This document shows, in pieces, positions 1 to 64,000 of a stretch of 64,000 nt of DNA. Position 1 is the first letter of the stretch, and every line of letters begins with the position of its first letter. The DNA lies in contig NZ_BNJG01000001.1 of NCBI RefSeq assembly GCF_016587375.1, positions 2,480,001 through 2,544,000 on the forward strand. Direction: 5' to 3'. Made by a program: the position numbers and the translations under genes. Source of the stretch: Ktedonobacter robiniae. GTDB lineage: Bacteria > Chloroflexota > Ktedonobacteria > Ktedonobacterales > Ktedonobacteraceae. The notes under the pieces were generated by a model. It was not told the DNA's origin, did not search any database, and was given only the letters and a program-made list of their open reading frames with translations.

Positions 1-636
1 GTCGGGCGCGCGCCCAATGCTAAAGCCCTGCTTCTCCGGCGCGAGCTGGAAGACGCGGCGATCCTGCCCAGTATAGTTTGTCACTTCAAGGGTGGGAATG
101 CCCTTGATCTCGGGCGCGCCAGCCTTGGAGCCACCCAGGCCCATGGGTCCATTAGCCTGAATAGTGGGTTGGTATCCAGCCTGAGATGGTGCCTGTGGCG
201 GCATGACCTGGTACCCCGCCTGTTGATAGCTGGCCTGAGGCGGTGTCTGTGGCGGCATAGGTGGCAATTGGGGTGAAGCTGCGTATGGTGCATTGCCTAC
301 CGTTGCAGGAGCAGCAGTAGGGATGCCCAGGCGGAAGTTCACCCGACCTCCTATGCAGACAATATCGCCTGCTTTGAGGAAGGCCTGTTGGGTCTCCTGC
401 TGATTGACGGTTAGTGTGTTCTGGGGAGCCAGTTTCTCAATCTTCCAGGCACCGTTGACCAGCGAGAGCTGGACATGGCGGCGGGAGATTGAAGGATCGG
501 AAATAACAATATCATTGCCCGGCTCGCGTCCAATTTGCAGGACCGGCTTGCCAACTGGCAGAACCGAGCCCGCGCTTGGACCTGAGAGAAACTCAAGCGA
601 AGCGAGATTTGGGGACGGTGGTTGAGCCACGTTCAT
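1..636 (-). CDS. FHA-domain protein, 3' part cut by window edge
   Basis: The reading frame is open from the ATG at 636 to the window edge (212 codons), so the C-terminus lies outside. Residues 27-107 form a forkhead-associated domain with the GR (36-37), SRRH (51-54) and NG signatures; FHA domains bind phosphothreonine. A Pro/Gln-rich linker with repeated PPQ-type segments follows (about 115-170). A second FHA-like start (LEVTNYTGQ, then IGRAPD) begins near residue 183. Two N-terminal FHA domains in tandem are known from ABC transporters and signalling proteins of related bacteria, but the rest is not visible, so the output domain is unknown. No good ribosome-binding site precedes the ATG. 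An in-frame GTG lies 36 bases upstream, so the start is uncertain. Confidence 0.8.
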   Translation of the reverse strand, partial: MNVAQPPSPNLASLEFLSGPSAGSVLPVGKPVLQIGREPGNDIVISDPSISRRHVQLSLVNGAWKIEKLAPQNTLTVNQQETQQAFLKAGDIVCIGGRVNFRLGIPTAAPATVGNAPYAASPQLPPMPPQTPPQASYQQAGYQVMPPQAPSQAGYQPTIQANGPMGLGGSKAGAPEIKGIPTLEVTNYTGQDRRVFQLAPEKQGFSIGRAPD

Positions 637-895
637 GTAGTGTTGTCGCGAGCGGACGCGCGTAGCATGCACGACGCGCCAGCGACGTCTCCTTTCCGCG
701 AGAGGTAAGGTAAAAGATTGCGTTACAAAAATGGATATGATAAATGCGGATATTTGAGTATGTAATATGCCCATTATAGAGAATAAGCATTGCCTATGCA
801 ACCACTCTCTTATTATAGAGAACGATGGATCTGTCATGCTCTCGACCATGGATTTGTGTGATATCACCTTGCCCCATCCAATGCACAAATTATAT
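637..895. other. Intergenic region upstream of the FHA gene
   Basis: This stretch is AT-rich from about 700 to 900 and separates the FHA gene from a long palindrome. It should hold the promoter of the FHA gene, read leftwards, but no clear -35/-10 pair could be assigned. No open reading frame in it resembles a known protein. Confidence 0.4.
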
Positions 896-958
896 ATGGG
901 TTAATAGTGTGTCCCCTGGACAGCCGGAGGCTGTCCAGGGGACACACTATTAACCCAT
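896..958. terminator. Perfect 30-bp palindrome (likely bidirectional terminator)
   Basis: Arms 896-925 and 929-958 are perfectly complementary with a 3-base loop (gga). It lies downstream of the leftward gene ending at 983 and upstream of the FHA gene. There is no U-tract typical of an intrinsic terminator. Its function as a 3'-end or insulator structure is inferred. Confidence 0.6.
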
Positions 959-959
959 T

Positions 960-983
960 GCGAGCGCCGCAGGCGCGAGAAGT
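960..983. repeat. 24-bp GC-rich repeat, copy 1
   Basis: The 24 bases starting GCGAGCGCCGCAGG recur at 6711-6734 with 22 of 24 identical. Both copies abut a long palindrome. The core GCGCC-GCA-GGCGC forms a small hairpin. Confidence 0.6.
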
Positions 984-2341
984 TAGGCGCCGGGGGCTTT
1001 GTGTAGGTTGATGTTGCCGATGCTCACATCAAGGTTGAGGGAGGCGGGCGCGGGCGTGCCAGCCTGGGGATTGAGTGGGCCGTTATAGCTCATGGAGTTC
1101 TCGTCTTTGGGATCTTTTTGGGGCTGAATAGGGAAATCGCTTTTGATTTTGCCTATATTAGTGGTGAGGTTGACCTGAATGTTCAGGTTGGCGGGAAGGG
1201 TTACATCGACATTGCCCTGCTCGCTACGAATGTAGTAGCGCGCAGGAGCAGTGGCGGTCGCCGTGGGGGGAATCAGGAGCAGGCCATTGAAGGTCACGCC
1301 CTTCTGGCCCGTTTCGAGGCGCGAGCCGGAGGCGAGGATGGCCTGGGTCACCTTGATGGCTCCTGTATTACCGTGAAGGCTATATACACCACTTAAGCCC
1401 TGAACAGTGATGTTGCCTACGGGCGCCTCGACTCCTATCTGGAGCGAGGGCGTCTGAGGGAGAATACCGGGCGGGATATGAATGGTAATATCGGTCGAGG
1501 CCGTCGTGTCCTGTGCCAGTCCTCCAGTAGTGGGAAAGACCACGTTGACAATCAGTGCCTCACCGCTGGCTGTGGTGCCCTGCTGATTGGTGGGATTAGG
1601 CAGACGGGTACAGGTCAGAGGCTGGGTTACGGTTGCAGGCGGCTGGATCTCAACCTTCATCTGGGCGAACTTCTGTTGCGCATCGCCCTGTGAGGTGGCC
1701 TGGACCATCTTCTTGCTGGTGATAGTCGTGGTGGCGCTGCTAGGATCGACGAGCAGCGCGACATTGCCAATTTTAGTGCAGACCTCAACTGTGCCCAGCG
1801 AGGTGATAGGCGTGGTCACGCTCTCTTCTTTAGTATACTGGTGTAGTGGATTAAAGGGATTGACGGGCGTGCCACCGTTTTTGAGGGAAGGGACGACGAA
1901 GTAGAGCACCACCGCGATGGCGAGACCCACGGCCACAAGCATCCCCAGCCCACAGCCAAGGAGCATTGAGGGGAGAGAACTCTTGCGGCGGCGGGGACGC
2001 TTGCGTGCCACCGGGCGCGCGCGAGCTGGTTCTCTGGGGCCAGGCGAGCGGCGTGGAGGTGTAGAGGAATACGCGCTGGAGCGCCTGCGCCGGGGAATGT
2101 ACTCAGGATAGGTCTCCTCGTCGGCCTCGCCAGCGTTTACTGAGTCTTCCCACGCGTCATATGCGTCATACTCTTCAACTGGCAGCTCTTCTTCAAGATA
2201 ATCCTCGTCATTAATGGGCCGTGTGCGCTGTATATAGGGCCGTTGGCGGTTGGTGTAGTAGCGTCCCTGGTCCTGTGCTCTGCGCCTGTTACGCCCATCG
2301 GGATACTGTTCCTGATTGCCGCGTGGGGTTCCCTGGTCCAT
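983..2341 (-). CDS. Single-pass membrane protein with DUF4097-like C-terminal domain
   Basis: A 452-residue protein. Residues 1-120 are charged and probably disordered, rich in Arg, Pro, Tyr and acidic stretches. They end in a strongly basic patch before one transmembrane helix (about 123-150), so the large C-terminal part is probably outside the cell. That part contains repeated GNxxV-type beta strands (for example GNITVQGLSG, GNVDVTLP, GNINLH), like the DUF4097 putative-adhesin or beta-solenoid fold. The ATG at 2341 was chosen because the open frame upstream of it runs through the palindrome at 2440-2500; a purine-rich stretch precedes it. The function is unknown; a surface or envelope role is inferred. 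Confidence 0.7.
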   Translation of the reverse strand: MDQGTPRGNQEQYPDGRNRRRAQDQGRYYTNRQRPYIQRTRPINDEDYLEEELPVEEYDAYDAWEDSVNAGEADEETYPEYIPRRRRSSAYSSTPPRRSPGPREPARARPVARKRPRRRKSSLPSMLLGCGLGMLVAVGLAIAVVLYFVVPSLKNGGTPVNPFNPLHQYTKEESVTTPITSLGTVEVCTKIGNVALLVDPSSATTTITSKKMVQATSQGDAQQKFAQMKVEIQPPATVTQPLTCTRLPNPTNQQGTTASGEALIVNVVFPTTGGLAQDTTASTDITIHIPPGILPQTPSLQIGVEAPVGNITVQGLSGVYSLHGNTGAIKVTQAILASGSRLETGQKGVTFNGLLLIPPTATATAPARYYIRSEQGNVDVTLPANLNIQVNLTTNIGKIKSDFPIQPQKDPKDENSMSYNGPLNPQAGTPAPASLNLDVSIGNINLHKAPGA

Positions 2342-2439
2342 ACTCTCTCTCGCTTTCCCTGTCGTATATATGCTACACCTATCATACGTTACGCAGGCCG
2401 AATTTGCAGCAATTTTATATCCCTTTTTCGTGTCATAAG

Positions 2440-2500
2440 GATATGGACGATGGATGTGGCTGGTGGGTTTTGCCCACCAGCCACATCCATCGTCCATATC
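2440..2500. repeat. Perfect 28-bp palindrome between divergent genes
   Basis: Arms 2440-2467 and 2473-2500 are perfectly complementary, with a 5-base loop. It lies in the 244-base gap between the divergent genes at 2341 and 2586. Unlike the other long palindromes it is therefore not at a gene 3' end. The GGCTGGTGGG arm tip resembles those of the other palindromes. Confidence 0.65.
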
Positions 2501-2585
2501 ACAAAACCTTTTCAATCCCCTGACTGCACGTTATAATAGGGAAGATTATCTCATACGTTAAGCTGCGAGTAGGAGCAATTTTAAG

Positions 2586-3539
2586 ATGGCTGGTAAGCAG
2601 CGTTTGCTAGTACGCTTTTGGGGTGTACGTGGCAGCTATCCAACGCCGGGAGCACATACGCTCCGTCATGGTGGCAATACCTCCTGTATTGAGGTGCAGG
2701 CGGGCGAGCATACCCTGATTTTCGACGCTGGCAGCGGCATTATTCGCCTGGGCGACGCGTTGATGAGGCGCCTGGCTCAGGATACGACGAAGCAGGAGAG
2801 CCTGGACCTGGCGTTGTTTATCACTCATGGGCATGGAGACCACCTCGTGGGTTTTCCATTCTTTGCTCCTCTCTTCGAGGCTCGTACGAAGTTACATCTC
2901 TTCGGCCCGGACCTGGCGGGCCAGAATATAGAACAGCTTGTAACACCACTTATGTCGCCCCCATATTTCCCGGTAGATATGCGCCAACTTCCCTCCCAAC
3001 GTACCTTCCACACGCTCTATGATACTCAATGTGTCACCTGGCATGCTGGCGGCCCTGCTTTGGAGGAGAGCGCTGAGGGCAACGCGGGAGCCGAGGGCGA
3101 ATTGAGGGTCGTCGCGAAATTGACGCAGTGTCACCCACAGAATGGAGCCTGTATTTATCGGATCGAGTACGCGGGGAAGAGTATTGTGTATGCGACGGAT
3201 GTTGAGTGGAAGGAGGGGAGTGATGCCGAGTTTGTGCAATTTATAGAGGGGGCGGACCTCTTGATTCACGATGCACAGTATACCGTGACCGATTATCAAC
3301 AGGAGAAGCATGGCTTTGGGCATAGCACCATTGCCATGGCGACTGAGGCGGCCCGCCTGGCGCAGGTTCGTGAACTGGTGCTCTTTCATCATGAGCCGAC
3401 CTACGACGATAACCAGCTTGACCTGATGGAGGCTGAGGCACGCGCGCAATTCGCGCATACACGCTCCGCCTGCGAGGGGATGGAGATCGACCTTTTGGCA
3501 GAGACGCAGAAAGAACAGAGAAGAGAGAAAACGTTATGA
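2586..3539 (+). CDS. MBL-fold metallo-hydrolase
   Basis: A 317-residue protein starting at the ATG at 2586, with GGAG about 10 bases upstream. The N-terminus FWGVRGSYPTPG and the metal motif THGHGDH (80-86), with later conserved Asp (ATDVEW, HDAQYT) and His (GFGHST, LFHHEP) residues, place it in the metallo-beta-lactamase fold. It falls near the RNase Z/PhnP-like phosphodiesterase group that begins with this VRGS motif. Two metal ions probably activate water to cleave a phosphodiester or similar bond; the substrate cannot be read from sequence. It overlaps the following protease gene by 4 bases, so the two are probably co-translated. Confidence 0.85.
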   Translation: MAGKQRLLVRFWGVRGSYPTPGAHTLRHGGNTSCIEVQAGEHTLIFDAGSGIIRLGDALMRRLAQDTTKQESLDLALFITHGHGDHLVGFPFFAPLFEARTKLHLFGPDLAGQNIEQLVTPLMSPPYFPVDMRQLPSQRTFHTLYDTQCVTWHAGGPALEESAEGNAGAEGELRVVAKLTQCHPQNGACIYRIEYAGKSIVYATDVEWKEGSDAEFVQFIEGADLLIHDAQYTVTDYQQEKHGFGHSTIAMATEAARLAQVRELVLFHHEPTYDDNQLDLMEAEARAQFAHTRSACEGMEIDLLAETQKEQRREKTL

Positions 3540-4273
3540 AAATAAACGTGCTTCTAGCGCTGATGATCATCCTGTCATTTCTCGTGGCCATTGTGTTGCA
3601 CGAGTGGGCGCATGCCGCCGTGGCGAACTGGCTGGGTGATTCGACTCCGCGTCGCGAGGGACGCCAATCTCTCCGTCTGCGTGCGCATATTGAGCCGCTT
3701 GGATTGATCATGTGCATTTTTATGGCGTTTCAGCCTGGAGCCTTACCTATGGGGCTTGGCTGGGGGGCGGCTGTGAAGCCTGACCCCTGGAAGTTGCGCA
3801 CCGGCCCCAATCGTGGCGTAATCACGGTCGCCCTGGCGGGCCCGCTGATGAACCTGGGGCTGGGCATTGTAAGCGCTTTGCTGGTGCGTATACTGGAGAC
3901 TACAAGCATTGCGCTCTACATTAACAACCCAATAACTATTCGTCTCGTTCAGCTCCTGGTCGTCTTTTCGGTTGTGAACTTCTCTCTGGTGCTCTTTAAT
4001 ATTCTGCCGTTCTATCCCCTGGACGGCTACCAGGTGTTGTATACGCTGCTTCCGAGCAAACAGGCCGTGAAGTTTGCGCGCTGGGCTGCCCCATATGGGC
4101 CAGTGATTATCTTAGTTCTCTTTCTTGTTTTACCATTTGTAGGGAGGCTGTTGAATGTAGGAGACTTCTTCCTCTTTAACTTAGGCCCCTATATCTGGTC
4201 GGGAGCGATAATAGCGCTTCAACCTCTTACTGGTATTCCAGTCCAATATCTCGGTGGATGGTATTTCTTATAA
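3536..4273 (+). CDS. Site-2 protease family (M50) membrane metalloprotease
   Basis: A 245-residue polytopic membrane protein. The zinc motif HEWAH (22-26) lies in the first hydrophobic helix. The third ligand motif, in the form NILPFYPLDG, lies about two-thirds along, as in S2P/M50 intramembrane proteases. Five or so hydrophobic segments are visible. The PDZ domain of RseP is absent, which makes it a short minimal-type S2P. The ATG at 3536 overlaps the stop of the MBL gene, indicating an operon. Its substrate is unknown. Confidence 0.85.
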   Translation: MKINVLLALMIILSFLVAIVLHEWAHAAVANWLGDSTPRREGRQSLRLRAHIEPLGLIMCIFMAFQPGALPMGLGWGAAVKPDPWKLRTGPNRGVITVALAGPLMNLGLGIVSALLVRILETTSIALYINNPITIRLVQLLVVFSVVNFSLVLFNILPFYPLDGYQVLYTLLPSKQAVKFARWAAPYGPVIILVLFLVLPFVGRLLNVGDFFLFNLGPYIWSGAIIALQPLTGIPVQYLGGWYFL

Positions 4274-4393
4274 CCTTGGGAGACTATACCGGAGTGCGAT
4301 ACATTAGCCCTACCGAGATTATTTATGTGGGTGTGTTGGTGAAGGTGGTTCTGGAAAGGGCCGCCGGTAGTTGTGAGGTGGTAGTAAGATACT

Positions 4394-4921
4394 ATGATAT
4401 TACAGAAGGTTCACTATCGGCTGGGACAGGTGCGGCAGCAGATGGGTTTTGTGCAGCCGCTCACGCTGGATGAGCATCGAGAGGTCACGCGCTGGCTTCC
4501 ACAGTCGGCGCTCTCGTTGTTTTATACAATGACGCCAGCAGACCAGCGACATAGCGTACGTGTGTGTCAGGGGTTGCAGGAGAGCGGTTGCCAGGAAGAG
4601 GATATGCTCGCGGCGGCACTCTTGCATGATGTGGGGAAGGCTGAAGGACGTGTACCTTTCTGGACTCGACCGGTGATTGTACTAGGGAAATTACTGGCCC
4701 CAGCCCTGCTCTCGAAAATCGCCGTCTCTCCCCTGGATGCAGAGAAGAGTCGCGTAACACGCTGGCGGCTGACGCTTGGCTATGCCTGGTGGCACGCGGA
4801 GGTAGGAGCAGAACTGGCCCAGGCCGCAGGCCTTTCGGAACGCGCGGTCCTCTATATCAAAACTCATCACCAGGCAAATGGGCCCGCCGCCATCTTATAC
4901 CGCATTGACGAGGTATCATAG
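4394..4921 (+). CDS. HD-domain protein (predicted phosphohydrolase)
   Basis: A 175-residue protein. An HD-superfamily metal site is visible: His53 (in RHSVRV), His78-Asp79 (in ALLHDVGK), a His in YAWWHAEVG and the late THH motif near residue 157. Such proteins hydrolyse nucleotides, phosphate esters or cyclic dinucleotides; the substrate is not inferable. It lies 120 bases after the M50 gene and 6 bases before scpA, so it may be transcribed with them. The start at 4394 lacks a strong ribosome-binding site. Confidence 0.75.
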   Translation: MILQKVHYRLGQVRQQMGFVQPLTLDEHREVTRWLPQSALSLFYTMTPADQRHSVRVCQGLQESGCQEEDMLAAALLHDVGKAEGRVPFWTRPVIVLGKLLAPALLSKIAVSPLDAEKSRVTRWRLTLGYAWWHAEVGAELAQAAGLSERAVLYIKTHHQANGPAAILYRIDEVS

Positions 4922-4927
4922 TCCCCC

Positions 4928-5836
4928 ATGTTAAAAAAAGTTGAAAAAGTTAACAAGGCTGAACACGCTGAGCAGGCTGACCCACGTGCCAACGCGCAAC
5001 TTGCCTCGGAACTCTCGCCGAAGGAGGCGGCAGAGCAGAGCGCGCGCGAGCAGGCACGCTATGTCGTGCATCTTCCCATATTTGAAGGCCCCCTGGATCT
5101 GCTGCTGCATTTAATTGAGAAGCGGCAAATGGAGATTACTACCGTTTCGCTGGTCGCGGTAACGGATCAGTATCTGGAATATTTAGCGCAGTGTGAGTCG
5201 GAGGCTTTGCCTCTGGCGAATATGGCGGCCTTTGTCTCCATTGCCGCGCGTTTGCTGTATATCAAATCGCAGAGCCTGCTTCCTCAGACCCCGCGCGAGG
5301 AGGGCAATAGCGAGGCCGAGAGCGCCAGCAGCCTGGCCGAGGAGCTACAGCATCACCTCTTAGAGTATAGGCTGGCTAAAGAAATCGCCTCGACGTTAAA
5401 GCAGCGTGAGGAAGAGGGTTTGCAGACGCATGGGCGTTCGAGCCTGCTAGCAGGTATCGAGGCCCAGCTTGCCTGGATGCCGCCCACGCTCACAGGTATG
5501 GAGGCTCAATCGCTCAGCCGGGCCTTTCAGCGCCTACTGGAGATGAAGGTCAAGGAAGAGGCCCAGGGCGAGCACCTGATGCCCGTCGCACGCGTACGGG
5601 TGAGCGACCAGATCGCCGAGATTGTCGAACGCTTGCAGGAGCGCGAGACAATCTTACTCGAAGAGGTTCTAGAAAATGAGTCCTCACGCTTCGTGATTGT
5701 GGTCACCTTTATCGCCGTCCTTGAACTCTGGAAGTGGCGCCGCGTGAATGTGGCTCAGGAAGAGCTTTTCGGTGCCATTGTGTTAGAGCGCGGTGAGCGC
5801 TGGTCCTCAACTGAGCACGACGACGTAGAAGATTAA
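4928..5836 (+). CDS. scpA: Segregation and condensation protein A
   Basis: A 302-residue protein with the ScpA/kleisin N-terminal signature, FEGPLDLLLHLIEK (from about residue 53), and ITxVSLVAVTDQYLEYL after it. It also has the C-terminal winged-helix segment with FVVTFIAVLELWK. ScpA bridges SMC heads and ScpB in chromosome condensation. The first ~40 residues are a charged extension not typical of the family. The ATG at 4928 has no clear ribosome-binding site, so an internal start is possible. No scpB follows in this window; instead a 41-bp palindrome containing the stop codon terminates the gene. Confidence 0.9.
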   Translation: MLKKVEKVNKAEHAEQADPRANAQLASELSPKEAAEQSAREQARYVVHLPIFEGPLDLLLHLIEKRQMEITTVSLVAVTDQYLEYLAQCESEALPLANMAAFVSIAARLLYIKSQSLLPQTPREEGNSEAESASSLAEELQHHLLEYRLAKEIASTLKQREEEGLQTHGRSSLLAGIEAQLAWMPPTLTGMEAQSLSRAFQRLLEMKVKEEAQGEHLMPVARVRVSDQIAEIVERLQERETILLEEVLENESSRFVIVVTFIAVLELWKWRRVNVAQEELFGAIVLERGERWSSTEHDDVED

Positions 5837-5914
5837 TGAGTTGAGAGAAAAACGAGAGGATTGGTGCGCGACTAGTCGCGCACCAATCCTCTCGTTTTTC
5901 TCTCAACTCATTAA
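5833..5914. terminator. Perfect 41-bp palindrome at the scpA stop
   Basis: The arms 5833-5873 and 5874-5914 are perfectly complementary with no spacer, giving 82 bases of unbroken dyad symmetry. The scpA stop codon (5834-5836) lies inside the left arm. A run of T follows the central GC-rich part within the right arm (5894-5899), so it could act as an intrinsic terminator in either direction. Confidence 0.7.
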
Positions 5915-5941
5915 AAACTCTATGTGACTTCTAGCAGGAAA

Positions 5942-5962
5942 CTTGACAGTAGTCGACTCAAG
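5942..5962 (+). promoter_or_regulatory. HspR operator (HAIR-like) over the grpE promoter
   Basis: The sequence CTTGACA, 7 bases, ACTCAAG matches the HAIR consensus CTTGAGT-N7-ACTCAAG: the right half-site is exact and the left is 5 of 7. It covers the -35 hexamer of the grpE promoter. The last gene of the operon encodes an HspR-type repressor. Autoregulation is inferred from this pairing. Confidence 0.75.
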
Positions 5963-5971
5963 TTCTATACT
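5943..5971 (+). promoter_or_regulatory. Promoter of grpE-dnaJ-hspR
   Basis: A consensus -35 TTGACA (5943-5948) is followed after 17 bases by TATACT (5966-5971). The predicted start is near 5978, about 90 bases before grpE. Confidence 0.75.
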
Positions 5972-6070
5972 CGAATGCATAATAGCTTGCAGGAGTTTAT
6001 CGCCTTTGGCATAGCGATATGTAGCGTCCATCGTCGTAAAGATAAATAGATATGAGGAGATTGAAACACT

Positions 6071-6637
6071 GTGAAGGAAGAGTTTCAGGAGCAGACCAAC
6101 CAGCAGCAGAATGAGCAGCAAACCTCTGGTGCCGAGGCGCGTGTCGCCGAACTGGAGGCCCAGCTAGAGCAGGCACGCAAGGAGGCCACAGAGAATTGGA
6201 ATAAGTATCTGCGCGAGCGCGCGGAGTGGGATAATTTTCGCAAGCGCCAGGAGCGCCAGTTAGAGACGCGTGTTCTTGCTCACAAGAAATCTCTCTTTCA
6301 CAAACTGCTCGATGTCATGGATAACGTGGAGCGCGCTCTTGTGTACCAGGAGAGCATGGATAAGCAGAACTTGCAGCAGACACTACGTATGTTCCACTGG
6401 CAGATGAACGAGATTCTCCGTGGTGAGGGTCTGAACCCTGTCCCCACGGTGGGCGAGCCCTTTAACCCCTATATGCACGAGGCCATTGAGGCGGTCGAAA
6501 GCGCCGATAAGCCAGAGGGCACGATTCTGGAGGAGACGCGCAAAGGCTACACCCTCGGCGAGGAGACGCTACGTCCCGCGCACGTCAAAGTCAGTGTTCC
6601 CCTGGGAAAGAATGGCAACAACGGAGCCAATAACTAG
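6071..6637 (+). CDS. grpE: Nucleotide exchange factor GrpE
   Basis: A 188-residue protein starting at a GTG with GAGGAG about 12 bases upstream. Residues ~15-60 are a Gln/Glu-rich coiled coil. They are followed by the GrpE head features ENWNKYLRERAEWDNFRKR, LLDVMDNVERAL, GEPFNPYMHEA and the final ETLRPAHVKVSV. GrpE releases ADP from DnaK in the Hsp70 cycle. It is the first gene after the HAIR-controlled promoter and is followed by dnaJ and hspR. The dnaK gene is not adjacent, which is unusual because it normally heads such operons. Confidence 0.95.
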   Translation: MKEEFQEQTNQQQNEQQTSGAEARVAELEAQLEQARKEATENWNKYLRERAEWDNFRKRQERQLETRVLAHKKSLFHKLLDVMDNVERALVYQESMDKQNLQQTLRMFHWQMNEILRGEGLNPVPTVGEPFNPYMHEAIEAVESADKPEGTILEETRKGYTLGEETLRPAHVKVSVPLGKNGNNGANN

Positions 6638-6656
6638 CACAACGTGTACGTTATGT

Positions 6657-6711
6657 CTGGTAGGTGGTGCGGGTTGGCGGCTTGCGGCCGCCAACCCGCA
6701 CCACCTACCAG
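6657..6711. terminator. Perfect 25-bp palindrome after grpE
   Basis: Arms 6657-6681 and 6687-6711 are perfectly complementary with loop ttgcg. It lies 19 bases after the grpE stop, between grpE and dnaJ, and is directly joined to the 24-bp repeat at 6711-6734. It might attenuate or process the operon message rather than end it. Confidence 0.6.
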
Positions 6712-6734
6712 CGAGCGCCGCAGGCGTGAGGAGT
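6711..6734. repeat. 24-bp GC-rich repeat, copy 2
   Basis: The second copy of the repeat at 960-983, with 22 of 24 identical, again abutting a palindrome. Confidence 0.6.
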
Positions 6735-6742
6735 CAAACCAA

Positions 6743-6782
6743 TTGTTAGTCAAACCCCGTGTGCACAGGGTTTGACTAACAA
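6743..6782. repeat. 15-bp stem palindrome upstream of dnaJ
   Basis: Arms 6743-6757 and 6768-6782 are perfectly complementary around a 10-base loop that is itself partly palindromic (TGTGCACA). It is the second hairpin in the grpE-dnaJ gap. Confidence 0.55.
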
Positions 6783-6820
6783 ACAGAGTATATGCATGGT
6801 AAAAGAGTGAGGCTGGGCCG

Positions 6821-7834
6821 ATGGATTATAAGGACTACTATAAAATTTTAGGGGTATCGCGCACTGCCAGCGCCGATGACATCAAGAAAGCCTTTCGCAA
6901 ACTGGCGCGCACTCATCATCCCGATGTCAATCCAGGTGATAAGAAGGCGGAAGCGAAGTTCAAAGAGATTAACGAAGCCTACGAGGTCTTATCTGACCCC
7001 GATAAGCGCAAGCGCTATGATACGCTTGGACCAAACTGGCGCGATCAATTTAACGGCTTTTCGGGAGCCAGGCGGAGTGCGGGTAGCTATCCTAACTATG
7101 ATCCTAGCGGCTCAGGCTTCTCTGATTTCTTCGAAGTACTCTTTGGTCGTAGCGGCGGGCAGGGATTTCCCCCTGGCGCGAACGGGCGAGCCTCTACCGC
7201 GGGCATGCGTAGTCGCGCGGGCGAAAACCTGGAGCAGACCGTCGAGGTGACAATTGAGGAGGCCTATCTTGGTAGCCAGCGTACGTTTACCATTCAGGCC
7301 CCTGAGACCTGTTCCGCCTGTAGGGGCATGGGGCAGATTGGTGGACGCCTATGCGCGAAGTGTGGTGGCCGGGGCAGCCTGAATGGACAGGGCAAGCGCC
7401 TGCAAGTTAAAATTCCGCCCGGTGTAGATAACGGCTCAAAGATCCGTGTGGCGGGCGAGGGTCATCCTGGCGCCGGTGGCGGGCCGCGTGGCGACCTCTT
7501 TCTGGTCATAAGCATCAAGCTAGACTCTGCTTATGAGCGCAAGGGTGATGACCTGTATATGGATGTGGATGTTGACCTCTTCACGGCTATGCTGGGGGGA
7601 TCAGTGCCAGTGACGCTCCCCGATGGGAAGCGCCTGAGTCTGACGATTCCCGCCGAGACGCAGAATGGCAGTCTGTTTCGCCTGGCTGGGAAGGGCATGC
7701 CACATCTCAAAAGCGAGGGGCGAGGGAGCTTCTACGCCCGCGCTAAGGTTGTGCTGCCAATGCGCCTCTCGCCAGAAGAGCGTGGCCTATTTGAGCAGCT
7801 AGCGCGCGCCCGTGGGGTTGAAGCGCATCCATAG
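6821..7834 (+). CDS. dnaJ: DnaJ-family co-chaperone with a half zinc finger
   Basis: A 337-residue protein. It has a J-domain at 1-65 with HPD at 33-35, a Gly/Phe/Ser-rich linker at about 73-135, and a C-terminal peptide-binding domain with [13 protein letters not shown] and GKGMPHL motifs. Only two CxxCxGxG-like motifs are present (Cys164/167 and Cys178/181) instead of the usual four, so only one zinc site can form. This is intermediate between DnaJ and CbpA. It stimulates DnaK ATPase and delivers substrates. It sits between grpE and hspR in a heat-shock operon. Confidence 0.9.
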
Positions 7835-7858
7835 CCCGCTGAAAGGAGGGATGTACGC

Positions 7859-8251
7859 ATGCCAGAGATGCGTGATGGCGCCTGGTATATCATCAGTATT
7901 GCCGCGCAAAAGGCTGAGGTACACGAGCAGACGCTGCGGCACTATGAGCGCCTGGGCTTGATCGCGCCCGCGCGCAAGGGCGAGAGTCCGCATAGCCCTC
8001 GGCTCTACTCGGATAAAGACATCGAGCGTGTGCTACATATCCGGCGTTTGATGCGTGACCTGGGGGTAAACCTGGCAGGCGTCGAGGCCATCCTGCGTAT
8101 GAAAGATCATATGGAGCAGATGCAGGAAGAGATGAAGCACCAGCTAGAGGAGATGCGTATCCAGCACACCAATGAGACCCGGCGCCTCAAAGAGATCATC
8201 GAGCGGCTACAAGGCGCGCCCGATGTCTTCTCTCCCGAGGAAGATAAGTAG
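7859..8251 (+). CDS. hspR: HspR-type MerR-family heat-shock repressor
   Basis: A 130-residue protein with an N-terminal winged HTH of the MerR family: IAAQKAEVHEQTLRHYERLGLI, SPRLYSDKDIERVLHIRRL and GVNLAGVEAIL. A coiled-coil tail rich in Glu, Met and Gln follows (about 80-120). MHEQTLRxYERxGL is characteristic of HspR, which represses chaperone operons by binding HAIR boxes with DnaK as co-repressor. The box at 5942-5962 in front of the same operon supports this identity. It has a good ribosome-binding site (GAAAGGAGGG), 24 bases after dnaJ. Confidence 0.9.
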   Translation: MPEMRDGAWYIISIAAQKAEVHEQTLRHYERLGLIAPARKGESPHSPRLYSDKDIERVLHIRRLMRDLGVNLAGVEAILRMKDHMEQMQEEMKHQLEEMRIQHTNETRRLKEIIERLQGAPDVFSPEEDK

Positions 8252-8254
8252 TGT

Positions 8255-8317
8255 AAAAAAGAGCGAGAGAGAGGTGAAGGCGGCATTTCCACTTTCACCT
8301 CTCTCTCGCTCTTTTTT
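8255..8317. terminator. Bidirectional intrinsic terminator (24-bp stem)
   Basis: Arms 8255-8278 and 8294-8317 pair perfectly and end in A6/T7 tracts, a classic two-way terminator between the convergent hspR and GH3 genes. The GH3 stop codon (8317-8319) touches the right arm. Confidence 0.85.
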
Positions 8318-10140
8318 TAATTTTGGGGTGGGACGGCGGGCATCAGGTGACGTTGCATCTTGAGTGCGATCACGCGTGTGGCGGCCTCATCCAGGCGCGC
8401 CCTGGAGAGCGTGCCATCCTGGAGGGCGGCTTTGATGGCATTGACCATGTCCAGGGTTTGGACGTAGCCGGTGGGGCCAAGCAGCATGTCGTTGCCTGCC
8501 TGGAGGGCCATCACACCCGCCTGGGCCATGCTGATGGGCTGGCCGTTGATGGTAACCCCCTGCATGTAGAGCGCGTCCGTTAGCGTCATACCATCATAGC
8601 CAAGCTCTTTACGCAGGATATCAGTCATGAAGGTGTGCGAAAGTTCTGCGGGATAGATTGGGTCGATGGCGGGCATCAGGATATCTGTTGGCATAACCAA
8701 GCCAGGATTCTCCAGCTTATCCTTAGTCTGGATGAAATGCTTAAAGGGAGCAAGCTCCGTCTGGTAGAGCTGCTCTTTGGTGCGATTTACCACAGGCAGG
8801 CCTTTATGAGGATCAATCTCGGCGGCGCCTATACCGGGAAAATGCTTGATGCAGGCGATAACACCATCTTGCTGCATAGACTTGATATAGGGGCCAGCGA
8901 AATTGATCACTGAGTCCGCAGTATAGCCAAAGGTGCGTGTGGCCTGGCCGGGACCCTGGACCAGGGCCACATCCACGCTAGGAGCGAGATTGGTATTGAT
9001 GCCCAGCGCGAGAAGGTCTTGCGCAACTTTATGCCCCTGCTGCGCCGCGACCTGTGGATCGCCAGTATTATAGATATCCAGCGCCGAGGGGCGTGGTGGA
9101 TAGATGTTGGTGAGTCGGTGAACGATGCCACCTTCCTCATCGGTGGAGATGAGCAGCGGGAGCTTTGCGTGTTGCTGCATGCTGCTAATATCACCTTTGG
9201 TCTGAGCCGCGGTCTGCATCTGAAACTCATACATGATGACGCCCCCGGCGTGCAGCTCGGTGAGCATGCGGTTCAGATCGTCGGAGTAGTAGGTGTCATC
9301 GTACTCGACCATGATAACCTGTCCGATCTCCTCATCCAGCGACATGCGGGCAACATAGAGACCAGCCAGTTGCTTAGCGCTCATACGTGTCGAGAGATGA
9401 TGTAGCTCATCTATTTGCTGCGCATTGAGCGAGGTCTGCGCAAAGGTATTGGGATCGTTGGTGGTGTCCAGTGGATTTGCCGTGCTACCAGCCAGTAAAC
9501 GCATAAGCGTAAAGGAGCCGCCAGTCAACACGATGAGAGCCAGCAGTATGACAGAGATCAGCAGGCGCAAGTGTTGTGGCCAACTGTGTCCCTGAGGGCG
9601 TTTAGCAAAGACTTGAGGCGTGACCTCCAGTTTTTTCGGGATAGCCAAGGGTGTACGGTCGGGTGGTGGTAGCTCTAGCCCGCCTAATATCGGCATAGGC
9701 GCGGGAGCCAGCGTTTCCTCGGGCTGTGGGGAGGTTGGCGCGACATTCTTCTCCGGCGTCGCAGGCAATTTGTCGCTGTCCTGCTCCTGCTTATATTTAA
9801 GTGCGGGCATAGGGCGGGAGAGCTTAAACCAGCGCGAGGGCGGGGCCTCATCCTCGTCCAGCAGGCCTGTGGGGAGCTGGTTATCGATCCAGACCTGTGA
9901 ACCTGGCGAGACGGCTGGTGGCTCTATCTTGCCTCGTTTGCCTGTGGTCTGTTTCCGCTGGGTGCGCAGACGTGGTTGGGTAGGTGTGTTGTCCTCCTCC
10001 TGGAGGGGGCTTTCCTGTTTAGGAGCAGGGATAGACCCGTCAGGGAGGGTGGTAGGGGTGCTATGCGATTGCGAGCCGGGCGTTGCCGGGGAATGTCCCT
10101 CGGTCGTATCCAGGCGAGGCTCCTGTTTATCGGTTGACAT
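8317..10140 (-). CDS. Membrane-anchored glycoside hydrolase family 3 protein
   Basis: A 607-residue protein. Residues 1-185 are Pro/Glu/Thr-rich and likely disordered. One transmembrane helix spans about 191-218. The catalytic GH3 domain follows, with STDEEGG (332-338), KHFPG (432-436) and the DPH motif (443-445) that supplies the His of the NagZ-type His/Asp dyad. The probable nucleophile Asp is in MTLTDALYM. This pattern fits beta-N-acetylhexosaminidases acting on cell-wall or chitin fragments; the exact sugar is inferred. The ATG at 10140 has GGGGAAA upstream and was preferred to the open frame that extends through the 10179-10283 element. Confidence 0.85.
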   Translation of the reverse strand: MSTDKQEPRLDTTEGHSPATPGSQSHSTPTTLPDGSIPAPKQESPLQEEDNTPTQPRLRTQRKQTTGKRGKIEPPAVSPGSQVWIDNQLPTGLLDEDEAPPSRWFKLSRPMPALKYKQEQDSDKLPATPEKNVAPTSPQPEETLAPAPMPILGGLELPPPDRTPLAIPKKLEVTPQVFAKRPQGHSWPQHLRLLISVILLALIVLTGGSFTLMRLLAGSTANPLDTTNDPNTFAQTSLNAQQIDELHHLSTRMSAKQLAGLYVARMSLDEEIGQVIMVEYDDTYYSDDLNRMLTELHAGGVIMYEFQMQTAAQTKGDISSMQQHAKLPLLISTDEEGGIVHRLTNIYPPRPSALDIYNTGDPQVAAQQGHKVAQDLLALGINTNLAPSVDVALVQGPGQATRTFGYTADSVINFAGPYIKSMQQDGVIACIKHFPGIGAAEIDPHKGLPVVNRTKEQLYQTELAPFKHFIQTKDKLENPGLVMPTDILMPAIDPIYPAELSHTFMTDILRKELGYDGMTLTDALYMQGVTINGQPISMAQAGVMALQAGNDMLLGPTGYVQTLDMVNAIKAALQDGTLSRARLDEAATRVIALKMQRHLMPAVPPQN

Positions 10141-10178
10141 GCAGTTTTCCCCGGAAATTAATGATTTCTCTTCTCTAA

Positions 10179-10283
10179 TTTGTAGGGTCCATGCTGGCAT
10201 GGACTGCGAGCGAAGCGACCTCCCTAGCGTCAGGGGGCCGGCCTGCGGGCCGGGCGAGTCCATGCCAGCATGGACCCTACAAA
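10179..10283. mobile_element. MITE-like element with 26-bp inverted repeats
   Basis: Perfect 26-base terminal inverted repeats (10179-10204 and 10258-10283) enclose 53 bases. Each arm is itself dyad-symmetric (GTCCATGC-tg-GCATGGAC), and the interior contains a GGCC-rich hairpin. It carries no coding capacity. It fills most of the gap between the dehydrogenase stop and the GH3 start. Mobility is an inference. Confidence 0.5.
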
Positions 10284-10287
10284 CAGT

Positions 10288-12261
10288 CTACTTCTTGCGA
10301 CGATTACGTGTCCGCGAAGGTCGCTCCTGTTCAATGGCTGGAGGGGGCATAACTGACTGCTCCTGGCTGTCTGACTCCTGGGCGCTGCCTTCAGTCGCTG
10401 GCATCTCTTCTTCAGGTTGGAGTGCCGACTCATCGGACTGCTCAGCAGGCGCGTCAAGCATTGGCTCGAATGGTTCCTCAGGCTGCTCGGGTATGACGAT
10501 GGGTGTCACTTCTGCCTCGACTGGCTCCTCGGCCTCAGCGGAGAAGTCGATTGGCAGCTCCTCGGCCTGCTGTTCCGGTGTGGCTGGTAGAGGCTCAACT
10601 GAGAGGGCCTCTGGCTTGCCAGGCGTTTCTAGCACTGGTGACTCGCCGGGTTGAACCTCGGCGTCGCTAGCGGATATTGCTGGCACTAGTTCGCCCTCAA
10701 CATTCGCGGGGAGTGATGGCAAGTCTGACGTCGAGGGAATATCCAGGAGAGGCTCGCTTTTCTGCTCCTTGACATGCGTCTCGCTGGCTTGAGCCCTGGC
10801 CTCTTCTCTGGCTTTATGCCTGGGGTTGGGCATCGCATCCGTCTTCTCGATGCCGGAGGTAGCAGGAGGGGCGGGAGCTACAAACTTAGCAGTTGACTCC
10901 TCCTCGGGCGCCGGGGTCGCTGGCGTGACAGGCTCTATGTTCGGTGTCGTGGCAGGGCTGGTCTTGAGCACCTTCTCGCGTAGCGGGAGTAGCGAAGCCG
11001 AGCGCCTTGGACGCGCGGAGGCGCGCACGTTAGGCACGACGGATTGAGGGACAAGCGAGTAGTCAAATACGACCTTGATGGCCCGGCTCTTGTCCTTGCC
11101 CATGGCGGTTTCGAGCGCCTGGCGATAGTCGGTCAGCGCGAAGCGATGGGTCAGGAACTGCTCGGGCGCGATACGTTGCTCGCGCATCATATCAGCGACG
11201 ACCTCGAAGGTAGAGTGCATGCGCCCGCTGCGCTGCGGCCAGTGCTCCTGTCCATGGCTCATAGTACCAATGAGCTTAATTTCCTGGTTCCAGACGGGCG
11301 TCAGGTCGATATGCATCGGGTGGAGGTGGACGCCCACGAGAACCACATTTGCACGCGCGCTGGCCCAGCGAAGGGCGTGGGGGAGCGTGCGGTTACTGCC
11401 AATGGTATCAAAAATCGTCTCATAGCCGCCGACCAGCATATGATTGCCCAGCCAGCCCCGATAGCTCCTGGCATTTGTGACAGTCTGGACGCCGAGGTAG
11501 CTATCATGGGTATAAATAATGTGGCTGGCACCCAGGCGTGTGGCCTGTTCTATCTGGAAAGGGTGGCGTGCCAGAACGCTGATCTCAGCCTCAGGAGCCA
11601 GTGCGCGCAAGACCTGGAGCGTCAGCAGGCCAATGACGCCCGCGCCAATGATAAGCACCTGGCTATCGGGGCGGGGTAGGGCGCGCAGGACCGCGTGCAG
11701 GGCCACAGCCGTGGGTTCTAGCAGGACTGCCTGCTCATCGCTCATCCAGGAGGGAACGCGGTAGAGCCTTTGCTCCGGCAGGAGCATCTCCTCGCTCCAA
11801 CCGCCGCCGATGGCATGCGGGCCGGGCAGCGAGCCATGTTCACACAAATTGTAGAAGCCCTCGGCGCAGAAGCGGCAGATGGGCTGGACTCCCTGCGAGA
11901 GGCAGTTCGCCTCGTGCTGGAGCACAACGCGGTCCCCTACGCGCAGGTGTGTTACCTCGTCGCCAATTTCGACGACTTCGCCCACGACCTCGTGCCCGGG
12001 ATAGTGCTGTTGATGACCGGGCAGGGCCGCCAGAGAGACGCGCAAATCACCGTCGGCACTCACGAGATGCAGATCGCTACCACAGATACCAGCGAGTCGG
12101 TTGCGGACGCGTACCCAGGAGGCAGCGGGGAGGGTAGGGCGAGGCAGGTTTTCAACACGGAGAGGAGCATAAGAAGAGAAGTACGCGCCGCGCGAGAAGC
12201 GGCCCAGCACTCGTGTGAGAAGAACGCGTTTCGGGTCGAGATCAAGCGTTGAGGTCCACAT
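10288..12261 (-). CDS. Zinc-dependent medium-chain dehydrogenase with long acidic tail
   Basis: A 657-residue protein. Residues 1-385 form an MDR/alcohol-dehydrogenase fold. Catalytic zinc ligands are Cys60 (CGSDLH) and His90-Glu91, structural zinc ligands are Cys120, 129, 132 and 140, and the Rossmann motif is GAGVIG. It probably oxidises or reduces an alcohol or polyol with NAD(P). Residues ~386-657 are an Ala/Pro/Glu-rich, apparently disordered extension ending in a basic RNRRKK cluster, which is unusual for this family. The ATG at 12261 was chosen over a TTG at 12300 because purine-rich AAAGAGAGA precedes it. Confidence 0.8.
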   Translation of the reverse strand: MWTSTLDLDPKRVLLTRVLGRFSRGAYFSSYAPLRVENLPRPTLPAASWVRVRNRLAGICGSDLHLVSADGDLRVSLAALPGHQQHYPGHEVVGEVVEIGDEVTHLRVGDRVVLQHEANCLSQGVQPICRFCAEGFYNLCEHGSLPGPHAIGGGWSEEMLLPEQRLYRVPSWMSDEQAVLLEPTAVALHAVLRALPRPDSQVLIIGAGVIGLLTLQVLRALAPEAEISVLARHPFQIEQATRLGASHIIYTHDSYLGVQTVTNARSYRGWLGNHMLVGGYETIFDTIGSNRTLPHALRWASARANVVLVGVHLHPMHIDLTPVWNQEIKLIGTMSHGQEHWPQRSGRMHSTFEVVADMMREQRIAPEQFLTHRFALTDYRQALETAMGKDKSRAIKVVFDYSLVPQSVVPNVRASARPRRSASLLPLREKVLKTSPATTPNIEPVTPATPAPEEESTAKFVAPAPPATSGIEKTDAMPNPRHKAREEARAQASETHVKEQKSEPLLDIPSTSDLPSLPANVEGELVPAISASDAEVQPGESPVLETPGKPEALSVEPLPATPEQQAEELPIDFSAEAEEPVEAEVTPIVIPEQPEEPFEPMLDAPAEQSDESALQPEEEMPATEGSAQESDSQEQSVMPPPAIEQERPSRTRNRRKK

Positions 12262-12405
12262 ATTTCTGTCTCTCTTTGGCGAAACTACCGCTTTGGACAA
12301 AATTTTGTAGTTAACAATAATAGTAGCAGTACTTATTTTTAATGATGGCAGTGTAACATGCTGCCAGCGGGACGGTCAATAAGCATAGGAAGGATTGCAG
12401 GTTTT

Positions 12406-12472
12406 ATTATGATAAGGTGGGTGCGGTGGCGGCTGGCGCAGCCAGCCGCCACCGCACCCACCTTATCATAAT
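12406..12472. terminator. Perfect 32-bp palindrome after the histidine kinase
   Basis: Arms 12406-12437 and 12441-12472 are perfectly complementary with loop gca. It begins 3 bases past the stop of the leftward kinase gene and lies upstream of the leftward dehydrogenase gene. Confidence 0.65.
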
Positions 12473-12475
12473 GTA

Positions 12476-13723
12476 TTACTTGGTGTAGGGTAGCATAAAT
12501 GTAAAATCGCTGCCCGCGTCCGAGGTGCGCTGAACGGTAATATGGCCCTGGTGGGCGTCGACGATAGCCGCGGCAATGGCCAGGCCCAGGCCGGCTCCAG
12601 GGGTTCGCTGGTGCTGCCCATGATAGAAAGCCTCGAAGATATGTTTCAGTTCATCTTCTGCAATGCCGGGTCCATTATCGATTACATGTACCTCGATCTG
12701 TTGCTCGCGCTTGGTCAACTGAACGGTAATCGAGCCTTCAGGCGCGGGCAGGCCATGTTTTACCGCGTTGTCCAGCAGGATATAGAGCAGTTGTTTGATG
12801 CGCTCTTTATTGGCTTGCAGGCCGAAGGGAGCCTCCCCACGTAGTGAGATCTGCATCCTGCGATCATCAGTTGCCTGGGTGCGTGCCTGTTCGATGCTTT
12901 CTTTGACGAGGTCGAGTAGATCTATATACTGCATTTTTAGTGGTTGATGTTCACTGAGACGCGAGAGTGTGAGCAGGTTGTTGATCAAAGCTGTCATACG
13001 CTCGCCCTCGTTGCGCATCAATGTCAGAACGCGTTGCGCGGTCTCGGGATCGTCTTTGGCGCCGCGCAAGAGAACCTCAGTAAAGCCCCGAATCGAGGTC
13101 AAAGGCGTGCGTAACTGATGGGAGGCGTCGGAGAAGAAGCGACGGAAACGCTCTTCGGCTGCATGCTGTAACTCTTCGGCGCGTTCCAGGCGTGTCACCA
13201 TCTCATCGATGCTGCCACACAGGCGGTCGATCTCGTCCTGTGGTGGCAGGTGAAGAGGCGGGAGGCGACTGCGCTGCTTCAGATCGCCCAGAGCAATGGC
13301 TTGTGCTGCATCGGTCAAACGTACCAGTGGGCGCAGGAGGAGCGTCGTAAAGGTCGCGCTGAGGACAATACCACCCAGAGCCAGCAGGGCCACCGTTGGA
13401 TAGAGCAGGGCATTGCTGCCTGACGCATCACGCAAGAGTATCGCCGCGACCATCAGCACCATGAGTAGGATCAGGCTGAAGATAGTCGAGAGCTGTACGG
13501 GCAGGCTAAGAAAGGGGCGGAGCCAGCGTGGAGTCTGAGCCGTGAATGTGCGTGCAGGCATGATCATGCCCGTCAGAGGCGATGTAGTAGCGGAAGAGCT
13601 CTGAGGCGAGACAGACTGAGATGACACTGGAGCTGAGGGGCTTTCAGTGTTGGCATGCTCGCTTTCGGCTGTTATTTTCCGCCGTGAGGTCTCTTGTGAT
13701 TGCTTTGAATATGGATCAGGCAT
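12476..13723 (-). CDS. Two-component sensor histidine kinase
   Basis: A 415-residue membrane kinase. A Ser/Pro-rich N-terminus (1-65) is followed by two transmembrane helices (about 77-97 and 107-129) with almost no extracellular loop, so the stimulus may be intramembrane or cytoplasmic. HAMP spans about 130-182. HisKA has the phosphorylated His202 in SDASHQLRTPLTS. HATPase_c has N, G1 (DNGPGIAEDEL) and G2 (GAGLGLAI) boxes. It lies 42 bases downstream of the response regulator gene, its probable partner. The start has AAAGG just upstream. Confidence 0.93.
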   Translation of the reverse strand: MPDPYSKQSQETSRRKITAESEHANTESPSAPVSSQSVSPQSSSATTSPLTGMIMPARTFTAQTPRWLRPFLSLPVQLSTIFSLILLMVLMVAAILLRDASGSNALLYPTVALLALGGIVLSATFTTLLLRPLVRLTDAAQAIALGDLKQRSRLPPLHLPPQDEIDRLCGSIDEMVTRLERAEELQHAAEERFRRFFSDASHQLRTPLTSIRGFTEVLLRGAKDDPETAQRVLTLMRNEGERMTALINNLLTLSRLSEHQPLKMQYIDLLDLVKESIEQARTQATDDRRMQISLRGEAPFGLQANKERIKQLLYILLDNAVKHGLPAPEGSITVQLTKREQQIEVHVIDNGPGIAEDELKHIFEAFYHGQHQRTPGAGLGLAIAAAIVDAHQGHITVQRTSDAGSDFTFMLPYTK

Positions 13724-13765
13724 TACCTTTGGACTCCGCTATAGACAGGAACAATGTGTTGCGCT

Positions 13766-14524
13766 TTACCCTTTCAACACGTATCCAACGCTACGAACGG
13801 TTTGGATGAGCCTAGGAGTACTGGGTGAATCCTCGATCTTCTCGCGCAAGTATCGTACGTAGACTTCAATGATGTTCGTTTCGCCGAGAAACTCATAGCC
13901 CCAGACGCGTTGGAGAATCGTCTGTCGGTCGAGCACCTGGCGCGGATGGCTCATAAAGAGGTGAAGCAGGTTATATTCGGTCGCGGTCAGCTCAATCAGG
14001 CGACCAGCGCGGGTGACCTCGCGGGTAGCGGTATTCATACGCAGATCTTCAAACTCGAGCATGTTGCCATTCTCGGCTCCTGCCGCGCCCTGGGGACTCT
14101 TCGTGCGTCCCTGACGGCGTAAGATGGCGCGAATACGCTCAAGTAATTCATCGAAATCGAAGGGCTTGGTCAAATAGTCATCCGCACCTGTACGCAGGCC
14201 CGCGATACGGTCGCGTACCTCGTCTCGCGCTGTAAGCATCAGAATAGGAATCTCGCGTGTTGTTGGATTCTCGCGTAAGCGGCGACAGACTTCCAGGCCA
14301 TCTATGCCGGGGGGCATCATGACATCCAGAATAATGATGTCTGGATTGATGCGCAGTGCCGTAGCGATACCAGTCTCGCCATCGTTAGCCGACTCAACCT
14401 GAAACCCTTCATAGCGGAGGCCGAGGCGAATAAATTCAATAATGTTCTCTTCATCGTCGACGACCAGGACTCTTAAGAGCGGCTGCTTCTCCTGTCCTGA
14501 TTGCCATGAATTGCCTTGCTGCAT
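13766..14524 (-). CDS. OmpR/PhoB-family response regulator
   Basis: A 252-residue protein. The receiver domain spans about 17-135, with acidic pocket VVDDEE, phosphoacceptor Asp67 (IIILDVMMP) and Lys in YLTKPF. The C-terminal winged helix has the typical LTATEYNLLHLFMSHPRQVL and GETNIIEVYVRYLREKI. It is the first gene of a two-gene signalling operon read leftwards, with the kinase following. The ATG has AAGGGGG upstream. The genes it controls are unknown. Confidence 0.95.
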   Translation of the reverse strand: MQQGNSWQSGQEKQPLLRVLVVDDEENIIEFIRLGLRYEGFQVESANDGETGIATALRINPDIIILDVMMPPGIDGLEVCRRLRENPTTREIPILMLTARDEVRDRIAGLRTGADDYLTKPFDFDELLERIRAILRRQGRTKSPQGAAGAENGNMLEFEDLRMNTATREVTRAGRLIELTATEYNLLHLFMSHPRQVLDRQTILQRVWGYEFLGETNIIEVYVRYLREKIEDSPSTPRLIQTVRSVGYVLKG

Positions 14525-14768
14525 AAGTACAGGACCCCCTTAAACCCAGAAAACGTGGCCATGGCATGCATGAATAGAGTGCCTTAAAATGTTTAGAATG
14601 ACAGTCTCATTATAGATGTCCTTATGCAGGGCTGCAAGCTTGTACGAGCATATGCGCCATATTCTCAGCAGAAATTAATCAATGGAGGTGGCAGAAGCGG
14701 TGGCAAAGCTGAGGTATGTAACAAAACGGGAAAGCGGTAATAGCGGGGTTGAGGAGCGATGCTACCCA
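14525..14768. other. Intergenic region between divergent regulators
   Basis: This gap should hold the promoter of the leftward response-regulator operon. Nothing else identifiable was seen. Confidence 0.3.
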
Positions 14769-14797
14769 TTGACATGCATGCTTTACTGATATATTCT
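14769..14797 (+). promoter_or_regulatory. Promoter of the Rrf2-family gene
   Basis: TTGACA (14769-14774), 17 bases, TATTCT (14792-14797). The predicted start is near 14804, immediately before cloverleaf repeat copy 1, so that repeat would form the 5' end of the transcript. Confidence 0.65.
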
Positions 14798-14811
14798 AAT
14801 ATCAACTTTAC

Positions 14812-14882
14812 TTACTTCTGATCCGAAAATCCTGAGTGCGAAGCACTAGTCACGCCAGTGACGTTGGGTTTCGGAATAAGAT
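14812..14882 (-). repeat. Cloverleaf repeat copy 1 (orientation B)
   Basis: On the reverse strand it reads CTTATTCCGAAACCC, hairpin GTCAC-TGGC-GTGAC, hairpin AGTGC-TTC-GCACT, then the closing outer-stem half and GAAGTAA. The second hairpin carries a T-A pair where other copies have C-G, a compensatory change. Confidence 0.85.
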
Positions 14883-15054
14883 CTTAGTATCTATCACTCT
14901 TTCCTCACCTGGAAAAACGGGTTGGCAGTGACTGGCAAAGGGAGGCGTCACGCGCACTTCAACGTCCACATAAGATTACCGTAATTTGGCATGTATTAAT
15001 AATAGATGAGTGGAAGCTAGATCAGTCACATCGCCCGAAAGAAAGGTCCCATAT

Positions 15055-15492
15055 ATGAAGCTTACAATGAAGGGAGACTACGGTCTGAGAGCAATGCTTG
15101 ATATGGCCGCTTATTATGGACAGGGGCCAATTGAGAGCTCAGATATTGCCAGTCGCCAGTATATCCCTGAACAATACTTAGATCAGATCTTGATGGTCTT
15201 GAGGAAAGAGGGCCTGGTAAAGAGTGTGCGTGGTCCCAAGGGTGGTCATATGCTAGCGAAAGCGCCGGGTCAGATTACAATGGCTCAGGTGATGCAAGCC
15301 CTGGAAGGCTATGTACCACCAATGGAGTGCCTCCCAAATCCCGACTTTTGCAAACTTTCCCCAGGATGTGCGCTACGTGAGGTCTGGCAGAAGATCGACG
15401 CTGCGACCCAGGAGATACTTAACTCGACCACAATTGAGGAACTGGCGCAGCGGCATCGTACAGGCACCACCGAGACCATGTACTATATCTAG
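15055..15492 (+). CDS. Rrf2/IscR-family transcriptional regulator
   Basis: A 145-residue protein. The N-terminal winged HTH (MKLTMKGDYGLRAMLDMA, YIPEQYLDQILMVLRKEGLVKSVRGPKGGH) is diagnostic of Rrf2. Cys92, Cys99 and Cys105 stand at positions almost equal to the three [2Fe-2S] cysteines of IscR, so a redox or Fe-S sensor is likely. CymR-type cysteine-metabolism control is an alternative, as a cysteine synthase lies two genes downstream. The ATG at 15055 follows GAAAGG; a longer in-frame start at 15010 is unsupported. Confidence 0.88.
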   Translation: MKLTMKGDYGLRAMLDMAAYYGQGPIESSDIASRQYIPEQYLDQILMVLRKEGLVKSVRGPKGGHMLAKAPGQITMAQVMQALEGYVPPMECLPNPDFCKLSPGCALREVWQKIDAATQEILNSTTIEELAQRHRTGTTETMYYI

Positions 15493-15525
15493 CTCACACA
15501 CGAAACGCGAGATGGCTTTCCATCT

Positions 15526-15693
15526 GGTAGGGACCCGGTTTACCGCGTCCAAATGCCATTAATGGCATGCCAGCGCAAGCCGAAGCCTTTGGTGGGCAAT
15601 AAATCTTGTTGCGCGATATCATGAAATGGAACATTTTGGGCTCTGCCCACAGGCGATCAATCGCCTTAGGACGCGCTAAAGCTGGTCCCTACC
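15526..15693. mobile_element. 168-bp structured element with 25-bp inverted repeats
   Basis: Terminal inverted repeats at 15526-15550 and 15669-15693 match in 22 of 25 bases. The mismatches keep a small hairpin in each arm (CGG-TTTA-CCG against GC-TTTA-GC). Inside are a perfect 16-base palindrome (ATGCCATTAATGGCAT), a GTGGGC/GCCCAC pair and hairpin AGGCGAT-ca-ATCGCCT. It has no coding capacity. It may be a MITE-like element or a structured leader of the receiver gene. Confidence 0.55.
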
Positions 15694-15766
15694 CAAAAAA
15701 AGCGCGTTTTTATATCCATAAATAATAATCCAATTGAGGAGGGGTGGGCGGAGAGGCGCCAGGGGC

Positions 15767-16234
15767 ATGGAGGGTATTGAGCCAGGAACGGGGACGTTAG
15801 CCGATAAGGGGGTTTGGAAGCAAGTGGCTGAAGCAATGGATGCAACGCGGCCAGGAGCGAGTAAGCGTATCGCTATTATTGAGGATGATCCACTCCTGAG
15901 AACGCTTTTTAGTGATACCCTGGACTGTTTTGGGGATTGGCAATTAAGCTTTTTTATAGATGGGCAAGAGGCCAAGGATCGTTTGCCTGAACTGGATGCG
16001 CACCTGATTCTCCTGGATGTTGGCCTCCCCAATCTGGATGGTGCCTCGCTCTACAAGATTCTCAAGGGGCACAACAAGACGAAAGATATCCCTATTATTA
16101 TGATTACAGGGAGTCATGAGTGGGAGCTACATCGCATGGGCTTACAATCCGGCTTGCTGCTACGCAAGCCCTTTAAGATTGAGGAGCTCATCAATATTAT
16201 TACCGCTTTGCTGCCCGCTGAACCTCAGAGTTAA
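15767..16234 (+). CDS. Single-domain response regulator (receiver)
   Basis: A 155-residue protein. After a ~30-residue N-terminal extension it has a CheY-like receiver: acidic pocket IIEDD (37-41), phosphoacceptor Asp84 (ILLDVGLP), Thr in MITGS and Lys in LLRKPFK. No output domain is present, so it acts by protein contact or phosphotransfer. No kinase gene is adjacent. The start is uncertain: the ATG at 15767 has GGAGAGG upstream, while a TTG at 15734 and an ATG near 15836 are possible. It lies 42 bases before the cysteine synthase gene. Confidence 0.8.
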   Translation: MEGIEPGTGTLADKGVWKQVAEAMDATRPGASKRIAIIEDDPLLRTLFSDTLDCFGDWQLSFFIDGQEAKDRLPELDAHLILLDVGLPNLDGASLYKILKGHNKTKDIPIIMITGSHEWELHRMGLQSGLLLRKPFKIEELINIITALLPAEPQS

Positions 16235-16276
16235 GGGCTGGCAGAGAAGTATAGCAAAAGGAAGAACAGGGATATT

Positions 16277-17230
16277 ATGACCGGTTGGTCGCACGACGCT
16301 TCTGAACTCGTTGGTCGCACTCCCCTGGTCGAGCTGACGCGTTTTCCCGCCAGGGCTGGAGGCGCGGCAGCGACCATACTGGCCAAATTAGAGATGTTTA
16401 GCCCAGGTGGGAGCGTCAAAGATCGCGTGGCGAAACGCATGATCTGCGAGGCGGAGAGCCAGGGCTTGCTCCGCACGGGAAGCACAGTTATTGAGCCTAC
16501 AAGCGGTAATATGGGCGTCTCGCTGGCGATGATCGCGGCTGCACGGGGATATCGCTGCATACTGACTATGCCAGATACTGTAGGCCTAGAGCGGCGTCTC
16601 CTGTTGCAGCGCCTGGGGGCTGAAGTCATGCTCACGCCTGCGCGCCAGGGGATGCGGGGTGCTATCAATAAAGTGATTGAGTTGCGCACAACCCTTCCGT
16701 ACGCCTGGTATCCCCAGCAATTTTATAACCAGGCCAATCCACGCGCACATCGCGAGGAGACCGCGGTCGAGATCTGGGAGGAAACGGGTGGAGCCGTGGA
16801 TATGGTGATTTTAGGTGTAGGGACGGGTGGCACGCTAACGGGCATCGCCGAGGGGCTGCGTGAGCGCAAACCCGAGGTCGAAGTCGTTGCCGTCGAGCCG
16901 GCCTCCTGCGCCGTCCTTTCAGGTGGACGTCCGGGTCCACATCGCCTGGAGGGCCTGGGTCCGGGTTTTATCCCCGATACGTTGCGTGTGGACCTGATTG
17001 ACCGGGTCATTCCTGTTAGCGATCAAGACGCGGTCGCGACCGCCATCCAGCTGATGCAGGACGAAGGGCTCTCGATTGGTATTAGTAGTGGAGCCGTGGC
17101 CTGGGCCGCCTTACAGGAGGCGCGCAAAGAAGAGAATCGGGGCAAAATCATAGTGACGCTCTTCCCCAGCGCAGCCGAACGCTATCTACACACCGTCCTC
17201 TTCGATGATCTCCGCGGCAAAAACCGCTAG
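16277..17230 (+). CDS. cysK: Cysteine synthase family PLP enzyme
   Basis: A 317-residue fold-type II PLP enzyme. The PLP lysine is Lys48 in GGSVKDR, the phosphate- and substrate-binding loop is PTSGNMG (74-80), and GTGGTLTG binds the cofactor phosphate. These are O-acetylserine sulfhydrylase signatures. The substrate loop has Met where CysK usually has Thr (SGNTG), so CysM or a cystathionine-beta-synthase-like specificity is possible. It makes cysteine from O-acetylserine and sulfide in the cytoplasm. Its closeness to the Rrf2 regulator suggests sulfur-linked control, which is inferred. Confidence 0.85.
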   Translation: MTGWSHDASELVGRTPLVELTRFPARAGGAAATILAKLEMFSPGGSVKDRVAKRMICEAESQGLLRTGSTVIEPTSGNMGVSLAMIAAARGYRCILTMPDTVGLERRLLLQRLGAEVMLTPARQGMRGAINKVIELRTTLPYAWYPQQFYNQANPRAHREETAVEIWEETGGAVDMVILGVGTGGTLTGIAEGLRERKPEVEVVAVEPASCAVLSGGRPGPHRLEGLGPGFIPDTLRVDLIDRVIPVSDQDAVATAIQLMQDEGLSIGISSGAVAWAALQEARKEENRGKIIVTLFPSAAERYLHTVLFDDLRGKNR

Positions 17231-17271
17231 ACGAATGTAAGAGTAAGCAACAAGCCAATCCCGAGTCACGC

Positions 17272-17317
17272 ATGAAGACAGGGAGGCGGACCGCCAGGTC
17301 CGCCTCCCTGTCTTCAT
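17272..17317. terminator. Perfect 21-bp palindrome after cysK
   Basis: Arms 17272-17292 and 17297-17317, loop gcca, 41 bases after the cysK stop. The right side runs into TCTTCATTCTTT, so it is a plausible terminator. Confidence 0.75.
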
Positions 17318-17364
17318 TCTTTATCCCCTCGCAGGGAATCAATACGAAAAACGAAGATACAACG

Positions 17365-17373
17365 TGTTATAAT
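17365..17373 (+). promoter_or_regulatory. Extended -10 promoter upstream of the membrane-protein gene
   Basis: TG, one base, TATAAT (17368-17373) forms an extended -10 element without a good -35. It lies about 215 bases before the gene at 17587, with cloverleaf copy 2 in between. Confidence 0.5.
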
Positions 17374-17487
17374 TGGCGGCCAAATAATGTAACCTCAGCG
17401 CCAGGGGAATCGTTTAAAGACATAGGAGATAATGGCTAGACATACGTTAAGCGCTGAGAAGCAAACGCAATCTGTAGATCCTGAATC

Positions 17488-17571
17488 TTCTTCTCCGCAA
17501 ACCTGAGCGTTTATCCCCGAATGGGGGCGGAGCGCTAGGCACGCCAGTGACGTTGGGTTTCGGAATAAGAT
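17488..17571 (-). repeat. Cloverleaf repeat copy 2 with extra hairpin
   Basis: Orientation B. The outer stem and first hairpin (GTCAC-TGGC-GTGCC, one mismatch) are as in other copies. The second hairpin is opened by an inserted CCCC-GAAT-GGGG module at 17515-17527. It ends 15 bases before the start codon of the downstream gene. Confidence 0.8.
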
Positions 17572-17586
17572 CCATAAGGGGATAAT

Positions 17587-18420
17587 ATGAAACAACCTGC
17601 TAGTGATACCTATATCTTTCACCTGGGGCGTACAGCCTATCAGAGGACGCGCTTGTTGGGTGTGTTGATGGCGGTCGCGCTGTTTCTGGGCGCACTTGGG
17701 TCGGCCTGGGCGTGTGGTTGGATGTGGGGCACTTATCGTCATGATTTTACTTTTTATCTGAAGTGGCAGGATGCGCTGGTTGGCCTGCTGGGTTTCCTGA
17801 CCTTCGCGATGCTCAAAGGGGATATTTTAATTGCACGCTTCCTCTTCGCGCTTCACCAGGGCTATCGCAAGGGAACGTTTCTCGTCAGCGAGCATTCGCT
17901 CGAGGCACGTGATCTCTCTCCACTGAACCTTTCCAGCATTTTCTGGATGATGAACAGCGAGTTCTGGTGCTTTGTGGCTGTGCTGGTGGGCCTGGTGCCA
18001 GCCATTCTTGTGGGCTGGACCCTGCATATTACGCAACCGCTCTTACTGGTACTGGCGACCGGGTCTGCGCTCTTGTTGAGCCTGGCGGGCCTGGTAGTCA
18101 GCATTGTCGCGTTCTCATTTATCCTGATTGGCTGTGTCGGTGCCATCTCGTTCACTAAAAGCCTCGGCGCGCCCCAGACCTATGAGTTAAGCAATCGAAC
18201 TATGGTACGCATCGATGATTGCCAGTTAACCATCATCTATCCAGGCGCGCAGGAATCGCTCGTGGATCTGCGTTTATTAGACAAGGAAGATCGCTGCTTC
18301 TTGCTGGACTTGCTACGTGAGCGCTGGAATAACGCGCAACATGTGTGGAATCCCACCCTGGGCGAGGAGATTGAGCAGGCCCTACGCGAGTCTGAAGAGC
18401 GCCGCGCCGTTTTAGTATAG
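17587..18420 (+). CDS. Hypothetical multi-pass membrane protein
   Basis: A 277-residue protein that I do not recognise. About four hydrophobic helices are visible (near 23-45, 60-82, 125-150 and 155-190). The C-terminal cytoplasmic stretch (about 195-277) contains RIDDCQLTIIYPGAQESLVDLRLLD and a charged end. The topology resembles small membrane proteins with a PH-like or DUF cytoplasmic domain, but no family motif is clear. It stands alone between the cysK terminator and the rpoB leader, with cloverleaf copy 2 in its leader. Confidence 0.7.
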   Translation: MKQPASDTYIFHLGRTAYQRTRLLGVLMAVALFLGALGSAWACGWMWGTYRHDFTFYLKWQDALVGLLGFLTFAMLKGDILIARFLFALHQGYRKGTFLVSEHSLEARDLSPLNLSSIFWMMNSEFWCFVAVLVGLVPAILVGWTLHITQPLLLVLATGSALLLSLAGLVVSIVAFSFILIGCVGAISFTKSLGAPQTYELSNRTMVRIDDCQLTIIYPGAQESLVDLRLLDKEDRCFLLDLLRERWNNAQHVWNPTLGEEIEQALRESEERRAVLV

Positions 18421-18553
18421 AGTGGCGTGGGGTAATTTTCTGATCTGTGGAATAAATGATGGCTGGCCGATGTTTCCTTTGGTAGATATAATGCTGGAAA
18501 AACGTGTTGGTTAGTCGCTTTACTGGCAGGCGAAGAAAATACAGACTAGAGTA

Positions 18554-18582
18554 TTGACATATGTAGGTGGAAGTAGTATACT
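18554..18582 (+). promoter_or_regulatory. Consensus promoter far upstream of rpoB
   Basis: TTGACA (18554-18559), 17 bases, TATACT (18577-18582). The predicted start is near 18589, some 860 bases before rpoB. The palindrome AGTATACT at the -10 recurs at about 18600. Confidence 0.7.
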
Positions 18583-18862
18583 TACCTCTTGCCAGTGTAG
18601 TATACTAAAAGCAGCGATATTTCCAATAGCTGCTGATGCGAAGATACATAATAGGCTAACAAGGTTGACTAACAAGCGAGCAAAGAACGGACAAACACAT
18701 CATCTCCCCAAGTGCGCAGCGTGAGCGTAGATACCACAAACAATACTTTTATCCACAGCAGAAGACCGACACCGATGTCAGTATGCAGCATGGATTTATG
18801 TTTGATTGTGTTGAGCGGGAGGTGGTGTGAGTTTTCTGCTGTTCCTGGCTCTTAGTTGCAAG

Positions 18863-18950
18863 ATCTTATGCGGAAACCAACGTCACTGGCGTGACTAGCG
18901 CTTCCCCCATTCGGGGACAGGCGCGCTCAGGTTTCCTGATAGGTAGTAAA
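18863..18950 (+). repeat. Cloverleaf repeat copy 3 with extra hairpin
   Basis: Orientation A. Outer stem GGAAACC/GGTTTCC, first hairpin GTCAC-TGGC-GTGAC, and second hairpin AGCGC/GCGCT with a CCCC/GGGG hairpin module (18904-18916) in its loop. The border is AGGTAGTAA. Confidence 0.85.
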
Positions 18951-18951
18951 C

Positions 18952-19020
18952 TCTTATTCCGAAACCCAACGTTGCTAACGCGACTAGCGCTCCGCGCTCA
19001 GGTTTTCGGAGAAGTAGTAA
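18952..19020 (+). repeat. Cloverleaf repeat copy 4, in tandem with copy 3
   Basis: Orientation A, directly abutting copy 3. The first hairpin is GTTGC-TAAC-GCGAC, with an A-T to G-C compensatory change relative to the other copies. The second is AGCGC-TCC-GCGCT. Confidence 0.85.
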
Positions 19021-19116
19021 ACAGAGTTTGTAAAGCATGCCAAGAATATATCCTGTTGGGGGTGATGATGTGTGGGCGCAAGGCAGGAGAGATTGTTAAG
19101 TTTCAATGCGAGTAGG

Positions 19117-19153
19117 AGTAACCGCTTATTGAATTGGTGAGCGGTTACTTTTC
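19117..19153 (+). terminator. Hairpin with T-tract in the rpoB leader
   Basis: AGTAACCGCT (19117-19126) pairs with AGCGGTTACT (19140-19149), followed by TTTCTT. It has the form of an intrinsic terminator and lies 294 bases before the rpoB start, so it may be an attenuator. Confidence 0.65.
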
Positions 19154-19446
19154 TTGTCGTTGACCGTTTCACAACACAGGTCACTCTAGGTATTAATAGA
19201 TAACATTTCGCAATTATCTAGAAATTTTTTCGTTTTTTCCCGTTTCCCGTTACTCTTTGAGAATGTCTCCATCCCGTGCCTCTACGCTATGCATACATGT
19301 AATACGCTTATGTATTATACAACGTTGACAAACGGTTGTGTATGCGGCGAGTGGTGTGGGCCTCTGGTGCATTCTGTGAGTGGCATGCCCCTGCGTGTCC
19401 CTCATGATCCTCTATGGGCGAACTAGGTGAGAGGAGAATACCACAT

Positions 19447-22400
19447 ATGGCAGTAAGCACGAAGGCCGTTGCACTCCCAGAGCGCGTCTCTTTTGGGCGT
19501 ATCCCGGACATACGGCCTATGCCTGGCCTAATTCAGATTCAGCTCGACTCCTTTGAATGGTTCAAGAAGGAAGGTCTCCGCGAACTTTTCGAAGAAATTT
19601 CTCCTATTGAAGACTTTACCGGCAAAAACCTCAGCCTGGAATTTATTGTCCCTCCTGAACCCTTTGGCAAGCCAAAGTATGACGAGGATGAGTGCCGCGA
19701 CCGTGACGCTACCTATGCCGCACCCCTCAATGTGAAGGCTCGCCTGATTAATAAAGAGACAGGTGAAATCATCGAGAAGGACATCTTTATGGGTGACTTC
19801 CCGTTGATGACCAAGGCTGGTACCTTCATTATCAATGGCGCCGAGCGCGTTGTGGTGAGTCAGTTGGTGCGTTCCCCCGGCGTCTACTTCACGGTGGACG
19901 AGGATGCGACGACTGGTAAAAAACTCTTTGCCGCAAAGTTGATTCCTGGGCGTGGTGCCTGGCTGGAGTTTGAGACCAGCAACAAGAATCTGCTAACCGT
20001 CAAGATCGACCGCAAACGTAAACTACCTGTAACGACCTTGTTGCGTGCCATTTCGCGCCTGGCCAAAGAGCACTGGCATGCGGAGGACCTGGACCTCTCA
20101 ACCGACCAGGGCATTCTGGATGCCTTCGCCGGGGTAGATAACGACCCGGTCATCCGCTATATCCAGGCGACCCTGGACCGCGATCCCGTGAAGAAGGAGG
20201 AGGAGGCCCTCCTGGAGCTGTACAAGAAGCTGCGTCCTGGCGATCCCGCCACCCTGGACAACGCGCGCTCCCTGGTGAAGAACCTCTTCTTCAATCCACG
20301 CCGTTACGATCTGGGCAACGTTGGTCGCTATAAGTTGAACCGCAAGCTGGACCTCTCGATCCCGCAGAGCCAGCGTATCCTGACGCAGGACGACCTGGTG
20401 GCGATCATCCGGCGCCTGGTCTCGCTCAATAATGGGCGTGGACGCAAGGATGACATCGACCACCTGGGCAACCGCCGCGTGCGTTGCGTGGGTGAGCTGA
20501 TTCAGAGCCAGTTCCGCGTTGGTCTGCTGCGTATGGAGCGCGTGGTCAAAGAGCGCATGAGCATTCAGGAGCCTGGGCAGGCTACCCCGAACGCGCTTAT
20601 CAACATCCGCCCTGTCGTGGCCGCGATGAAAGAGTTCTTCGGCGGTAGCCAGCTGTCGCAGTTTATGGACCAGGTCAATGCTCTGGCGGAGATCGGTCAC
20701 AAGCGCCGTCTCTCGGCCCTGGGTCCCGGTGGTCTCTCGCGCGACCGCGCAGGCTTTGATGTACGTGACGTACACGAGTCGCACTATGGCCGCATCTGCC
20801 CGATTGAGACCCCTGAAGGTCCAAACATTGGTCTGATTGGTAACCTGGCGACCTATGGCCAGATTAACCCCTATGGCTTCATTGAGACACCCTATCGTCA
20901 TGTGATTAAGCGCCTGGCGGCAACTGACGGGCGCCTGCTTGGTCGTGAGTTGCGTGGCTATTACGGTCGTCGCGAAGATATCGTTACGGAGGACGGTGAG
21001 GTGCTGCTCAAGCGCAATAACCCGGTGCGTGTTGATGAGGAGCTCTTTGAGAAGCTGGCCTTCCTGGGCGATACGCCTTTGAGCATCAAGCCATTTGTCA
21101 CCGATGAGGTCGATTATCAGACCGCCGATGACGAAGAGAACTTCTATATCGCCCAGGCGAATGCTGTGCTGACTGATAACAACGAGTTTGCTGACGCACG
21201 CGTGCTGGCTCGCTATCAGGGTGAGTTTACCGAGGTTCCCTCGGAGAGCATTGACTACATGGACGTCTCGCCTCGTCAGACGGTGAGTGTCGCGACCGCG
21301 CTGATTCCCTTCCTGGAGCATGACGACGTGAACCGCGCGCTGATGGGCGCGAACATGCAGCGCCAGGCTGTGCCTCTGCTGCGACCACAGTCGCCCATTT
21401 GTGGCACGGGCATCGAGCGCCAGGTGGCCGTCGACTCGGGTCAGGTCATTGTGGCCCAGGCGAGTGGTGAGGTTGTCTCCTCTACCTCGCGCAAGATCGA
21501 GATCATGGACGAGCATGGTCAGCTCTACTCGCACACCTTGCGTAAGTTTGTGCGCTCCAACAATGGTACCTGCATTAACCAGCGCCCCATTGTGAAGAAG
21601 GGCGACTATGTCACCAAGGGCCAGGTGGTTGCCGATAGCTCCTCAACCGAGCTGGGCGAGCTGGCGCTGGGTCAGAACATCCTGGTTGCCTTTATGAGCT
21701 GGGAGGGTGGCAACTTTGAGGACGCCATCCTGATTAGTGAGCGTATCGTGCGTGAAGACCTCTTTACCTCGATCCACATCGAGAAATACGAGGTGGATGC
21801 CCGCGATACCAAGCTTGGTCCCGAAGAGATCACACGCGACATTCCGAACGTGGGTGAAGAAGGTCTGCGCAACCTGGATGAGCGTGGCATCATCTATGTG
21901 GGCGCCGAGGTTGGCCCACAGGATATCCTGGTCGGTAAGATCACGCCGAAGGGCGAGACGGAGCTGACCGCTGAAGAGAAGCTGCTACGCGCCATCTTCG
22001 GTGAAAAGGCTCGTGAAGTCAAAGACACCTCACTGCGTGTGCCTCATGGTGAGCGTGGTAAGGTTGTCGAGGTCAAGGTCTTCTCCCGCGAGGCGGGCGA
22101 TGAGCTCTCGCCAGGCGTCAACCAGCTGGTTCGCGTCAGCATCGCGCAGAAGCGTAAGATCGGCGCAGGCGATAAGATGGCGGGGCGTCACGGAAATAAG
22201 GGTGTGATCTCGCGCGTGCTGCCGATTGAGGATATGCCCTTCCTGCCCGATGGTTCACCAGTGGATATCATCCTGAACCCGCTGGGTGTGCCTCACCGTA
22301 TGAATATCGGCCAGATCATGGAGACGCACCTGGGCTGGGCTGCTAGCGTTCTTGGCTTCAAGATCGCCACCCCGGTCTTTGATGGCGCGACCGAGGAAGA

Positions 22401-22938
22401 CATCGAAGAGATGTTGCGGCGTGCGGGCCTGCCTGAGTCAGGTAAGGTTCAGCTCTATGATGGGCGTACCGGTGAGCCATTCGATCACCCGATCACTGTT
22501 GGCTATACCTATATGCTCAAACTGGCCCACCTCGTCGAAGACAAGGTACACGCTCGTTCAACTGGACCATACAGCTTGATCACGCAGCAGCCGCTAGGTG
22601 GTAAGGCGCAGTTCGGTGGACAGCGCTTCGGTGAGATGGAGGTATGGGCGCTTGAGGCCTACGGTGCAGCGAATATCCTGCAAGAGATCCTGACTGTCAA
22701 GTCGGACGACGTTGTGGGTCGCGTAAAAACGTATGAGGCCATCGTCAAGGGCGAAAACATTATGGAGCCTGGCGTGCCTGAATCCTTTAAGGTGTTGGTC
22801 AAAGAATTGCAAAGCCTCGGTATCAACGTTGAGGTGCTGAACGAGGACGAGCAGAAGATACAATTTGTGGAAGACACCTCGAATGATGTGATGCCGGAAC
22901 TGGGTATTAATCTGTCCGGTTTCGAAGGAGACCAATAG
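19447..22938 (+). CDS. rpoB: RNA polymerase beta subunit
   Basis: A 1163-residue protein, of usual bacterial length. Signature segments include the rifampicin-pocket region ([26 protein letters not shown]), the core motif [31 protein letters not shown] near the active site, and the C-terminal [20 protein letters not shown]. It forms, with beta', the catalytic core of RNA polymerase. In the rifampicin pocket Asn stands where E. coli has Ser512 or Asn518-like positions, so resistance cannot be judged by eye. The ATG at 19447 has AGGAG 10 bases upstream; the in-frame start at 19414 is less likely. rpoC follows after 85 bases. Confidence 0.98.
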
Positions 22939-23023
22939 TAGGGAGTGCGACCGTGTATGCGTGTCTGTAGCCGCGCCCAGAGGATGCTCACGCGCATACA
23001 CTGCCCTTACCCCAGGAGGTAGC

Positions 23024-26000
23024 ATGCTCGAAGTCAACGATTTTAACGCTATCCGTATCAGCCTTGCCAGCCCTGAGCAGATTCGTGGCTGGAGCTATGG
23101 TGAGGTCACGAAACCGGAAACCATCAACTATCGTACACTCAAGCCCGAGAAGGATGGCCTTTTCTGCGAACGCATTTTTGGCCCCACCAAGGACTGGGAG
23201 TGCTACTGTGGTAAATATAAAAGAGTTCGCTTCAAAGGCATCGTTTGCGATAAGTGTGGCGTAGAAGTCGCGCGCTCAAAGGTTCGCCGCGAGCGCATGG
23301 GCCACATCGAACTCGCTTCGCCCGTCAGCCATATCTGGTACTTCAAGGGCACGCCAAGCCGCATTGGCCTGCTGCTTGATTTGTCACCACGTAACCTGGA
23401 GCGCATTCTCTACTTTGCTCTGTATGTCGTCACACATATCGACGAAGAAGGGCGTCAGCGCGAGCTGATGCGCATCGACGAAGAGTTGCAGCAGCTCGAC
23501 CAGGACCTCGATACGAAGGTCGTTGATCGCGTCAATAGCCTCAAGTCGAAGCGCGACACCGCCATTCGCGATAGTGAGCAGCAGTTCTCTACGCTTGACC
23601 GCAAGAGCATCGAAGAGAAACGTGAGCAGGACCTGGATAACGCGCGCCGGGCCGAGAGCGAGACGCTCTCTGAACTGCGCGACCTGATGAACCAGGCGAC
23701 TGACAACGATATCATCTACATGCCCACCGATTCCGTCATCGTCCGCTCGGGTGAGACCGTTTCGCCCAAGCACCTGGATACGCTGGAGCGGGTTGCCGAG
23801 TCGTCGCGCAACGCCATCGCCGAGCAGGCGCGCCGCGAGATTGAGGCCGCCCTCTCTGAGAGCAAGCGCGAGGCCGACCGCCTTGGCCTTGAGTACCAGG
23901 GCCAGATCGATACCGCACAGTTGACACTGGAGCGCGAGCGTAGCGAGTCCCGCACACGCCTGGACAACATGCGCCGCGACCTGGAAGGCCTCAAAAAGCT
24001 TGACCTGTTGCAGGAGAATCGCTATCGCGAACTCAGGGAGTCCTTTGGCAGCGTCTTCCGTGCTGGTATGGGTGCGGAGGCCGTGCGCGAGCTGATCGCA
24101 GCCATCGACCTGGAGAAGCTCTCTAATGACTTGCGGCACGAGATCATTTCGACGGTTGGTCAGCGTCGCAAGAAGGCTACCAAGCGCCTGAAGGTTGTTG
24201 AGGCTTTCCGCAAGTCGGGCACCTCGCCTGAATGGATGATCCTGACCGTGTTGCCAGTGCTGCCGCCTGATCTGCGCCCGATGGTGCAATTGGATGGTGG
24301 TCGCTTCGCGACATCCGACTTGAACGACCTCTATCGCCGCGTGATCAACCGCAATAATCGTCTCAAACGTCTGCTGGAACTGGGCGCGCCTGAGATCATT
24401 ATTCGCAATGAGAAGCGCATGCTGCAAGAGGCCTGCGACGCCCTGATTGATAATGGACGTCGTGGTCGTGCCGTGGCGGGCTCGGGTAACCACAAACTCA
24501 AGAGCCTCTCTGATATGCTCAAGGGTAAGCAGGGTCGCTTCCGCCAGAACCTGCTCGGTAAGCGCGTTGACTACTCTGGTCGCTCGGTTATCGTGGTTGG
24601 TCCTGACCTGAAGCTGCACCAGTGTGGCCTGCCCAAGCGTATGGCGCTGGAGCTCTTCAAGCCGTTCGTCATGCGTAAGCTTGTGGAGCAGAACTTTGCC
24701 CATAACATCAAGAGTGCCAAGCGCTTTGTTGAGCGTGTCAAGCCCGAGGTTTGGGACGTCCTGGAAGAGGTGATTAAGAATCATCCCGTCCTGCTCAACC
24801 GCGCGCCAACGCTGCACCGCCTGGGTATTCAGGCCTTTGAAGCCGTTCTGGTTGAGGGTAGCGCGATCCAGTTGCACCCGCTCGTCTGTTCAGCCTTTAA
24901 CGCGGACTTTGACGGTGACCAGATGGCCGTGCACGTTCCCCTGTCCGATAAGGCGCAGGACGAGGCGCGTCGCTTCATGATGTCAACGCGCAACCTGCTC
25001 TCACCGGCCCATGGCGAGCCTTCGATTGGTGCCAGCCAGGATATGGTGCTTGGCTGCTTCTACCTGACGCAGGATCGCCCTGGCAAGAAGGGCGAGGGAC
25101 GACGCTTTACTGACGCCACCGAGGCCTTGCTGGCCTACTCTCAAGGCATTGTAGAGCTACAGGCGCGTATCAAAGTGCGCATTGGAGATGTCGAGGTCTA
25201 TGACAATCCTCCGCCCGCCAAGCCATCGATGAGTGCGGCTGGTAAGCTTGTTGAGACCACTGTTGGCCGTCTCATCTTCAACGAGGCGTTGCCTGAGCGC
25301 TTGCGCTACCGCAACTACGCGATGAAGAAAGAGAATCTGCGCCAGGTGATCGCAGACTGCTTCAAGTACTATGGTCGCGTGAAGACCACTGAGCTGGCCG
25401 ACGAGGTCAAGCGCCTTGGTTTCTCCTACGCTACCAAAGCCGGTGCAACCGTCGCCATTAGCGACGTCAAAGTGCCGATTGAGAAGCAGGAAGAGATGGC
25501 GAAGGCCGATCTCAAGATTGCTGAGCTGGAAGAGCAGTATCGCGACGGTCTGATCACCGAGAACGAGAAGTACCAGCAGACGATTGAGACCTGGAACGAG
25601 GTGACCGATAAAGTCACCAAGATGGTTGAAGCGACGCTGGACCCCTACGGCTCAATCTTCACCATCGCGAAGTCTGGCGCGACCAAAGCGAAGTTCCAGC
25701 AGATCCGTCAGCTTTCTGGTATGCGTGGTCTGATGGCCAGCCCGTCGGGCCGTATTATCCCGGTGCCAATTCGTGGTAACTTCCGCGAAGGCTTGAGCGT
25801 GTTGGAGTACTTTATCAGTAGTCACGGCGCGCGTAAGGGTCTGGCTGACACCGCGCTACGTACCGCAGAATCTGGTTACCTCACCCGTCGCCTGATTGAC
25901 GTCGCGCAGGATGTCATCGTCACCGAGGAAGATTGTGGCTCGACCGAGGGTATTCTCATCACCGATGAGGACTCCAAGGAAATGGGTCTCGACAACCTGG

Positions 26001-27376
26001 GGACGCGCCTGCTGGGTCGTGTGCTGTCCGAGTCAATTCCTGGCCTGGAGCACATGGAAGCTGGCGATGAGATAACCGAGGAAATGGTCGAAGAGATCGT
26101 GGCCGCGGGTGTCAAGAAGGTGCGTGTCCGCTCCGTCTTGAACTGCCTGGCCCGCAGGGGCATCTGCCGCAAGTGTTATGGCCGCGACCTGGCAGCGAAC
26201 GCGCTGGCCAACATTGGTGCAGCGGTCGGTATCATTGCCGCTCAATCGATTGGTGAGCCGGGAACGCAGCTCACCATGCGTACCTTCCATACTGGTGGTA
26301 TCGCAGGTGCGCAGGGTGACATCACGCTGGGTCTGCCACGCGTTGAAGAGCTGTTCGAGGCGCGTGTACCGAAGGACAAAGCCGAGATCAGTGAGATCGA
26401 CGGCGTTGCCGAGATCATTAAAGACGAGAACACAAACCAGCGTACCGTACGCGTAGTTGCCAGTAACGTCTTCTTTGATGAGTACACCATGCCCGCGAAA
26501 ACCAAGGTACTGGTTAACGACCAGGACCAGGTCGTCAAGGACCAGGTGATCGCGTTGATGCCTGCGGAAAAGGGCGGTGAGCCGGTTCCGGTCATGGCAC
26601 GCACGGATGGCACGATCAACATTGGCGCGAATGGGCTGCTCTCGATTCGCTTTGAGGAGCATGACGAGCGCACTTATGCAGTGCCAGCGGCACGTAGCAT
26701 CGCCGTGGAGCATGGACAGAAGATTCAGGCGGGCACGCCCATCACTTCTGGCCAGCGTGATCCACAGGATGTTCTGCGTATCCAGGGACGTGAGGCGGTG
26801 CAGTTGTACCTGGTCAAAGAGGTGCAGCGTGTGTACCGTAACACTGGTGTGTACAATAACGACAAGCACATTGAAGTTATTGTCCGCCAGATGCTTCGCC
26901 GCATCAAGGTAGAGGATTCTGGCGACACCGACATGTTGCCAAACGACCTGGTTGATCGCTTCCATTATGATGAGACCAACGCGCGCGTCCTGGCTGAGGG
27001 TGGAGAACCCGCCACCGCTACGACCGTGTTATTGGGTGTCACTAAGGCCTCGCTCAATACTGACAGCTTCCTGGCTGCGGCCTCCTTCCAGGAGACCACA
27101 AGGGTGCTGACAGAGGCGGCGATTGAGGCCCAGACCGATCACCTTGTTGGTTTGAAAGAGAACGTCATCATTGGTAAGCTCATTCCGGCGGGTTCAGGCA
27201 TTGCCCAGCGCCGTAAGGAGCAGATCGCACGCCAGCAGGCGGCGGCCGCGCGCATCGCGGCGCAGCAGACTCCCGTGGTTGCTGGAGTCGTGGCTGGCAG
27301 CGCGAGTGAGAGCCTGGGGGATGGTTTTGCCAGTGGTACCCTTGGGCTGACACTTGACAGCGGGGACAATGAGTGA
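23024..27376 (+). CDS. rpoC: RNA polymerase beta' subunit with clamp insertion
   Basis: A 1450-residue protein. Zinc site 1 is Cys60, 62, 75 and 78 ([11 protein letters not shown] ... CDKC). The catalytic loop [12 protein letters not shown] binds the active-site magnesium. The second zinc site includes [15 protein letters not shown] and the earlier Cys in [10 protein letters not shown]. Between ALYVVTHID (about 140) and YRELRESFG (about 335) is a ~195-residue charged, coiled-coil-like insertion, where E. coli has only a short linker; Thermus carries a large insertion in a comparable place. The ATG at 23024 follows AGGAGGT by 3 bases. Confidence 0.97.
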
Positions 27377-27382
27377 TATTAT
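27354..27382 (+). promoter_or_regulatory. Promoter of rpsL-rpsG-fusA over the rpoC end
   Basis: TTGACA (27354-27359), 17 bases, TATTAT (27377-27382). The -35 and spacer overlap the last codons of rpoC. The start would be near 27389, giving the str operon independent expression. Confidence 0.7.
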
Positions 27383-27410
27383 ATGCAACCGCGTATATGT
27401 GATAAAAAGT

Positions 27411-27436
27411 CGCGGGTAGCAACTTTGCTATCCGCG
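27411..27436 (+). promoter_or_regulatory. Hairpin in the rpsL leader
   Basis: CGCGGGTAGC pairs with GCTATCCGCG (one G-U) around AACTTT, about 20 bases after the predicted transcript start and 40 bases before rpsL. It may stabilise or regulate the message. Confidence 0.45.
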
Positions 27437-27476
27437 CTTGCAGTCATTCTTTTATAGGGACAGGGAGGACCTTTCC

Positions 27477-27926
27477 TTGCCGACAATCAATCAGTTGATC
27501 CGAAAGGGCCGCAAACAAAAGCAGAAAAAAGTGAAGGCCCCAGCGCTGCTGTATTCCTACAACGCGCTAAAGAATAAAACGTCGCGTCTGCGCGGATCTC
27601 CACAGAAGCGTGGAGTATGCACTCAGGTGCGTACCATGACCCCGAAGAAGCCGAACTCGGCGATGCGTAAGATTGCTCGTGTTCGTCTCTCGAACCAGAT
27701 GGAAGTCACCGCATACATTCCTGGTGAAGGGCACAACCTACAGGAGCACTCTGTTGTCCTGATCCGCGGTGGTCGCGTGAAGGACCTGCCGAGTGTGCGT
27801 TACCATATCGTTCGTGGTACACTTGACAGCGATGGTGTCTCCAAGCGCCGTCAGGGTCGCTCAAAGTATGGGGCGAAGCGTCCGAAGCCCGGACAGGCAG
27901 CAGCACCAGCGAAGGGGAAACGCTAA
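27477..27926 (+). CDS. rpsL: Ribosomal protein S12
   Basis: A 149-residue protein read from a TTG start that follows GGGAGG by 8 bases and yields the classical N-terminus [12 protein letters not shown]. The decoding-centre segments [11 protein letters not shown] and [28 protein letters not shown] are intact. A longer loop ([16 protein letters not shown]) precedes the [10 protein letters not shown] motif, as in Gram-positive S12, compared with the short E. coli form. It is the first gene of the str operon. An unusually long 585-base gap separates it from rpsG. Confidence 0.97.
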
Positions 27927-28511
27927 GCTGGTCTGGCTGCGTCAGTATTGCCCGCAAGCCGCGGCTTGATGGGAAGGCCAGGGTAAACTGGAGTGGCCAT
28001 CAAGTTTCGCGCCAACTCCCTGCTATAGCGTAAGCGGGGTGGTTATCACGGTCACCGTGGGGCAACTTACGGTGATAGTCGGGTGTCCTCCTAGTACATA
28101 GCCAGTGCGACGCATGAGTTATCTCGTCGTGGCTATGCTTCTCAGAACGTCTCCTCTCAAGGACGTGAGGGAAAAAGGGAAAGGCGCCCGCGTGTAGGCG
28201 TCAGAGAGAGATTAAGGCGAAACGCAAGAAATAGCCTTAATCATTAGGCTCGACGCCTTTTCTGGTGTCTGTAAACTCCTTCTGGCTGATGCGGAGCGGG
28301 GGAGTTCTTGTGAGACACAAGTATTATCTTGCACTAGACGCGCGAGCGTCGGTTCTATGGCTTGACGAGAGGACAACATCGCATTCAGAGCGAAGTGATG
28401 CAGCAACAGTAGGGAATTTGGGTTAGTGGGATGTGAAAACTATCCACCGCAGCCGAAGTAATTCTAGAATGTGGTTGCTTCGCATCTGAATGGCTGAAAG
28501 GGAGGCAGAAA
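27927..28511. other. 585-base rpsL-rpsG intercistronic region
   Basis: No protein-coding gene is seen. Several inverted repeats occur: CACGGT-c-ACCGTG near 28048, and a nested structure at 28196-28258. In E. coli the (much shorter) S12-S7 spacer is the S7 autoregulation site, so an expanded regulatory RNA is possible here. Confidence 0.4.
28196..28261 (+). ncRNA. Nested stem-loop between rpsL and rpsG
   Basis: AGGCGTC (28196-28202) pairs with GACGCCT (28252-28258), enclosing an inner perfect stem ATTAAGGC/GCCTTAAT (28211-28218 with 28234-28241). TTTT follows the outer stem, so this could be a terminator, an attenuator or an S7-binding leader. Confidence 0.45.
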
Positions 28512-28982
28512 TTGCCAAGACGTAAGAGAGTGGTGCGACGGCCCGATGTGCCGGATGCAAAATACAGAAGCCGTAACGTGGCTCGCTTCATTAACAAAAT
28601 GATGGTTGATGGAAAGCGCAGCCTGGCTGAGCGTATTCTCTACGATGCGCTAGATGCCATTGAAGTAAAGCAGAAGCGCCCATCTATTGAGGTGTTTGAT
28701 CAGGCATTGAAGAATGCGACACCCAGTATTGAGGTTAAACCCCGTCGTGTTGGTGGTTCCACCTACCAGGTCCCTGTGGAAGTCCGCAAGGATCGTGGTA
28801 ACGCATTGGCAATGCGCTGGTTGATTCGTGCTGCTCGCACGAGAAACGGCAGGTCGATGTCGGATAAGCTGGCTAGCGAGTTGATGGATGCGGCGGCGGG
28901 ACAAGGTTCCACTATTAAAAAGCGTGAGGAAACTCACAAGATGGCGGAGTCCAACAAGGCTTTCGCTCATTATCGCTGGTAA
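28512..28982 (+). CDS. rpsG: Ribosomal protein S7
   Basis: A 156-residue protein, of normal length, from a TTG start with GGGAGG upstream. It has the S7 signatures PRRKRVVRRPDVPDAKY, VARFINKMMVDGKRSLAE and GGSTYQVPVEVR, and the C-terminal ETHKMAESNKAFAHYRW. It nucleates the 30S head by binding 16S rRNA. It is followed by fusA after 9 bases. In E. coli this protein is the translational repressor of its own operon. Confidence 0.98.
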   Translation: MPRRKRVVRRPDVPDAKYRSRNVARFINKMMVDGKRSLAERILYDALDAIEVKQKRPSIEVFDQALKNATPSIEVKPRRVGGSTYQVPVEVRKDRGNALAMRWLIRAARTRNGRSMSDKLASELMDAAAGQGSTIKKREETHKMAESNKAFAHYRW

Positions 28983-28991
28983 AAAGACATC

Positions 28992-31067
28992 ATGGCTAGA
29001 GAATTCCCACTCGATAAAATTCGCAATATTGGTATCATCGCTCACATTGACGCGGGTAAGACGACCACCACAGAGCGTATCCTCTACTACACCGGGCGTA
29101 TCCATCGCATTGGTGAGGTGCACGAGGGCGGCGCGACCATGGACTGGATGCCGCAGGAGCAGGAGCGTGGTATCACCATCACTTCAGCGGCCACTATGTG
29201 CTTCTGGAATGATTATCAGTTCAACATCATCGACACCCCTGGACACGTAGACTTCACAGCTGAGGTTGAGCGCAACTTGCGCGTACTCGACGGTGGCGTA
29301 GTGGTCTTCGACGCAGTCGCGGGTGTTGAGCCTCAGTCTGAGACCGTGTGGCGCCAGGCGAACAAGTATAACGTGCCTCGTATCTGCTACGTCAACAAGA
29401 TGGACCGCACGGGTGCCGATTTCTGGCGCACGGTTGATATGATCAGAACGCGCCTGAGTGCGGTTCCTGTGCCCATTCAGGTTCCTCTCGGCAGCGAGAG
29501 TAACTTCAAGGGCTTTATCGACCTGATCACGATGAAATCCGTAACCTTCACCGACGAGAAGGGCGCTTCGCCAATGATTAGCGAGATTCCCGAGGCGTTG
29601 AGGGACGAGGCGCAGCAGCATCGTGATACCATGGTTGAGCGCGTTGCCGAGACCGACGAGGAGCTGACGCTGAAGTTCCTTGAGGGCGAAGAGATCTCCG
29701 AAGAGGAGCTGAATACCGCGCTGCGTAAGGCGACCATCTCCAACGCCCTGGTGCCTGTTCTCTGTGGTAGCTCCTACAAGAACAAAGGCGTGCAGGCCAT
29801 GCTCGATGCTGTCGTGCATTATCTGCCATCGCCAATTGATATTGCGCCACCTGTAGGTATCAATCCAGATACCGAGCAGGAAGAAACCCGCGAGGTTGAT
29901 GACAACGCTCCCCTGAGCGCCCTGGTCTTCAAGATCGTGTCTGACCCCTTTGTTGGTCGCCTCTCCTACATTCGTGTTTACTCTGGTACCTTGAAGAAGG
30001 GCGCCTCGGTCGAGAATACGACGAAGGACAAGACCGAGCGTGTTGGTCGCCTGTTGCGCATGCATGCCAACCACCGCGAGGATATCGATGAGATTCGCGC
30101 GGGCGACATCTGTGCCGCCGTTGGTCTGCGCAACACCTTCACAGGTGATACGCTCTCCGACTCGTCCAAGCCGATCATCCTGGAGTCGATCTCCTTCCCC
30201 ACGCCGGTTATCGAGATCGCTATCGAGCCTAAGACGCGTGCCGATCAGGAAAAGATGGGTGTTGCTCTGGGCAAACTGGCTGAAGAGGATCCCACCTTCC
30301 GCGTCAATACCGACCAGGAGTCTGGCCAGACCATTATTAAGGGTATGGGCGAGCTGCACCTGGAAATCATTCAGGATCGCCTCTTCCGCGAGTTCAAAGT
30401 CGAGGCGAATGTTGGTCGCCCACAGGTGGCCTATCGCGAGACGATTACGCGTACCGCGCAAGCCCAGGGCCGCCACGTCCGTCAGACAGGTGGTAGCGGT
30501 CAGTACGGTGACGTCTGGCTGCGTGTTGAGCCAAATGAGCGCGGTAAGGGTATCGAGTTCGTCAGCGAGGTCGTTGGTGGTACCGTCCCCAGGGAATACA
30601 TCAAGCCGACTGAGCAGGGTGTGCGCGAGGCGCTGGAGAACGGTATTATCGCCGGCTTCCCCGTCGTCGACGTCAAAGTTGCTCTGTATGATGGTTCTTA
30701 CCACGACGTTGACTCCAGTGAGGCGGCCTTTAAAATCGCCGGTTCGCTGGGTGTCAAAGAGGGTGTCCGCAAAGCTGGCCCCGTGTTGTTGGAGCCAATC
30801 ATGATTGTAGAGGTTACCACACCTGAGGACTTCTATGGCGATGTCATCGGCGACCTCAACCGCCGCCGTGGCACCATCCTTGGTATGGAGACCCGTGCTG
30901 ACTCGAACGTCGTCAAAGCTAACGTTCCCCTGTCCGAGATGTTCGGCTACGTGAATGAGCTGCGTTCGATGTCCAGTGGTCGTGCCAGCTACTCGATGGA
31001 ATTCTCCCACTACGATCCCGTTCCAAAGAATATTGCCGACGAGATTATCGCCAAATCGAGCCGCTAA
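28992..31067 (+). CDS. fusA: Elongation factor G
   Basis: A 691-residue translocase GTPase. The G domain has [19 protein letters not shown] (G1), RGITITSA (G2), DTPGHVDF (G3) and NKMDRTGAD (G4). Domains II-V follow with the usual GMGELHLE and ETIT motifs. It drives tRNA-mRNA movement on the ribosome. It lies 9 bases after rpsG without a strong ribosome-binding site, so translational coupling is likely. A 12-bp stem hairpin follows the stop. Confidence 0.98.
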
Positions 31068-31102
31068 TCTGAGCAGATCGTAGTCAAGCTTGTTTAAGTG
31101 CT

Positions 31103-31136
31103 CGCCGTTTGCGGTGGCAATGCGCCGCAAACGGCG
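31103..31136 (+). terminator. Hairpin after fusA
   Basis: CGCCGTTTGCGG (31103-31114) pairs perfectly with CCGCAAACGGCG (31125-31136), loop of 10 bases, 36 bases after the fusA stop. There is no T-tract, so it may be a factor-dependent or 3'-protecting structure. Confidence 0.55.
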
Positions 31137-31181
31137 GGTGGCTGAGAAAAAAGGTTTTGGGTGGGGTTGGTAGCTTCGTGG

Positions 31182-31210
31182 TTGTGACCATATAGCTGCC
31201 AGCGTATACT
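31182..31210 (+). promoter_or_regulatory. Promoter of tuf
   Basis: TTGTGA (31182-31187), 17 bases, TATACT (31205-31210). The predicted start near 31217 gives a ~330-base leader that contains cloverleaf copy 5. Confidence 0.65.
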
Positions 31211-31329
31211 GAACATACGCGGCTTATGGTGTATAAGTGGTGGAAAAGTCAGGGATGATCCCCCAAACCTCCCTATCTACTTGTCAGCAAGGACTCGAAA
31301 AGAGTACAATCTTCTTTGCGTGTTTTGGC

Positions 31330-31396
31330 TTACTACCTATCGGAAACCTGAGCGCGAAGCGCTAGGCACGGAAGTGACGTTGGTTTCAGCATAAGG
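31330..31396 (-). repeat. Cloverleaf repeat copy 5 in the tuf leader
   Basis: Orientation B, with borders TTACTACC and ATAAG. Outer stem GAAACC/GGTTTC, first hairpin GTCAC-TTCC-GTGCC (one mismatch), second hairpin AGCGC-TTC-GCGCT on the reverse strand. Confidence 0.85.
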
Positions 31397-31547
31397 AGAG
31401 ACTACCTGATTGGAAAAGGTAGGATGTAGAAGGACCTGCCCGGTGCCGAACTCAGGGACAGGCCTACCGGGCCAGGGCATAAGTCTGCACTGAGAAGATA
31501 AACTCCTACGGTAAAGTAGGGGATGGAAAAAATTAAGAGGATAAAAC

Positions 31548-32753
31548 ATGGCAAAACAGAAGTTTGAGCGCACAAAACCTCACGTTAACGTGGGTACGAT
31601 TGGTCACATCGACCACGGCAAGACGACCCTGACCGCGGCCATCACCAAGACCCTGGCTGCCGCTCAGCTTGCTAAGTACACGGCCTTCGACCAGATCGAC
31701 AAGGCCCCCGAGGAGCGCGAGCGTGGTATTACCATCTCGATCGCGCACCTGGAGTACCAGACCGAGAAGCGCCACTACGCTCACGTGGACTGCCCCGGTC
31801 ACGCTGACTACATCAAGAACATGATCACCGGTGCCGCCCAGATGGACGGCGCGATCCTGGTCGTGAGTGCTCCTGATGGTCCTATGCCTCAGACGCGCGA
31901 GCACGTCCTGCTGGCACAGCAGGTTGAGGTTCCCGCGATGGTGGTCTTCCTCAACAAATGCGACATGATGGAAGACGAGGAGCTGCTCGAGCTGGTCGAG
32001 CTGGAAGTGCGGGAGTTGCTCTCGAAGTACCAGTTCCCTGGCGACGATGTTCCTATCATCCGCGGTTCGGCGCTCAAAGCTCTGGAGAGCAAGGGCGACC
32101 TCTCGCGCAACGACGAGGCAGCCAAGTGCATCTGGGAGCTGATGGATGCGGTGGACTCCTACATCCCCACGCCTCCTCGCGCGACCGACAAGCCGTTCCT
32201 GATGCCAGTGGAAGACGTCTTTGGCATTAAGGGTCGCGGTACCGTGGCCACGGGTCGTATCGAGCGTGGTATCGTCAAAGTTGGCGAGAACATCGAGATC
32301 ATTGGTATGAAGGAAGAGACCCGCACCGTGGTTGTCACAGGTGTGGAGATGTTCCAGAAGACGCTGGATGAGGGCCAGGCAGGTGACAACGTTGGTTGTC
32401 TGTTGCGTGGTGTTGAGCGTACGGACATCGAGCGCGGCCAGGTGCTGGCCAAGCCGGGCTCGATCAAGCCGCATAAGAACTTCCTGGCGCAGGTTTACGT
32501 CCTCTCGAAAGAAGAGGGTGGCCGCCATACGCCATTCTTCAACGGCTATCGCCCTCAGTTCTACGTTCGTACCACGGACGTGACGGGATCGATCAAGCTG
32601 CCCGAAGGCGTGGAGATGGTTATGCCTGGCGACAACATTGAGATGACGGTCGAGTTGATCCAGCCGGTCGCGATGGAAGAGGGCGTGAAGTTCGCCATCC
32701 GCGAAGGCGGTCGTACCGTTGGCGCTGGTATCTGCACCAAGGTTCTTGCATAA
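31548..32753 (+). CDS. tuf: Elongation factor Tu
   Basis: A 401-residue GTPase that delivers aminoacyl-tRNA. The G motifs are [10 protein letters not shown] (G1), RGITI (G2), DCPGHADY (G3) and NKCDMMED (G4); domains II and III are complete and end in [13 protein letters not shown]. Start ATG 31548 with AAGAGGA upstream. It has its own promoter and a long structured leader, so it is partly uncoupled from fusA. rpsJ follows after 81 bases. Confidence 0.98.
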
Positions 32754-32777
32754 GATCAGGGGAAACCCTATAGCAAA

Positions 32778-32801
32778 AGAGAGGCTGGTAACAGCCTCTC
32801 T
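32778..32801 (+). terminator. 10-bp hairpin between tuf and rpsJ
   Basis: AGAGAGGCTG pairs perfectly with CAGCCTCTCT around a GTAA tetraloop (GNRA type in RNA). No T-tract follows, so read-through into rpsJ is likely. It may mark an mRNA processing point. Confidence 0.5.
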
Positions 32802-32834
32802 GGCTGTTGGGAACCTATCAGGAGAAAAGTATTC

Positions 32835-33152
32835 ATGGCTACGGGATCAAAACAGCGCATCCGCATTCGCCTGAAGGCGTTTGACCACCGCATTCTCGAC
32901 CAGTCTGCGATGCAGATTGTGGATGCTGCCCAGCGCACTGGCGCACGCGTTTCGGGGCCAGTGCCACTGCCTACGAAAATCGACAAGTACACGGTTATGC
33001 GCTCACCCTTCATTGATAAGGATGCACGCGACCAGTTCGAGATTCGCACGCATAAGCGTTTGATTGACATCGTCGATCATACTAACAAGACTGTCGAGGC
33101 CCTGACTCATTTGAATCTGCCCGCAGGTGTAGACATTGAGATCAAGCTCTAG
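32835..33152 (+). CDS. rpsJ: Ribosomal protein S10
   Basis: A 105-residue protein of standard length, with [18 protein letters not shown]-like N-terminus (here [16 protein letters not shown]), GPVPLPTKI and [19 protein letters not shown]. It is part of the 30S head and the NusE antitermination factor. It normally heads the S10 operon; here a 325-base gap with a cloverleaf repeat separates it from rplC. Confidence 0.98.
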
Positions 33153-33477
33153 CTTATGAGCATTCTGGCAAGCGAAGCACTCATCTTACTACCTTTCGGA
33201 AACCTGAGCGCGAAGCGCTAGCCACGAGAGTGGCGCCGCGCCCCGAATGGGGGTTGGTTTCTGTGTAAGATCTTAAAGGCTTGCCGGAGGCTGTGTGAGC
33301 AGCGAGGTCATCTGAAGAAGCGCGAGAAAGCCATCGTTGCAGGGATGGGAACCATTTTGTGTGTCTTTTTGTGAGGCATGGAGGGTGGAAAAAGAGCGTT
33401 AATGCTCGATCTCTTAACATGAGAGACGCTGGTGGACTGAGTATTCAGATGCCTACAGTATGAAGAGGTAAAAGAAT
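33153..33477. other. 325-base rpsJ-rplC gap
   Basis: Within the S10 cluster this gap is unusually long. It contains cloverleaf copy 6 (33186-33271). No open reading frame and no clear promoter were identified in the remainder, although the region after the repeat could hold one. Confidence 0.4.
33186..33271 (-). repeat. Cloverleaf repeat copy 6 inside the S10 operon
   Basis: Orientation B. The first hairpin is GCCAC-TCTC-GTGGC on the reverse strand, where the second base pair is C-G instead of T-A. The CCCC/GGGG hairpin module (33241-33253) lies before the first hairpin, not in the second as in copies 2 and 3. Confidence 0.85.
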
Positions 33478-34266
33478 ATGCTAGATGCATTGTTGGGCAG
33501 GAAGGTCGGCATGACCCAGGTGTTTGGCCAAAACGGCACCGTCATTCCGGTCACTGTAATTGAAGTCGGCCCCTGCATCGTAACACAGGTCAAAACGGTG
33601 TCCCGTGATGGGTATGAGGCAGTGCAGATTGGTTTTGAAGAGACCACCCTTAAGCACTCAACCCGTCCTGAACTGGGGCATCTTGGTCATAGCCTGCCAT
33701 TGCTGAAGGGACAGCGCAAGGCATTGCAGACGCATGACCAGCAGGCAAAGAGCGAAGAGAACAAAGAAGAAGAGAAGCAGAGCAAGCAAGTACGCAAGTT
33801 GCTCAAGATCAGAGAGAACCGCCAGCGCCGCCCAGGACCAGAACTTGGCCCTTTCAAAGTGTTGCGCGAAGTAGGATTGCAGGAAGGTGTGGACCTGGGG
33901 AGCATTGAGCTGGGACATAGCTTTAATGCTAGCCTGTTCACCGATGGCGAGATCGTTGACATCGTGGGCATTACCAAAGGTAAGGGCTTCCAGGGTGGTG
34001 TCAAGCGTCATGGCTTCCGCGGTGGTCCTCGCACGCATGGTCAGTCAGACCGCTTGAGAGCCCCGGGTTCCATCGGTTCTGGTACGACTCCAGGCCGTGT
34101 CTTGAAGGGCACACGCATGGCTGGTCGCATGGGAAATGCGCGCGTAACAGTAAAGAAACTGCAAATAGTTCAATCTGATCCTGAGCGCAATCTGCTGGTG
34201 GTAAAGGGTTCGGTACCTGGCGCCAATGGCGGCTTGCTCACGATTAAGAAGCATGTGATGAGGTAA
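33478..34266 (+). CDS. rplC: Ribosomal protein L3
   Basis: A 262-residue protein. GRKVGMTQVFGQNGTVIPVTVIE opens it, and the conserved core KGFQGGVKRHGFRGGPRTHG (near 165-190), GSIGSGTTPGRVLKGTRMAGRMG and the basic end are present. A charged insertion (about 85-115, AKSEENKEEEKQSK) makes it some 50 residues longer than E. coli L3. It is an early 50S assembly protein near the peptidyl-transferase centre. Start ATG 33478 with AGAGG upstream. rplD follows after 5 bases. Confidence 0.97.
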   Translation: MLDALLGRKVGMTQVFGQNGTVIPVTVIEVGPCIVTQVKTVSRDGYEAVQIGFEETTLKHSTRPELGHLGHSLPLLKGQRKALQTHDQQAKSEENKEEEKQSKQVRKLLKIRENRQRRPGPELGPFKVLREVGLQEGVDLGSIELGHSFNASLFTDGEIVDIVGITKGKGFQGGVKRHGFRGGPRTHGQSDRLRAPGSIGSGTTPGRVLKGTRMAGRMGNARVTVKKLQIVQSDPERNLLVVKGSVPGANGGLLTIKKHVMR

Positions 34267-34271
34267 CCGAA

Positions 34272-34976
34272 ATGCCCTCGACTACAGTGTATAACATGGC
34301 CGGAGAGGCCGTAGAACAGCTCGAGCTGAGCGAGCAGGTGTTCGGGGTCACTCCCAACATGGCGGTTTTGCACCAGGTCGTTACTGCGCAACTGGTCAAT
34401 CGCCGTCAAGGCAATGCTTCAACCAAGACTCGCGCCGAAGTCTCGGGCGGCAATAAAAAGCCTTACAGACAGAAGGGTACGGGTCGTGCTCGTCAGGGTA
34501 GCACCCGCGCACCTCAGTTCCGTGGCGGCGGTACCGTCTTTGGTCCGAAGCCTCATCCATATCACCACGATGTGCCCAAGAAGATGCGCCGCCTGGCAAT
34601 CCGCTCGGTGCTCTCGGACAAAGTGGCGAACCAGAGCTTGATCATTGTGAACAAGCTTGAAATGGAGACCCCCCGCACAAAGGACATGCTTGAGCTGCTG
34701 AATAAGCTTCCATCAAGCGAGGGGAAAAAGGTCCTAATGATGTTGCCGAAGCGCGATGAGAACGTCGTATTATCTACGCGTAACATTCCTTCGGCGAAAG
34801 TCCAACATGTCTCCTCGATCAACGTTGTTGAACTGCTGAAGCATGATTATATCGTCATGACACCCAAGACTGTGCGCTGGATTGAGCTGGTCTTTGGTGA
34901 GGGGTTGAGCGCTGAAGAAGCCACCCTTAAGATTGCCGACGAAGCTACAGCAGCGGAGACCAGTAGCGAAGCGTAG
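34272..34976 (+). CDS. rplD: Ribosomal protein L4
   Basis: A 234-residue L4/L1e protein. The tunnel-lining loop is visible as KTRAEVSGGNKKPYRQKGTGRARQGSTRAPQFRGGGTVFGPKP (about 55-97). The C-terminal alpha/beta part ends in an Ala/Glu-rich tail. It lines the nascent-peptide exit tunnel. In E. coli L4 represses the S10 operon. It stands between rplC and rplW in standard order. Confidence 0.97.
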   Translation: MPSTTVYNMAGEAVEQLELSEQVFGVTPNMAVLHQVVTAQLVNRRQGNASTKTRAEVSGGNKKPYRQKGTGRARQGSTRAPQFRGGGTVFGPKPHPYHHDVPKKMRRLAIRSVLSDKVANQSLIIVNKLEMETPRTKDMLELLNKLPSSEGKKVLMMLPKRDENVVLSTRNIPSAKVQHVSSINVVELLKHDYIVMTPKTVRWIELVFGEGLSAEEATLKIADEATAAETSSEA

Positions 34977-34993
34977 GCGAGGAGGAACAGACT

Positions 34994-35290
34994 GTGGAAA
35001 TCACAGAGATACTACGCCGAGGTATCATCACCGAGAAAACGGTGAAGCTGCAAGAGCAGAATCAGTATACCTTTGAAGTGGCGAAAACTGCAACCAAAGT
35101 TGACATACGCCGCGCAGTCGAGACGCTTTTCAAAGTCAACGTGACGCATGTCAATACGATGCGTATGCCTGGTAAGCCGCGCTCGATCCGTCGGCGTGGA
35201 GCGGCCCCGCGTCCAGTCGAGGCTCGCGAATGGAAAAAGGCGATTGTCACCCTCAAAGAAGGACAGACAATCGACGCAATGAAGGCGTAA
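34994..35290 (+). CDS. rplW: Ribosomal protein L23
   Basis: A 98-residue protein from a GTG start with GAGGAGGA upstream. It has RGIITEKTVKLQEQNQYTFEVAKTATKVDIRRAVE and MPGKPRSIRR, the L23 signatures. It sits at the exit-tunnel rim and docks trigger factor and SRP. Standard S10-operon order, 17 bases after rplD and 12 before rplB. Confidence 0.97.
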   Translation: MEITEILRRGIITEKTVKLQEQNQYTFEVAKTATKVDIRRAVETLFKVNVTHVNTMRMPGKPRSIRRRGAAPRPVEAREWKKAIVTLKEGQTIDAMKA

Positions 35291-35302
35291 GGGATATAAG
35301 AG

Positions 35303-36139
35303 ATGCCAATCAGACAGTATCGACCAACGTCTCCTGGGCGTCGTGGCATGTCCGTCTCGACATTCGAGGAGATTACAAAGACAAAGCCTGAGAAGTCGCT
35401 GACTGTTTCGCTGAAGAAGCATTCTGGTCGCAACAATCAGGGTAAAATTACGACCCGCCATCGTGGCGGCGGTGCAAAGCGTGCGTATCGTATCATCGAT
35501 TTCAAGCGCAACAAGTTTGGTGTCCCAGCCCGGGTCGCGGCGATCGAATATGATCCAAACCGCTCTGCCAATATTGCTCTGTTGCATTATCTAGATGGTG
35601 AGAAGCGCTACATCATTGCTCCTCTGGGCCTTAAGGTTGGGGATCGTGTAGAGGCTGGCCCTGACGCGGACATCCGCGTTGGTAACGCCCTGCCCCTCAA
35701 GAACATCCCGACTGGTACCACGGTTCACAACGTGGAGATGGAGCGTGGCCGTGGTGGTCAGCTTGCACGCGGGGCTGGTGTCGGCATCCAGTTGATGGCG
35801 AAAGAGGGCGATTACGCCTTGTTGCGCCTCCCCTCTGGAGAGCTGCGCAATGTGCATATTCTGTGCATGGCGACCATTGGCCAGGTTGGTAATCTTGATC
35901 ATGAGAACATTAGCATCGGTAAGGCCGGTCGTTCGCGTCATCTGGGGCGCCGCCCGACCGTCCGCGGTTCGGTAATGAACCCACGAGACCATCCTCATGG
36001 TGGTGGTGAGGGCCGTGCACCCATTGGTGGTAAGCCACAGACGCCCTGGGGCAAGCCTGCAATGGGCTTCAAGACTCGTCGGAACAAGAGAACCAATCGC
36101 TTCATTGTTCGCCGTCGCAATGCGGGCAGGAGGAAGTAA
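35303..36139 (+). CDS. rplB: Ribosomal protein L2
   Basis: A 278-residue protein of standard length. [28 protein letters not shown] and the C-terminal [18 protein letters not shown]-type signature, containing the His needed for peptidyl-transferase-centre function, are intact. It binds 23S rRNA and bridges to the 30S. It is followed by rpsS after 3 bases. Confidence 0.98.
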
Positions 36140-36142
36140 GGA

Positions 36143-36430
36143 ATGTCGCGCTCAAGAAAAAAGGGACCATATATACACGAGTCTCTCAGGAAAAAGGTGC
36201 TTGTCATGCGCAAAAGCGGCGACCGCCGCTTGATCAAGACCTGGTCACGCGCTTCGATGATCTTCCCCGAGATGGTTGGTATGACCATCGGTGTGCATAA
36301 CGGGAAGACCCATGTGCCGATTTATATTACTGAGAACATGGTTGGTCATAAACTTGGTGAATTCGCCCCGACAAGGCATTATCGTGGTCATGCGGGCGGA
36401 AAAAATGAGAAGACCACTTCGGTGAGGTAG
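36143..36430 (+). CDS. rpsS: Ribosomal protein S19
   Basis: A 95-residue protein with [35 protein letters not shown] and [17 protein letters not shown], standard for S19. It contacts the A-site finger and S13 in the 30S head. It sits 3 bases after rplB and 2 before rplV, so the genes are likely translationally coupled. Confidence 0.98.
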
Positions 36431-36432
36431 AG

Positions 36433-36783
36433 ATGCAAGTCAGAGCTATTGCAAAAGACATCGGAATTTCGCCGCGCAAAATGCGTCTGGTGACGAATGC
36501 GGTGAAGGGGCTTCGCGTAAATGAGGCTCTGGCTATTCTCCAGTATTTGCCCAACGCTGGTGCGACACCTGTACGCAAGGTTGTCGCCTCGGCTGCGGCG
36601 AACGCGGAGAATAACTACAGTCTCAATCCCGATGATCTATACATTTTGAACATTGTCGCGGACGATTCATTCCGCATTAAGCGTGTAAAGCCACGCTCTC
36701 ATGGCCGCGCGGCTCGCATTTTGCGCCGCTTCTGCCATGTGACAGTGGTTGTTTCTGACGATCCTGCTGACGCGGGCCGTTAA
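36433..36783 (+). CDS. rplV: Ribosomal protein L22
   Basis: A 116-residue protein. It has ISPRKMRLVTNAVKGLRVNEALAIL near the start, ANAENNYSLNPDDLYI, and the hairpin-tip segment KRVKPRSHGRAARILRR that lines the exit tunnel. Standard order and spacing in the S10 operon. Confidence 0.98.
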   Translation: MQVRAIAKDIGISPRKMRLVTNAVKGLRVNEALAILQYLPNAGATPVRKVVASAAANAENNYSLNPDDLYILNIVADDSFRIKRVKPRSHGRAARILRRFCHVTVVVSDDPADAGR

Positions 36784-36798
36784 TTAAGGAGGACACAG

Positions 36799-37818
36799 TT
36801 GGGACACAAGGTACACCCAATAGGGTTCCGGCTTGGCGTCATCAAAGGCTGGGAATCATGGCAGTCACGCTGGTACGCTGAGAACAACTACAAAGATATC
36901 CTGGCGGAGGATTTCCAGATCCGCCGTATGATCAACAAAGAGCTTTCCAGCGCCCATGGGGCCAAGGTTGACGCGGGCGTCTCAAAAATTGAGATTGAGC
37001 GCGCAGCCCCCAAACAGGTGCTGGTAAAGATCAACACCGCCAAACCCGGTATTGTTATCGGTAAGAGTGGTGAAAAGGTAGAGAGACTGAAGGCTCACCT
37101 TGAGTCCAAAACGCAGAAGCGTGTGCGCGTTGAGATCGTCGAGATCCGCCAGCCTGAGCTGGACGCGTACCTGGTTGGTCGCAGCATCTGCGATCAGCTT
37201 GAGAAGCGCGTCTCTTTCCGTCGTGCGATGAAGCAGGCGGTTCAGAAGTCGATGCGTGCTGGCGCGAAGGGCATCAAGGTAATCGCTGGTGGTCGCTTGG
37301 GTGGCGCGGAAATTGCTCGCACCGAGAAAGAGGTTGAGGGCAAGGTTCCTCTGCATACCCTGCGTGCCGACATCGATTATGGCCTGGCCGAGGCACACAC
37401 CACCTTTGGTGTGATTGGCGTAAAAGTGTGGATCTATCGCGGGGACATTCTGCCAAGCCGCCGTCGCGAAAGCGCGGAGGCCGTGGATCTGTTTGCACCT
37501 ACCGCCCCGCGTGAGTCTGGCGAACGCCGTCCTGATCGCCGCAGAGGCGAGGGCGGCCCACGCGGTCAGCGTCCTCAGGGAGACCGACCACGTGGTGGTG
37601 AGCGCCCCCAGCGCGGACCTCGTCCGCAGGGAGAGCGTGGACCTCGCCCGCAGGGAGATCGACCGCCACGCGGGCCTCGTCCGCAGGGCGAGCGCGCCCC
37701 ACGCCCACAGGGCGAGCGCGCTCCACGTCCACAGAGCGAGCGTCAGCAGCCAGCGGCCGAGCAACAGCAGCCGCAGCAGCCACCGGCTGGGCCTACCGAG
37801 TCCACTCAGGGCGAATAA
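36799..37818 (+). CDS. rpsC: Ribosomal protein S3 with long repeat-rich tail
   Basis: A 339-residue protein from a TTG start preceded by an ideal AAGGAGGA. Residues 1-218 match S3: [19 protein letters not shown], the KH domain with [13 protein letters not shown], and the C-terminal domain with [25 protein letters not shown]. The remaining ~120 residues are Arg/Gly/Pro/Gln-rich and contain tandem PRPQGER-type units, ending Gln/Pro-rich. E. coli S3 has 233 residues, so this is a lineage-specific tail. It lies near the mRNA entry site, and RNA contact by the tail is inferred. Confidence 0.97.
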
Positions 37819-37833
37819 GAGGAGAGCGAAGCC

Positions 37834-38265
37834 ATGTTATTGGCACCATCAAGAACAAAGTACCGTCGCCAACATCGTGGGCGTATGAGGGGCGAAGCCA
37901 CTCGCGGCGCAACGCTTGCCTTCGGCGATTTTGGCCTCCAGGCTCTGGAGCCATGTTGGATGGAGGCGCGTCAGATCGAGTCCGCTCGTATCGCGATGAC
38001 GCGTTATATGAAGCGTGGTGGTAAAGTCTGGATCCGCGTCTTCCCCGACAAACCTATTACCGCCAAGCCTGCCGAAACCCGTATGGGTAGCGGTAAAGGT
38101 GCGGTCGATCACTGGGTTGCCGTGGTGAAGCCTGGACGCATCATCTTCGAGATCGGTGGCGTCAGCGAAGAGATCGCGAAGGAAGCCATCCGCCTTGCTA
38201 TCCACAAGCTGCCTGTCAAGTGCCGCTTTATTACTAAAGGGGAGGCGGAGAGTGTCGAAGCTTAA
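37834..38265 (+). CDS. rplP: Ribosomal protein L16
   Basis: A 143-residue protein with [48 protein letters not shown]-like core (here [15 protein letters not shown]) and [17 protein letters not shown]. It organises the A-site region of 23S rRNA. The 3' end overlaps the start of rpmC by 14 bases. Confidence 0.97.
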
Positions 38266-38458
38266 CGAACGTCGCAAGCAAATTAGCGAGATGGGCGAGG
38301 GCGAGGCGCGCAAAGAGATTCAGGAACTTCGTATGAAGCTCTTTAACCTCCGCTTGCAGCAGCAGCGCGGTGAAGTCAAAGACAACCGCGTCTTCGCGAA
38401 CACTAAGAAAGATATTGCACGCTTGTTGCATCGCCTGACGATGTTGGAGAGTGAATAA
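38252..38458 (+). CDS. rpmC: Ribosomal protein L29
   Basis: A 68-residue protein from a GTG at 38252 with GGGGAGG upstream. [30 protein letters not shown] and [13 protein letters not shown] are L29 signatures. The start lies inside rplP, so translation is coupled. A longer frame reading back into rplP is not real. Confidence 0.95.
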
Positions 38459-38460
38459 TC

Positions 38461-38841
38461 ATGACAGAGCGAGTAGCCACTACTAGCTCGACCGCGGCGC
38501 CTTCAGTGCGCCGCGTCCAGAAGGTCGGGCGAGTAATTAGCAATAAAATGGACAAGACCATTGTTGTATCGGTCGAGTCCTTGAAGAAGCATCGTATCTA
38601 CAAGCGAACATACAAGCAGACGAAACACTTCCATGTCCATGATGAGAACAACCAGTGTCAGATTGACGACGTTGTGCGCATCGAGGAGACTCGCCCCATG
38701 AGCAAGCTTAAGCGCTGGCGCCTGGTCGAGATCGTAAAGAGCGGAAGTGGTATCGTCCCGGTTGCAGAAGTTCTGGCTGAGGTTGATCCCAACCTGACGC
38801 AGAGCGAATCATCCGCGGAAGCTGAAAAGTCTGCCGAATAG
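38461..38841 (+). CDS. rpsQ: Ribosomal protein S17
   Basis: A 126-residue protein. The core KVGRVISNKMDKTIVVSVES ... HDENNQCQIDDVVRIEETRPMSKLKRWRLVEIV is S17. It has extra residues at both ends: an N-terminal Ser/Thr/Ala stretch and an acidic C-terminal tail of about 30. E. coli S17 has 84. It is a primary 16S-binding protein, in standard spc/S10 order. Confidence 0.96.
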   Translation: MTERVATTSSTAAPSVRRVQKVGRVISNKMDKTIVVSVESLKKHRIYKRTYKQTKHFHVHDENNQCQIDDVVRIEETRPMSKLKRWRLVEIVKSGSGIVPVAEVLAEVDPNLTQSESSAEAEKSAE

Positions 38842-38862
38842 AGTTAAGAGAGGGACGAACAG

Positions 38863-39231
38863 ATGATTCAGCCGCAGACACGCTTGAAAGTCGCCGATAA
38901 CACCGGCGCTAAAGAGATCATGTGTATCCGCGTGATGAGCGGTTCGGCCAAGCGCTACGCTGAGGTTGGCGATATTATCAAAGCCTCAGTGAAAGTCGCG
39001 ACTCCGAACGGACAGGTAAAAAAGGGCGAAGTAGTGAATGCTGTGGTCGTGCGTGTGACGAAGGAATATGTCCGCCGTGATGGCTCGCATATCCGTTTCG
39101 ATGAAAACGCCGCAGTTATCCTGGCTCCCGGTAACAATCCCAGGGGCACCCGCATCTTTGGCCCTGTAGCTCGCGAACTGCGTGAGAAGAACTTTATGAG
39201 ACTAGTCTCACTCGCGCCAGAAGTGCTATAA
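38863..39231 (+). CDS. rplN: Ribosomal protein L14
   Basis: A 122-residue protein of standard length, starting [24 protein letters not shown] and with [15 protein letters not shown]-like motif (here [17 protein letters not shown]) and [28 protein letters not shown]. It contributes to the intersubunit bridge and is the first gene of the classical spc operon. Confidence 0.98.
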
Positions 39232-39242
39232 CGAGGGGAAAG

Positions 39243-39626
39243 ATGTCAGTAAAAAAGAAAGAGAAGAAACCCCTGCACCTTGCGAAGATGAACATCAAAA
39301 AGGGTGACACCGTCTTGATCATCACGGGCAAGGATAAAGATAAAGAAGGAACGGTTTCGCGAGCGTTGCCCCAGGACAGCAAGGTAATTGTTGAGGGCTT
39401 GAACGTCGTGAAGAAGCACGTTAAACCGCAGGGACAGACCCGCCAGGGTGGCATCATCGAGAAGGCAATGCCATTGCATGTCTCGAACGTTATGTTGAAG
39501 TGCACAGAGTGCGGCGAGCCTACACGCGTTGGTCATGACCGTCGCGTCATGGGCGACAAAGAACGCTCGGTTCGCGTCTGCAAAAAGTGTGGCAAAGTCA
39601 TTCAGGACCGGACGAGGAGTAGTTAA
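39243..39626 (+). CDS. rplX: Ribosomal protein L24, zinc-type
   Basis: A 127-residue protein. An N-terminal Lys-rich extension (1-15) precedes the KOW motif [21 protein letters not shown]. The C-terminal part has two CxxC pairs (Cys87/90 and Cys113/116), so it is the zinc-ribbon form. It initiates 50S assembly near the tunnel exit. Standard spc order. Confidence 0.96.
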
Positions 39627-39631
39627 GCATT

Positions 39632-40177
39632 ATGTTGGCATCACGCTTGAAAGAAAAATATCGTCAAGAGGTTGTGCCGGCCCTGCATAAGGAGTTTAAC
39701 TACGCTAATCCGATGCAGGTTCCTGGCATTCACAAGGTTGTTGTTAATATTGGCATGGGCGAAGTCATCCAGAACGCCAAGGCTATGGATGCCGCCGTTG
39801 CCGACCTGGCGACCGTTACTGGTCAGCGCCCGGTCGTGACACGTGCCAAGCGCTCGGTGGCCGCGTTTAAACTACGCGAAGGGATGCCGATTGGCTGTAT
39901 GGTGACACTGCGCGGCACGCGCATGTTCCACTTCCTCGACAAGCTGATCAACGTCGCGCTGCCACGTATCCGTGACTTCCAGGGCATCTCGGCTGATGCC
40001 TTCGATGGCCGCGGCAACTATACTCTGGGACTGCGCGAACAGCTGGTCTTCCCAGAGATCGACTACGATAAAGTAGACAAGCTGCGCGGCATGGAAGTGA
40101 GTATCGTCACTACGGCTCGCACAGATGAAGAGGGGCGCAGATTGCTCGCACTAATGGGCATGCCCTTTAAGAAGTAA
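39632..40177 (+). CDS. rplE: Ribosomal protein L5
   Basis: A 181-residue protein with the L5 segments [45 protein letters not shown] and LRDFQGIS-type motif ([25 protein letters not shown]). It binds 5S rRNA and contacts the P-site tRNA. Start 5 bases after rplX. Confidence 0.98.
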
Positions 40178-40191
40178 CGCTGGAGGGCGCG

Positions 40192-40377
40192 ATGGCAAAA
40201 ATATCAATGATCATTAAGTCGCAGCGCAAGCCCAAGTTTGAGGTGCGGCATCACAATCGCTGTCAGGTTTGCGGGCGACCCCGTGCATATATGAGAAAGT
40301 TTGGCCTGTGCCGCATTTGCTTCCGCGAACGGGCGTTGCGCGGTGAGCTACCCGGCGTCACAAAATCGAGCTGGTAG
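40192..40377 (+). CDS. rpsN: Ribosomal protein S14, zinc-type
   Basis: A 61-residue short (type Z) S14 with [23 protein letters not shown], giving the CxxC-x12-CxxC zinc site. It lies in the 30S head. A 100-base gap without other recognised features separates it from rpsH. RBS GGAGGG upstream. Confidence 0.97.
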
Positions 40378-40477
40378 ATTGTAGTCGCGAATTGTTCCAG
40401 TTGGCTTTGATGACTACAGAGCAGCGTCGCTGTATCTGAGCGTCAAGCTGCCTGGGAAACTTAGTGGAGGATGTTCC

Positions 40478-40873
40478 ATGAACATGACTGATCCCATTGC
40501 GGATATGCTGACGCGCATCCGTAATGCGGCTACAGCACGACATACTCGCGTACTCATTCCAGCGTCGAAAATGAAGCTGGCGATTGCGCGCGTGCTGAAA
40601 GAAGAAGGTTACATTAAAGATATCGAGATCCTGAAGGATAATCCACAGGGAACGCTGCGCCTGACGCTGCGCTATGTGGAGAAGAAGCCTGTCCTGACGC
40701 AGCTCAAACGCGTGAGCAAGCCTGGTCTGCGCGTCTATAGCAAACAGACCGACATTCCCCGCGTGCGTGGTGGCCTCGGTATCTCGATTGTATCGACATC
40801 CAGGGGCCTGATGACTGGCGCTAGCGCCTATAAACAGGGCGTGGGTGGCGAAGTCATCTGCTACGTTTGGTAA
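40478..40873 (+). CDS. rpsH: Ribosomal protein S8
   Basis: A 131-residue protein with [20 protein letters not shown], the central segment and the C-terminal [15 protein letters not shown] motif that binds 16S helix 21. In E. coli S8 represses the spc operon. GGAGGA precedes the ATG. Confidence 0.98.
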
Positions 40874-40885
40874 AGGGAGGTTAGA

Positions 40886-41461
40886 ATGTCGCGTATTGGA
40901 CGTGCTCCTATCACTGTCCCGCAAGCGGTGCAGGTGAACTGGACCGAAGACAATCTCGTGACGGTTAAAGGCCCCAAGGGCACGCTGTCTGAGCAGGTCG
41001 ACCCTCAGCTTCAACTGAAGCTGGAGGACGGCACGCTGACGGTGACCCGCCCTTCGGATAGCAAAGAGCATCGCTCAAAGCATGGCCTGTATCGCACGTT
41101 GATTAACAATATGGTTGTGGGTGTGACCACTGGTTATACCAAGATGCTTGAGATCCATGGTGTGGGTTATCGCGCCGTCCAGCAGGGGAAGAACCTGATC
41201 ATCCTGGTCGGTTACTCGCACCCGGTGGAGGTTCAGGCCCCTCAGGGTATCGAGTTGAAGCTTGAAGCGCCTGATCCCGCTAGCAAGGCGACCCGTATCA
41301 GCGTTACTGGCATCGACAAGCACGCGGTTGGTCAGTTGGCGGCCAACATTCGCCACATCCGCAAGCCCGAGCCTTATAAAGGCAAAGGCATCCGCTATGC
41401 TGGCGAGGCCGTGCGCCGCAAGGCTGGTAAGGCCGGTAAAGTCGGCGGTAAGAAGAAGTAA
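40886..41461 (+). CDS. rplF: Ribosomal protein L6
   Basis: A 191-residue protein with two L6 repeats. MSRIGRAPITVPQAVQV and VGVTTGYTKMLEIHGVGYRA belong to the first, and the C-terminal signature KPEPYKGKGIRYAGEAVRRKAGKAGKV to the second. It supports the GTPase-associated centre. A 399-base gap with its own promoter separates it from rplR. Confidence 0.98.
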   Translation: MSRIGRAPITVPQAVQVNWTEDNLVTVKGPKGTLSEQVDPQLQLKLEDGTLTVTRPSDSKEHRSKHGLYRTLINNMVVGVTTGYTKMLEIHGVGYRAVQQGKNLIILVGYSHPVEVQAPQGIELKLEAPDPASKATRISVTGIDKHAVGQLAANIRHIRKPEPYKGKGIRYAGEAVRRKAGKAGKVGGKKK

Positions 41462-41490
41462 ATAACGGCAAACACATTCTGTTGTAGGCG

Positions 41491-41520
41491 TCCGGGAGGA
41501 GTCTTCGAGAGTCCTCCCGG
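41491..41520 (+). terminator. Hairpin after rplF
   Basis: CCGGGAGGA pairs with TCCTCCCGG around an ~11-base loop, about 30 bases after the rplF stop. There is no T-tract, so it is a probable 3'-end or processing structure splitting the spc operon. Confidence 0.5.
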
Positions 41521-41573
41521 TACCTGTTGCATACGGCCTGTTACGGCAGGGCCAGCATACCTGGTCCTGGTGA

Positions 41574-41603
41574 TTGGCATAGTGTTTACGACTGCTTTAT
41601 ACT
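41574..41603 (+). promoter_or_regulatory. Promoter candidate for rplR-rpsE
   Basis: TTGGCA (41574-41579), 18 bases, TATACT (41598-41603). The start near 41610 gives a ~250-base leader before rplR. Confidence 0.6.
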
Positions 41604-41638
41604 ATCTTTCGACGGTCTCTTATCACGTCATGAAAAAG

Positions 41639-41686
41639 CAATCGTGAATGCCGCTTCGCAGCGGCTAGCTTTCGCTCACACGATTG
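41639..41686 (+). repeat. Divergent cloverleaf-like structure before rplR
   Basis: The outer stem CAATCGTG/CACGATTG (41639-41646 with 41679-41686) encloses hairpin GCCGCT-tcgc-AGCGGC and hairpin AGC-TTTC-GCT. The junction CTAGC...TTCGCTCA resembles the core of the nine-copy repeat family, but borders and outer stem differ. Confidence 0.5.
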
Positions 41687-41860
41687 TATGGCAAGACAGA
41701 AAGACGCGACGCGAGGGCTGAACCCGGGAGACGTAGTGCCGACCACGTATTCCAAGTCCCTCAATCGCGCATTTTGCAGAAAGGGGATGAGCAGAGGAAG
41801 TTTTCCTGTGTCCTCCCGGTAATGGGAGAGCAGAGAACATGGATCTTCTGTTCACAGACA

Positions 41861-42415
41861 ATGATTAAACAATTTCATGCAAATCAAGCAAGGCTGCGGC
41901 GGCACCAGCGAATTCGACGCCACCTTGAAGGCTCAGAACTGCGCCCACGTTTGAACGTATTCCGCAGTGGGCAGCATATCTACGCGCAGATTATTGACGA
42001 TACCACGGGTAAGACCCTGGTTTCGGCTTCTACTCTGGACGAGAGCTTGCGGGACTTTAAGCCGGCCACTACTGAGCAGCACAAGCAGGCTGTCCAGACC
42101 GAGAGCGCGCCCGCCGCAGTAGAAGAGGTTGTGGAAGAAGCTGCCCCCGCCAAAGGGAAGAAAGCCGCTAAAGGTGGCCGTGCCGCCGCTGTGGCCGAAG
42201 CTCCGAAAAAAGAGAAGAAGAGCCAGACCGAGAAGCTGGCGGGCATCTTGAGCAATCGCAAGGTCTCCCTGGCGCACGAGGTTGGGAAGCTGGTGGCTCA
42301 GCGAGCGCAGGAAAAAGGTGTTAAGCAGGTTGTCTTCGATCGCGGTGGCTATGCCTATCACGGCAGAGTCGCGGCGCTTGCTGAAGGCGCTCGTGAAGCG
42401 GGACTGGATTTCTAG
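41861..42415 (+). CDS. rplR: Ribosomal protein L18 with internal insertion
   Basis: A 184-residue protein; typical L18 has ~120. Residues 1-65 ([37 protein letters not shown]) and 134-184 ([50 protein letters not shown]) match L18. Between them is a ~65-residue Ala/Glu/Lys/Pro low-complexity insertion. L18 binds 5S rRNA, so the insertion probably protrudes from the central protuberance. The ATG at 41861 was chosen by family alignment; an in-frame ATG at 41822 is possible and neither has a strong ribosome-binding site. Confidence 0.92.
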
Positions 42416-42462
42416 GGCCACGAGAGAGCCAATGAGCCTTTCAAAGAGGCATGAGGAGTATT

Positions 42463-43164
42463 ATGGCAAGAATTGATGCTTCAAAACTGAACCTTGAAGA
42501 GACTGTGGTTGAGGTCAGCCGCGTCTCCAAGGTGGTGAAGGGTGGCCGACGCTTCAGCATTCGTGCCCTGGTAGTTGTCGGTGATCGCAATGGTTTTGTT
42601 GGGTATGGTTTCGGTAAGGCAGCTGAGTACACTGAGGCGATTCGTAAGGCTGTGGAAGACGCGAAGAAGCACCTGGTTGAGGTGCCTCTCTCTGGCACAA
42701 CCATTCCTTACCTGGTGAAGACGAACTTTGGCGCGTCTGAGGTGCTGCTCAAACCGGCGGCCCCCGGTACGGGTGTTATCGCCGGCGGTGCTGTCCGCGC
42801 TGTCATGGAGGCCGCGGGTGTTCGCGATATCCTGACCAAGACGCTGGGAAGCACCAACAAGGCAAACACCGTTCAGGCATGCGTCAAGGCGCTACGCGAA
42901 CTGCGTTCCCCCGATGCCGAGGCGGCACGCCGTGGGAAGACCGTGGTTGAGCTGCTTGGCAAGAAGCGCGCCGAGCAGATGGCAGCCGCGACGGCAGCCG
43001 CGGCTGAGCAGGCTGCGGCTGCTCGTGCGGCACGTGAGGAAGAGGCGCGTGAGAGTCGCGCCGCAGCAGCAGGTCGTCGTGGCGGCGGTGATCGTCGTGG
43101 CGGTGGTGATCGCCGCGGTGGTGGCGGTGAGCGTCGCGGTGGCGGCGGTGAACGCCGTCGATAG
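42463..43164 (+). CDS. rpsE: Ribosomal protein S5 with Gly/Arg tail
   Basis: A 233-residue protein. The dsRBD-like core [19 protein letters not shown] ... [13 protein letters not shown] and the [25 protein letters not shown] segment are S5 (about 1-165). The C-terminus adds an Ala/Glu-rich helix and then repeated [13 protein letters not shown] units, like RGG RNA-binding tails. E. coli S5 has 167 residues. The ATG at 42463 follows GAGGAG. Confidence 0.96.
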
Positions 43165-43173
43165 GAGTAAGCA

Positions 43174-43383
43174 ATGGCAACAACGGGAATAACAGGATCA
43201 AAAAAATTACGCGTAAAATGGGTAAAGAGTTCAATCGGTTACGCGCAGGATCAGAAAGATACCATCCGCGCTCTGGGGCTGCGCAAGCTGCACCAGATCG
43301 TTGAGCATAACGACCAGCCTGCGGTGCGTGGCATGATTCGCAAAGTCAATCATCTAGTGCAGGTTGAGGAGATTGCAGAGTGA
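43174..43383 (+). CDS. rpmD: Ribosomal protein L30
   Basis: A 69-residue protein with [52 protein letters not shown], the L30 signature. Its stop overlaps the GTG start of rplO by 4 bases, so the two are coupled. Confidence 0.97.
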
Positions 43384-43919
43384 GTCTAATTAACCTTTCC
43401 AATTTGCAGCCTGCTCCAGGTTCGCATAAGACTGAGAAGCGCCTCGGTCGCGGTCACGGCTCCGGTCGTGGTAAGACCGCTGGCCGTGGTACTAAGGGTC
43501 AGAAAGCTCGCACTGGCGGGCGCGTCCATCGCGCATTTAACGGCGGTCAGACTCGCCTTTCAAAGCGCTTACCTTTCCTTCGTGGTCTGGGGAATCAGAA
43601 TCCCCTTTTCCGCGACGACTATACTATAATTAATGTTATTGATCTCGCTCACTTCAATGCCGACACTCAGGTTACTCCTGAGGCCATGGTTGAGAAGGGG
43701 CTGCTCATCCCCGCGCAGGCTCGCGGCCTGATCAAGGTGCTGGGCGATGGCGAGATCGACCGCGCGCTGACCGTCCGCGCGCACAAATTCTCGGCGAGCG
43801 CGAAAGAGAAGATCGAGGCGGCCGGTGGTCGTATCGAGATTATCGAGCGCAAAGTGTACGAGAAGACGAAGCGTCGTAAAGATGAGAAGTCTGCAACAGA
43901 GCAGGGCGCGGGGGAGTAA
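43380..43919 (+). CDS. rplO: Ribosomal protein L15
   Basis: A 179-residue protein from a GTG overlapping the rpmD stop. [36 protein letters not shown] is the L15 N-terminus, and the conserved C-terminal KVYEKTK region is present. It ends in a charged Lys/Glu-rich tail. It is a late-assembling 50S protein, upstream of secY as usual. Confidence 0.97.
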
Positions 43920-44087
43920 TCCCCCACGACCCTGCCCCGTGGCAGCGGTTACTTGAGAGTCTGTCCTTCATTCCTCTCCATCTATGCAAGATTCCCGATA
44001 TATTGAGGCTCTAGAGATAGAGTCGAGATAGAGTCTTGGAGCCTTGTATAGCAATGTGGGAGGATTGAAAGCCGGAAGGAGGCTCCC

Positions 44088-45419
44088 ATGTGGGAAAAGC
44101 TGCGTAGCATCTGGACTGTTCCCGATTTGCGCAATAAAATACTCTTTACGTTGGCAATGCTGATCGTGGTCCGCATCCTGGCCCACATCACCATTCCTCT
44201 TACAGGCGATGAACATAAAGCCCTGGTTAGTCTCTTTAACAGTGGCAAAAACGTCGGCCAGCTCTTGGGTCTACTCGATGTGTTCTCTGGTGGTTCGTTG
44301 CAGACGTTCTCCATTGTGGCTCTGAGCGTCTACCCATATATCACCGCTACCATCGTCATGCAGTTGTTGCAACCCATCATTCCGGCCTTGCAGAACCTGG
44401 CCATGCAGGGTGAGGCGGGTCGCCTGCGCACCAGCCAGATTACTCGCATGATCGCTGTTCCTCTTGCCTTCTTGCAGGCGTTCGGCCAGTGCGCGCTGTA
44501 CCAGAATCAGCACGTATTGAACAACTTCAGCCTGGTCGATCCAAAATACGCCCTCGAATCGTTCGCAATCCTCATCACCCTGACCGCCGGTGTTATGATC
44601 CTGGTCTGGATTGGTGAGCTGATCACTGAGAACGGCATCGGTAATGGTATTTCGCTGGTCATCTTTGGTAATATTGTGAGCCGCCTGTGGTCAACAGTCC
44701 AGCAGGGCTATGTCTCCGCGACCTCTGGTGGTGGTAATGGTAGTGGTATCGTCAGCATCGGCGTGTTCCTGCTGATCGGCCTGATTACCATTGTTGGCAT
44801 TGTCTACATTTATCTGGGACAGCGTCGCGTACCCGTGCAGTATCCAACCAAGCGTATGGTCGGGCGTAATATGCTGGTTGGTTCCGCGCAGACAACCTAC
44901 ATTCCGATGCAGGTCAATAGCGCGGGTATGATCCCGCTGATCTTCGCGCAGTCAATGATGCTCTTCCCGTCGGTCATCTCGCAGTACTTGACCTCGAGCA
45001 CCACACCCTGGTTGCGCGATAGTGCTGTATGGGTTTCGACCTACCTGGTCAACCCGAAGTTATGGTGGTACTGGGCGATCTACTTTGTGCTGGTCGTCGC
45101 GTTCACCTACTTCTATGCCTACGTTATGTGGCAGCAGCAAAATATACCGGAGAACCTGCAAAAGCAGGGCGCATTCATCCCGGGCTACCGGCCCGGTCAG
45201 CCTACGAGCGACTACCTGTTCGCGATTCTCAATCGCATTACATTGGCAGGTGCGTTGTTCCTGGGCATTATAGCTGTTCTACCCTTCTTTGCAAGCGTTG
45301 GTGGCAATCAGCTGCTTGGAAGTGCTTCGCTACTGATTGTAGTCGGCGTCGTTCTGGATACCGTGAGACAGCTTGAAGCCCAGATGGTAATGCGTAACTA
45401 TTCGGGCTTCCTGTCTTAA
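44088..45419 (+). CDS. secY: Protein translocase subunit SecY
   Basis: A 443-residue protein with ten predicted transmembrane helices. It has the plug region near 60-75, ITENGIGNGISLVIFGNIVSRL, the C5 loop QRRVPVQYPTKRMVGRN and the C6 loop with FIPGYRPGQPTSDYLFAILNRITLAGA. It forms the Sec channel with SecE/SecG. A strong GGAAGGAGG precedes the ATG. Located between rplO and adk, as in most spc operons. Confidence 0.98.
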   Translation: MWEKLRSIWTVPDLRNKILFTLAMLIVVRILAHITIPLTGDEHKALVSLFNSGKNVGQLLGLLDVFSGGSLQTFSIVALSVYPYITATIVMQLLQPIIPALQNLAMQGEAGRLRTSQITRMIAVPLAFLQAFGQCALYQNQHVLNNFSLVDPKYALESFAILITLTAGVMILVWIGELITENGIGNGISLVIFGNIVSRLWSTVQQGYVSATSGGGNGSGIVSIGVFLLIGLITIVGIVYIYLGQRRVPVQYPTKRMVGRNMLVGSAQTTYIPMQVNSAGMIPLIFAQSMMLFPSVISQYLTSSTTPWLRDSAVWVSTYLVNPKLWWYWAIYFVLVVAFTYFYAYVMWQQQNIPENLQKQGAFIPGYRPGQPTSDYLFAILNRITLAGALFLGIIAVLPFFASVGGNQLLGSASLLIVVGVVLDTVRQLEAQMVMRNYSGFLS

Positions 45420-45422
45420 AAT

Positions 45423-45490
45423 TCTTATTCCGAAATCAATGGCACTCTCGTGCCTAGCACTTCGCGCTCAGGATTTCGGATAGGAAGTAA
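45423..45490 (+). repeat. Cloverleaf repeat copy 7 between secY and adk
   Basis: Orientation A. The outer stem is CCGAAATC/GATTTCGG, where a C-G pair has become T-A. The first hairpin is GGCAC-TCTC-GTGCC, where T-A has become G-C. Both are compensatory changes. It begins 3 bases after the secY stop. Confidence 0.87.
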
Positions 45491-45604
45491 TAAGGGAGTT
45501 GTGCCGCCCCGCAGTGGCTGTTTTCACTGCACTTCCATAAAGGCACTGAGGGACATGGCAGCGGTAGAGCGGTCTGTGCTGGAGAATGTCTATCATGTGT
45601 GTAT

Positions 45605-45636
45605 GGGAGTGCAGCGGCGCACTCCCTGTCATTTTT
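45605..45636 (+). terminator. Terminator-like hairpin just before adk
   Basis: GGGAGTGC (45605-45612) pairs with GCACTCCC (45619-45626), followed by TGTCATTTTT. It ends only ~17 bases before the adk start, so it may be an attenuator for adk rather than a plain secY terminator. Confidence 0.6.
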
Positions 45637-45652
45637 CCGCTGGAGGAAAAAC

Positions 45653-46312
45653 GTGAACATTATCCTGATCGGTGCTCAAGGGTCTGGCAAAGGAACACAG
45701 GCCGAGAAGCTATCGCAGTCGCTCGATATTCGTCACGTGGCTAGTGGCGATTTGTTTCGCAGCGCCATAAGCCAGCAGACGGAGTTGGGGCTGAAGGCGA
45801 AAAAGTACATGGATGATGGTCACCTGGTCCCCGATGACCTGACCATCGCCATGGTGCTGGATCGCCTGCAAGCCCCGGACTGTGCGAATGGCGTGATTCT
45901 GGATGGCTTCCCTCGCACTATTGCCCAGTCCCAGGCACTAGATAAAGGATTGGCAAATGTAGGCAAGCGGGTTGACTGCGCGCTCTACCTGGAGGTGCCG
46001 CGAGCCGAGTTGCTCAAGCGCCTCTCGGGCAGATATATCTGCAAAGCCCACCAGCATGTCTATAACATTGAAACCAACCCCCCGCAGGTTGCGGGGATCT
46101 GTGATATCGATGGTAGCGAGCTGTACCAGCGCTCCGATGACCGTGGGGAGGCGATACAGAAGCGCCTGGATATCTTCTTTAATGATACGATTCACCTGAT
46201 CGATTACTACGATGGTCAGCAGAAGTTGATTCGGGTGAATGGGAATCAAAGCATTGATCGTGTACAGCAGGAGCTGGTCAACGTGATTAGCGAACGCGCC
46301 GGTCAGCGCTAA
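45653..46312 (+). CDS. adk: Adenylate kinase
   Basis: A 219-residue enzyme interconverting ATP + AMP and 2 ADP. P-loop GAQGSGKGTQ (7-16), AMP-binding DGFPRT and LID domain are present. The LID has Cys-x2-His and Cys-x2-Asp at the four zinc-ligand positions (CKAH ... CDID), a Cys/His/Cys/Asp set instead of the usual four Cys or CCCD. The GTG at 45653 follows GGAGG; an ATG at 45599 would add a non-family N-terminus. The map gene, usual neighbour after adk, is absent here. Confidence 0.96.
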   Translation: MNIILIGAQGSGKGTQAEKLSQSLDIRHVASGDLFRSAISQQTELGLKAKKYMDDGHLVPDDLTIAMVLDRLQAPDCANGVILDGFPRTIAQSQALDKGLANVGKRVDCALYLEVPRAELLKRLSGRYICKAHQHVYNIETNPPQVAGICDIDGSELYQRSDDRGEAIQKRLDIFFNDTIHLIDYYDGQQKLIRVNGNQSIDRVQQELVNVISERAGQR

Positions 46313-46632
46313 ACTGGGATCAGATTAGGTAGGTACTCGCCGCCGCCAGGTGGTGCTCTCGGTTTGGAGCCAGCCAGGTGGAAACTGGGTAAACGAGTAC
46401 GCAGGCAGAAGAGCTGAAAGCCGCTCAACAGAGGAAGCTTCTCCCTGAGGGGTGAGGCCTTCACTGCGAAGGCGGCTCTTTACTGGAAGAAGGACTGGGG
46501 CAGAAAGTGTACTGCCTGATAACCCACAAAGGGCTATCCTGGTTACTCCGCGCATCGTTGTACGTCGGTACACGAAGAGTGGAGTACAAGAGAGTTGTGG
46601 GGGACACGGGCGACTACGAATGTTCTAATGGC

Positions 46633-46680
46633 GAAGTCGAGAGGTCTATTCTGGCATCAGAGAATTGCCCTCTCGACTTC
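46633..46680. repeat. Perfect 12-bp stem upstream of the infA promoter
   Basis: GAAGTCGAGAGG (46633-46644) pairs with CCTCTCGACTTC (46669-46680), loop of 24 bases, ending directly before the -10 region at 46693. It may terminate upstream transcription or act as an operator. Confidence 0.5.
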
Positions 46681-46692
46681 CTGGAGAATGTA

Positions 46693-46701
46693 TGCTATAA
46701 T
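46693..46701 (+). promoter_or_regulatory. Extended -10 promoter of infA-rpmJ-rpsM operon
   Basis: TG, one base, TATAAT (46696-46701); the start would be near 46708. The -35 region is poor. The ~390-base leader includes a hairpin and cloverleaf copy 8. Confidence 0.6.
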
Positions 46702-46709
46702 TCGTAGTT

Positions 46710-46740
46710 GGCTGCAGCAGTACATACTGCTGCCCTTTTG
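46710..46740 (+). terminator. Hairpin at the 5' end of the infA leader
   Basis: GCAGCAG and CTGCTGC pair around TACATA, followed by CCTTTTG. As it starts within a few bases of the predicted transcript start, it is either a 5' stabilising stem or a promoter-proximal attenuator. Confidence 0.5.
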
Positions 46741-46895
46741 TACTTGTAAGAGTAACAAAGCTTTAGCTGAGCAAATACACTCAAATGGGATAAGAGTCAC
46801 AAGCGGTACTGAGGTGTGCTGCCTCAAGGGGAGCCGTTTTGTGTACCTGTAGAGAGGCTTGAGCAAAATGTATCTGTCGTTGTCCGTCAGATAGT

Positions 46896-46963
46896 TCTTA
46901 TGCGGAAACCAACGTCACTCATGTGACGAGCGCGAAGCGCTCAGGTTTCCTAATAGGTAGTAA
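46896..46963 (+). repeat. Cloverleaf repeat copy 8 in the infA leader
   Basis: Orientation A. Outer stem GGAAACC/GGTTTCC, first hairpin GTCAC-TCAT-GTGAC, second hairpin GAGCGC-GAA-GCGCTC, in which the loop is the complement of the usual TTC. Border AGGTAGTAA. Confidence 0.87.
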
Positions 46964-47100
46964 TCGCGGATAGCCGTCCTCTCTCTCAGATGCATTTTAT
47001 AGAGAAGAGCTGCCGCGTGCTGGCTGCCACGCGTAGACGATCCTTGTGATGAGCCGAGAGCAGGAGAGAAAAACGTCCCGATGATCAGGGAAAGGATGCT

Positions 47101-47319
47101 ATGCCAAAAGATGAAATAGCTGTCGAGGGTACTGTACTAGAGGCCCTCCCCAATGCCATGTTCAAGGTGAGAATAGACGAGCAACATGAAGTCCTGGCAG
47201 TCCTCTCAGGGCGTATCAGAATGAACTTCGTGCGTATCGTTCCAGGTGATAAGGTACGAGTAGTGCTATCCCCATATGACCTGAAGCGAGGCCGTATCAC
47301 ATGGCGAGTTAAGGGTTGA
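47101..47319 (+). CDS. infA: Translation initiation factor IF-1
   Basis: A 72-residue OB-fold protein: [71 protein letters not shown] gives the IF-1 family throughout and has the standard length. It binds the 30S A site during initiation. It is followed by rpmJ after 171 bases. Confidence 0.97.
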
Positions 47320-47490
47320 TGGTGGAGTAGGCATCCTTCTTTGTTCCCGTTGCTACCTGTGACCCAGACAGGTGTATGAGAAAGCGACAGGCACCGTCTA
47401 GGAAGACGAGGCATGCTTACAAGCGTGCTGTTGTACTTTTGTGTGCCTGGAAGGTTAGTAGAGACTCAACTATCTTGAGGAGAGCAAGTC

Positions 47491-47607
47491 ATGAAAGTGA
47501 GTGCCTCGGTAAAGCCACGTTGTGACGGATGTAAGATTATCCGCCGTCACCGTGTGGTAATGGTGATCTGTAGTAAAGATCCAAAGCATAAACAGAAGCA
47601 AGGCTAA
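47491..47607 (+). CDS. rpmJ: Ribosomal protein L36, zinc-type
   Basis: A 38-residue protein beginning [20 protein letters not shown]. The zinc ligands are Cys11, Cys14, Cys27 and His33, the standard L36 set. GAGGAG lies about 9 bases before the ATG. It sits in the canonical infA-rpmJ-rpsM order. Confidence 0.95.
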
Positions 47608-47699
47608 AATGGCGTTGCGAGTTTCCATTCCGTTCCCGTCCAGAGAGTTCCTTGTTGTGGCGGGTGAGTGGAAGGGGGAACTCGAAGCTGGAGGGAAAG

Positions 47700-48080
47700 A
47701 TGGCTAGAATTGCTGGCGTTGACATTCCACGCGAGAAGCGCGTGGAGATCTCGCTGTGCTATATCTATGGTATCGGGCTTACTACAAGCCAGAAGATCCT
47801 GGAGAAGACAAGAATCAATCCGGACACCCGCGTTAAGGACCTGACTGAAGAAGAGGTAAACCGGTTGCGCGAGGTCATCGACCGTGAACACAAGGTTGAG
47901 GGTGACCTGCGCCGCGAAGTTCAGACGAATATCAAGCGTTTGATTGATATCGGCTGCTATCGTGGCCTGCGCCATCGTCGTAACCTTCCTGTACATGGTC
48001 AGCGTACTCGTACGAATGCGCGCACGCGCCGTGGACCAAAGAGAACCGTTGCCGGTAAGAAGAAGGCCGGTAAGAAGTAA
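47700..48080 (+). CDS. rpsM: Ribosomal protein S13
   Basis: A 126-residue protein: [59 protein letters not shown] and a Lys-rich C-terminus, the S13 pattern. It contacts the P-site tRNA and S19. The ATG at 47700 follows GGAGGGAAAG; an in-frame upstream start at 47652 is rejected. Confidence 0.97.
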
Positions 48081-48100
48081 CGCCGGGAGAGATAGAAAGC

Positions 48101-48502
48101 ATGGCAGACAAGAAGAAAGCTACTACTGGCAAAGTCAGGCGGCGTGAAAGAAAATCCATACCGCGTGGACAAGCTCATATTCAGGCTACGTTTAACAACA
48201 CGATTGTGACGCTCACTGATCCCAATGGGAATGTCATCTCCTGGGGTAGCGCGGGAGCGCAGGGCTTTAAAGGCTCGCGCAAGAGCACGCCATATGCTGC
48301 GCAGGTGACTGCCGAGACGGCGGCGCGCCGCGCCATGGATCATGGGCTTAAGCAGATCGATGTGTTTGTGAAGGGACCCGGCTCCGGTCGTGAGGCGGCC
48401 ATCCGCTCATTGCAGGCCTCAGGTCTGAATGTCACATCGATTACAGACGTAACACCTATTCCGCACAATGGCTGCCGCCCGCCCAAACGGCGTCGTGTAT
48501 AG
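48101..48502 (+). CDS. rpsK: Ribosomal protein S11
   Basis: A 133-residue protein with [44 protein letters not shown] and [42 protein letters not shown], the complete S11 signature. It lies in the 30S platform. Standard alpha-operon order. Confidence 0.98.
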
Positions 48503-48527
48503 CCTGGGTTTTGAGGAGGATATATAG

Positions 48528-49160
48528 ATGGCGCGTTATACCGGCCCGGTCTGCAAATTATGCAGACGTGAGGGGGTAAAACTATTCTTAAAGGGCGACA
48601 AGTGTATCCAGAAGTGCACACTTGAGCGCCATGGTCGCAATACTCGCCCTGGACAGCATGGCACGAGCCGTGCGCGTAAGGAGTCGGGTTATGCGAAGCA
48701 GTTGCGCGAGAAGCAGCGCGTGCGTCGTACGTATGGAGTGTTGGAGCGCCAGTTCAGCAAACACTTCGTCGCCGCGGCCCGCCGCCCTGGTAAGACCAGC
48801 GAGAACCTGTTGCAGATCCTTGAGATGAGGCTCGACAACCTGGTCTACCGCCTGGGCTTTGCTGATTCGCGCGCGCAGGCTCGCCAGCTGGTCAATCATG
48901 GTCACTTCGTTGTCAATGGCCGCAAAACGGACATTCCGTCCTTCATCGCCAAGCCAAACGACGTGATCGCGGTGCGTGATTCCAACAAGAGCCTTGAGTA
49001 CTTCAAGAGCCGCGCGCTGCTGTTGTCTCAGAAGGGTATTCCAACCTGGCTGCGCCTGGATGTGGATGCGATGTCTGGTCGTGTTCTGACGTTACCTTCA
49101 CGAACAGATCTCGAGCTGCCCTTCGATGAGCAGATGGTCGTCGAGTACTATCAGCGATAA
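48528..49160 (+). CDS. rpsD: Ribosomal protein S4, zinc-type
   Basis: A 210-residue protein. The N-terminal zinc motif CKLCRREG ... CIQKC is the C+ form. The S4 RNA-binding domain has [32 protein letters not shown]. It nucleates 30S assembly; in E. coli it represses the alpha operon. A 203-base gap with a nested stem (GCGTGCTC near 49270 with GAGCACGC near 49315) separates it from rpoA. Confidence 0.98.
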
Positions 49161-49363
49161 CACGTTGAGTTGCGGTGGGTCGATCCCTGGGCGTAGCTCC
49201 TTATATGGAGCCGCTTGGGGGCATAGCACTCTTGGACTACCGTCATTCGTGGCGTCTCCCTCTTCCAGTGCGTGCTCCTAAGGCTGCGGTAATGCAGCAA
49301 ACCTGGGAGAGAGAGCACGCTTGCGGATGGATAGTGGTAGAAAAAGAAAGGCAGGTTTGAACC

Positions 49364-50344
49364 TTGCTAGATATTACTCTGCCTCGTATAAAGAACACCA
49401 AGACACAAGGGAATTATGCGAGTTACGACATTGAGCCGTTAGAGGCGGGGTACGGCCAGACCCTGGGCAACGCGCTTCGGCGTGTATTGCTGTCATCGCT
49501 GCCTGGTGCAGCCGTGACCTCTATTCGAATCGAGGGCGTGCAGCATGAGTTTCAGGATGTCCCCGGTGTGTTGGAGGACGTGACCGATATCGTCTTGAAT
49601 ATCAAGAAGTTGCGCCTGCGCAGTTTCTCCGAGCATCCCGTTACGATGCGCCTGGAGGTCAATGGCGAGCGCGAGGTCACGGCGGCGGATATCGTCGCGC
49701 CGAGCACGGTGGAGATCGTGAACCCGGAGTTGCATATCGCATCTCTGGATAACGATAATGCTCATCTAGACATGGAACTGGTGGTGGAGACTGGTCGCAG
49801 CTACGTGCCTGCTGACTCGAAGGAGGATCAACCCATTGGTGTGATCCCCGTCGATGCCATCTACACACCAGTACAAAAGGTCAATTACACGGTTGAGCAC
49901 ACTCGTGTTGGCCAGATGACAAACTACGATAAGATCGTTCTTGAGGTCACGACCGACGGAACTATTACACCGGATGAGGCCTTGCGCCAGAGCGCTGATG
50001 TCCTGGTAAGGCACTTTACGTTGCTTGCCAACTATCGCGCCTCTCTGCCCGAGCCAGAAAAGGCTCCGCTGAGCAGCCTGCCCATCCCACAAAAGATCTA
50101 CGACACGCCGATTGAGGAACTTGATCTCTCGGTACGTGCCTATAACTGCCTGAAGCGTAGCAATATTACGAAGGTAGGTCAGGTGCTCTCGATGAATGAG
50201 GAAGATCTTCTTGGCGTACGCAACTTTGGTGAGAAGAGCCTGCAAGAGCTGCGTGAGCGCTTGCTAGCGCGTAACTTCTTGCCTAATCCGCGCACAAGCG
50301 CGGTCGGAGCCGACGTAGACGGCGACCACGAAATGGAGGAATGA
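49364..50344 (+). CDS. rpoA: RNA polymerase alpha subunit
   Basis: A 326-residue protein from a TTG with AAAGGCAGG upstream. The N-terminal dimerisation domain has [31 protein letters not shown]. The C-terminal domain has [26 protein letters not shown] and [14 protein letters not shown], which contact UP elements and activators. The stop is separated by one base from the start of rplQ. Confidence 0.98.
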
Positions 50345-50345
50345 G

Positions 50346-50972
50346 TTGAGGCACCGAATTGCCGGAAACCGGATGAACATGCCTGAGCCGCGCCGTCGTT
50401 CTGCGCGCCGTAACCTGATGGCAGGCCTGATCCGGTATGACCGTATTAATACAACTACCTCGCGTGTAGAAGCTATTCGCGGCGAAGCAGAGAAGCTGAT
50501 TAGCACGGCTGTCAAGGGCCGCCTGGCTGCTCGTGAGCACCTAGCTAAGGTGGTCAGCGATACCGAGAAGGCCGAGCAGATCCTGGCGTTTGCCCGCCGA
50601 GGTCGCTTCTCACTGAAGGCGACTATCGGGAGCAACGAAGAGCGTGCCAAGCAGCAGAAGGCTCCTCTGACCGATAAGGGCCGCAAGTTCCTGGAGGATA
50701 AGCACAAGGCTCGCCGTGAAGAGTTGCTGAAGATCATCTCGAATGAGTCTGAGGCGGAGAAGGCTCTGGCGGCTGCCTACGAGGCAATGGTGATCGAGCT
50801 TCACGCTCGCCGCCAGATCCTGAGCGCGCTCCCTGATGAGCTGGTCGTGAAGAAGATGTTCGACGAGCTTGCTCCTCGCTATGTCGGACGCCCGGGTGGC
50901 TACACGCGCATTACCAAGCTGGGACGGCGTAAGGGTGATGCAGCGGAGATTGCGCAGATTGCCCTGGTATAA
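50346..50972 (+). CDS. rplQ: Ribosomal protein L17 with internal insertion
   Basis: A 208-residue protein from a TTG start one base after the rpoA stop, so translation is likely coupled. The ends match L17: [28 protein letters not shown]-like N-terminus and [38 protein letters not shown] charged helical insertion of roughly 80 residues (about 75-155) interrupts the fold; E. coli L17 has 127. It lies at the exit-tunnel rim. Confidence 0.94.
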
Positions 50973-51165
50973 CCCGGAGAGCCTACACACAGCGTAAGGG
51001 CGACAGCGCTACGACAGAACGTTCTTAGCTTTTTCATGAGGTTATTCATGATGGGTCGCCGGCGCAGGCTCGATTAGCAAGGGCGTACCGGGTGCGGAAG
51101 AAAGTCGCTTTCACTCTATTCAAGAAGCGTACGGAATGTACGAAAAGCTGTACTTTTGAAAATGT

Positions 51166-51960
51166 ATGATTATTGCGTGCGGTATTGAGTATGATGGCAC
51201 TAACTACCATGGTTTTCAGCGGCAACGCGCGAGCCATGGTCCGACGGTGCAAGGAACACTGGAAACTGCGGTAACGCAGATCAGTGGTGTACAAACCACG
51301 GTAATGGGAGCGGGGCGGACCGATGCTGGCGTTCATGCCAGCGGTCAGGTTATCCACTTCCGTACGGAGTCGCGTCTGACCGTTGAGGTCTGGCGGCGAG
51401 CACTGAATGCCGTTCTACCCAGTACTGTCGTGGTCCGCTGGGCGAAAGAGATGCCGGAAGGCTTTCATGCTCGCTTTAGCGCGCAGAGCCGTTCATATCG
51501 CTATACGATCTGGAATGAGCGCTTTCCCACGGCCCTACGCGCGCGCTATGCCTATCACTGTTCACGCGAGTTAGACGTGACCCTGATGGATGATGCGTGT
51601 CGCTATTTACTGGGTCGGAAGGATTTTGGAGCGTTTGGACATAGTCCCGACGACTCCAATCCACTCAAGCCAGGACCACATCACTGTATTCGTACAATGT
51701 TAGAGGCCCGTTGTTTGCGTGATCATCAGCAAGCAGAACTCATCTATTGTGACTTTACTGCTGATGCCTTTCTCACGGGGCAGGTACGCAGGATGGTTGG
51801 CACACTCCTGTTGGTAGGACAGCAACGCCTAAGTGTTGCGGAGTTTGCCGAGATTGTGCAGCGGGCGGAGAAAACGCACCCTGGTTCAGCGGCCCCATCG
51901 CTTGGGCTGTGTCTGGTACGGGTTGAGTATCCTGAAAAATTTGGAGTTAATGGACAATGA
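51166..51960 (+). CDS. truA: tRNA pseudouridine synthase A
   Basis: A 264-residue enzyme that modifies U38-40 of tRNA anticodon arms. The catalytic Asp53 lies in [26 protein letters not shown] opens it and [19 protein letters not shown] follows near the end. It has no strong ribosome-binding site, and a 193-base gap follows rplQ. The stop overlaps the start of rplM by 4 bases. Confidence 0.96.
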
Positions 51961-52427
51961 ATAAGACATATAGCGCCAAGGCCGCTGATCTGCAACCCAC
52001 ATGGTATGTTATCGATGCCGAGGGACAGGTATTGGGTCGTCTGGCATCGCAGATCGCGCAGATCTTGCGCGGTAAGCATAAACCTACCTTCACACCGAAT
52101 CTTAACACTGGCGACTGTGTTATCGTCATCAATGCCGATAAGATCGCGGTTACGGGCAAGCGCCTGGACCAGAAGATCTATTATCGCCACTCACAGTATC
52201 CTGGTGGTTTGAAGCAGCAGACGCTGCGCCAGGTAGTCGAGGGCAAACATCCCGAGCGCGCTCTTGAGCACGCGATCCGTGGCATGGTTATGCACAACCG
52301 CCTCGGTGCGAAGGTGATGAAGAACCTGAAGATTTATGCTGGCTCAACACATCCACATGAGGCCCAGAAACCCGTGGCCTGGGCGGGGGCGGAAGCTCTG
52401 TTGAAGCAGCCCGCCGCTGAGAAGTAA
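51957..52427 (+). CDS. rplM: Ribosomal protein L13
   Basis: A 156-residue protein with [62 protein letters not shown] and the C-terminal [13 protein letters not shown], the L13 signatures. It initiates 50S assembly. Its ATG overlaps the truA stop, indicating coupling, and rpsI follows. Confidence 0.98.
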
Positions 52428-52445
52428 AGAAGAGGAGATCCTACC

Positions 52446-52853
52446 TTGGCTGAAACACCTAAAGGTGAGTACTATTACGGCATGGGTCGGCGCAAGACGG
52501 CGGTTGCTCGCGTGCGCCTCTATCCCAACGGTGATGGTAGCATTACAATCAACGGCAAACCTGCTTTTGAGTACTTTGGCAAGCGTGAGACACATGTCTC
52601 GACGATCATCTCGCCCGTCCGCGAGCTGAATATCGGCAACTACACCATTACTGTGCGTGTAGTCGGCGGTGGCACAGCTGGTCAGGCTGGCGCGATCCGC
52701 CATGCCCTGGCTCGCGCCCTGGTTCGCCAGGATGGCGAGAATAAGCCCGCTATGCGTAAAGCTGGTTTCTTGACCCGCGACCCACGCATGAAAGAGCGCA
52801 AAAAGCCAGGCCTCAAGCGCGCCCGCAAGGCCCCACAGTACACAAAGCGTTAG
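52446..52853 (+). CDS. rpsI: Ribosomal protein S9
   Basis: A 135-residue protein from a TTG start after GAGGAG. YYYGMGRRKTAVARVRLYPNGDGSITING and the C-terminal TRDPRMKERKKPGLKRARKAPQYTKR are S9; its last Arg contacts the P-site tRNA. It ends the + strand translation superregion. Confidence 0.98.
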   Translation: MAETPKGEYYYGMGRRKTAVARVRLYPNGDGSITINGKPAFEYFGKRETHVSTIISPVRELNIGNYTITVRVVGGGTAGQAGAIRHALARALVRQDGENKPAMRKAGFLTRDPRMKERKKPGLKRARKAPQYTKR

Positions 52854-52907
52854 TTTCCCCCGCGAAACAAGCGTCTTTGGTGGTCCTGTTGGAACCCAAG
52901 ATTTCAA

Positions 52908-52942
52908 CCCCTGCCGGAACTCTTCTGGCAGGGGTCTCTTTT
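52908..52942. terminator. Terminator after rpsI
   Basis: CCCCTGCC (52908-52915) pairs with GGCAGGGG (52927-52934), followed by TCTCTTTTC. It lies between the convergent rpsI and LLM-oxidoreductase genes. Confidence 0.8.
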
Positions 52943-52975
52943 CTATACTTGAATTGTTACCCCTTCGCGTCTTCT

Positions 52976-53983
52976 TTAAAGAGAGCCAACTAGATGGAGT
53001 AACTGTTTTCGCTCACTTTCCTCATCGGCAATAGGGACGAGTTGCAACATCAGCTCATCCAGGCTACTTGCCAGAAGCTCTCTCAGACGATGGCGTATGG
53101 TTTCCTCAGTGCCGCTGATCACTAATGTTCGCACTAAGGCATCGATCTCTTCTTCATTGCCGTTTGCAGCTCTGGGAAAGCCAGCAGATGCCCACATCTG
53201 AGTGAAAGAGCTGAAGCGCGCGGCAAATTGCACCCCCTGGCGCATCTTTGAGCGAACTTTCGCTTCATCGGTACTCAGTGCAACTCGCACATGCGCAATG
53301 ATGGGAGGAACAGGACGACCTTGCTCCTCAGCCCCAGCACGCAGTTCTGGAAGTGCCGACTCTAGAAGATAAGGAATCGGGCAGGCCCAGGAGATCGCCC
53401 CATCAGCAATCTCCCCTGCCAGCCTGAACGCTTTGAGGCCAACTGCTGAAGTCAAGAGAGGAACCGAAGCGCTCCGCGACATGTTTTGCTTAGAAGTGTT
53501 CAGAAGTATATGCTCCACATTGAAGAACTTCCCGTGGTGGGAAACCGCTCCACCCTTGAAAACGCCGCGCAGTATCTCCAGGTACTCTTGGAGATAGGCC
53601 AGGGGCGTTGTTTGCGCGAGACCGTATGAGTTCTCAATCAGCATTTTGTTGCCGGGACCAATACCTAATCTCAGGCGCCTAGGAGCAAGATCCTCTATGG
53701 CGAAAACCTGTCGTGCCAACGTCAACGGGTGACGTGTATAGACGGGAACAATGGCGCTTCCAAGCCTTATACGCTCAGTTTGTGTAGCAACCGCCGCAAA
53801 GAACGTTACAAGGTCGGCATCTCCAGCATTCTGTGCCCAGATTTGTTGGACCCCTGCCTGCTCCGCTTCGCAGACTCTGGCGATGGCGTCCAGAATATCA
53901 GTCGCTTCAGAAAAAATTCCAACACGATCACGGATGGAGCGCGGAGTAGCAGCTATTGAAGGATATTTTTCTTGTTGCATCAT
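52976..53983 (-). CDS. LLM-class (F420-type) oxidoreductase
   Basis: A 335-residue luciferase-like TIM-barrel protein. Typical segments are TERIRLGSAIVPVYTRHPLTLARQVFAIEDLAPRRLRLGIGPGN, YLQEYLEILRGVFKGG and GEIADGAISWACP. Such enzymes use reduced F420 or flavin to reduce or oxygenate small substrates. The substrate is unknown, and F420 rather than FMN use is inferred from the family. The start has GGAAGAAAG upstream. It is divergent from the MmyB-type regulator, which probably controls it. Confidence 0.85.
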   Translation of the reverse strand: MMQQEKYPSIAATPRSIRDRVGIFSEATDILDAIARVCEAEQAGVQQIWAQNAGDADLVTFFAAVATQTERIRLGSAIVPVYTRHPLTLARQVFAIEDLAPRRLRLGIGPGNKMLIENSYGLAQTTPLAYLQEYLEILRGVFKGGAVSHHGKFFNVEHILLNTSKQNMSRSASVPLLTSAVGLKAFRLAGEIADGAISWACPIPYLLESALPELRAGAEEQGRPVPPIIAHVRVALSTDEAKVRSKMRQGVQFAARFSSFTQMWASAGFPRAANGNEEEIDALVRTLVISGTEETIRHRLRELLASSLDELMLQLVPIADEESERKQLLHLVGSL

Positions 53984-54225
53984 AAATTCTTTCTTCCTTT
54001 GGCTCGTTTGTTCTGTTCAGGTGATCGAAACAATCAGGCTCCCCATCCGTCGGAGTAGTTTTAGAGTAGTATCCTTCCAAAGAATATTTATCTGACAACC
54101 ACAGGGAAATGGATAGACCAGCCAATCTGGTGGTATTATGGAGCAACATCTCTGCTGAAACCAGGAGTGTATTTTCTCATAGGTGTAAAAAGTAACAGTT
54201 TTCGATGCTAGATGATGAGGAACAG

Positions 54226-55080
54226 ATGAGCGAACGTGTGAAGCGCCGTGTAGGACTCTCCGATTTTTTGCGCACTCGTCGCGCGCGCTTGCGTCCAGAA
54301 CAGTTTGATCTCCCAGCAGTTACAAGACGACACACTCCTGGGCTTAGACGAGAAGAACTTGCCCAACTCGTGGGCGTGGGTATTTCCTGGTACACTTGGC
54401 TCGAACAAGGTCGAGATATTCAGGTTTCTGAACAGGTGCTTTCTCGCCTCGCAGACATCTTGCAACTCGATGCTGAGGAACGTCTCCATTTGTTTGGCCT
54501 GGTGCGAGGTCGAGTTTCACTGTCAGCAGAACTGGATAGCGGCAAGCTTTCACAGAATACTTCCTATCAAGCTATCCTCGATGCATTTCTCTATCCGGCC
54601 CAACTGATCGATCATCGTTTGAGTGTGGTCGCGTGGAATGACAGTGCTAACCAACTCTTCGGCGATTACTCCACAAGCTCGGAGCGCGAACGTAATCTGG
54701 CCTGGTCTCTTTTCATGAACCCTCTGCAACGCCAACGCTTTATCCACTGGGAGCGTGCAGCACGCGGTTGTATTGCGCATTTGCGTGTGATGAGGGACCG
54801 GTATGGCGATGAAGCATGGGTAACGGAATTGATTGACGACCTGAATAGCTCCAGCCATGAATTTCGGGCCTGGTGGCCTGAGCATGAGATTCTCTTGACA
54901 TGCAACAGTTCTGGTGAAATCTATCATCCCCTGGTCGGTCACCTGGCGTTTCAAATCACCACTCTCTCCATTCCTCAACAACCTGATTGGGGTATGGTTG
55001 TTTATACCCCTCAACCCCAGACCGATACGGCTGCCAGGCTAGGTGCGTTGATGAGAGGGGAAGCTTATTCCCAACTCTGA
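54226..55080 (+). CDS. HTH regulator with MmyB-like ligand domain
   Basis: A 284-residue protein. An N-terminal XRE-type HTH (LSDFLRTRRARLRPEQF, TPGLRREELAQLVGVGISWYTWLEQGR, SEQVLSRLADILQLDAEERLHLF) is followed by the MmyB-like sensor domain, seen as VVAWNDSANQLFGDYS, RNLAWSLFMNP and HEFRAWWPEHEI. Such regulators bind fatty acids or similar ligands and often control a divergent oxidoreductase. The ATG at 54226 has GAGGAA upstream; a start at 54205 would add seven residues. Confidence 0.88.
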   Translation: MSERVKRRVGLSDFLRTRRARLRPEQFDLPAVTRRHTPGLRREELAQLVGVGISWYTWLEQGRDIQVSEQVLSRLADILQLDAEERLHLFGLVRGRVSLSAELDSGKLSQNTSYQAILDAFLYPAQLIDHRLSVVAWNDSANQLFGDYSTSSERERNLAWSLFMNPLQRQRFIHWERAARGCIAHLRVMRDRYGDEAWVTELIDDLNSSSHEFRAWWPEHEILLTCNSSGEIYHPLVGHLAFQITTLSIPQQPDWGMVVYTPQPQTDTAARLGALMRGEAYSQL

Positions 55081-55140
55081 CCTGACAAGGTGAAACAACT
55101 TGCGAATTGTGTTAGAAGTACTTGATGGCTGAATAACGAA

Positions 55141-55175
55141 TAAGGAGGTGCAGACCAAGGGTCCGCGCCTCCTTA
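55141..55175. terminator. Hairpin between convergent regulator and ilvE
   Basis: TAAGGAGG (55141-55148) pairs with CCTCCTTA (55168-55175). It lies between convergent genes, so it is a probable two-way terminator, though without a long T-tract. Confidence 0.55.
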
Positions 55176-55215
55176 CTGATTGTATATAATGGCGTCTGAA
55201 AGCCTATAAGAGGCT

Positions 55216-56139
55216 TTATTTTTTGTAGACGGGGGTACACCACTGCGCGCTATATTCAGGGTGTTTGCCGCGCACGATATCGAAGTAGAGTTCCTGCAAT
55301 CTGCGTACAACAGGGCCTACTTTGCCGCTGCCAACCGGGCGGCGGTCAACCTCGATGACGGGGGCGATCTGCGCGCCTGTGCCACAGAGGAGGATTTCGT
55401 CGGCGAGGTAGAGTTCTGTGCGGTCCACCGGGCGCTCGCGTGTGGGAATGCCAAGCTCGCGCTCCGCGATCTTGATAACGGTGTCGCGGGTGATGCCCAG
55501 GAGAATGTTCTCGGTTGGGGCCGGGGTGACGAGCTCGCCATTGGTGTAGAGGAAGATGTTCTCGGCGCTGCCCTCAGAGACGTTGCCCTCATGTGTGAGC
55601 ATGATAGCTTCATCGAAACCGTTCTGGAGCGCCTCAGTCTTGGCAAAGGCCGCGTTGACGTAGCTACCGCAGATTTTGGCACGTGCGGGCATGGCGTTGT
55701 CATCGATACGGCGCCAGGAGGAGACCCCACAGCGCAGACCCGTGATCTCGACGTAGTTGCCCAGAGGCTCGGATGTGAGGATGTAGTCGTCGCGCAGGTC
55801 ATGCAGCTTGACGCCTATAATTTCATCACCCTTATAGGCGACGGGGCGTAGATAGACATCCTCATGCTGGCCGTTGCGGCGTACCAGTTCCGTGCTCTGT
55901 TCGATCAATTGCTCAACACTATAGGGGAGAGACATGCTTAAGATCTTGCAGGAGCGGAGCAGGCGCTCATAGTGCTCGCGCAGGCGGAAGAGATAGAGCT
56001 GCTGCTCCTCTTCGTTCCAGTAGCCACGGATGCCCTCAAAGCACCCGGTGCCATACGCGAAGCCGTGAGTACGTACGGAGATAATACCTTTGTTGGCGGG
56101 GATAAATTCCCCATTCATAAACAATTCTTTGGCGTTCAT
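55216..56139 (-). CDS. ilvE: Branched-chain amino acid aminotransferase
   Basis: A 307-residue fold-type IV PLP enzyme. The N-terminus (FMNGEFIPANKGIISVRTHGFAYG) and RGYW, RPVAYKGDEIIGV and the C-terminal GTGAQIAPVIEVDRRPVG are typical. The PLP lysine lies in ICGSYVNAAFAKTEALQNGFDEAIML. It transfers amino groups between glutamate and leucine, isoleucine or valine. It lies 128 bases downstream of the arginase gene on the same strand, so co-transcription is possible. Confidence 0.92.
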   Translation of the reverse strand: MNAKELFMNGEFIPANKGIISVRTHGFAYGTGCFEGIRGYWNEEEQQLYLFRLREHYERLLRSCKILSMSLPYSVEQLIEQSTELVRRNGQHEDVYLRPVAYKGDEIIGVKLHDLRDDYILTSEPLGNYVEITGLRCGVSSWRRIDDNAMPARAKICGSYVNAAFAKTEALQNGFDEAIMLTHEGNVSEGSAENIFLYTNGELVTPAPTENILLGITRDTVIKIAERELGIPTRERPVDRTELYLADEILLCGTGAQIAPVIEVDRRPVGSGKVGPVVRRLQELYFDIVRGKHPEYSAQWCTPVYKK

Positions 56140-56267
56140 GGCGTGGTACTGATAAGAAGCCTCGTTGCTCCCTATCTTCCCTCCTTTTCTGGAATGATTT
56201 GGTGAGATGAATTGTAGTAGTTATACGATACTCCAGAAACAAGGCTTTGGACAACATTGTCCCAGGA

Positions 56268-57161
56268 TTATAGGATCTTTTTGCCCAGGGCCGAGAGGAT
56301 AAGCTCAACGGCCAGGCGGGCCGTCGCGTTCTCCCGGTCGAGAATGGAGTTGACTTCTACGACGTCCATAGAGACCATGTGTTTGGAGTCTGAGACCATT
56401 TCCATTGCCAGGTGAGCCTCGCGATAGCTGAGACCACCACGGACCGGGGTCCCAACGCCTGGAGCCTCGCGTGGGTCAAGTGAATCCATATCCAGGCTCA
56501 AGTGAATGGGTTGATCCTGGCGGCCCGCAATCTCGATGGCCTGGCTCATAATATTGGACATGCCATAGCGGTCGACATCTGACATGGTATAGACATGGAC
56601 GCGATGCTTGCGCAGGAGATCTTGCTCGCCTGGATCGAGGTCACGCGCGCCTACGATTACAATGTTTTCTGGATTGAGCTTGGGCGACCAGCCACCGATA
56701 TGGGTGAGCCTGGAGTTTCCCTGGCCGACCAGGGCCGCGAGGATCATGCCATGGATATTGCCGGACGGGCTTGTCTCTTCAATATTAAAGTCGCCGTGTG
56801 CATCCACCCAGATGATGCCCAGGTTTTTGTGTACATTGGCGACGCCGCTGATTGAACCCAGGGCCATACTATGATCACCGCCCAGGATGAGCGGAAACTG
56901 GTCGGATTTGAGGGCGTCAGTGACAACATTTGCCAGTTCCTCAGAGACTTCGACGATGGGGTCGAGGTATTTGAGTTTGGGGCTCCCAATGGGCCTGCTT
57001 TCAGGCTGGGGAACATGTATATTTCCGAAGTCAGAGACTGTATGTCCAAGTGCGCGTAGGTGGTCGTGAAGTCCCGCATAGCGGATGGCGCTGGGGCCGA
57101 TATCGACACCACGACGGTCTGCACCAAGATCGATTGGCGCGCCTATAACACGAATATGCAT
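56268..57161 (-). CDS. rocF: Arginase
   Basis: A 297-residue ureohydrolase that splits arginine into ornithine and urea. The binuclear manganese ligands are present: GGDHSMALGS, DAHGDFN and SLDMDSLDP. ETSPSGNIHGM matches the arginase substrate-loop region, which favours arginase over agmatinase or formiminoglutamase. AAGAGG lies about 9 bases before the ATG. Confidence 0.92.
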   Translation of the reverse strand: MHIRVIGAPIDLGADRRGVDIGPSAIRYAGLHDHLRALGHTVSDFGNIHVPQPESRPIGSPKLKYLDPIVEVSEELANVVTDALKSDQFPLILGGDHSMALGSISGVANVHKNLGIIWVDAHGDFNIEETSPSGNIHGMILAALVGQGNSRLTHIGGWSPKLNPENIVIVGARDLDPGEQDLLRKHRVHVYTMSDVDRYGMSNIMSQAIEIAGRQDQPIHLSLDMDSLDPREAPGVGTPVRGGLSYREAHLAMEMVSDSKHMVSMDVVEVNSILDRENATARLAVELILSALGKKIL

Positions 57162-57251
57162 AGAAAAACCTCTTGTTCAACGCTGAACGCTAACTCTTTC
57201 CACGTTCCTATGTTCATTATAGACCCCCACTTGAGGTTTGTCTATGAGGGG

Positions 57252-57323
57252 TAGTTGAGTATATATGTGGGTGTGTTTGGCAGGCGTCCGCCTGCCAAAC
57301 ACACCCACATATATACTCAACTA
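57252..57323. repeat. Perfect 35-bp palindrome upstream of arginase
   Basis: Arms 57252-57286 and 57289-57323 pair perfectly with a 2-base centre. It lies in the gap between the divergent arginase and lipoprotein genes, so here it is at 5' sides, perhaps as an insulator. Confidence 0.65.
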
Positions 57324-57369
57324 AGTGGATAGGTAGTATGGAGCGTGGCTTTTGATTACAGATGGGGCT

Positions 57370-57397
57370 TTTGGATTTGGGTTTAGTTCGCTATACT
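57370..57397 (+). promoter_or_regulatory. Possible promoter of the lipoprotein gene
   Basis: TTTGGA (57370-57375), 16 bases, TATACT (57392-57397). The -10 is good and the -35 weak. Cloverleaf copy 9 lies between it and the gene. Confidence 0.45.
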
Positions 57398-57423
57398 ATG
57401 GTGGTTGGAGTATGCTCAGTTAT

Positions 57424-57491
57424 TCTTATTCCGAAACCCAACGTCACTGGCGTGACTAGCGCTTCGCGCTTAGGGTTTCGGAGAAGTAGTA
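57424..57491 (+). repeat. Cloverleaf repeat copy 9
   Basis: Orientation A and the most regular copy: outer stem CCGAAACCC/GGGTTTCGG, first hairpin GTCAC-TGGC-GTGAC, second hairpin AGCGC-TTC-GCGCT, right border GAAGTAGTA. Confidence 0.88.
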
Positions 57492-57593
57492 TTTTGTTTT
57501 ATGGCGAAGAACAATCATTACCTGTAATGTTGTAATAGACATAGGCTCGCGAAGGCGAGTACATTTTGTGGCTTAAGAAAGTGAGGAGCCTGG

Positions 57594-59288
57594 ATGCATC
57601 ATCGCACGCTCTCTCAAATGAGCCTTTCTCCTGGTGCCCATAATCAGGTGGCGTCACGAAGGGGGAGGCAGGGAGTCGGAACCCTCTTGCTGCTGCTTTG
57701 CGCTCTACTACTTATTCTCGTTGCATGCAGCAATGGAAATTCATCAAAATCACCGGGAAATGGTACGCCAAGCCAGTCTGTGGCACAGGTCCTTAAATTC
57801 CCTAATGTTGGCACAGAGGATGCTGCCTCGCTCGATCCAGCGCAGGGTCCAGACGAGAATACAGGCCAGGTCATTTCGATGATCTTTAGTGGCCTGGTGG
57901 CTCTGGACGCGAATTTGAATGTGGTGCCAGACCAGGCAACCTGGCAGGCGTCCGATGATGGGAAGACCTATACATTCAAGATTCACGATGACGTTCGTTT
58001 CTCCGATGGTACGCCTGTAACCGCGCAGTCCTATATCTATACCTGGACGCGTGCGCTGCTACCAGAGGTTGCCTCTCCCATTGCCAGTACCTTTGAAGAC
58101 CAGATCATTGGCTCTGATGAAGTGGCCAGTGGTAAGACGAAGACGCTTAGCGGCCTGAAGGCGCTGGATGACCATACCCTACAGGTTTCACTAAAGACGG
58201 CCTCGCCCTATTTTCTCTCGGCACTCACTAATTCCCTCTTTGCTCCGCTTAACCAGAAGGTGATTGAGAAGTATGGTGAGAAAAGCTGGCCGCAGAAAGC
58301 CCTGGGCGAGGGAATAGGCGCGGGTCCCTTCATCGCGCAGAGCTGGGATCACAATGTCAAAATGGTCTTTGTGCCAAACAAGTATTACTATGGCAAGAAG
58401 ACGCGTCTGCAACAGGTCGAGATGTATTTTGTCAATGACGCCTCGACCGCTTTTAAAGCCTATCGAGCTGGGCAGTATAGCTTTGTCTGGAAAGTGTCGC
58501 CACAGGACCAGATAACTGCGCGCGGTATCTCTGGTTTCCGTAGTCAGTCGCGTTTACAGACTGACCTGCTCTTCTTTGACAATACCAAGCCGCCGTTTGA
58601 TCGTCCCGAGGTGCGCCAGGCCTTTGCGTATGCGATTGATAAGACGAAACTGGTTAATAACGTACTCAAAAATGCAGCCCTAGCTGCGCCAACCATTATC
58701 CCTCCTGGGATGCCTAGCTACCAGCCGGATTATGCGGGCATTCCCTTCGATCCTAATAAGGCTAAATCCCTGATCCAGTCGGTATATCCTGATATTACGA
58801 AGGTTCCGACGATTACGTTCTCTTACCCCAATTCGCAGGTGTCTTCGGCTGAGGCTGCAGCGCTGCAAAATATGTGGCAGAGCGCGCTTGGCATCCAGGT
58901 AAAACTGCGCTCGGTCGAGGTCACAGCCTATAATGATGAGACGGCGAAGAAGCAGATTCAGTTTGGCTTTACCCAGTGGGGGGCAGATTTCCCCGACCCT
59001 TATGACTGGCTGTATCTGAACCTATTGTCGTCGGCGGCCAATAACAATGGCCAGTGGAAGAACACTGAATTTGATGCCACGGTGCAGACCGCTGAGACCA
59101 AGACGGGGGATGAGCGTATCTCTCTCTACAACAAAGCGGAGCAGATCGCGATTACCGATGTTGGCTGGCTGCCCCTGGATCATGCCTCGCTGGCCGCGAT
59201 TATCCCACCAACCTTGCATGGCGTAACCCTGAATGCGAATGGCCTGTACTTTGGTAACTGGTCCAATGTCTACCTGACGCAGAAATAG
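57594..59288 (+). CDS. Oligopeptide ABC transporter substrate-binding lipoprotein
   Basis: A 564-residue SBP_bac_5 (OppA-like) protein. After an Arg-rich n-region, the hydrophobic stretch (about 30-43) ends in the lipobox LVAC, so Cys45 is the likely lipidated residue. YTFKIHDDVRFSDGTPVTAQSYIYTWTRAL and RQAFAYAIDKTKLV are typical of family 5 peptide-binding proteins. The Ser/Gly-rich linker follows the Cys. No permease or ATPase genes are adjacent, so it is an orphan binding protein. Start ATG after GAGGAG. Confidence 0.92.
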   Translation: MHHRTLSQMSLSPGAHNQVASRRGRQGVGTLLLLLCALLLILVACSNGNSSKSPGNGTPSQSVAQVLKFPNVGTEDAASLDPAQGPDENTGQVISMIFSGLVALDANLNVVPDQATWQASDDGKTYTFKIHDDVRFSDGTPVTAQSYIYTWTRALLPEVASPIASTFEDQIIGSDEVASGKTKTLSGLKALDDHTLQVSLKTASPYFLSALTNSLFAPLNQKVIEKYGEKSWPQKALGEGIGAGPFIAQSWDHNVKMVFVPNKYYYGKKTRLQQVEMYFVNDASTAFKAYRAGQYSFVWKVSPQDQITARGISGFRSQSRLQTDLLFFDNTKPPFDRPEVRQAFAYAIDKTKLVNNVLKNAALAAPTIIPPGMPSYQPDYAGIPFDPNKAKSLIQSVYPDITKVPTITFSYPNSQVSSAEAAALQNMWQSALGIQVKLRSVEVTAYNDETAKKQIQFGFTQWGADFPDPYDWLYLNLLSSAANNNGQWKNTEFDATVQTAETKTGDERISLYNKAEQIAITDVGWLPLDHASLAAIIPPTLHGVTLNANGLYFGNWSNVYLTQK

Positions 59289-59361
59289 AGAAGAGAGTTA
59301 TGGGTGTGGTGGGCGCAGGTCTCCTGCGCCCACCACACCCATAACTCTCTTCTCTATTTCT
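59281..59361. terminator. Perfect 39-bp palindrome at the lipoprotein stop
   Basis: Arms 59281-59319 and 59323-59361 are perfectly complementary with loop tct. The stop codon (59286-59288) and the preceding bases lie in the left arm, so the 3' coding end is mirrored in the right arm. Confidence 0.7.
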
Positions 59362-59433
59362 AAAGTGGGGTTGGAAGCTCGCTAGAGGCCAGGCGAACTC
59401 TGCAATATATTGTAGGATTGATGGCCTTTTTTC

Positions 59434-59462
59434 TTGAAGGTCGCACTGACTGGTGCTATACT
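59434..59462 (+). promoter_or_regulatory. Promoter of gdhA
   Basis: TTGAAG (59434-59439), 17 bases, TATACT (59457-59462). The start near 59469 leaves a ~210-base leader without a recognised riboswitch. Confidence 0.65.
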
Positions 59463-59681
59463 GAGGGCATATTCACATGCACATTTGTCCCGGCCAGCAC
59501 TGGGCGGACTTTTCTAATAACCCTTTAAAGAGATAACCGCTTAAATATTCATAGGTTTTACTTCTATGATTTATTACAATGTGTGTCAGGTATCTTTTCT
59601 CTTTTCGAAGCAAAGATGCTTCACATGCGATGACGCAACACAGTCGAATGATCGACTCATACCAAGGAGGATCTAAACGTT

Positions 59682-60935
59682 ATGGTTATTGAGATGGTCA
59701 ATCCATACGATGTAGCAGTTCATCAGTTTGATGAGGCGGCGGAGCGTCTGGGACTTTCGCAGGCCATGCGCGCTATTTTACGCAAGCCCAAGCGTGAACT
59801 GATTGTAAATTTTCCTGTACGCATGGATAACGGTGATGTTGAGATGTTTACCGGTTATCGCGTTCAGCATAATATTAACCGTGGACCAGCCAAAGGTGGT
59901 ATTCGCTATAGTCCGGCGGTCTCCCTCGACGAGGTGCGTGCCCTGGCTATGTGGATGACCTGGAAGTGCGCGGTCGTCGATATTCCCTTTGGTGGTGCGA
60001 AGGGTGGAGTCATCTGCGATCCCCACTTGATGTCGAGCGCCGAACTTGAGCGCATGACACGACGCTATACAACTGAGATTTCGCTCCTGATAGGCCCCGA
60101 TAGCGATATTCCCGCGCCAGATATGAATACTAATCCCCAGATCATGGGCTGGATTATGGACACCTATTCCATGCACCGTGGCTACTCGGTTCCAGCGGTA
60201 ACGACTGGTAAGCCCCTGGCGATTGGTGGGAGCGAGGGACGCCTGGAGGCCACGGCGCGTGGTGTACAGGTGGTGACACGCGAGGCCATTCGTGATAAAG
60301 GTTGGCAGCCAGAAAATTGTTCAGTCGTCGTGCAGGGCTTTGGTAACGTTGGTGGTATCGCCGCGCGCCTGTTGCATGAAATGGGCTGTAAGGTGGTTGG
60401 TATCAGCGATATCTCTGGTGGACTGTATAACCCCAATGGCATTAATGTTCCGGCGGCGATGCGCCACTCACGCCGCAATGGCAGCTTGAAGGGCTATGCC
60501 GAGGCCGATGCCGTAAGCAATACTGAGTTGCTGGAGCTGCCTTGCGACATCCTTATTCCCGCGGCATTAGAGAACCAGCTTACTGAGCGCAACGCTCCTC
60601 GCATTAAGGCGCGCCTGATCGTTGAGGCCGCCAATGGTCCTACCACCAATGAGGCGGATGCGATCCTCAATGATATGGGAGTCACGCTCATCCCTGATAT
60701 TCTGGCTAACGCGGGCGGTGTGACGGTTAGTTACTTTGAATGGGTACAGGACTTGCAACGTTTCTTCTGGGCGGAGGACGAGATCAACAATCGCCTGGAG
60801 ATGATTATGAAGCGCTCGTACAAGGCGGTCAAAGCTAAAGCTGATGAGCAAGAGGTGAATATGCGTATGGGGGCCTATCTACTGGCTGTTGCGCGTGTCG
60901 CCGAAGCGACCGAGATTCGCGGCGTTTATCCCTGA
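59682..60935 (+). CDS. gdhA: Glutamate dehydrogenase
   Basis: A 417-residue Glu/Leu/Phe/Val dehydrogenase. Substrate-binding and catalytic lysines lie in KGGIRYSP, MTWKCAVVDIPFGGAKGG. The Asp in PAPDMNT and the nucleotide fold GFGNVGG follow. The length and motifs fit the short hexameric GDH that interconverts glutamate and 2-oxoglutarate; NAD or NADP preference is not read here. AAGGAGGA precedes the ATG. Confidence 0.94.
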   Translation: MVIEMVNPYDVAVHQFDEAAERLGLSQAMRAILRKPKRELIVNFPVRMDNGDVEMFTGYRVQHNINRGPAKGGIRYSPAVSLDEVRALAMWMTWKCAVVDIPFGGAKGGVICDPHLMSSAELERMTRRYTTEISLLIGPDSDIPAPDMNTNPQIMGWIMDTYSMHRGYSVPAVTTGKPLAIGGSEGRLEATARGVQVVTREAIRDKGWQPENCSVVVQGFGNVGGIAARLLHEMGCKVVGISDISGGLYNPNGINVPAAMRHSRRNGSLKGYAEADAVSNTELLELPCDILIPAALENQLTERNAPRIKARLIVEAANGPTTNEADAILNDMGVTLIPDILANAGGVTVSYFEWVQDLQRFFWAEDEINNRLEMIMKRSYKAVKAKADEQEVNMRMGAYLLAVARVAEATEIRGVYP

Positions 60936-60946
60936 TTTAAGGGCGT

Positions 60947-61004
60947 GTAGAAAAAAAGAAAAGAGGCGATGGACCATGCCATCACCTCTTTTCTTTTTTT
61001 CTAC
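60947..61004. terminator. Bidirectional terminator between gdhA and recJ
   Basis: A 20-bp arm (60947-60966) with an A7 run pairs with 60985-61004, with an additional inner GATGG/CCATC stem. It sits between the convergent gdhA and recJ genes, with T-tracts suited to both directions. Confidence 0.85.
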
Positions 61005-61070
61005 AGGGTAGGGGAATATTTGTGGGTACACCCCACACCCCGGCAGGAGGGTTTCCCTCCCGCACCTCCC

Positions 61071-62891
61071 CTAAACGGGTTCGATATCGAGTAATTTGAG
61101 GCGTGTGCTGGGGCCAATGCTGTCCTCGTAGACCTCCAGGTGGAAGATGATGTTGACCTGGGTGACCTCGCGCAGGCTCTCGAAATGCACGGCACCGCGT
61201 ACAAAAGTGCCTTGCAGTTGTGTGCGAGCGCCTTTTTGCTCCAGACGCAGGCTCAAATTCTGCTTCTCGCGTCCCGAGAGCCACTTGCTTTTAATGGTCA
61301 GGTGCTTCATCTTGAAGACTGGCTCGGGATTGCCCGCGCCGAAGGGGGCCAGTTGATGAATCTCTTTATACAACTCGTGATTGAGGTCCTGAAGATGCAA
61401 GTGTTTGAACTCCAGGTCGATCATACGGGGTGGAAGCGGGATCTCCTCGCTCTCCTGGGTACTCTCCACAACCAGGCCAGTTTGATCGGGAAGTTGAGTG
61501 CCCTCGATCTGCGCGGGAACGCTTGCTCCACCATTCTCCTTCCAGGCGATCAGGTGCTGGTGTAGCTTCTCAATGGAAGCCTGCTGGAGGGTGAAGCCTG
61601 CGGCTTGGGCATGGCCGCCATAACGCTCAAAGGTGCCATCGAAGCCGCGCAGGGCCTCGATGATATTGAAATCTTTAGGGCTGCGGGCTGAGCCACGGCT
61701 GAGACTGGTCGCGTGATTATCACTCAAGACCAGGACGGGTTTCTGTACCTCTTCGGCTAGTTTGCCTGCTACCAGGCCAATGATGCCTTCGTGCCAGTCC
61801 TCGCCTCGCACCAGGATCACGGGAAGCTCGGATTGGGTCTGGGCCTGAGTACGCACGTTTCGCATCAGCTCCTCGGTTTCTTGCTGGCGCCCTTGATTCA
61901 GACTGTCCAGTTCAGCGGCGATACGTGTGGCCTCGTGTGTATCGTCGGTCGTGAGGAGGTCAAAGGCGATGCTGGCCTCTTTCATGCGCCCGGCGGCGTT
62001 GATGCGTGGCGCGATGGCGAAGGCAATATCGCGCTCGCGAATATGCCCCATCTGGAGTGTAGAGCGCCGGACCAGTTCGAGCAGGCCGGGCTTCTGAGTA
62101 CGATTGAGTTTACGCAGGCCCAGGCGCGTGAGGGTATGATTCTCGCCGAGCAAGGGAGCGATGTCGGCGACGGTACCAATCGCGACCAGGTCAAGCAGGT
62201 CTTGCGCATCCTCTACAGGGCGCCTATATGCTCGGTAGAGGGCCTGTACCAGTTTAAAGGCTATCCCAGCCCCGCAGAGGTAACGCTCGCCGTATTCGCA
62301 GTCTGGGCGCCAGGGATTGACCATGGCATAGGTGCGAGGCAATTCTTCGGGTGGGCGGTGGTGATCGGTAATAATGACATCGATGCCCAGCGTACGCGCA
62401 TACTCCACTTGCTCTACATCCGAGCTGGCGCAATCGGTAGTAATGATGAGCGTGGTGCCGCGTGCTTTAAGCATATCCAGGGCATGGAGGTTGAGTCCAC
62501 AGCCATCATTGAGGCGGTGAGGAATATGAAAGCTGAGTGGCGCCTCAGGATGTTTGAGGGTGCGTAGCGCGCGGTAGAGGAGCGCTGAGGAGGTTACGCC
62601 ATCGGCGTCGTAGTCGCCATAGACTGTGATATGCTCGTGCTCCGCCAAGGCCTGTTGAATGCGTGTGACAGCCCGGTCCATGTCGATCAGCTTGCTAGGA
62701 TCGAGCAGGTTCTCATAGCGGGCCTCCAGGAAGGAGCGCATTTCGGATGTTTCTTCTATGCCGCGATTATAGAGCAGTTGAGCGCGAATGCGTTCATACT
62801 GTGTACGTGTGCCGAGTTGTTTAAATTGTTCGGCGCTTAGCTGGGGAAAGACATCCCAGGTGGAAGAGGAAAAATTTGCCGATGATGCCAT
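61071..62891 (-). CDS. recJ: Single-stranded-DNA-specific exonuclease RecJ
   Basis: A 606-residue DHH-family nuclease. The first metal motif is DYDADG (93-98), then TTDCAS near 151-156 and DHH (176-178). The DHHA1 part contains GGHAQAAGF, and an OB-like domain follows. It degrades ssDNA 5' to 3' in recombination and repair. The ATG at 62891 follows AAAGGGAGG. It lies 19 bases downstream of the hemW-like gene, so the two are probably an operon. Confidence 0.94.
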   Translation of the reverse strand: MASSANFSSSTWDVFPQLSAEQFKQLGTRTQYERIRAQLLYNRGIEETSEMRSFLEARYENLLDPSKLIDMDRAVTRIQQALAEHEHITVYGDYDADGVTSSALLYRALRTLKHPEAPLSFHIPHRLNDGCGLNLHALDMLKARGTTLIITTDCASSDVEQVEYARTLGIDVIITDHHRPPEELPRTYAMVNPWRPDCEYGERYLCGAGIAFKLVQALYRAYRRPVEDAQDLLDLVAIGTVADIAPLLGENHTLTRLGLRKLNRTQKPGLLELVRRSTLQMGHIRERDIAFAIAPRINAAGRMKEASIAFDLLTTDDTHEATRIAAELDSLNQGRQQETEELMRNVRTQAQTQSELPVILVRGEDWHEGIIGLVAGKLAEEVQKPVLVLSDNHATSLSRGSARSPKDFNIIEALRGFDGTFERYGGHAQAAGFTLQQASIEKLHQHLIAWKENGGASVPAQIEGTQLPDQTGLVVESTQESEEIPLPPRMIDLEFKHLHLQDLNHELYKEIHQLAPFGAGNPEPVFKMKHLTIKSKWLSGREKQNLSLRLEQKGARTQLQGTFVRGAVHFESLREVTQVNIIFHLEVYEDSIGPSTRLKLLDIEPV

Positions 62892-62910
62892 AGTGTCGCC
62901 TCCCTTTCAG

Positions 62911-64000
62911 TTAGTCTGGCAGCAGGCGGAGAAAGACCTCGTTGCCAAGGAGGCGTCCGCGCTGGCTCAGGCGCAGCCAGTCGCCTACCTGTTCCAGTAG
63001 TCCCGCTTCGTCGACGATGTGCAGGCGATCCCCTACGAACTGGGCGAAAGGCTGGGCGAAGCGGCGTTCAAAGGTAGGTAGGTGCAGACCCATCGCGGTC
63101 CGTAGTCCCAGGAAAGCTGTTTCAGACATCGCCTGAGCCTGGTCTACCTCCTCGCTCTCGCTCTCTATGACGGGGATCTCATCGCGCTTGAGCCTTTTGA
63201 TGTATGCCTGCGGATCGCGCTCGTCGGTGTAGCGTTTCTTGCCAAAGAAGGAAGAGGCGCCAGCGCCCATGCCGATGTAGGGCAGATTCTGCCAGTAGGT
63301 CAGGTTATGGCGGCTATGGTGACCAGGGAGCGCCCAGTTAGAGATTTCGTAGTTGATATAGCCCGCGGCGCGCAGGCGCTCGTCGGCGTATTCATACATG
63401 TCCGCGCACAGGTCTTCGTCGCCCGGGGTGATGCGTTTCTCCGCGACCCACTGGTGGAAGGGGGTGCCCTCCTCGATGATAAGCGAGTAGAGGGAGAAAT
63501 GCTCTGGATGCAGATCGAGGGCGCGGTCAAGCGTTTCGCGCCAGTGTTGCATAGTCTGGTCGGGCAGGCCGAACATAAAGTCCAGGTTGATGGAGGTAAA
63601 GCCCGCGGCGCGCGCGAACTGGACGGCCTGGGTAATCTCGTCTGGATTATGGATACGTCCCAGCTTCTGCAAGAGCGCGGCGTCATAGCTCTGGGCGCCC
63701 ATGCTTAGTCGATTGATGCCTGCCTCGCGGATGCCGACAAGTTGCTCCTGGTAGAGGGTACCTGGATTGGCCTCCAGTGTGATCTCTGCCTCTGGATCAA
63801 GCGCGAAAGCCTGGCGGCAGGTGTCGAGCAGGCGTGTAATCTGAGCGACAGTTAATAAGCTGGGGGTGCCTCCGCCAAAGAAGACGGTGCGTGAGCGACG
63901 TGGAGTGCCATCAGGATGTCTTGCTTGCTGACCCGCCAGTTCTATTTCGTGCAGGAGTGCCCGCACATAGGGTTCGCGCAGGGGGAGGATACCGGCGTAG
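62911..64000 (-). CDS. hemW: HemW-like radical SAM protein, 5' end cut by window edge
   Basis: About 362 residues are visible on the minus strand; the start and the [4Fe-4S] CxxxCxxC motif lie beyond 64000. TVFFGGGTPSLL, EANPGTL, GINRLSMGAQS and GAGASSF match the coproporphyrinogen III oxidase-like HemN/HemW family. HemW is a haem chaperone rather than an oxidase; this assignment over HemN is by length and the C-terminal form. The frame is open from the window edge; the first in-frame GTG at 63966 is not the true start. Confidence 0.88.
   Translation of the reverse strand, partial: YAGILPLREPYVRALLHEIELAGQQARHPDGTPRRSRTVFFGGGTPSLLTVAQITRLLDTCRQAFALDPEAEITLEANPGTLYQEQLVGIREAGINRLSMGAQSYDAALLQKLGRIHNPDEITQAVQFARAAGFTSINLDFMFGLPDQTMQHWRETLDRALDLHPEHFSLYSLIIEEGTPFHQWVAEKRITPGDEDLCADMYEYADERLRAAGYINYEISNWALPGHHSRHNLTYWQNLPYIGMGAGASSFFGKKRYTDERDPQAYIKRLKRDEIPVIESESEEVDQAQAMSETAFLGLRTAMGLHLPTFERRFAQPFAQFVGDRLHIVDEAGLLEQVGDWLRLSQRGRLLGNEVFLRLLPD

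Follow-up and report, generated by a model that had tools for sequence, protein, structure and literature searches.

The spacer between rpsL and rpsG of Ktedonobacter robiniae carries a folded RNA in which a helix, X, encloses the two arms P2 and P3 as a three-way junction, followed by a hairpin, P4, and a tail, and often preceded by a further hairpin, P1. The fold, taken as a set of helices, is conserved among relatives and occupies a fixed place, and no convincing second copy was found. We read this RNA as a cis-acting ribosomal-protein (r-protein) leader of rpsG-fusA through which S7, the likeliest ligand, would repress translation, and assign this reading a probability of about 0.5. In Ktedonobacteria, the RNA most likely tunes the output of S7 and its neighbours.

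Gene context of the rpsL-rpsG spacer

The window, i.e., the 64,000 nt of contig NZ_BNJG01000001.1 that were analyzed, belongs to a genome of 10.7 Mb and contains, in this order, rpoC, rpsL, the spacer, rpsG, fusA and tuf, with gene names assigned from sequence and position. The best matches to the S7 protein among named records were from Ktedonobacteraceae, i.e., Ktedonobacter, Dictyobacter, Ktedonosporobacter and Tengunoibacter. TTG is the start codon of rpsL (27477) as well as of rpsG in the window, and the rpsG start codon varies among relatives (TTG, GTG or ATG). An initial annotation had described an S12-S7 spacer of 585 bases with several short inverted repeats; the gene boundaries confirm this length, and the spacer has, as a raw count, eight inverted repeats of at least 8 nt. 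In E. coli, the same spacer is about 100 nt long.

Long rpsL-rpsG spacers characterize the class Ktedonobacteria. Spacer length ranged from 283 to 583 nt (median 459) at 11 loci of the class, with L052 counted here, from 1 to 178 nt (median 23.5) at 26 other Chloroflexota loci, and from 9 to 387 nt (median 75) at 38 loci of other or unassigned phyla; five of the 80 loci were left out, three (L045, L055, L075) with no rpsL in reach and two (L057, L105) with no intergenic gap. Two loci of the same genus, L003 and L004, have spacers 69 and 104 nt longer than that of the window, and their DNA match to the window spacer is interrupted at query positions 394-404, downstream of the RNA core. The predicted fold of the window spacer reaches -235.4 kcal/mol, against a shuffle mean of -199.7 (sd 6.9; z -5.2), and none of 100 dinucleotide shuffles was as good. 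Of 28 spacers so compared, 27 folded with z < -2 (mean -4.2; 8 shuffles each).

Architecture of the RNA

Read from 5' to 3', the elements are P1, the 5' strand of X, P2, P3, the 3' strand of X, P4, the tail, a linker and the Shine-Dalgarno site of rpsG (Table 1). Relatives are referred to below by family (f1 to f4) and, for one genus, as g13.

Table 1. Features of the rpsL-rpsG spacer and its surroundings (window coordinates)
Feature	Position	Strand	Remarks
Promoter-like TTGACA-17-TATTAT	27354..27382	+	End of rpoC; consensus match only; candidate promoter of the rpsL-rpsG mRNA
rpsL-rpsG spacer carrying the RNA	27927..28511	+	585 nt, between rpsL stop (27926) and rpsG TTG (28512)
Possible P1-like hairpin	28012..28042 (28012-28024 / 28033-28042)	+	Diverged from motif GA-NA-CC ... 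A-GG-UC
Helix X, 5' strand TCACG	28046..28050	+	Pairs with 28191-28195
P2 hairpin	28052..28075 (28052-28058 / 28069-28075)	+	Paired fraction compared with tree-based null (see text)
P3	28080..28190	+	Lower helix 28080-28087 / 28183-28190
P3 internal-loop letters	CTCC 28088-28091, GGAAA 28178-28182	+	Conserved
P3 variable upper arm	28092-28177	+	Length very variable among relatives
Helix X, 3' strand CGTGT	28191..28195	+	Closes three-way junction X/P2/P3
P4	28197..28257	+	Two-stem hairpin of the initial annotation; outer stem 28197-28202 / 28252-28257
P4 inner stem	28210-28218 / 28234-28242	+	Perfect 9 bp
Tail TTTTCTGGTGTC	28258..28269	+	Conserved within each family; CTTYGCGCTGTC-like in f4
Linker, RNA core to Shine-Dalgarno	28270..28499	+	230 nt here; core ends 9-493 nt upstream of the Shine-Dalgarno site in 26 genomes measured
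Terminator-like hairpin CTTGTGAGACACAAG	28307-28321		Downstream of core, then TATTATCTTG
rpsG Shine-Dalgarno site GGGAGG	28500..28505	+	Predicted unpaired fraction 0.50 vs 0.30 in shuffles
rpsG (S7, 156 aa, TTG start)	28512..28982	+	Next gene downstream, then fusA at 28992; name from sequence

The internal loop of P3 keeps the letters CTCC/GGAWA across relatives, and the arms of P3 and P4 differ greatly in length between genomes. P4 is followed directly by TTTT (28258-28261). A nested two-stem hairpin ending in TTTT had been described in the initial annotation, which placed it at 28196-28258, correct to within a few bases; the hairpin is real, but the annotation had caught just the final arm of a bigger RNA. 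Within the linker, the 3' half of the terminator-like hairpin can pair with the tail (28262-28270 / 28313-28321, 89%), and some relatives, judged by eye, have comparable hairpins.

P1 is a bulged hairpin; a search for its motif, GA-NA-CC ... A-GG-UC, detected it in 26 of 43 spacers (23 of 38 genomes bearing the core and three of five f2 genomes), so that it is not universal. Double changes occur in it, e.g., AAGA/UCUU in L031, and its fixed letters offer no independent test because the rows were picked by that motif. The P1-like hairpin of the window is a tentative assignment because the motif search fails to match the window itself. A closing helix of GAUAC, near P1, with GUGUC of the tail was considered by eye and rejected, as it fits some genomes and neither g13 nor f4.

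Helix-level covariation

The helices were evaluated on 37 anchored sequences, against a null in which substitutions were re-placed 300 times along a tree of the S12 and S7 proteins; this alignment was made without L123 (genome G033), a row with no P3 anchor, and its P2 columns hold no letters for the six g13 rows. The paired fraction of P2 was 0.961 vs a null mean of 0.500, that of P3 0.939 vs 0.738 and that of P4 1.000 vs 0.701 in the 37 genomes, each reached in none of the 300 simulations, with about 9.8, 7 and 1.5 compensatory events, respectively. X is the weakest helix, with 0.869 vs 0.579, seven of 300 null simulations as high and about 3.5 compensatory events. Pair types beyond the first were as frequent in 0/300 simulations for X and P2, in 7/300 for P3 and in 60/300 for P4, i.e., not above the null for the latter. 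When the partners were slid by 1-3 columns, the paired fraction fell within 0.11-0.69. These values are to be read with an alignment that favours the structure, because X and P2 were aligned by eye and with their pairing in view; P4b of L124, L125 and L127 was gapped by hand.

Separate alignments were made of 28 of 31 core sequences (A1), 16 of 21 f1 rows (A2) and nine f4 rows with L026 (A3). A2 was 95.3% paired, with nine pairs changed on both sides vs 2.4 after shuffling, and A3 was 91.4% paired, with 13 such pairs vs 7.0; the excess of further pair types was modest, 30/500 and 40/500 shuffles being as high for A2 and A3. When single pairs were examined by a G-test with average-product correction and a tree-based null, none of the proposed pairs was significant (best E 2.95), and the top pair, X4 with the last base of the tail (E 2.35), lies outside the proposed set. 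Compensatory changes back the helices as a set, not single pairs. Comparative covariation in relatives had been put forward as a check on the spacer structure, and loss of the stems as the outcome that would count against it: the stems are kept and the claim stands, with support at the level of helices against the null but at no single pair in the strict test.

Distribution of the RNA

A DNA search with the window spacer found it in 13 of 61 genomes and, in the window's own genome, found the spacer alone; outside the genus, nine genomes matched, mostly over ~95 nt around P4. Of the 43 genomes of the order that gave an rpsG match, 38 show the core at the rpsL-rpsG locus, namely all 27 of f1, the one of f3 and all ten of f4, among them the divergent G033, where the P3 anchor is missing and the core was judged by eye. 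Four further genomes of the order gave no rpsG match. The core is absent from all five f2 genomes with an rpsG match, three of which retain the P1 motif only; two have spacers of ~100 nt.

Two covariance models, R1 and R2, were searched against 47 genomes. R1 gave 30 matches in 28 genomes, 26 of them at the rpsL-rpsG locus (four partial, in g13) and four weak ones elsewhere. Sixteen of the matched genomes had supplied the model; held-out finds at the locus were G001, G003, G005, G018, G026 and G030, with the four partial g13 matches, and G030, the f3 genome, was recovered at E 6e-6. R2 matched 11 genomes 12 times, with 11 of the matches at the locus; ten of these came from training genomes, the sole held-out find was G005 (E 0.09), and G033 was missed. 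On f2 loci, R2 returned chance-level matches only. Three of the four off-locus R1 matches, all except that in G031, were aligned, as was the off-locus R2 match in G043; these resemble P4 and the tail in part, are devoid of the P3 letters CTCC/GGAWAG, adjoin neither rpsL nor rpsG, and were rejected as copies.

Each model was also run on 201 Chloroflexota genomes, 24 of them of this order. R1 matched eight genomes, all within the order, and R2 matched seven, i.e., six of the order and G068, whose two weak matches (E 0.007 and 0.009) are P4-like hairpins away from rpsL and rpsG and were discarded. The two models thus gave no convincing copy in the ~177 other Chloroflexota genomes, a result that could overlook a third version of the RNA that has diverged further and occurs beyond the order, because R1 is blind to f4 and R2 nearly so to f1.

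The g13 insert and changes in S7

In six g13 genomes, the spacer extends to ~1.5-1.8 kb and carries, between P3 and the 3' strand of X, an insert of 794-982 nt (L135-L140), 79-94% identical among the six. Across the insert, four of the five X pairs are kept with changed sequence (ACAG with CTGT). Stop-free stretches in the insert span at most 79-121 codons (plus strand) and 88-220 codons (minus strand), and no shared gene is evident because these lengths differ in each genome.

The S7 protein has changed as well. Among 27 sequences, S7 of g13 (L023-L025, L027-L029) is 177 aa long, with ~21 extra residues near the N terminus, and S7 of f2 (L129-L133) is 163-164 aa long, with ~8 extra residues near residue 60; S12 has only three internal gap columns among 26 sequences. 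The insertions in S7 coincide with the lineages of greatest RNA change, g13 and f2, a coincidence that is a hint, since it comprises two events.

Possible function of the RNA

Because a conserved structured RNA is fixed between rpsL and rpsG, an r-protein leader is the best reading. Covariation marks its structure as conserved at the helix level, and in 38 genomes it lies on the same strand as, and consistently upstream of, an r-protein gene. We infer that it is transcribed within the str mRNA, that S7 is its ligand and that translational repression is the outcome. The spacer would thereby encode a cis-acting structured RNA of the rpsL-rpsG-fusA mRNA; S7 in excess of the available 16S rRNA would bind the junction, S12 or another product of the operon being a less likely ligand, and bound S7 would lower the translation of rpsG and of the genes coupled to it. 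S7 would act at the same place as in E. coli, through a different and larger RNA.

In predicted folds of 28 of the 38 spacers, the Shine-Dalgarno site showed no conserved sequestration (mean unpaired fraction 0.44 vs 0.40 in shuffles), a set without L003, L036, L123, L134 and the six g13 spacers. The core regions were also compared, by sequence only and with the 16S rRNA of three genomes, to the 3' major domain, where S7 binds: for 29 core regions the best matches scatter, with a lowest p of ~0.05, and for the three whole spacers compared, shuffles scored as high in 9/200 (L001), 185/200 and 194/200 cases. Besides six full-length 16S rRNA copies, the window's genome contains a partial match of ~765 bases (G000:C1:4419238-4420002).

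The open Shine-Dalgarno site, at a variable distance from the core, fits better than direct occlusion with a processing or stability element, in which a nuclease cut at or near the junction would split rpsL from the rpsG-fusA message and set their ratio without a ligand. The greatly varying arms of P3 and P4 agree with this. A simple cleavage hairpin, however, would need neither the conserved unpaired CTCC/GGAWA, nor the tail, nor a conserved junction, and we consider such an element rather unlikely.

The size of the g13 spacer and its insert, larger to our knowledge than any known r-protein leader, and the distance of the core end from rpsG in some genomes would suit a stand-alone structural or catalytic RNA, i.e., a gene within the str operon whose product is excised from the mRNA. 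Against this, within the spacer a simple consensus scan picks out nothing promoter-like on the plus strand, and five f2 genomes live without the core, which makes a stand-alone RNA unlikely. The RNA is not a missing RNase P RNA, which was located elsewhere in 30 of 31 genomes. There is likewise a small chance that the compact junction core with its big peripheral domains represents a new class of large RNA that goes beyond a leader, e.g., a catalytic or self-processing RNA or a scaffold in the str operon.

A junction with conserved unpaired letters also resembles the core of a riboswitch, and a sensor of a small molecule or ion might control rpsG-fusA. Metabolite riboswitches usually control several genes, whereas this RNA precedes one r-protein gene only, has no convincing second copy and lacks conserved sequestration of the Shine-Dalgarno site, so the chance of a riboswitch appears slim.

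Of the two readings in the initial annotation, a new r-protein leader or an attenuator, the conserved RNA at rpsL-rpsG bears out the first and the course of the U-run tells against the second. An attenuator would use P4 and TTTT as an intrinsic terminator, with GGCACC pairing with GGUGUC of the tail as antiterminator. TTTT follows P4 in all 27 f1 and g13 rows, the tail can pair with the 3' strand of P3 in most f1 rows (by inspection), and a separate terminator-like hairpin lies downstream. In nine f4 rows, however, P4 is followed by TTT or TTC and then GC, and in the f3 row L026 by CCC, with the hairpin kept, and the tails of f4 and f3 cannot pair with the changed P3 strands (by inspection). 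The conserved U-run that accompanies the GC hairpin of an intrinsic terminator is thus shortened in f4 and lost in f3; as only f1 and g13 retain it in full, attenuation at P4 is very improbable. A terminator scan lists none at P4, which says little because the scan allows loops of 3-8 nt only.

Comparison with known systems

None of 4227 Rfam families reached its gathering cut-off in the window; with permissive settings, the best match of the spacer had an E-value of 5, below the cut-off, and the loci of nine relatives gave none at E 0.1. A literature search, outside most subscription journals and preprints, returned no paper that combines 'Ktedonobacter' with 'RNA motif', and no title or abstract among its top matches describes such an RNA. 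The available passages of PMC10931766, PMC2704228 and PMC2965389 do not describe it either. In the parts available, PMC7247131 has no mention of uS7 or Chloroflexi, PMC2864571 none of rpsG, rpsL or Ktedonobacter, and PMC6497799, on Ktedonobacteria genomes, contains no noncoding RNA terms.

In kind of evidence, i.e., covariation and a fixed place before r-protein genes, the RNA is comparable to the r-leader candidates of Eckert and Weinberg 2020 (PMC7247131), whose Table 1 names, in the 20 rows of the available text, neither a leader for S7 or S12 nor any lineage of the Chloroflexota. The attenuators predicted in rpsL leaders are, in the passages available, likewise lineage-varying regulatory RNAs of the same operon; they rely on terminators and are located before rpsL or, in streptococci, before fusA, whereas P4 forms no conserved terminator (PMC2965389). 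Closer in form is the rpsL motif of Candidatus Pelagibacter (Meyer et al. 2009, PMC2704228), described in the available text as also lineage-limited; its three-stem junction belongs to the str operon, and its protein partner is given as unknown. That motif precedes rpsL, whereas the Ktedonobacteria RNA precedes rpsG.

The E. coli S7 target is the nearest counterpart in place. According to the available passages of PMC10931766, S7 represses the E. coli str operon at the S12-S7 intercistronic region, so that both RNAs lie between rpsL and rpsG, with the same genes and, as we propose, the same ligand. The E. coli target is said there to resemble the S7 site of 16S rRNA; the Ktedonobacteria RNA shares its place, but its sequence does not consistently resemble the 16S 3' domain. 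It also appears to be larger, a three-way junction with extra arms. The RNA is leader-like in place and probably in action, with a new architecture. If this reading is right, structural work would gain a new folded RNA whose junction is conserved and whose insert is accordion-like. Ktedonobacteria would then have a lineage-specific regulator of different and larger architecture at the classic S7 control point, and a repeated evolution of S7 control over the str operon, each time through another RNA, would become directly testable.
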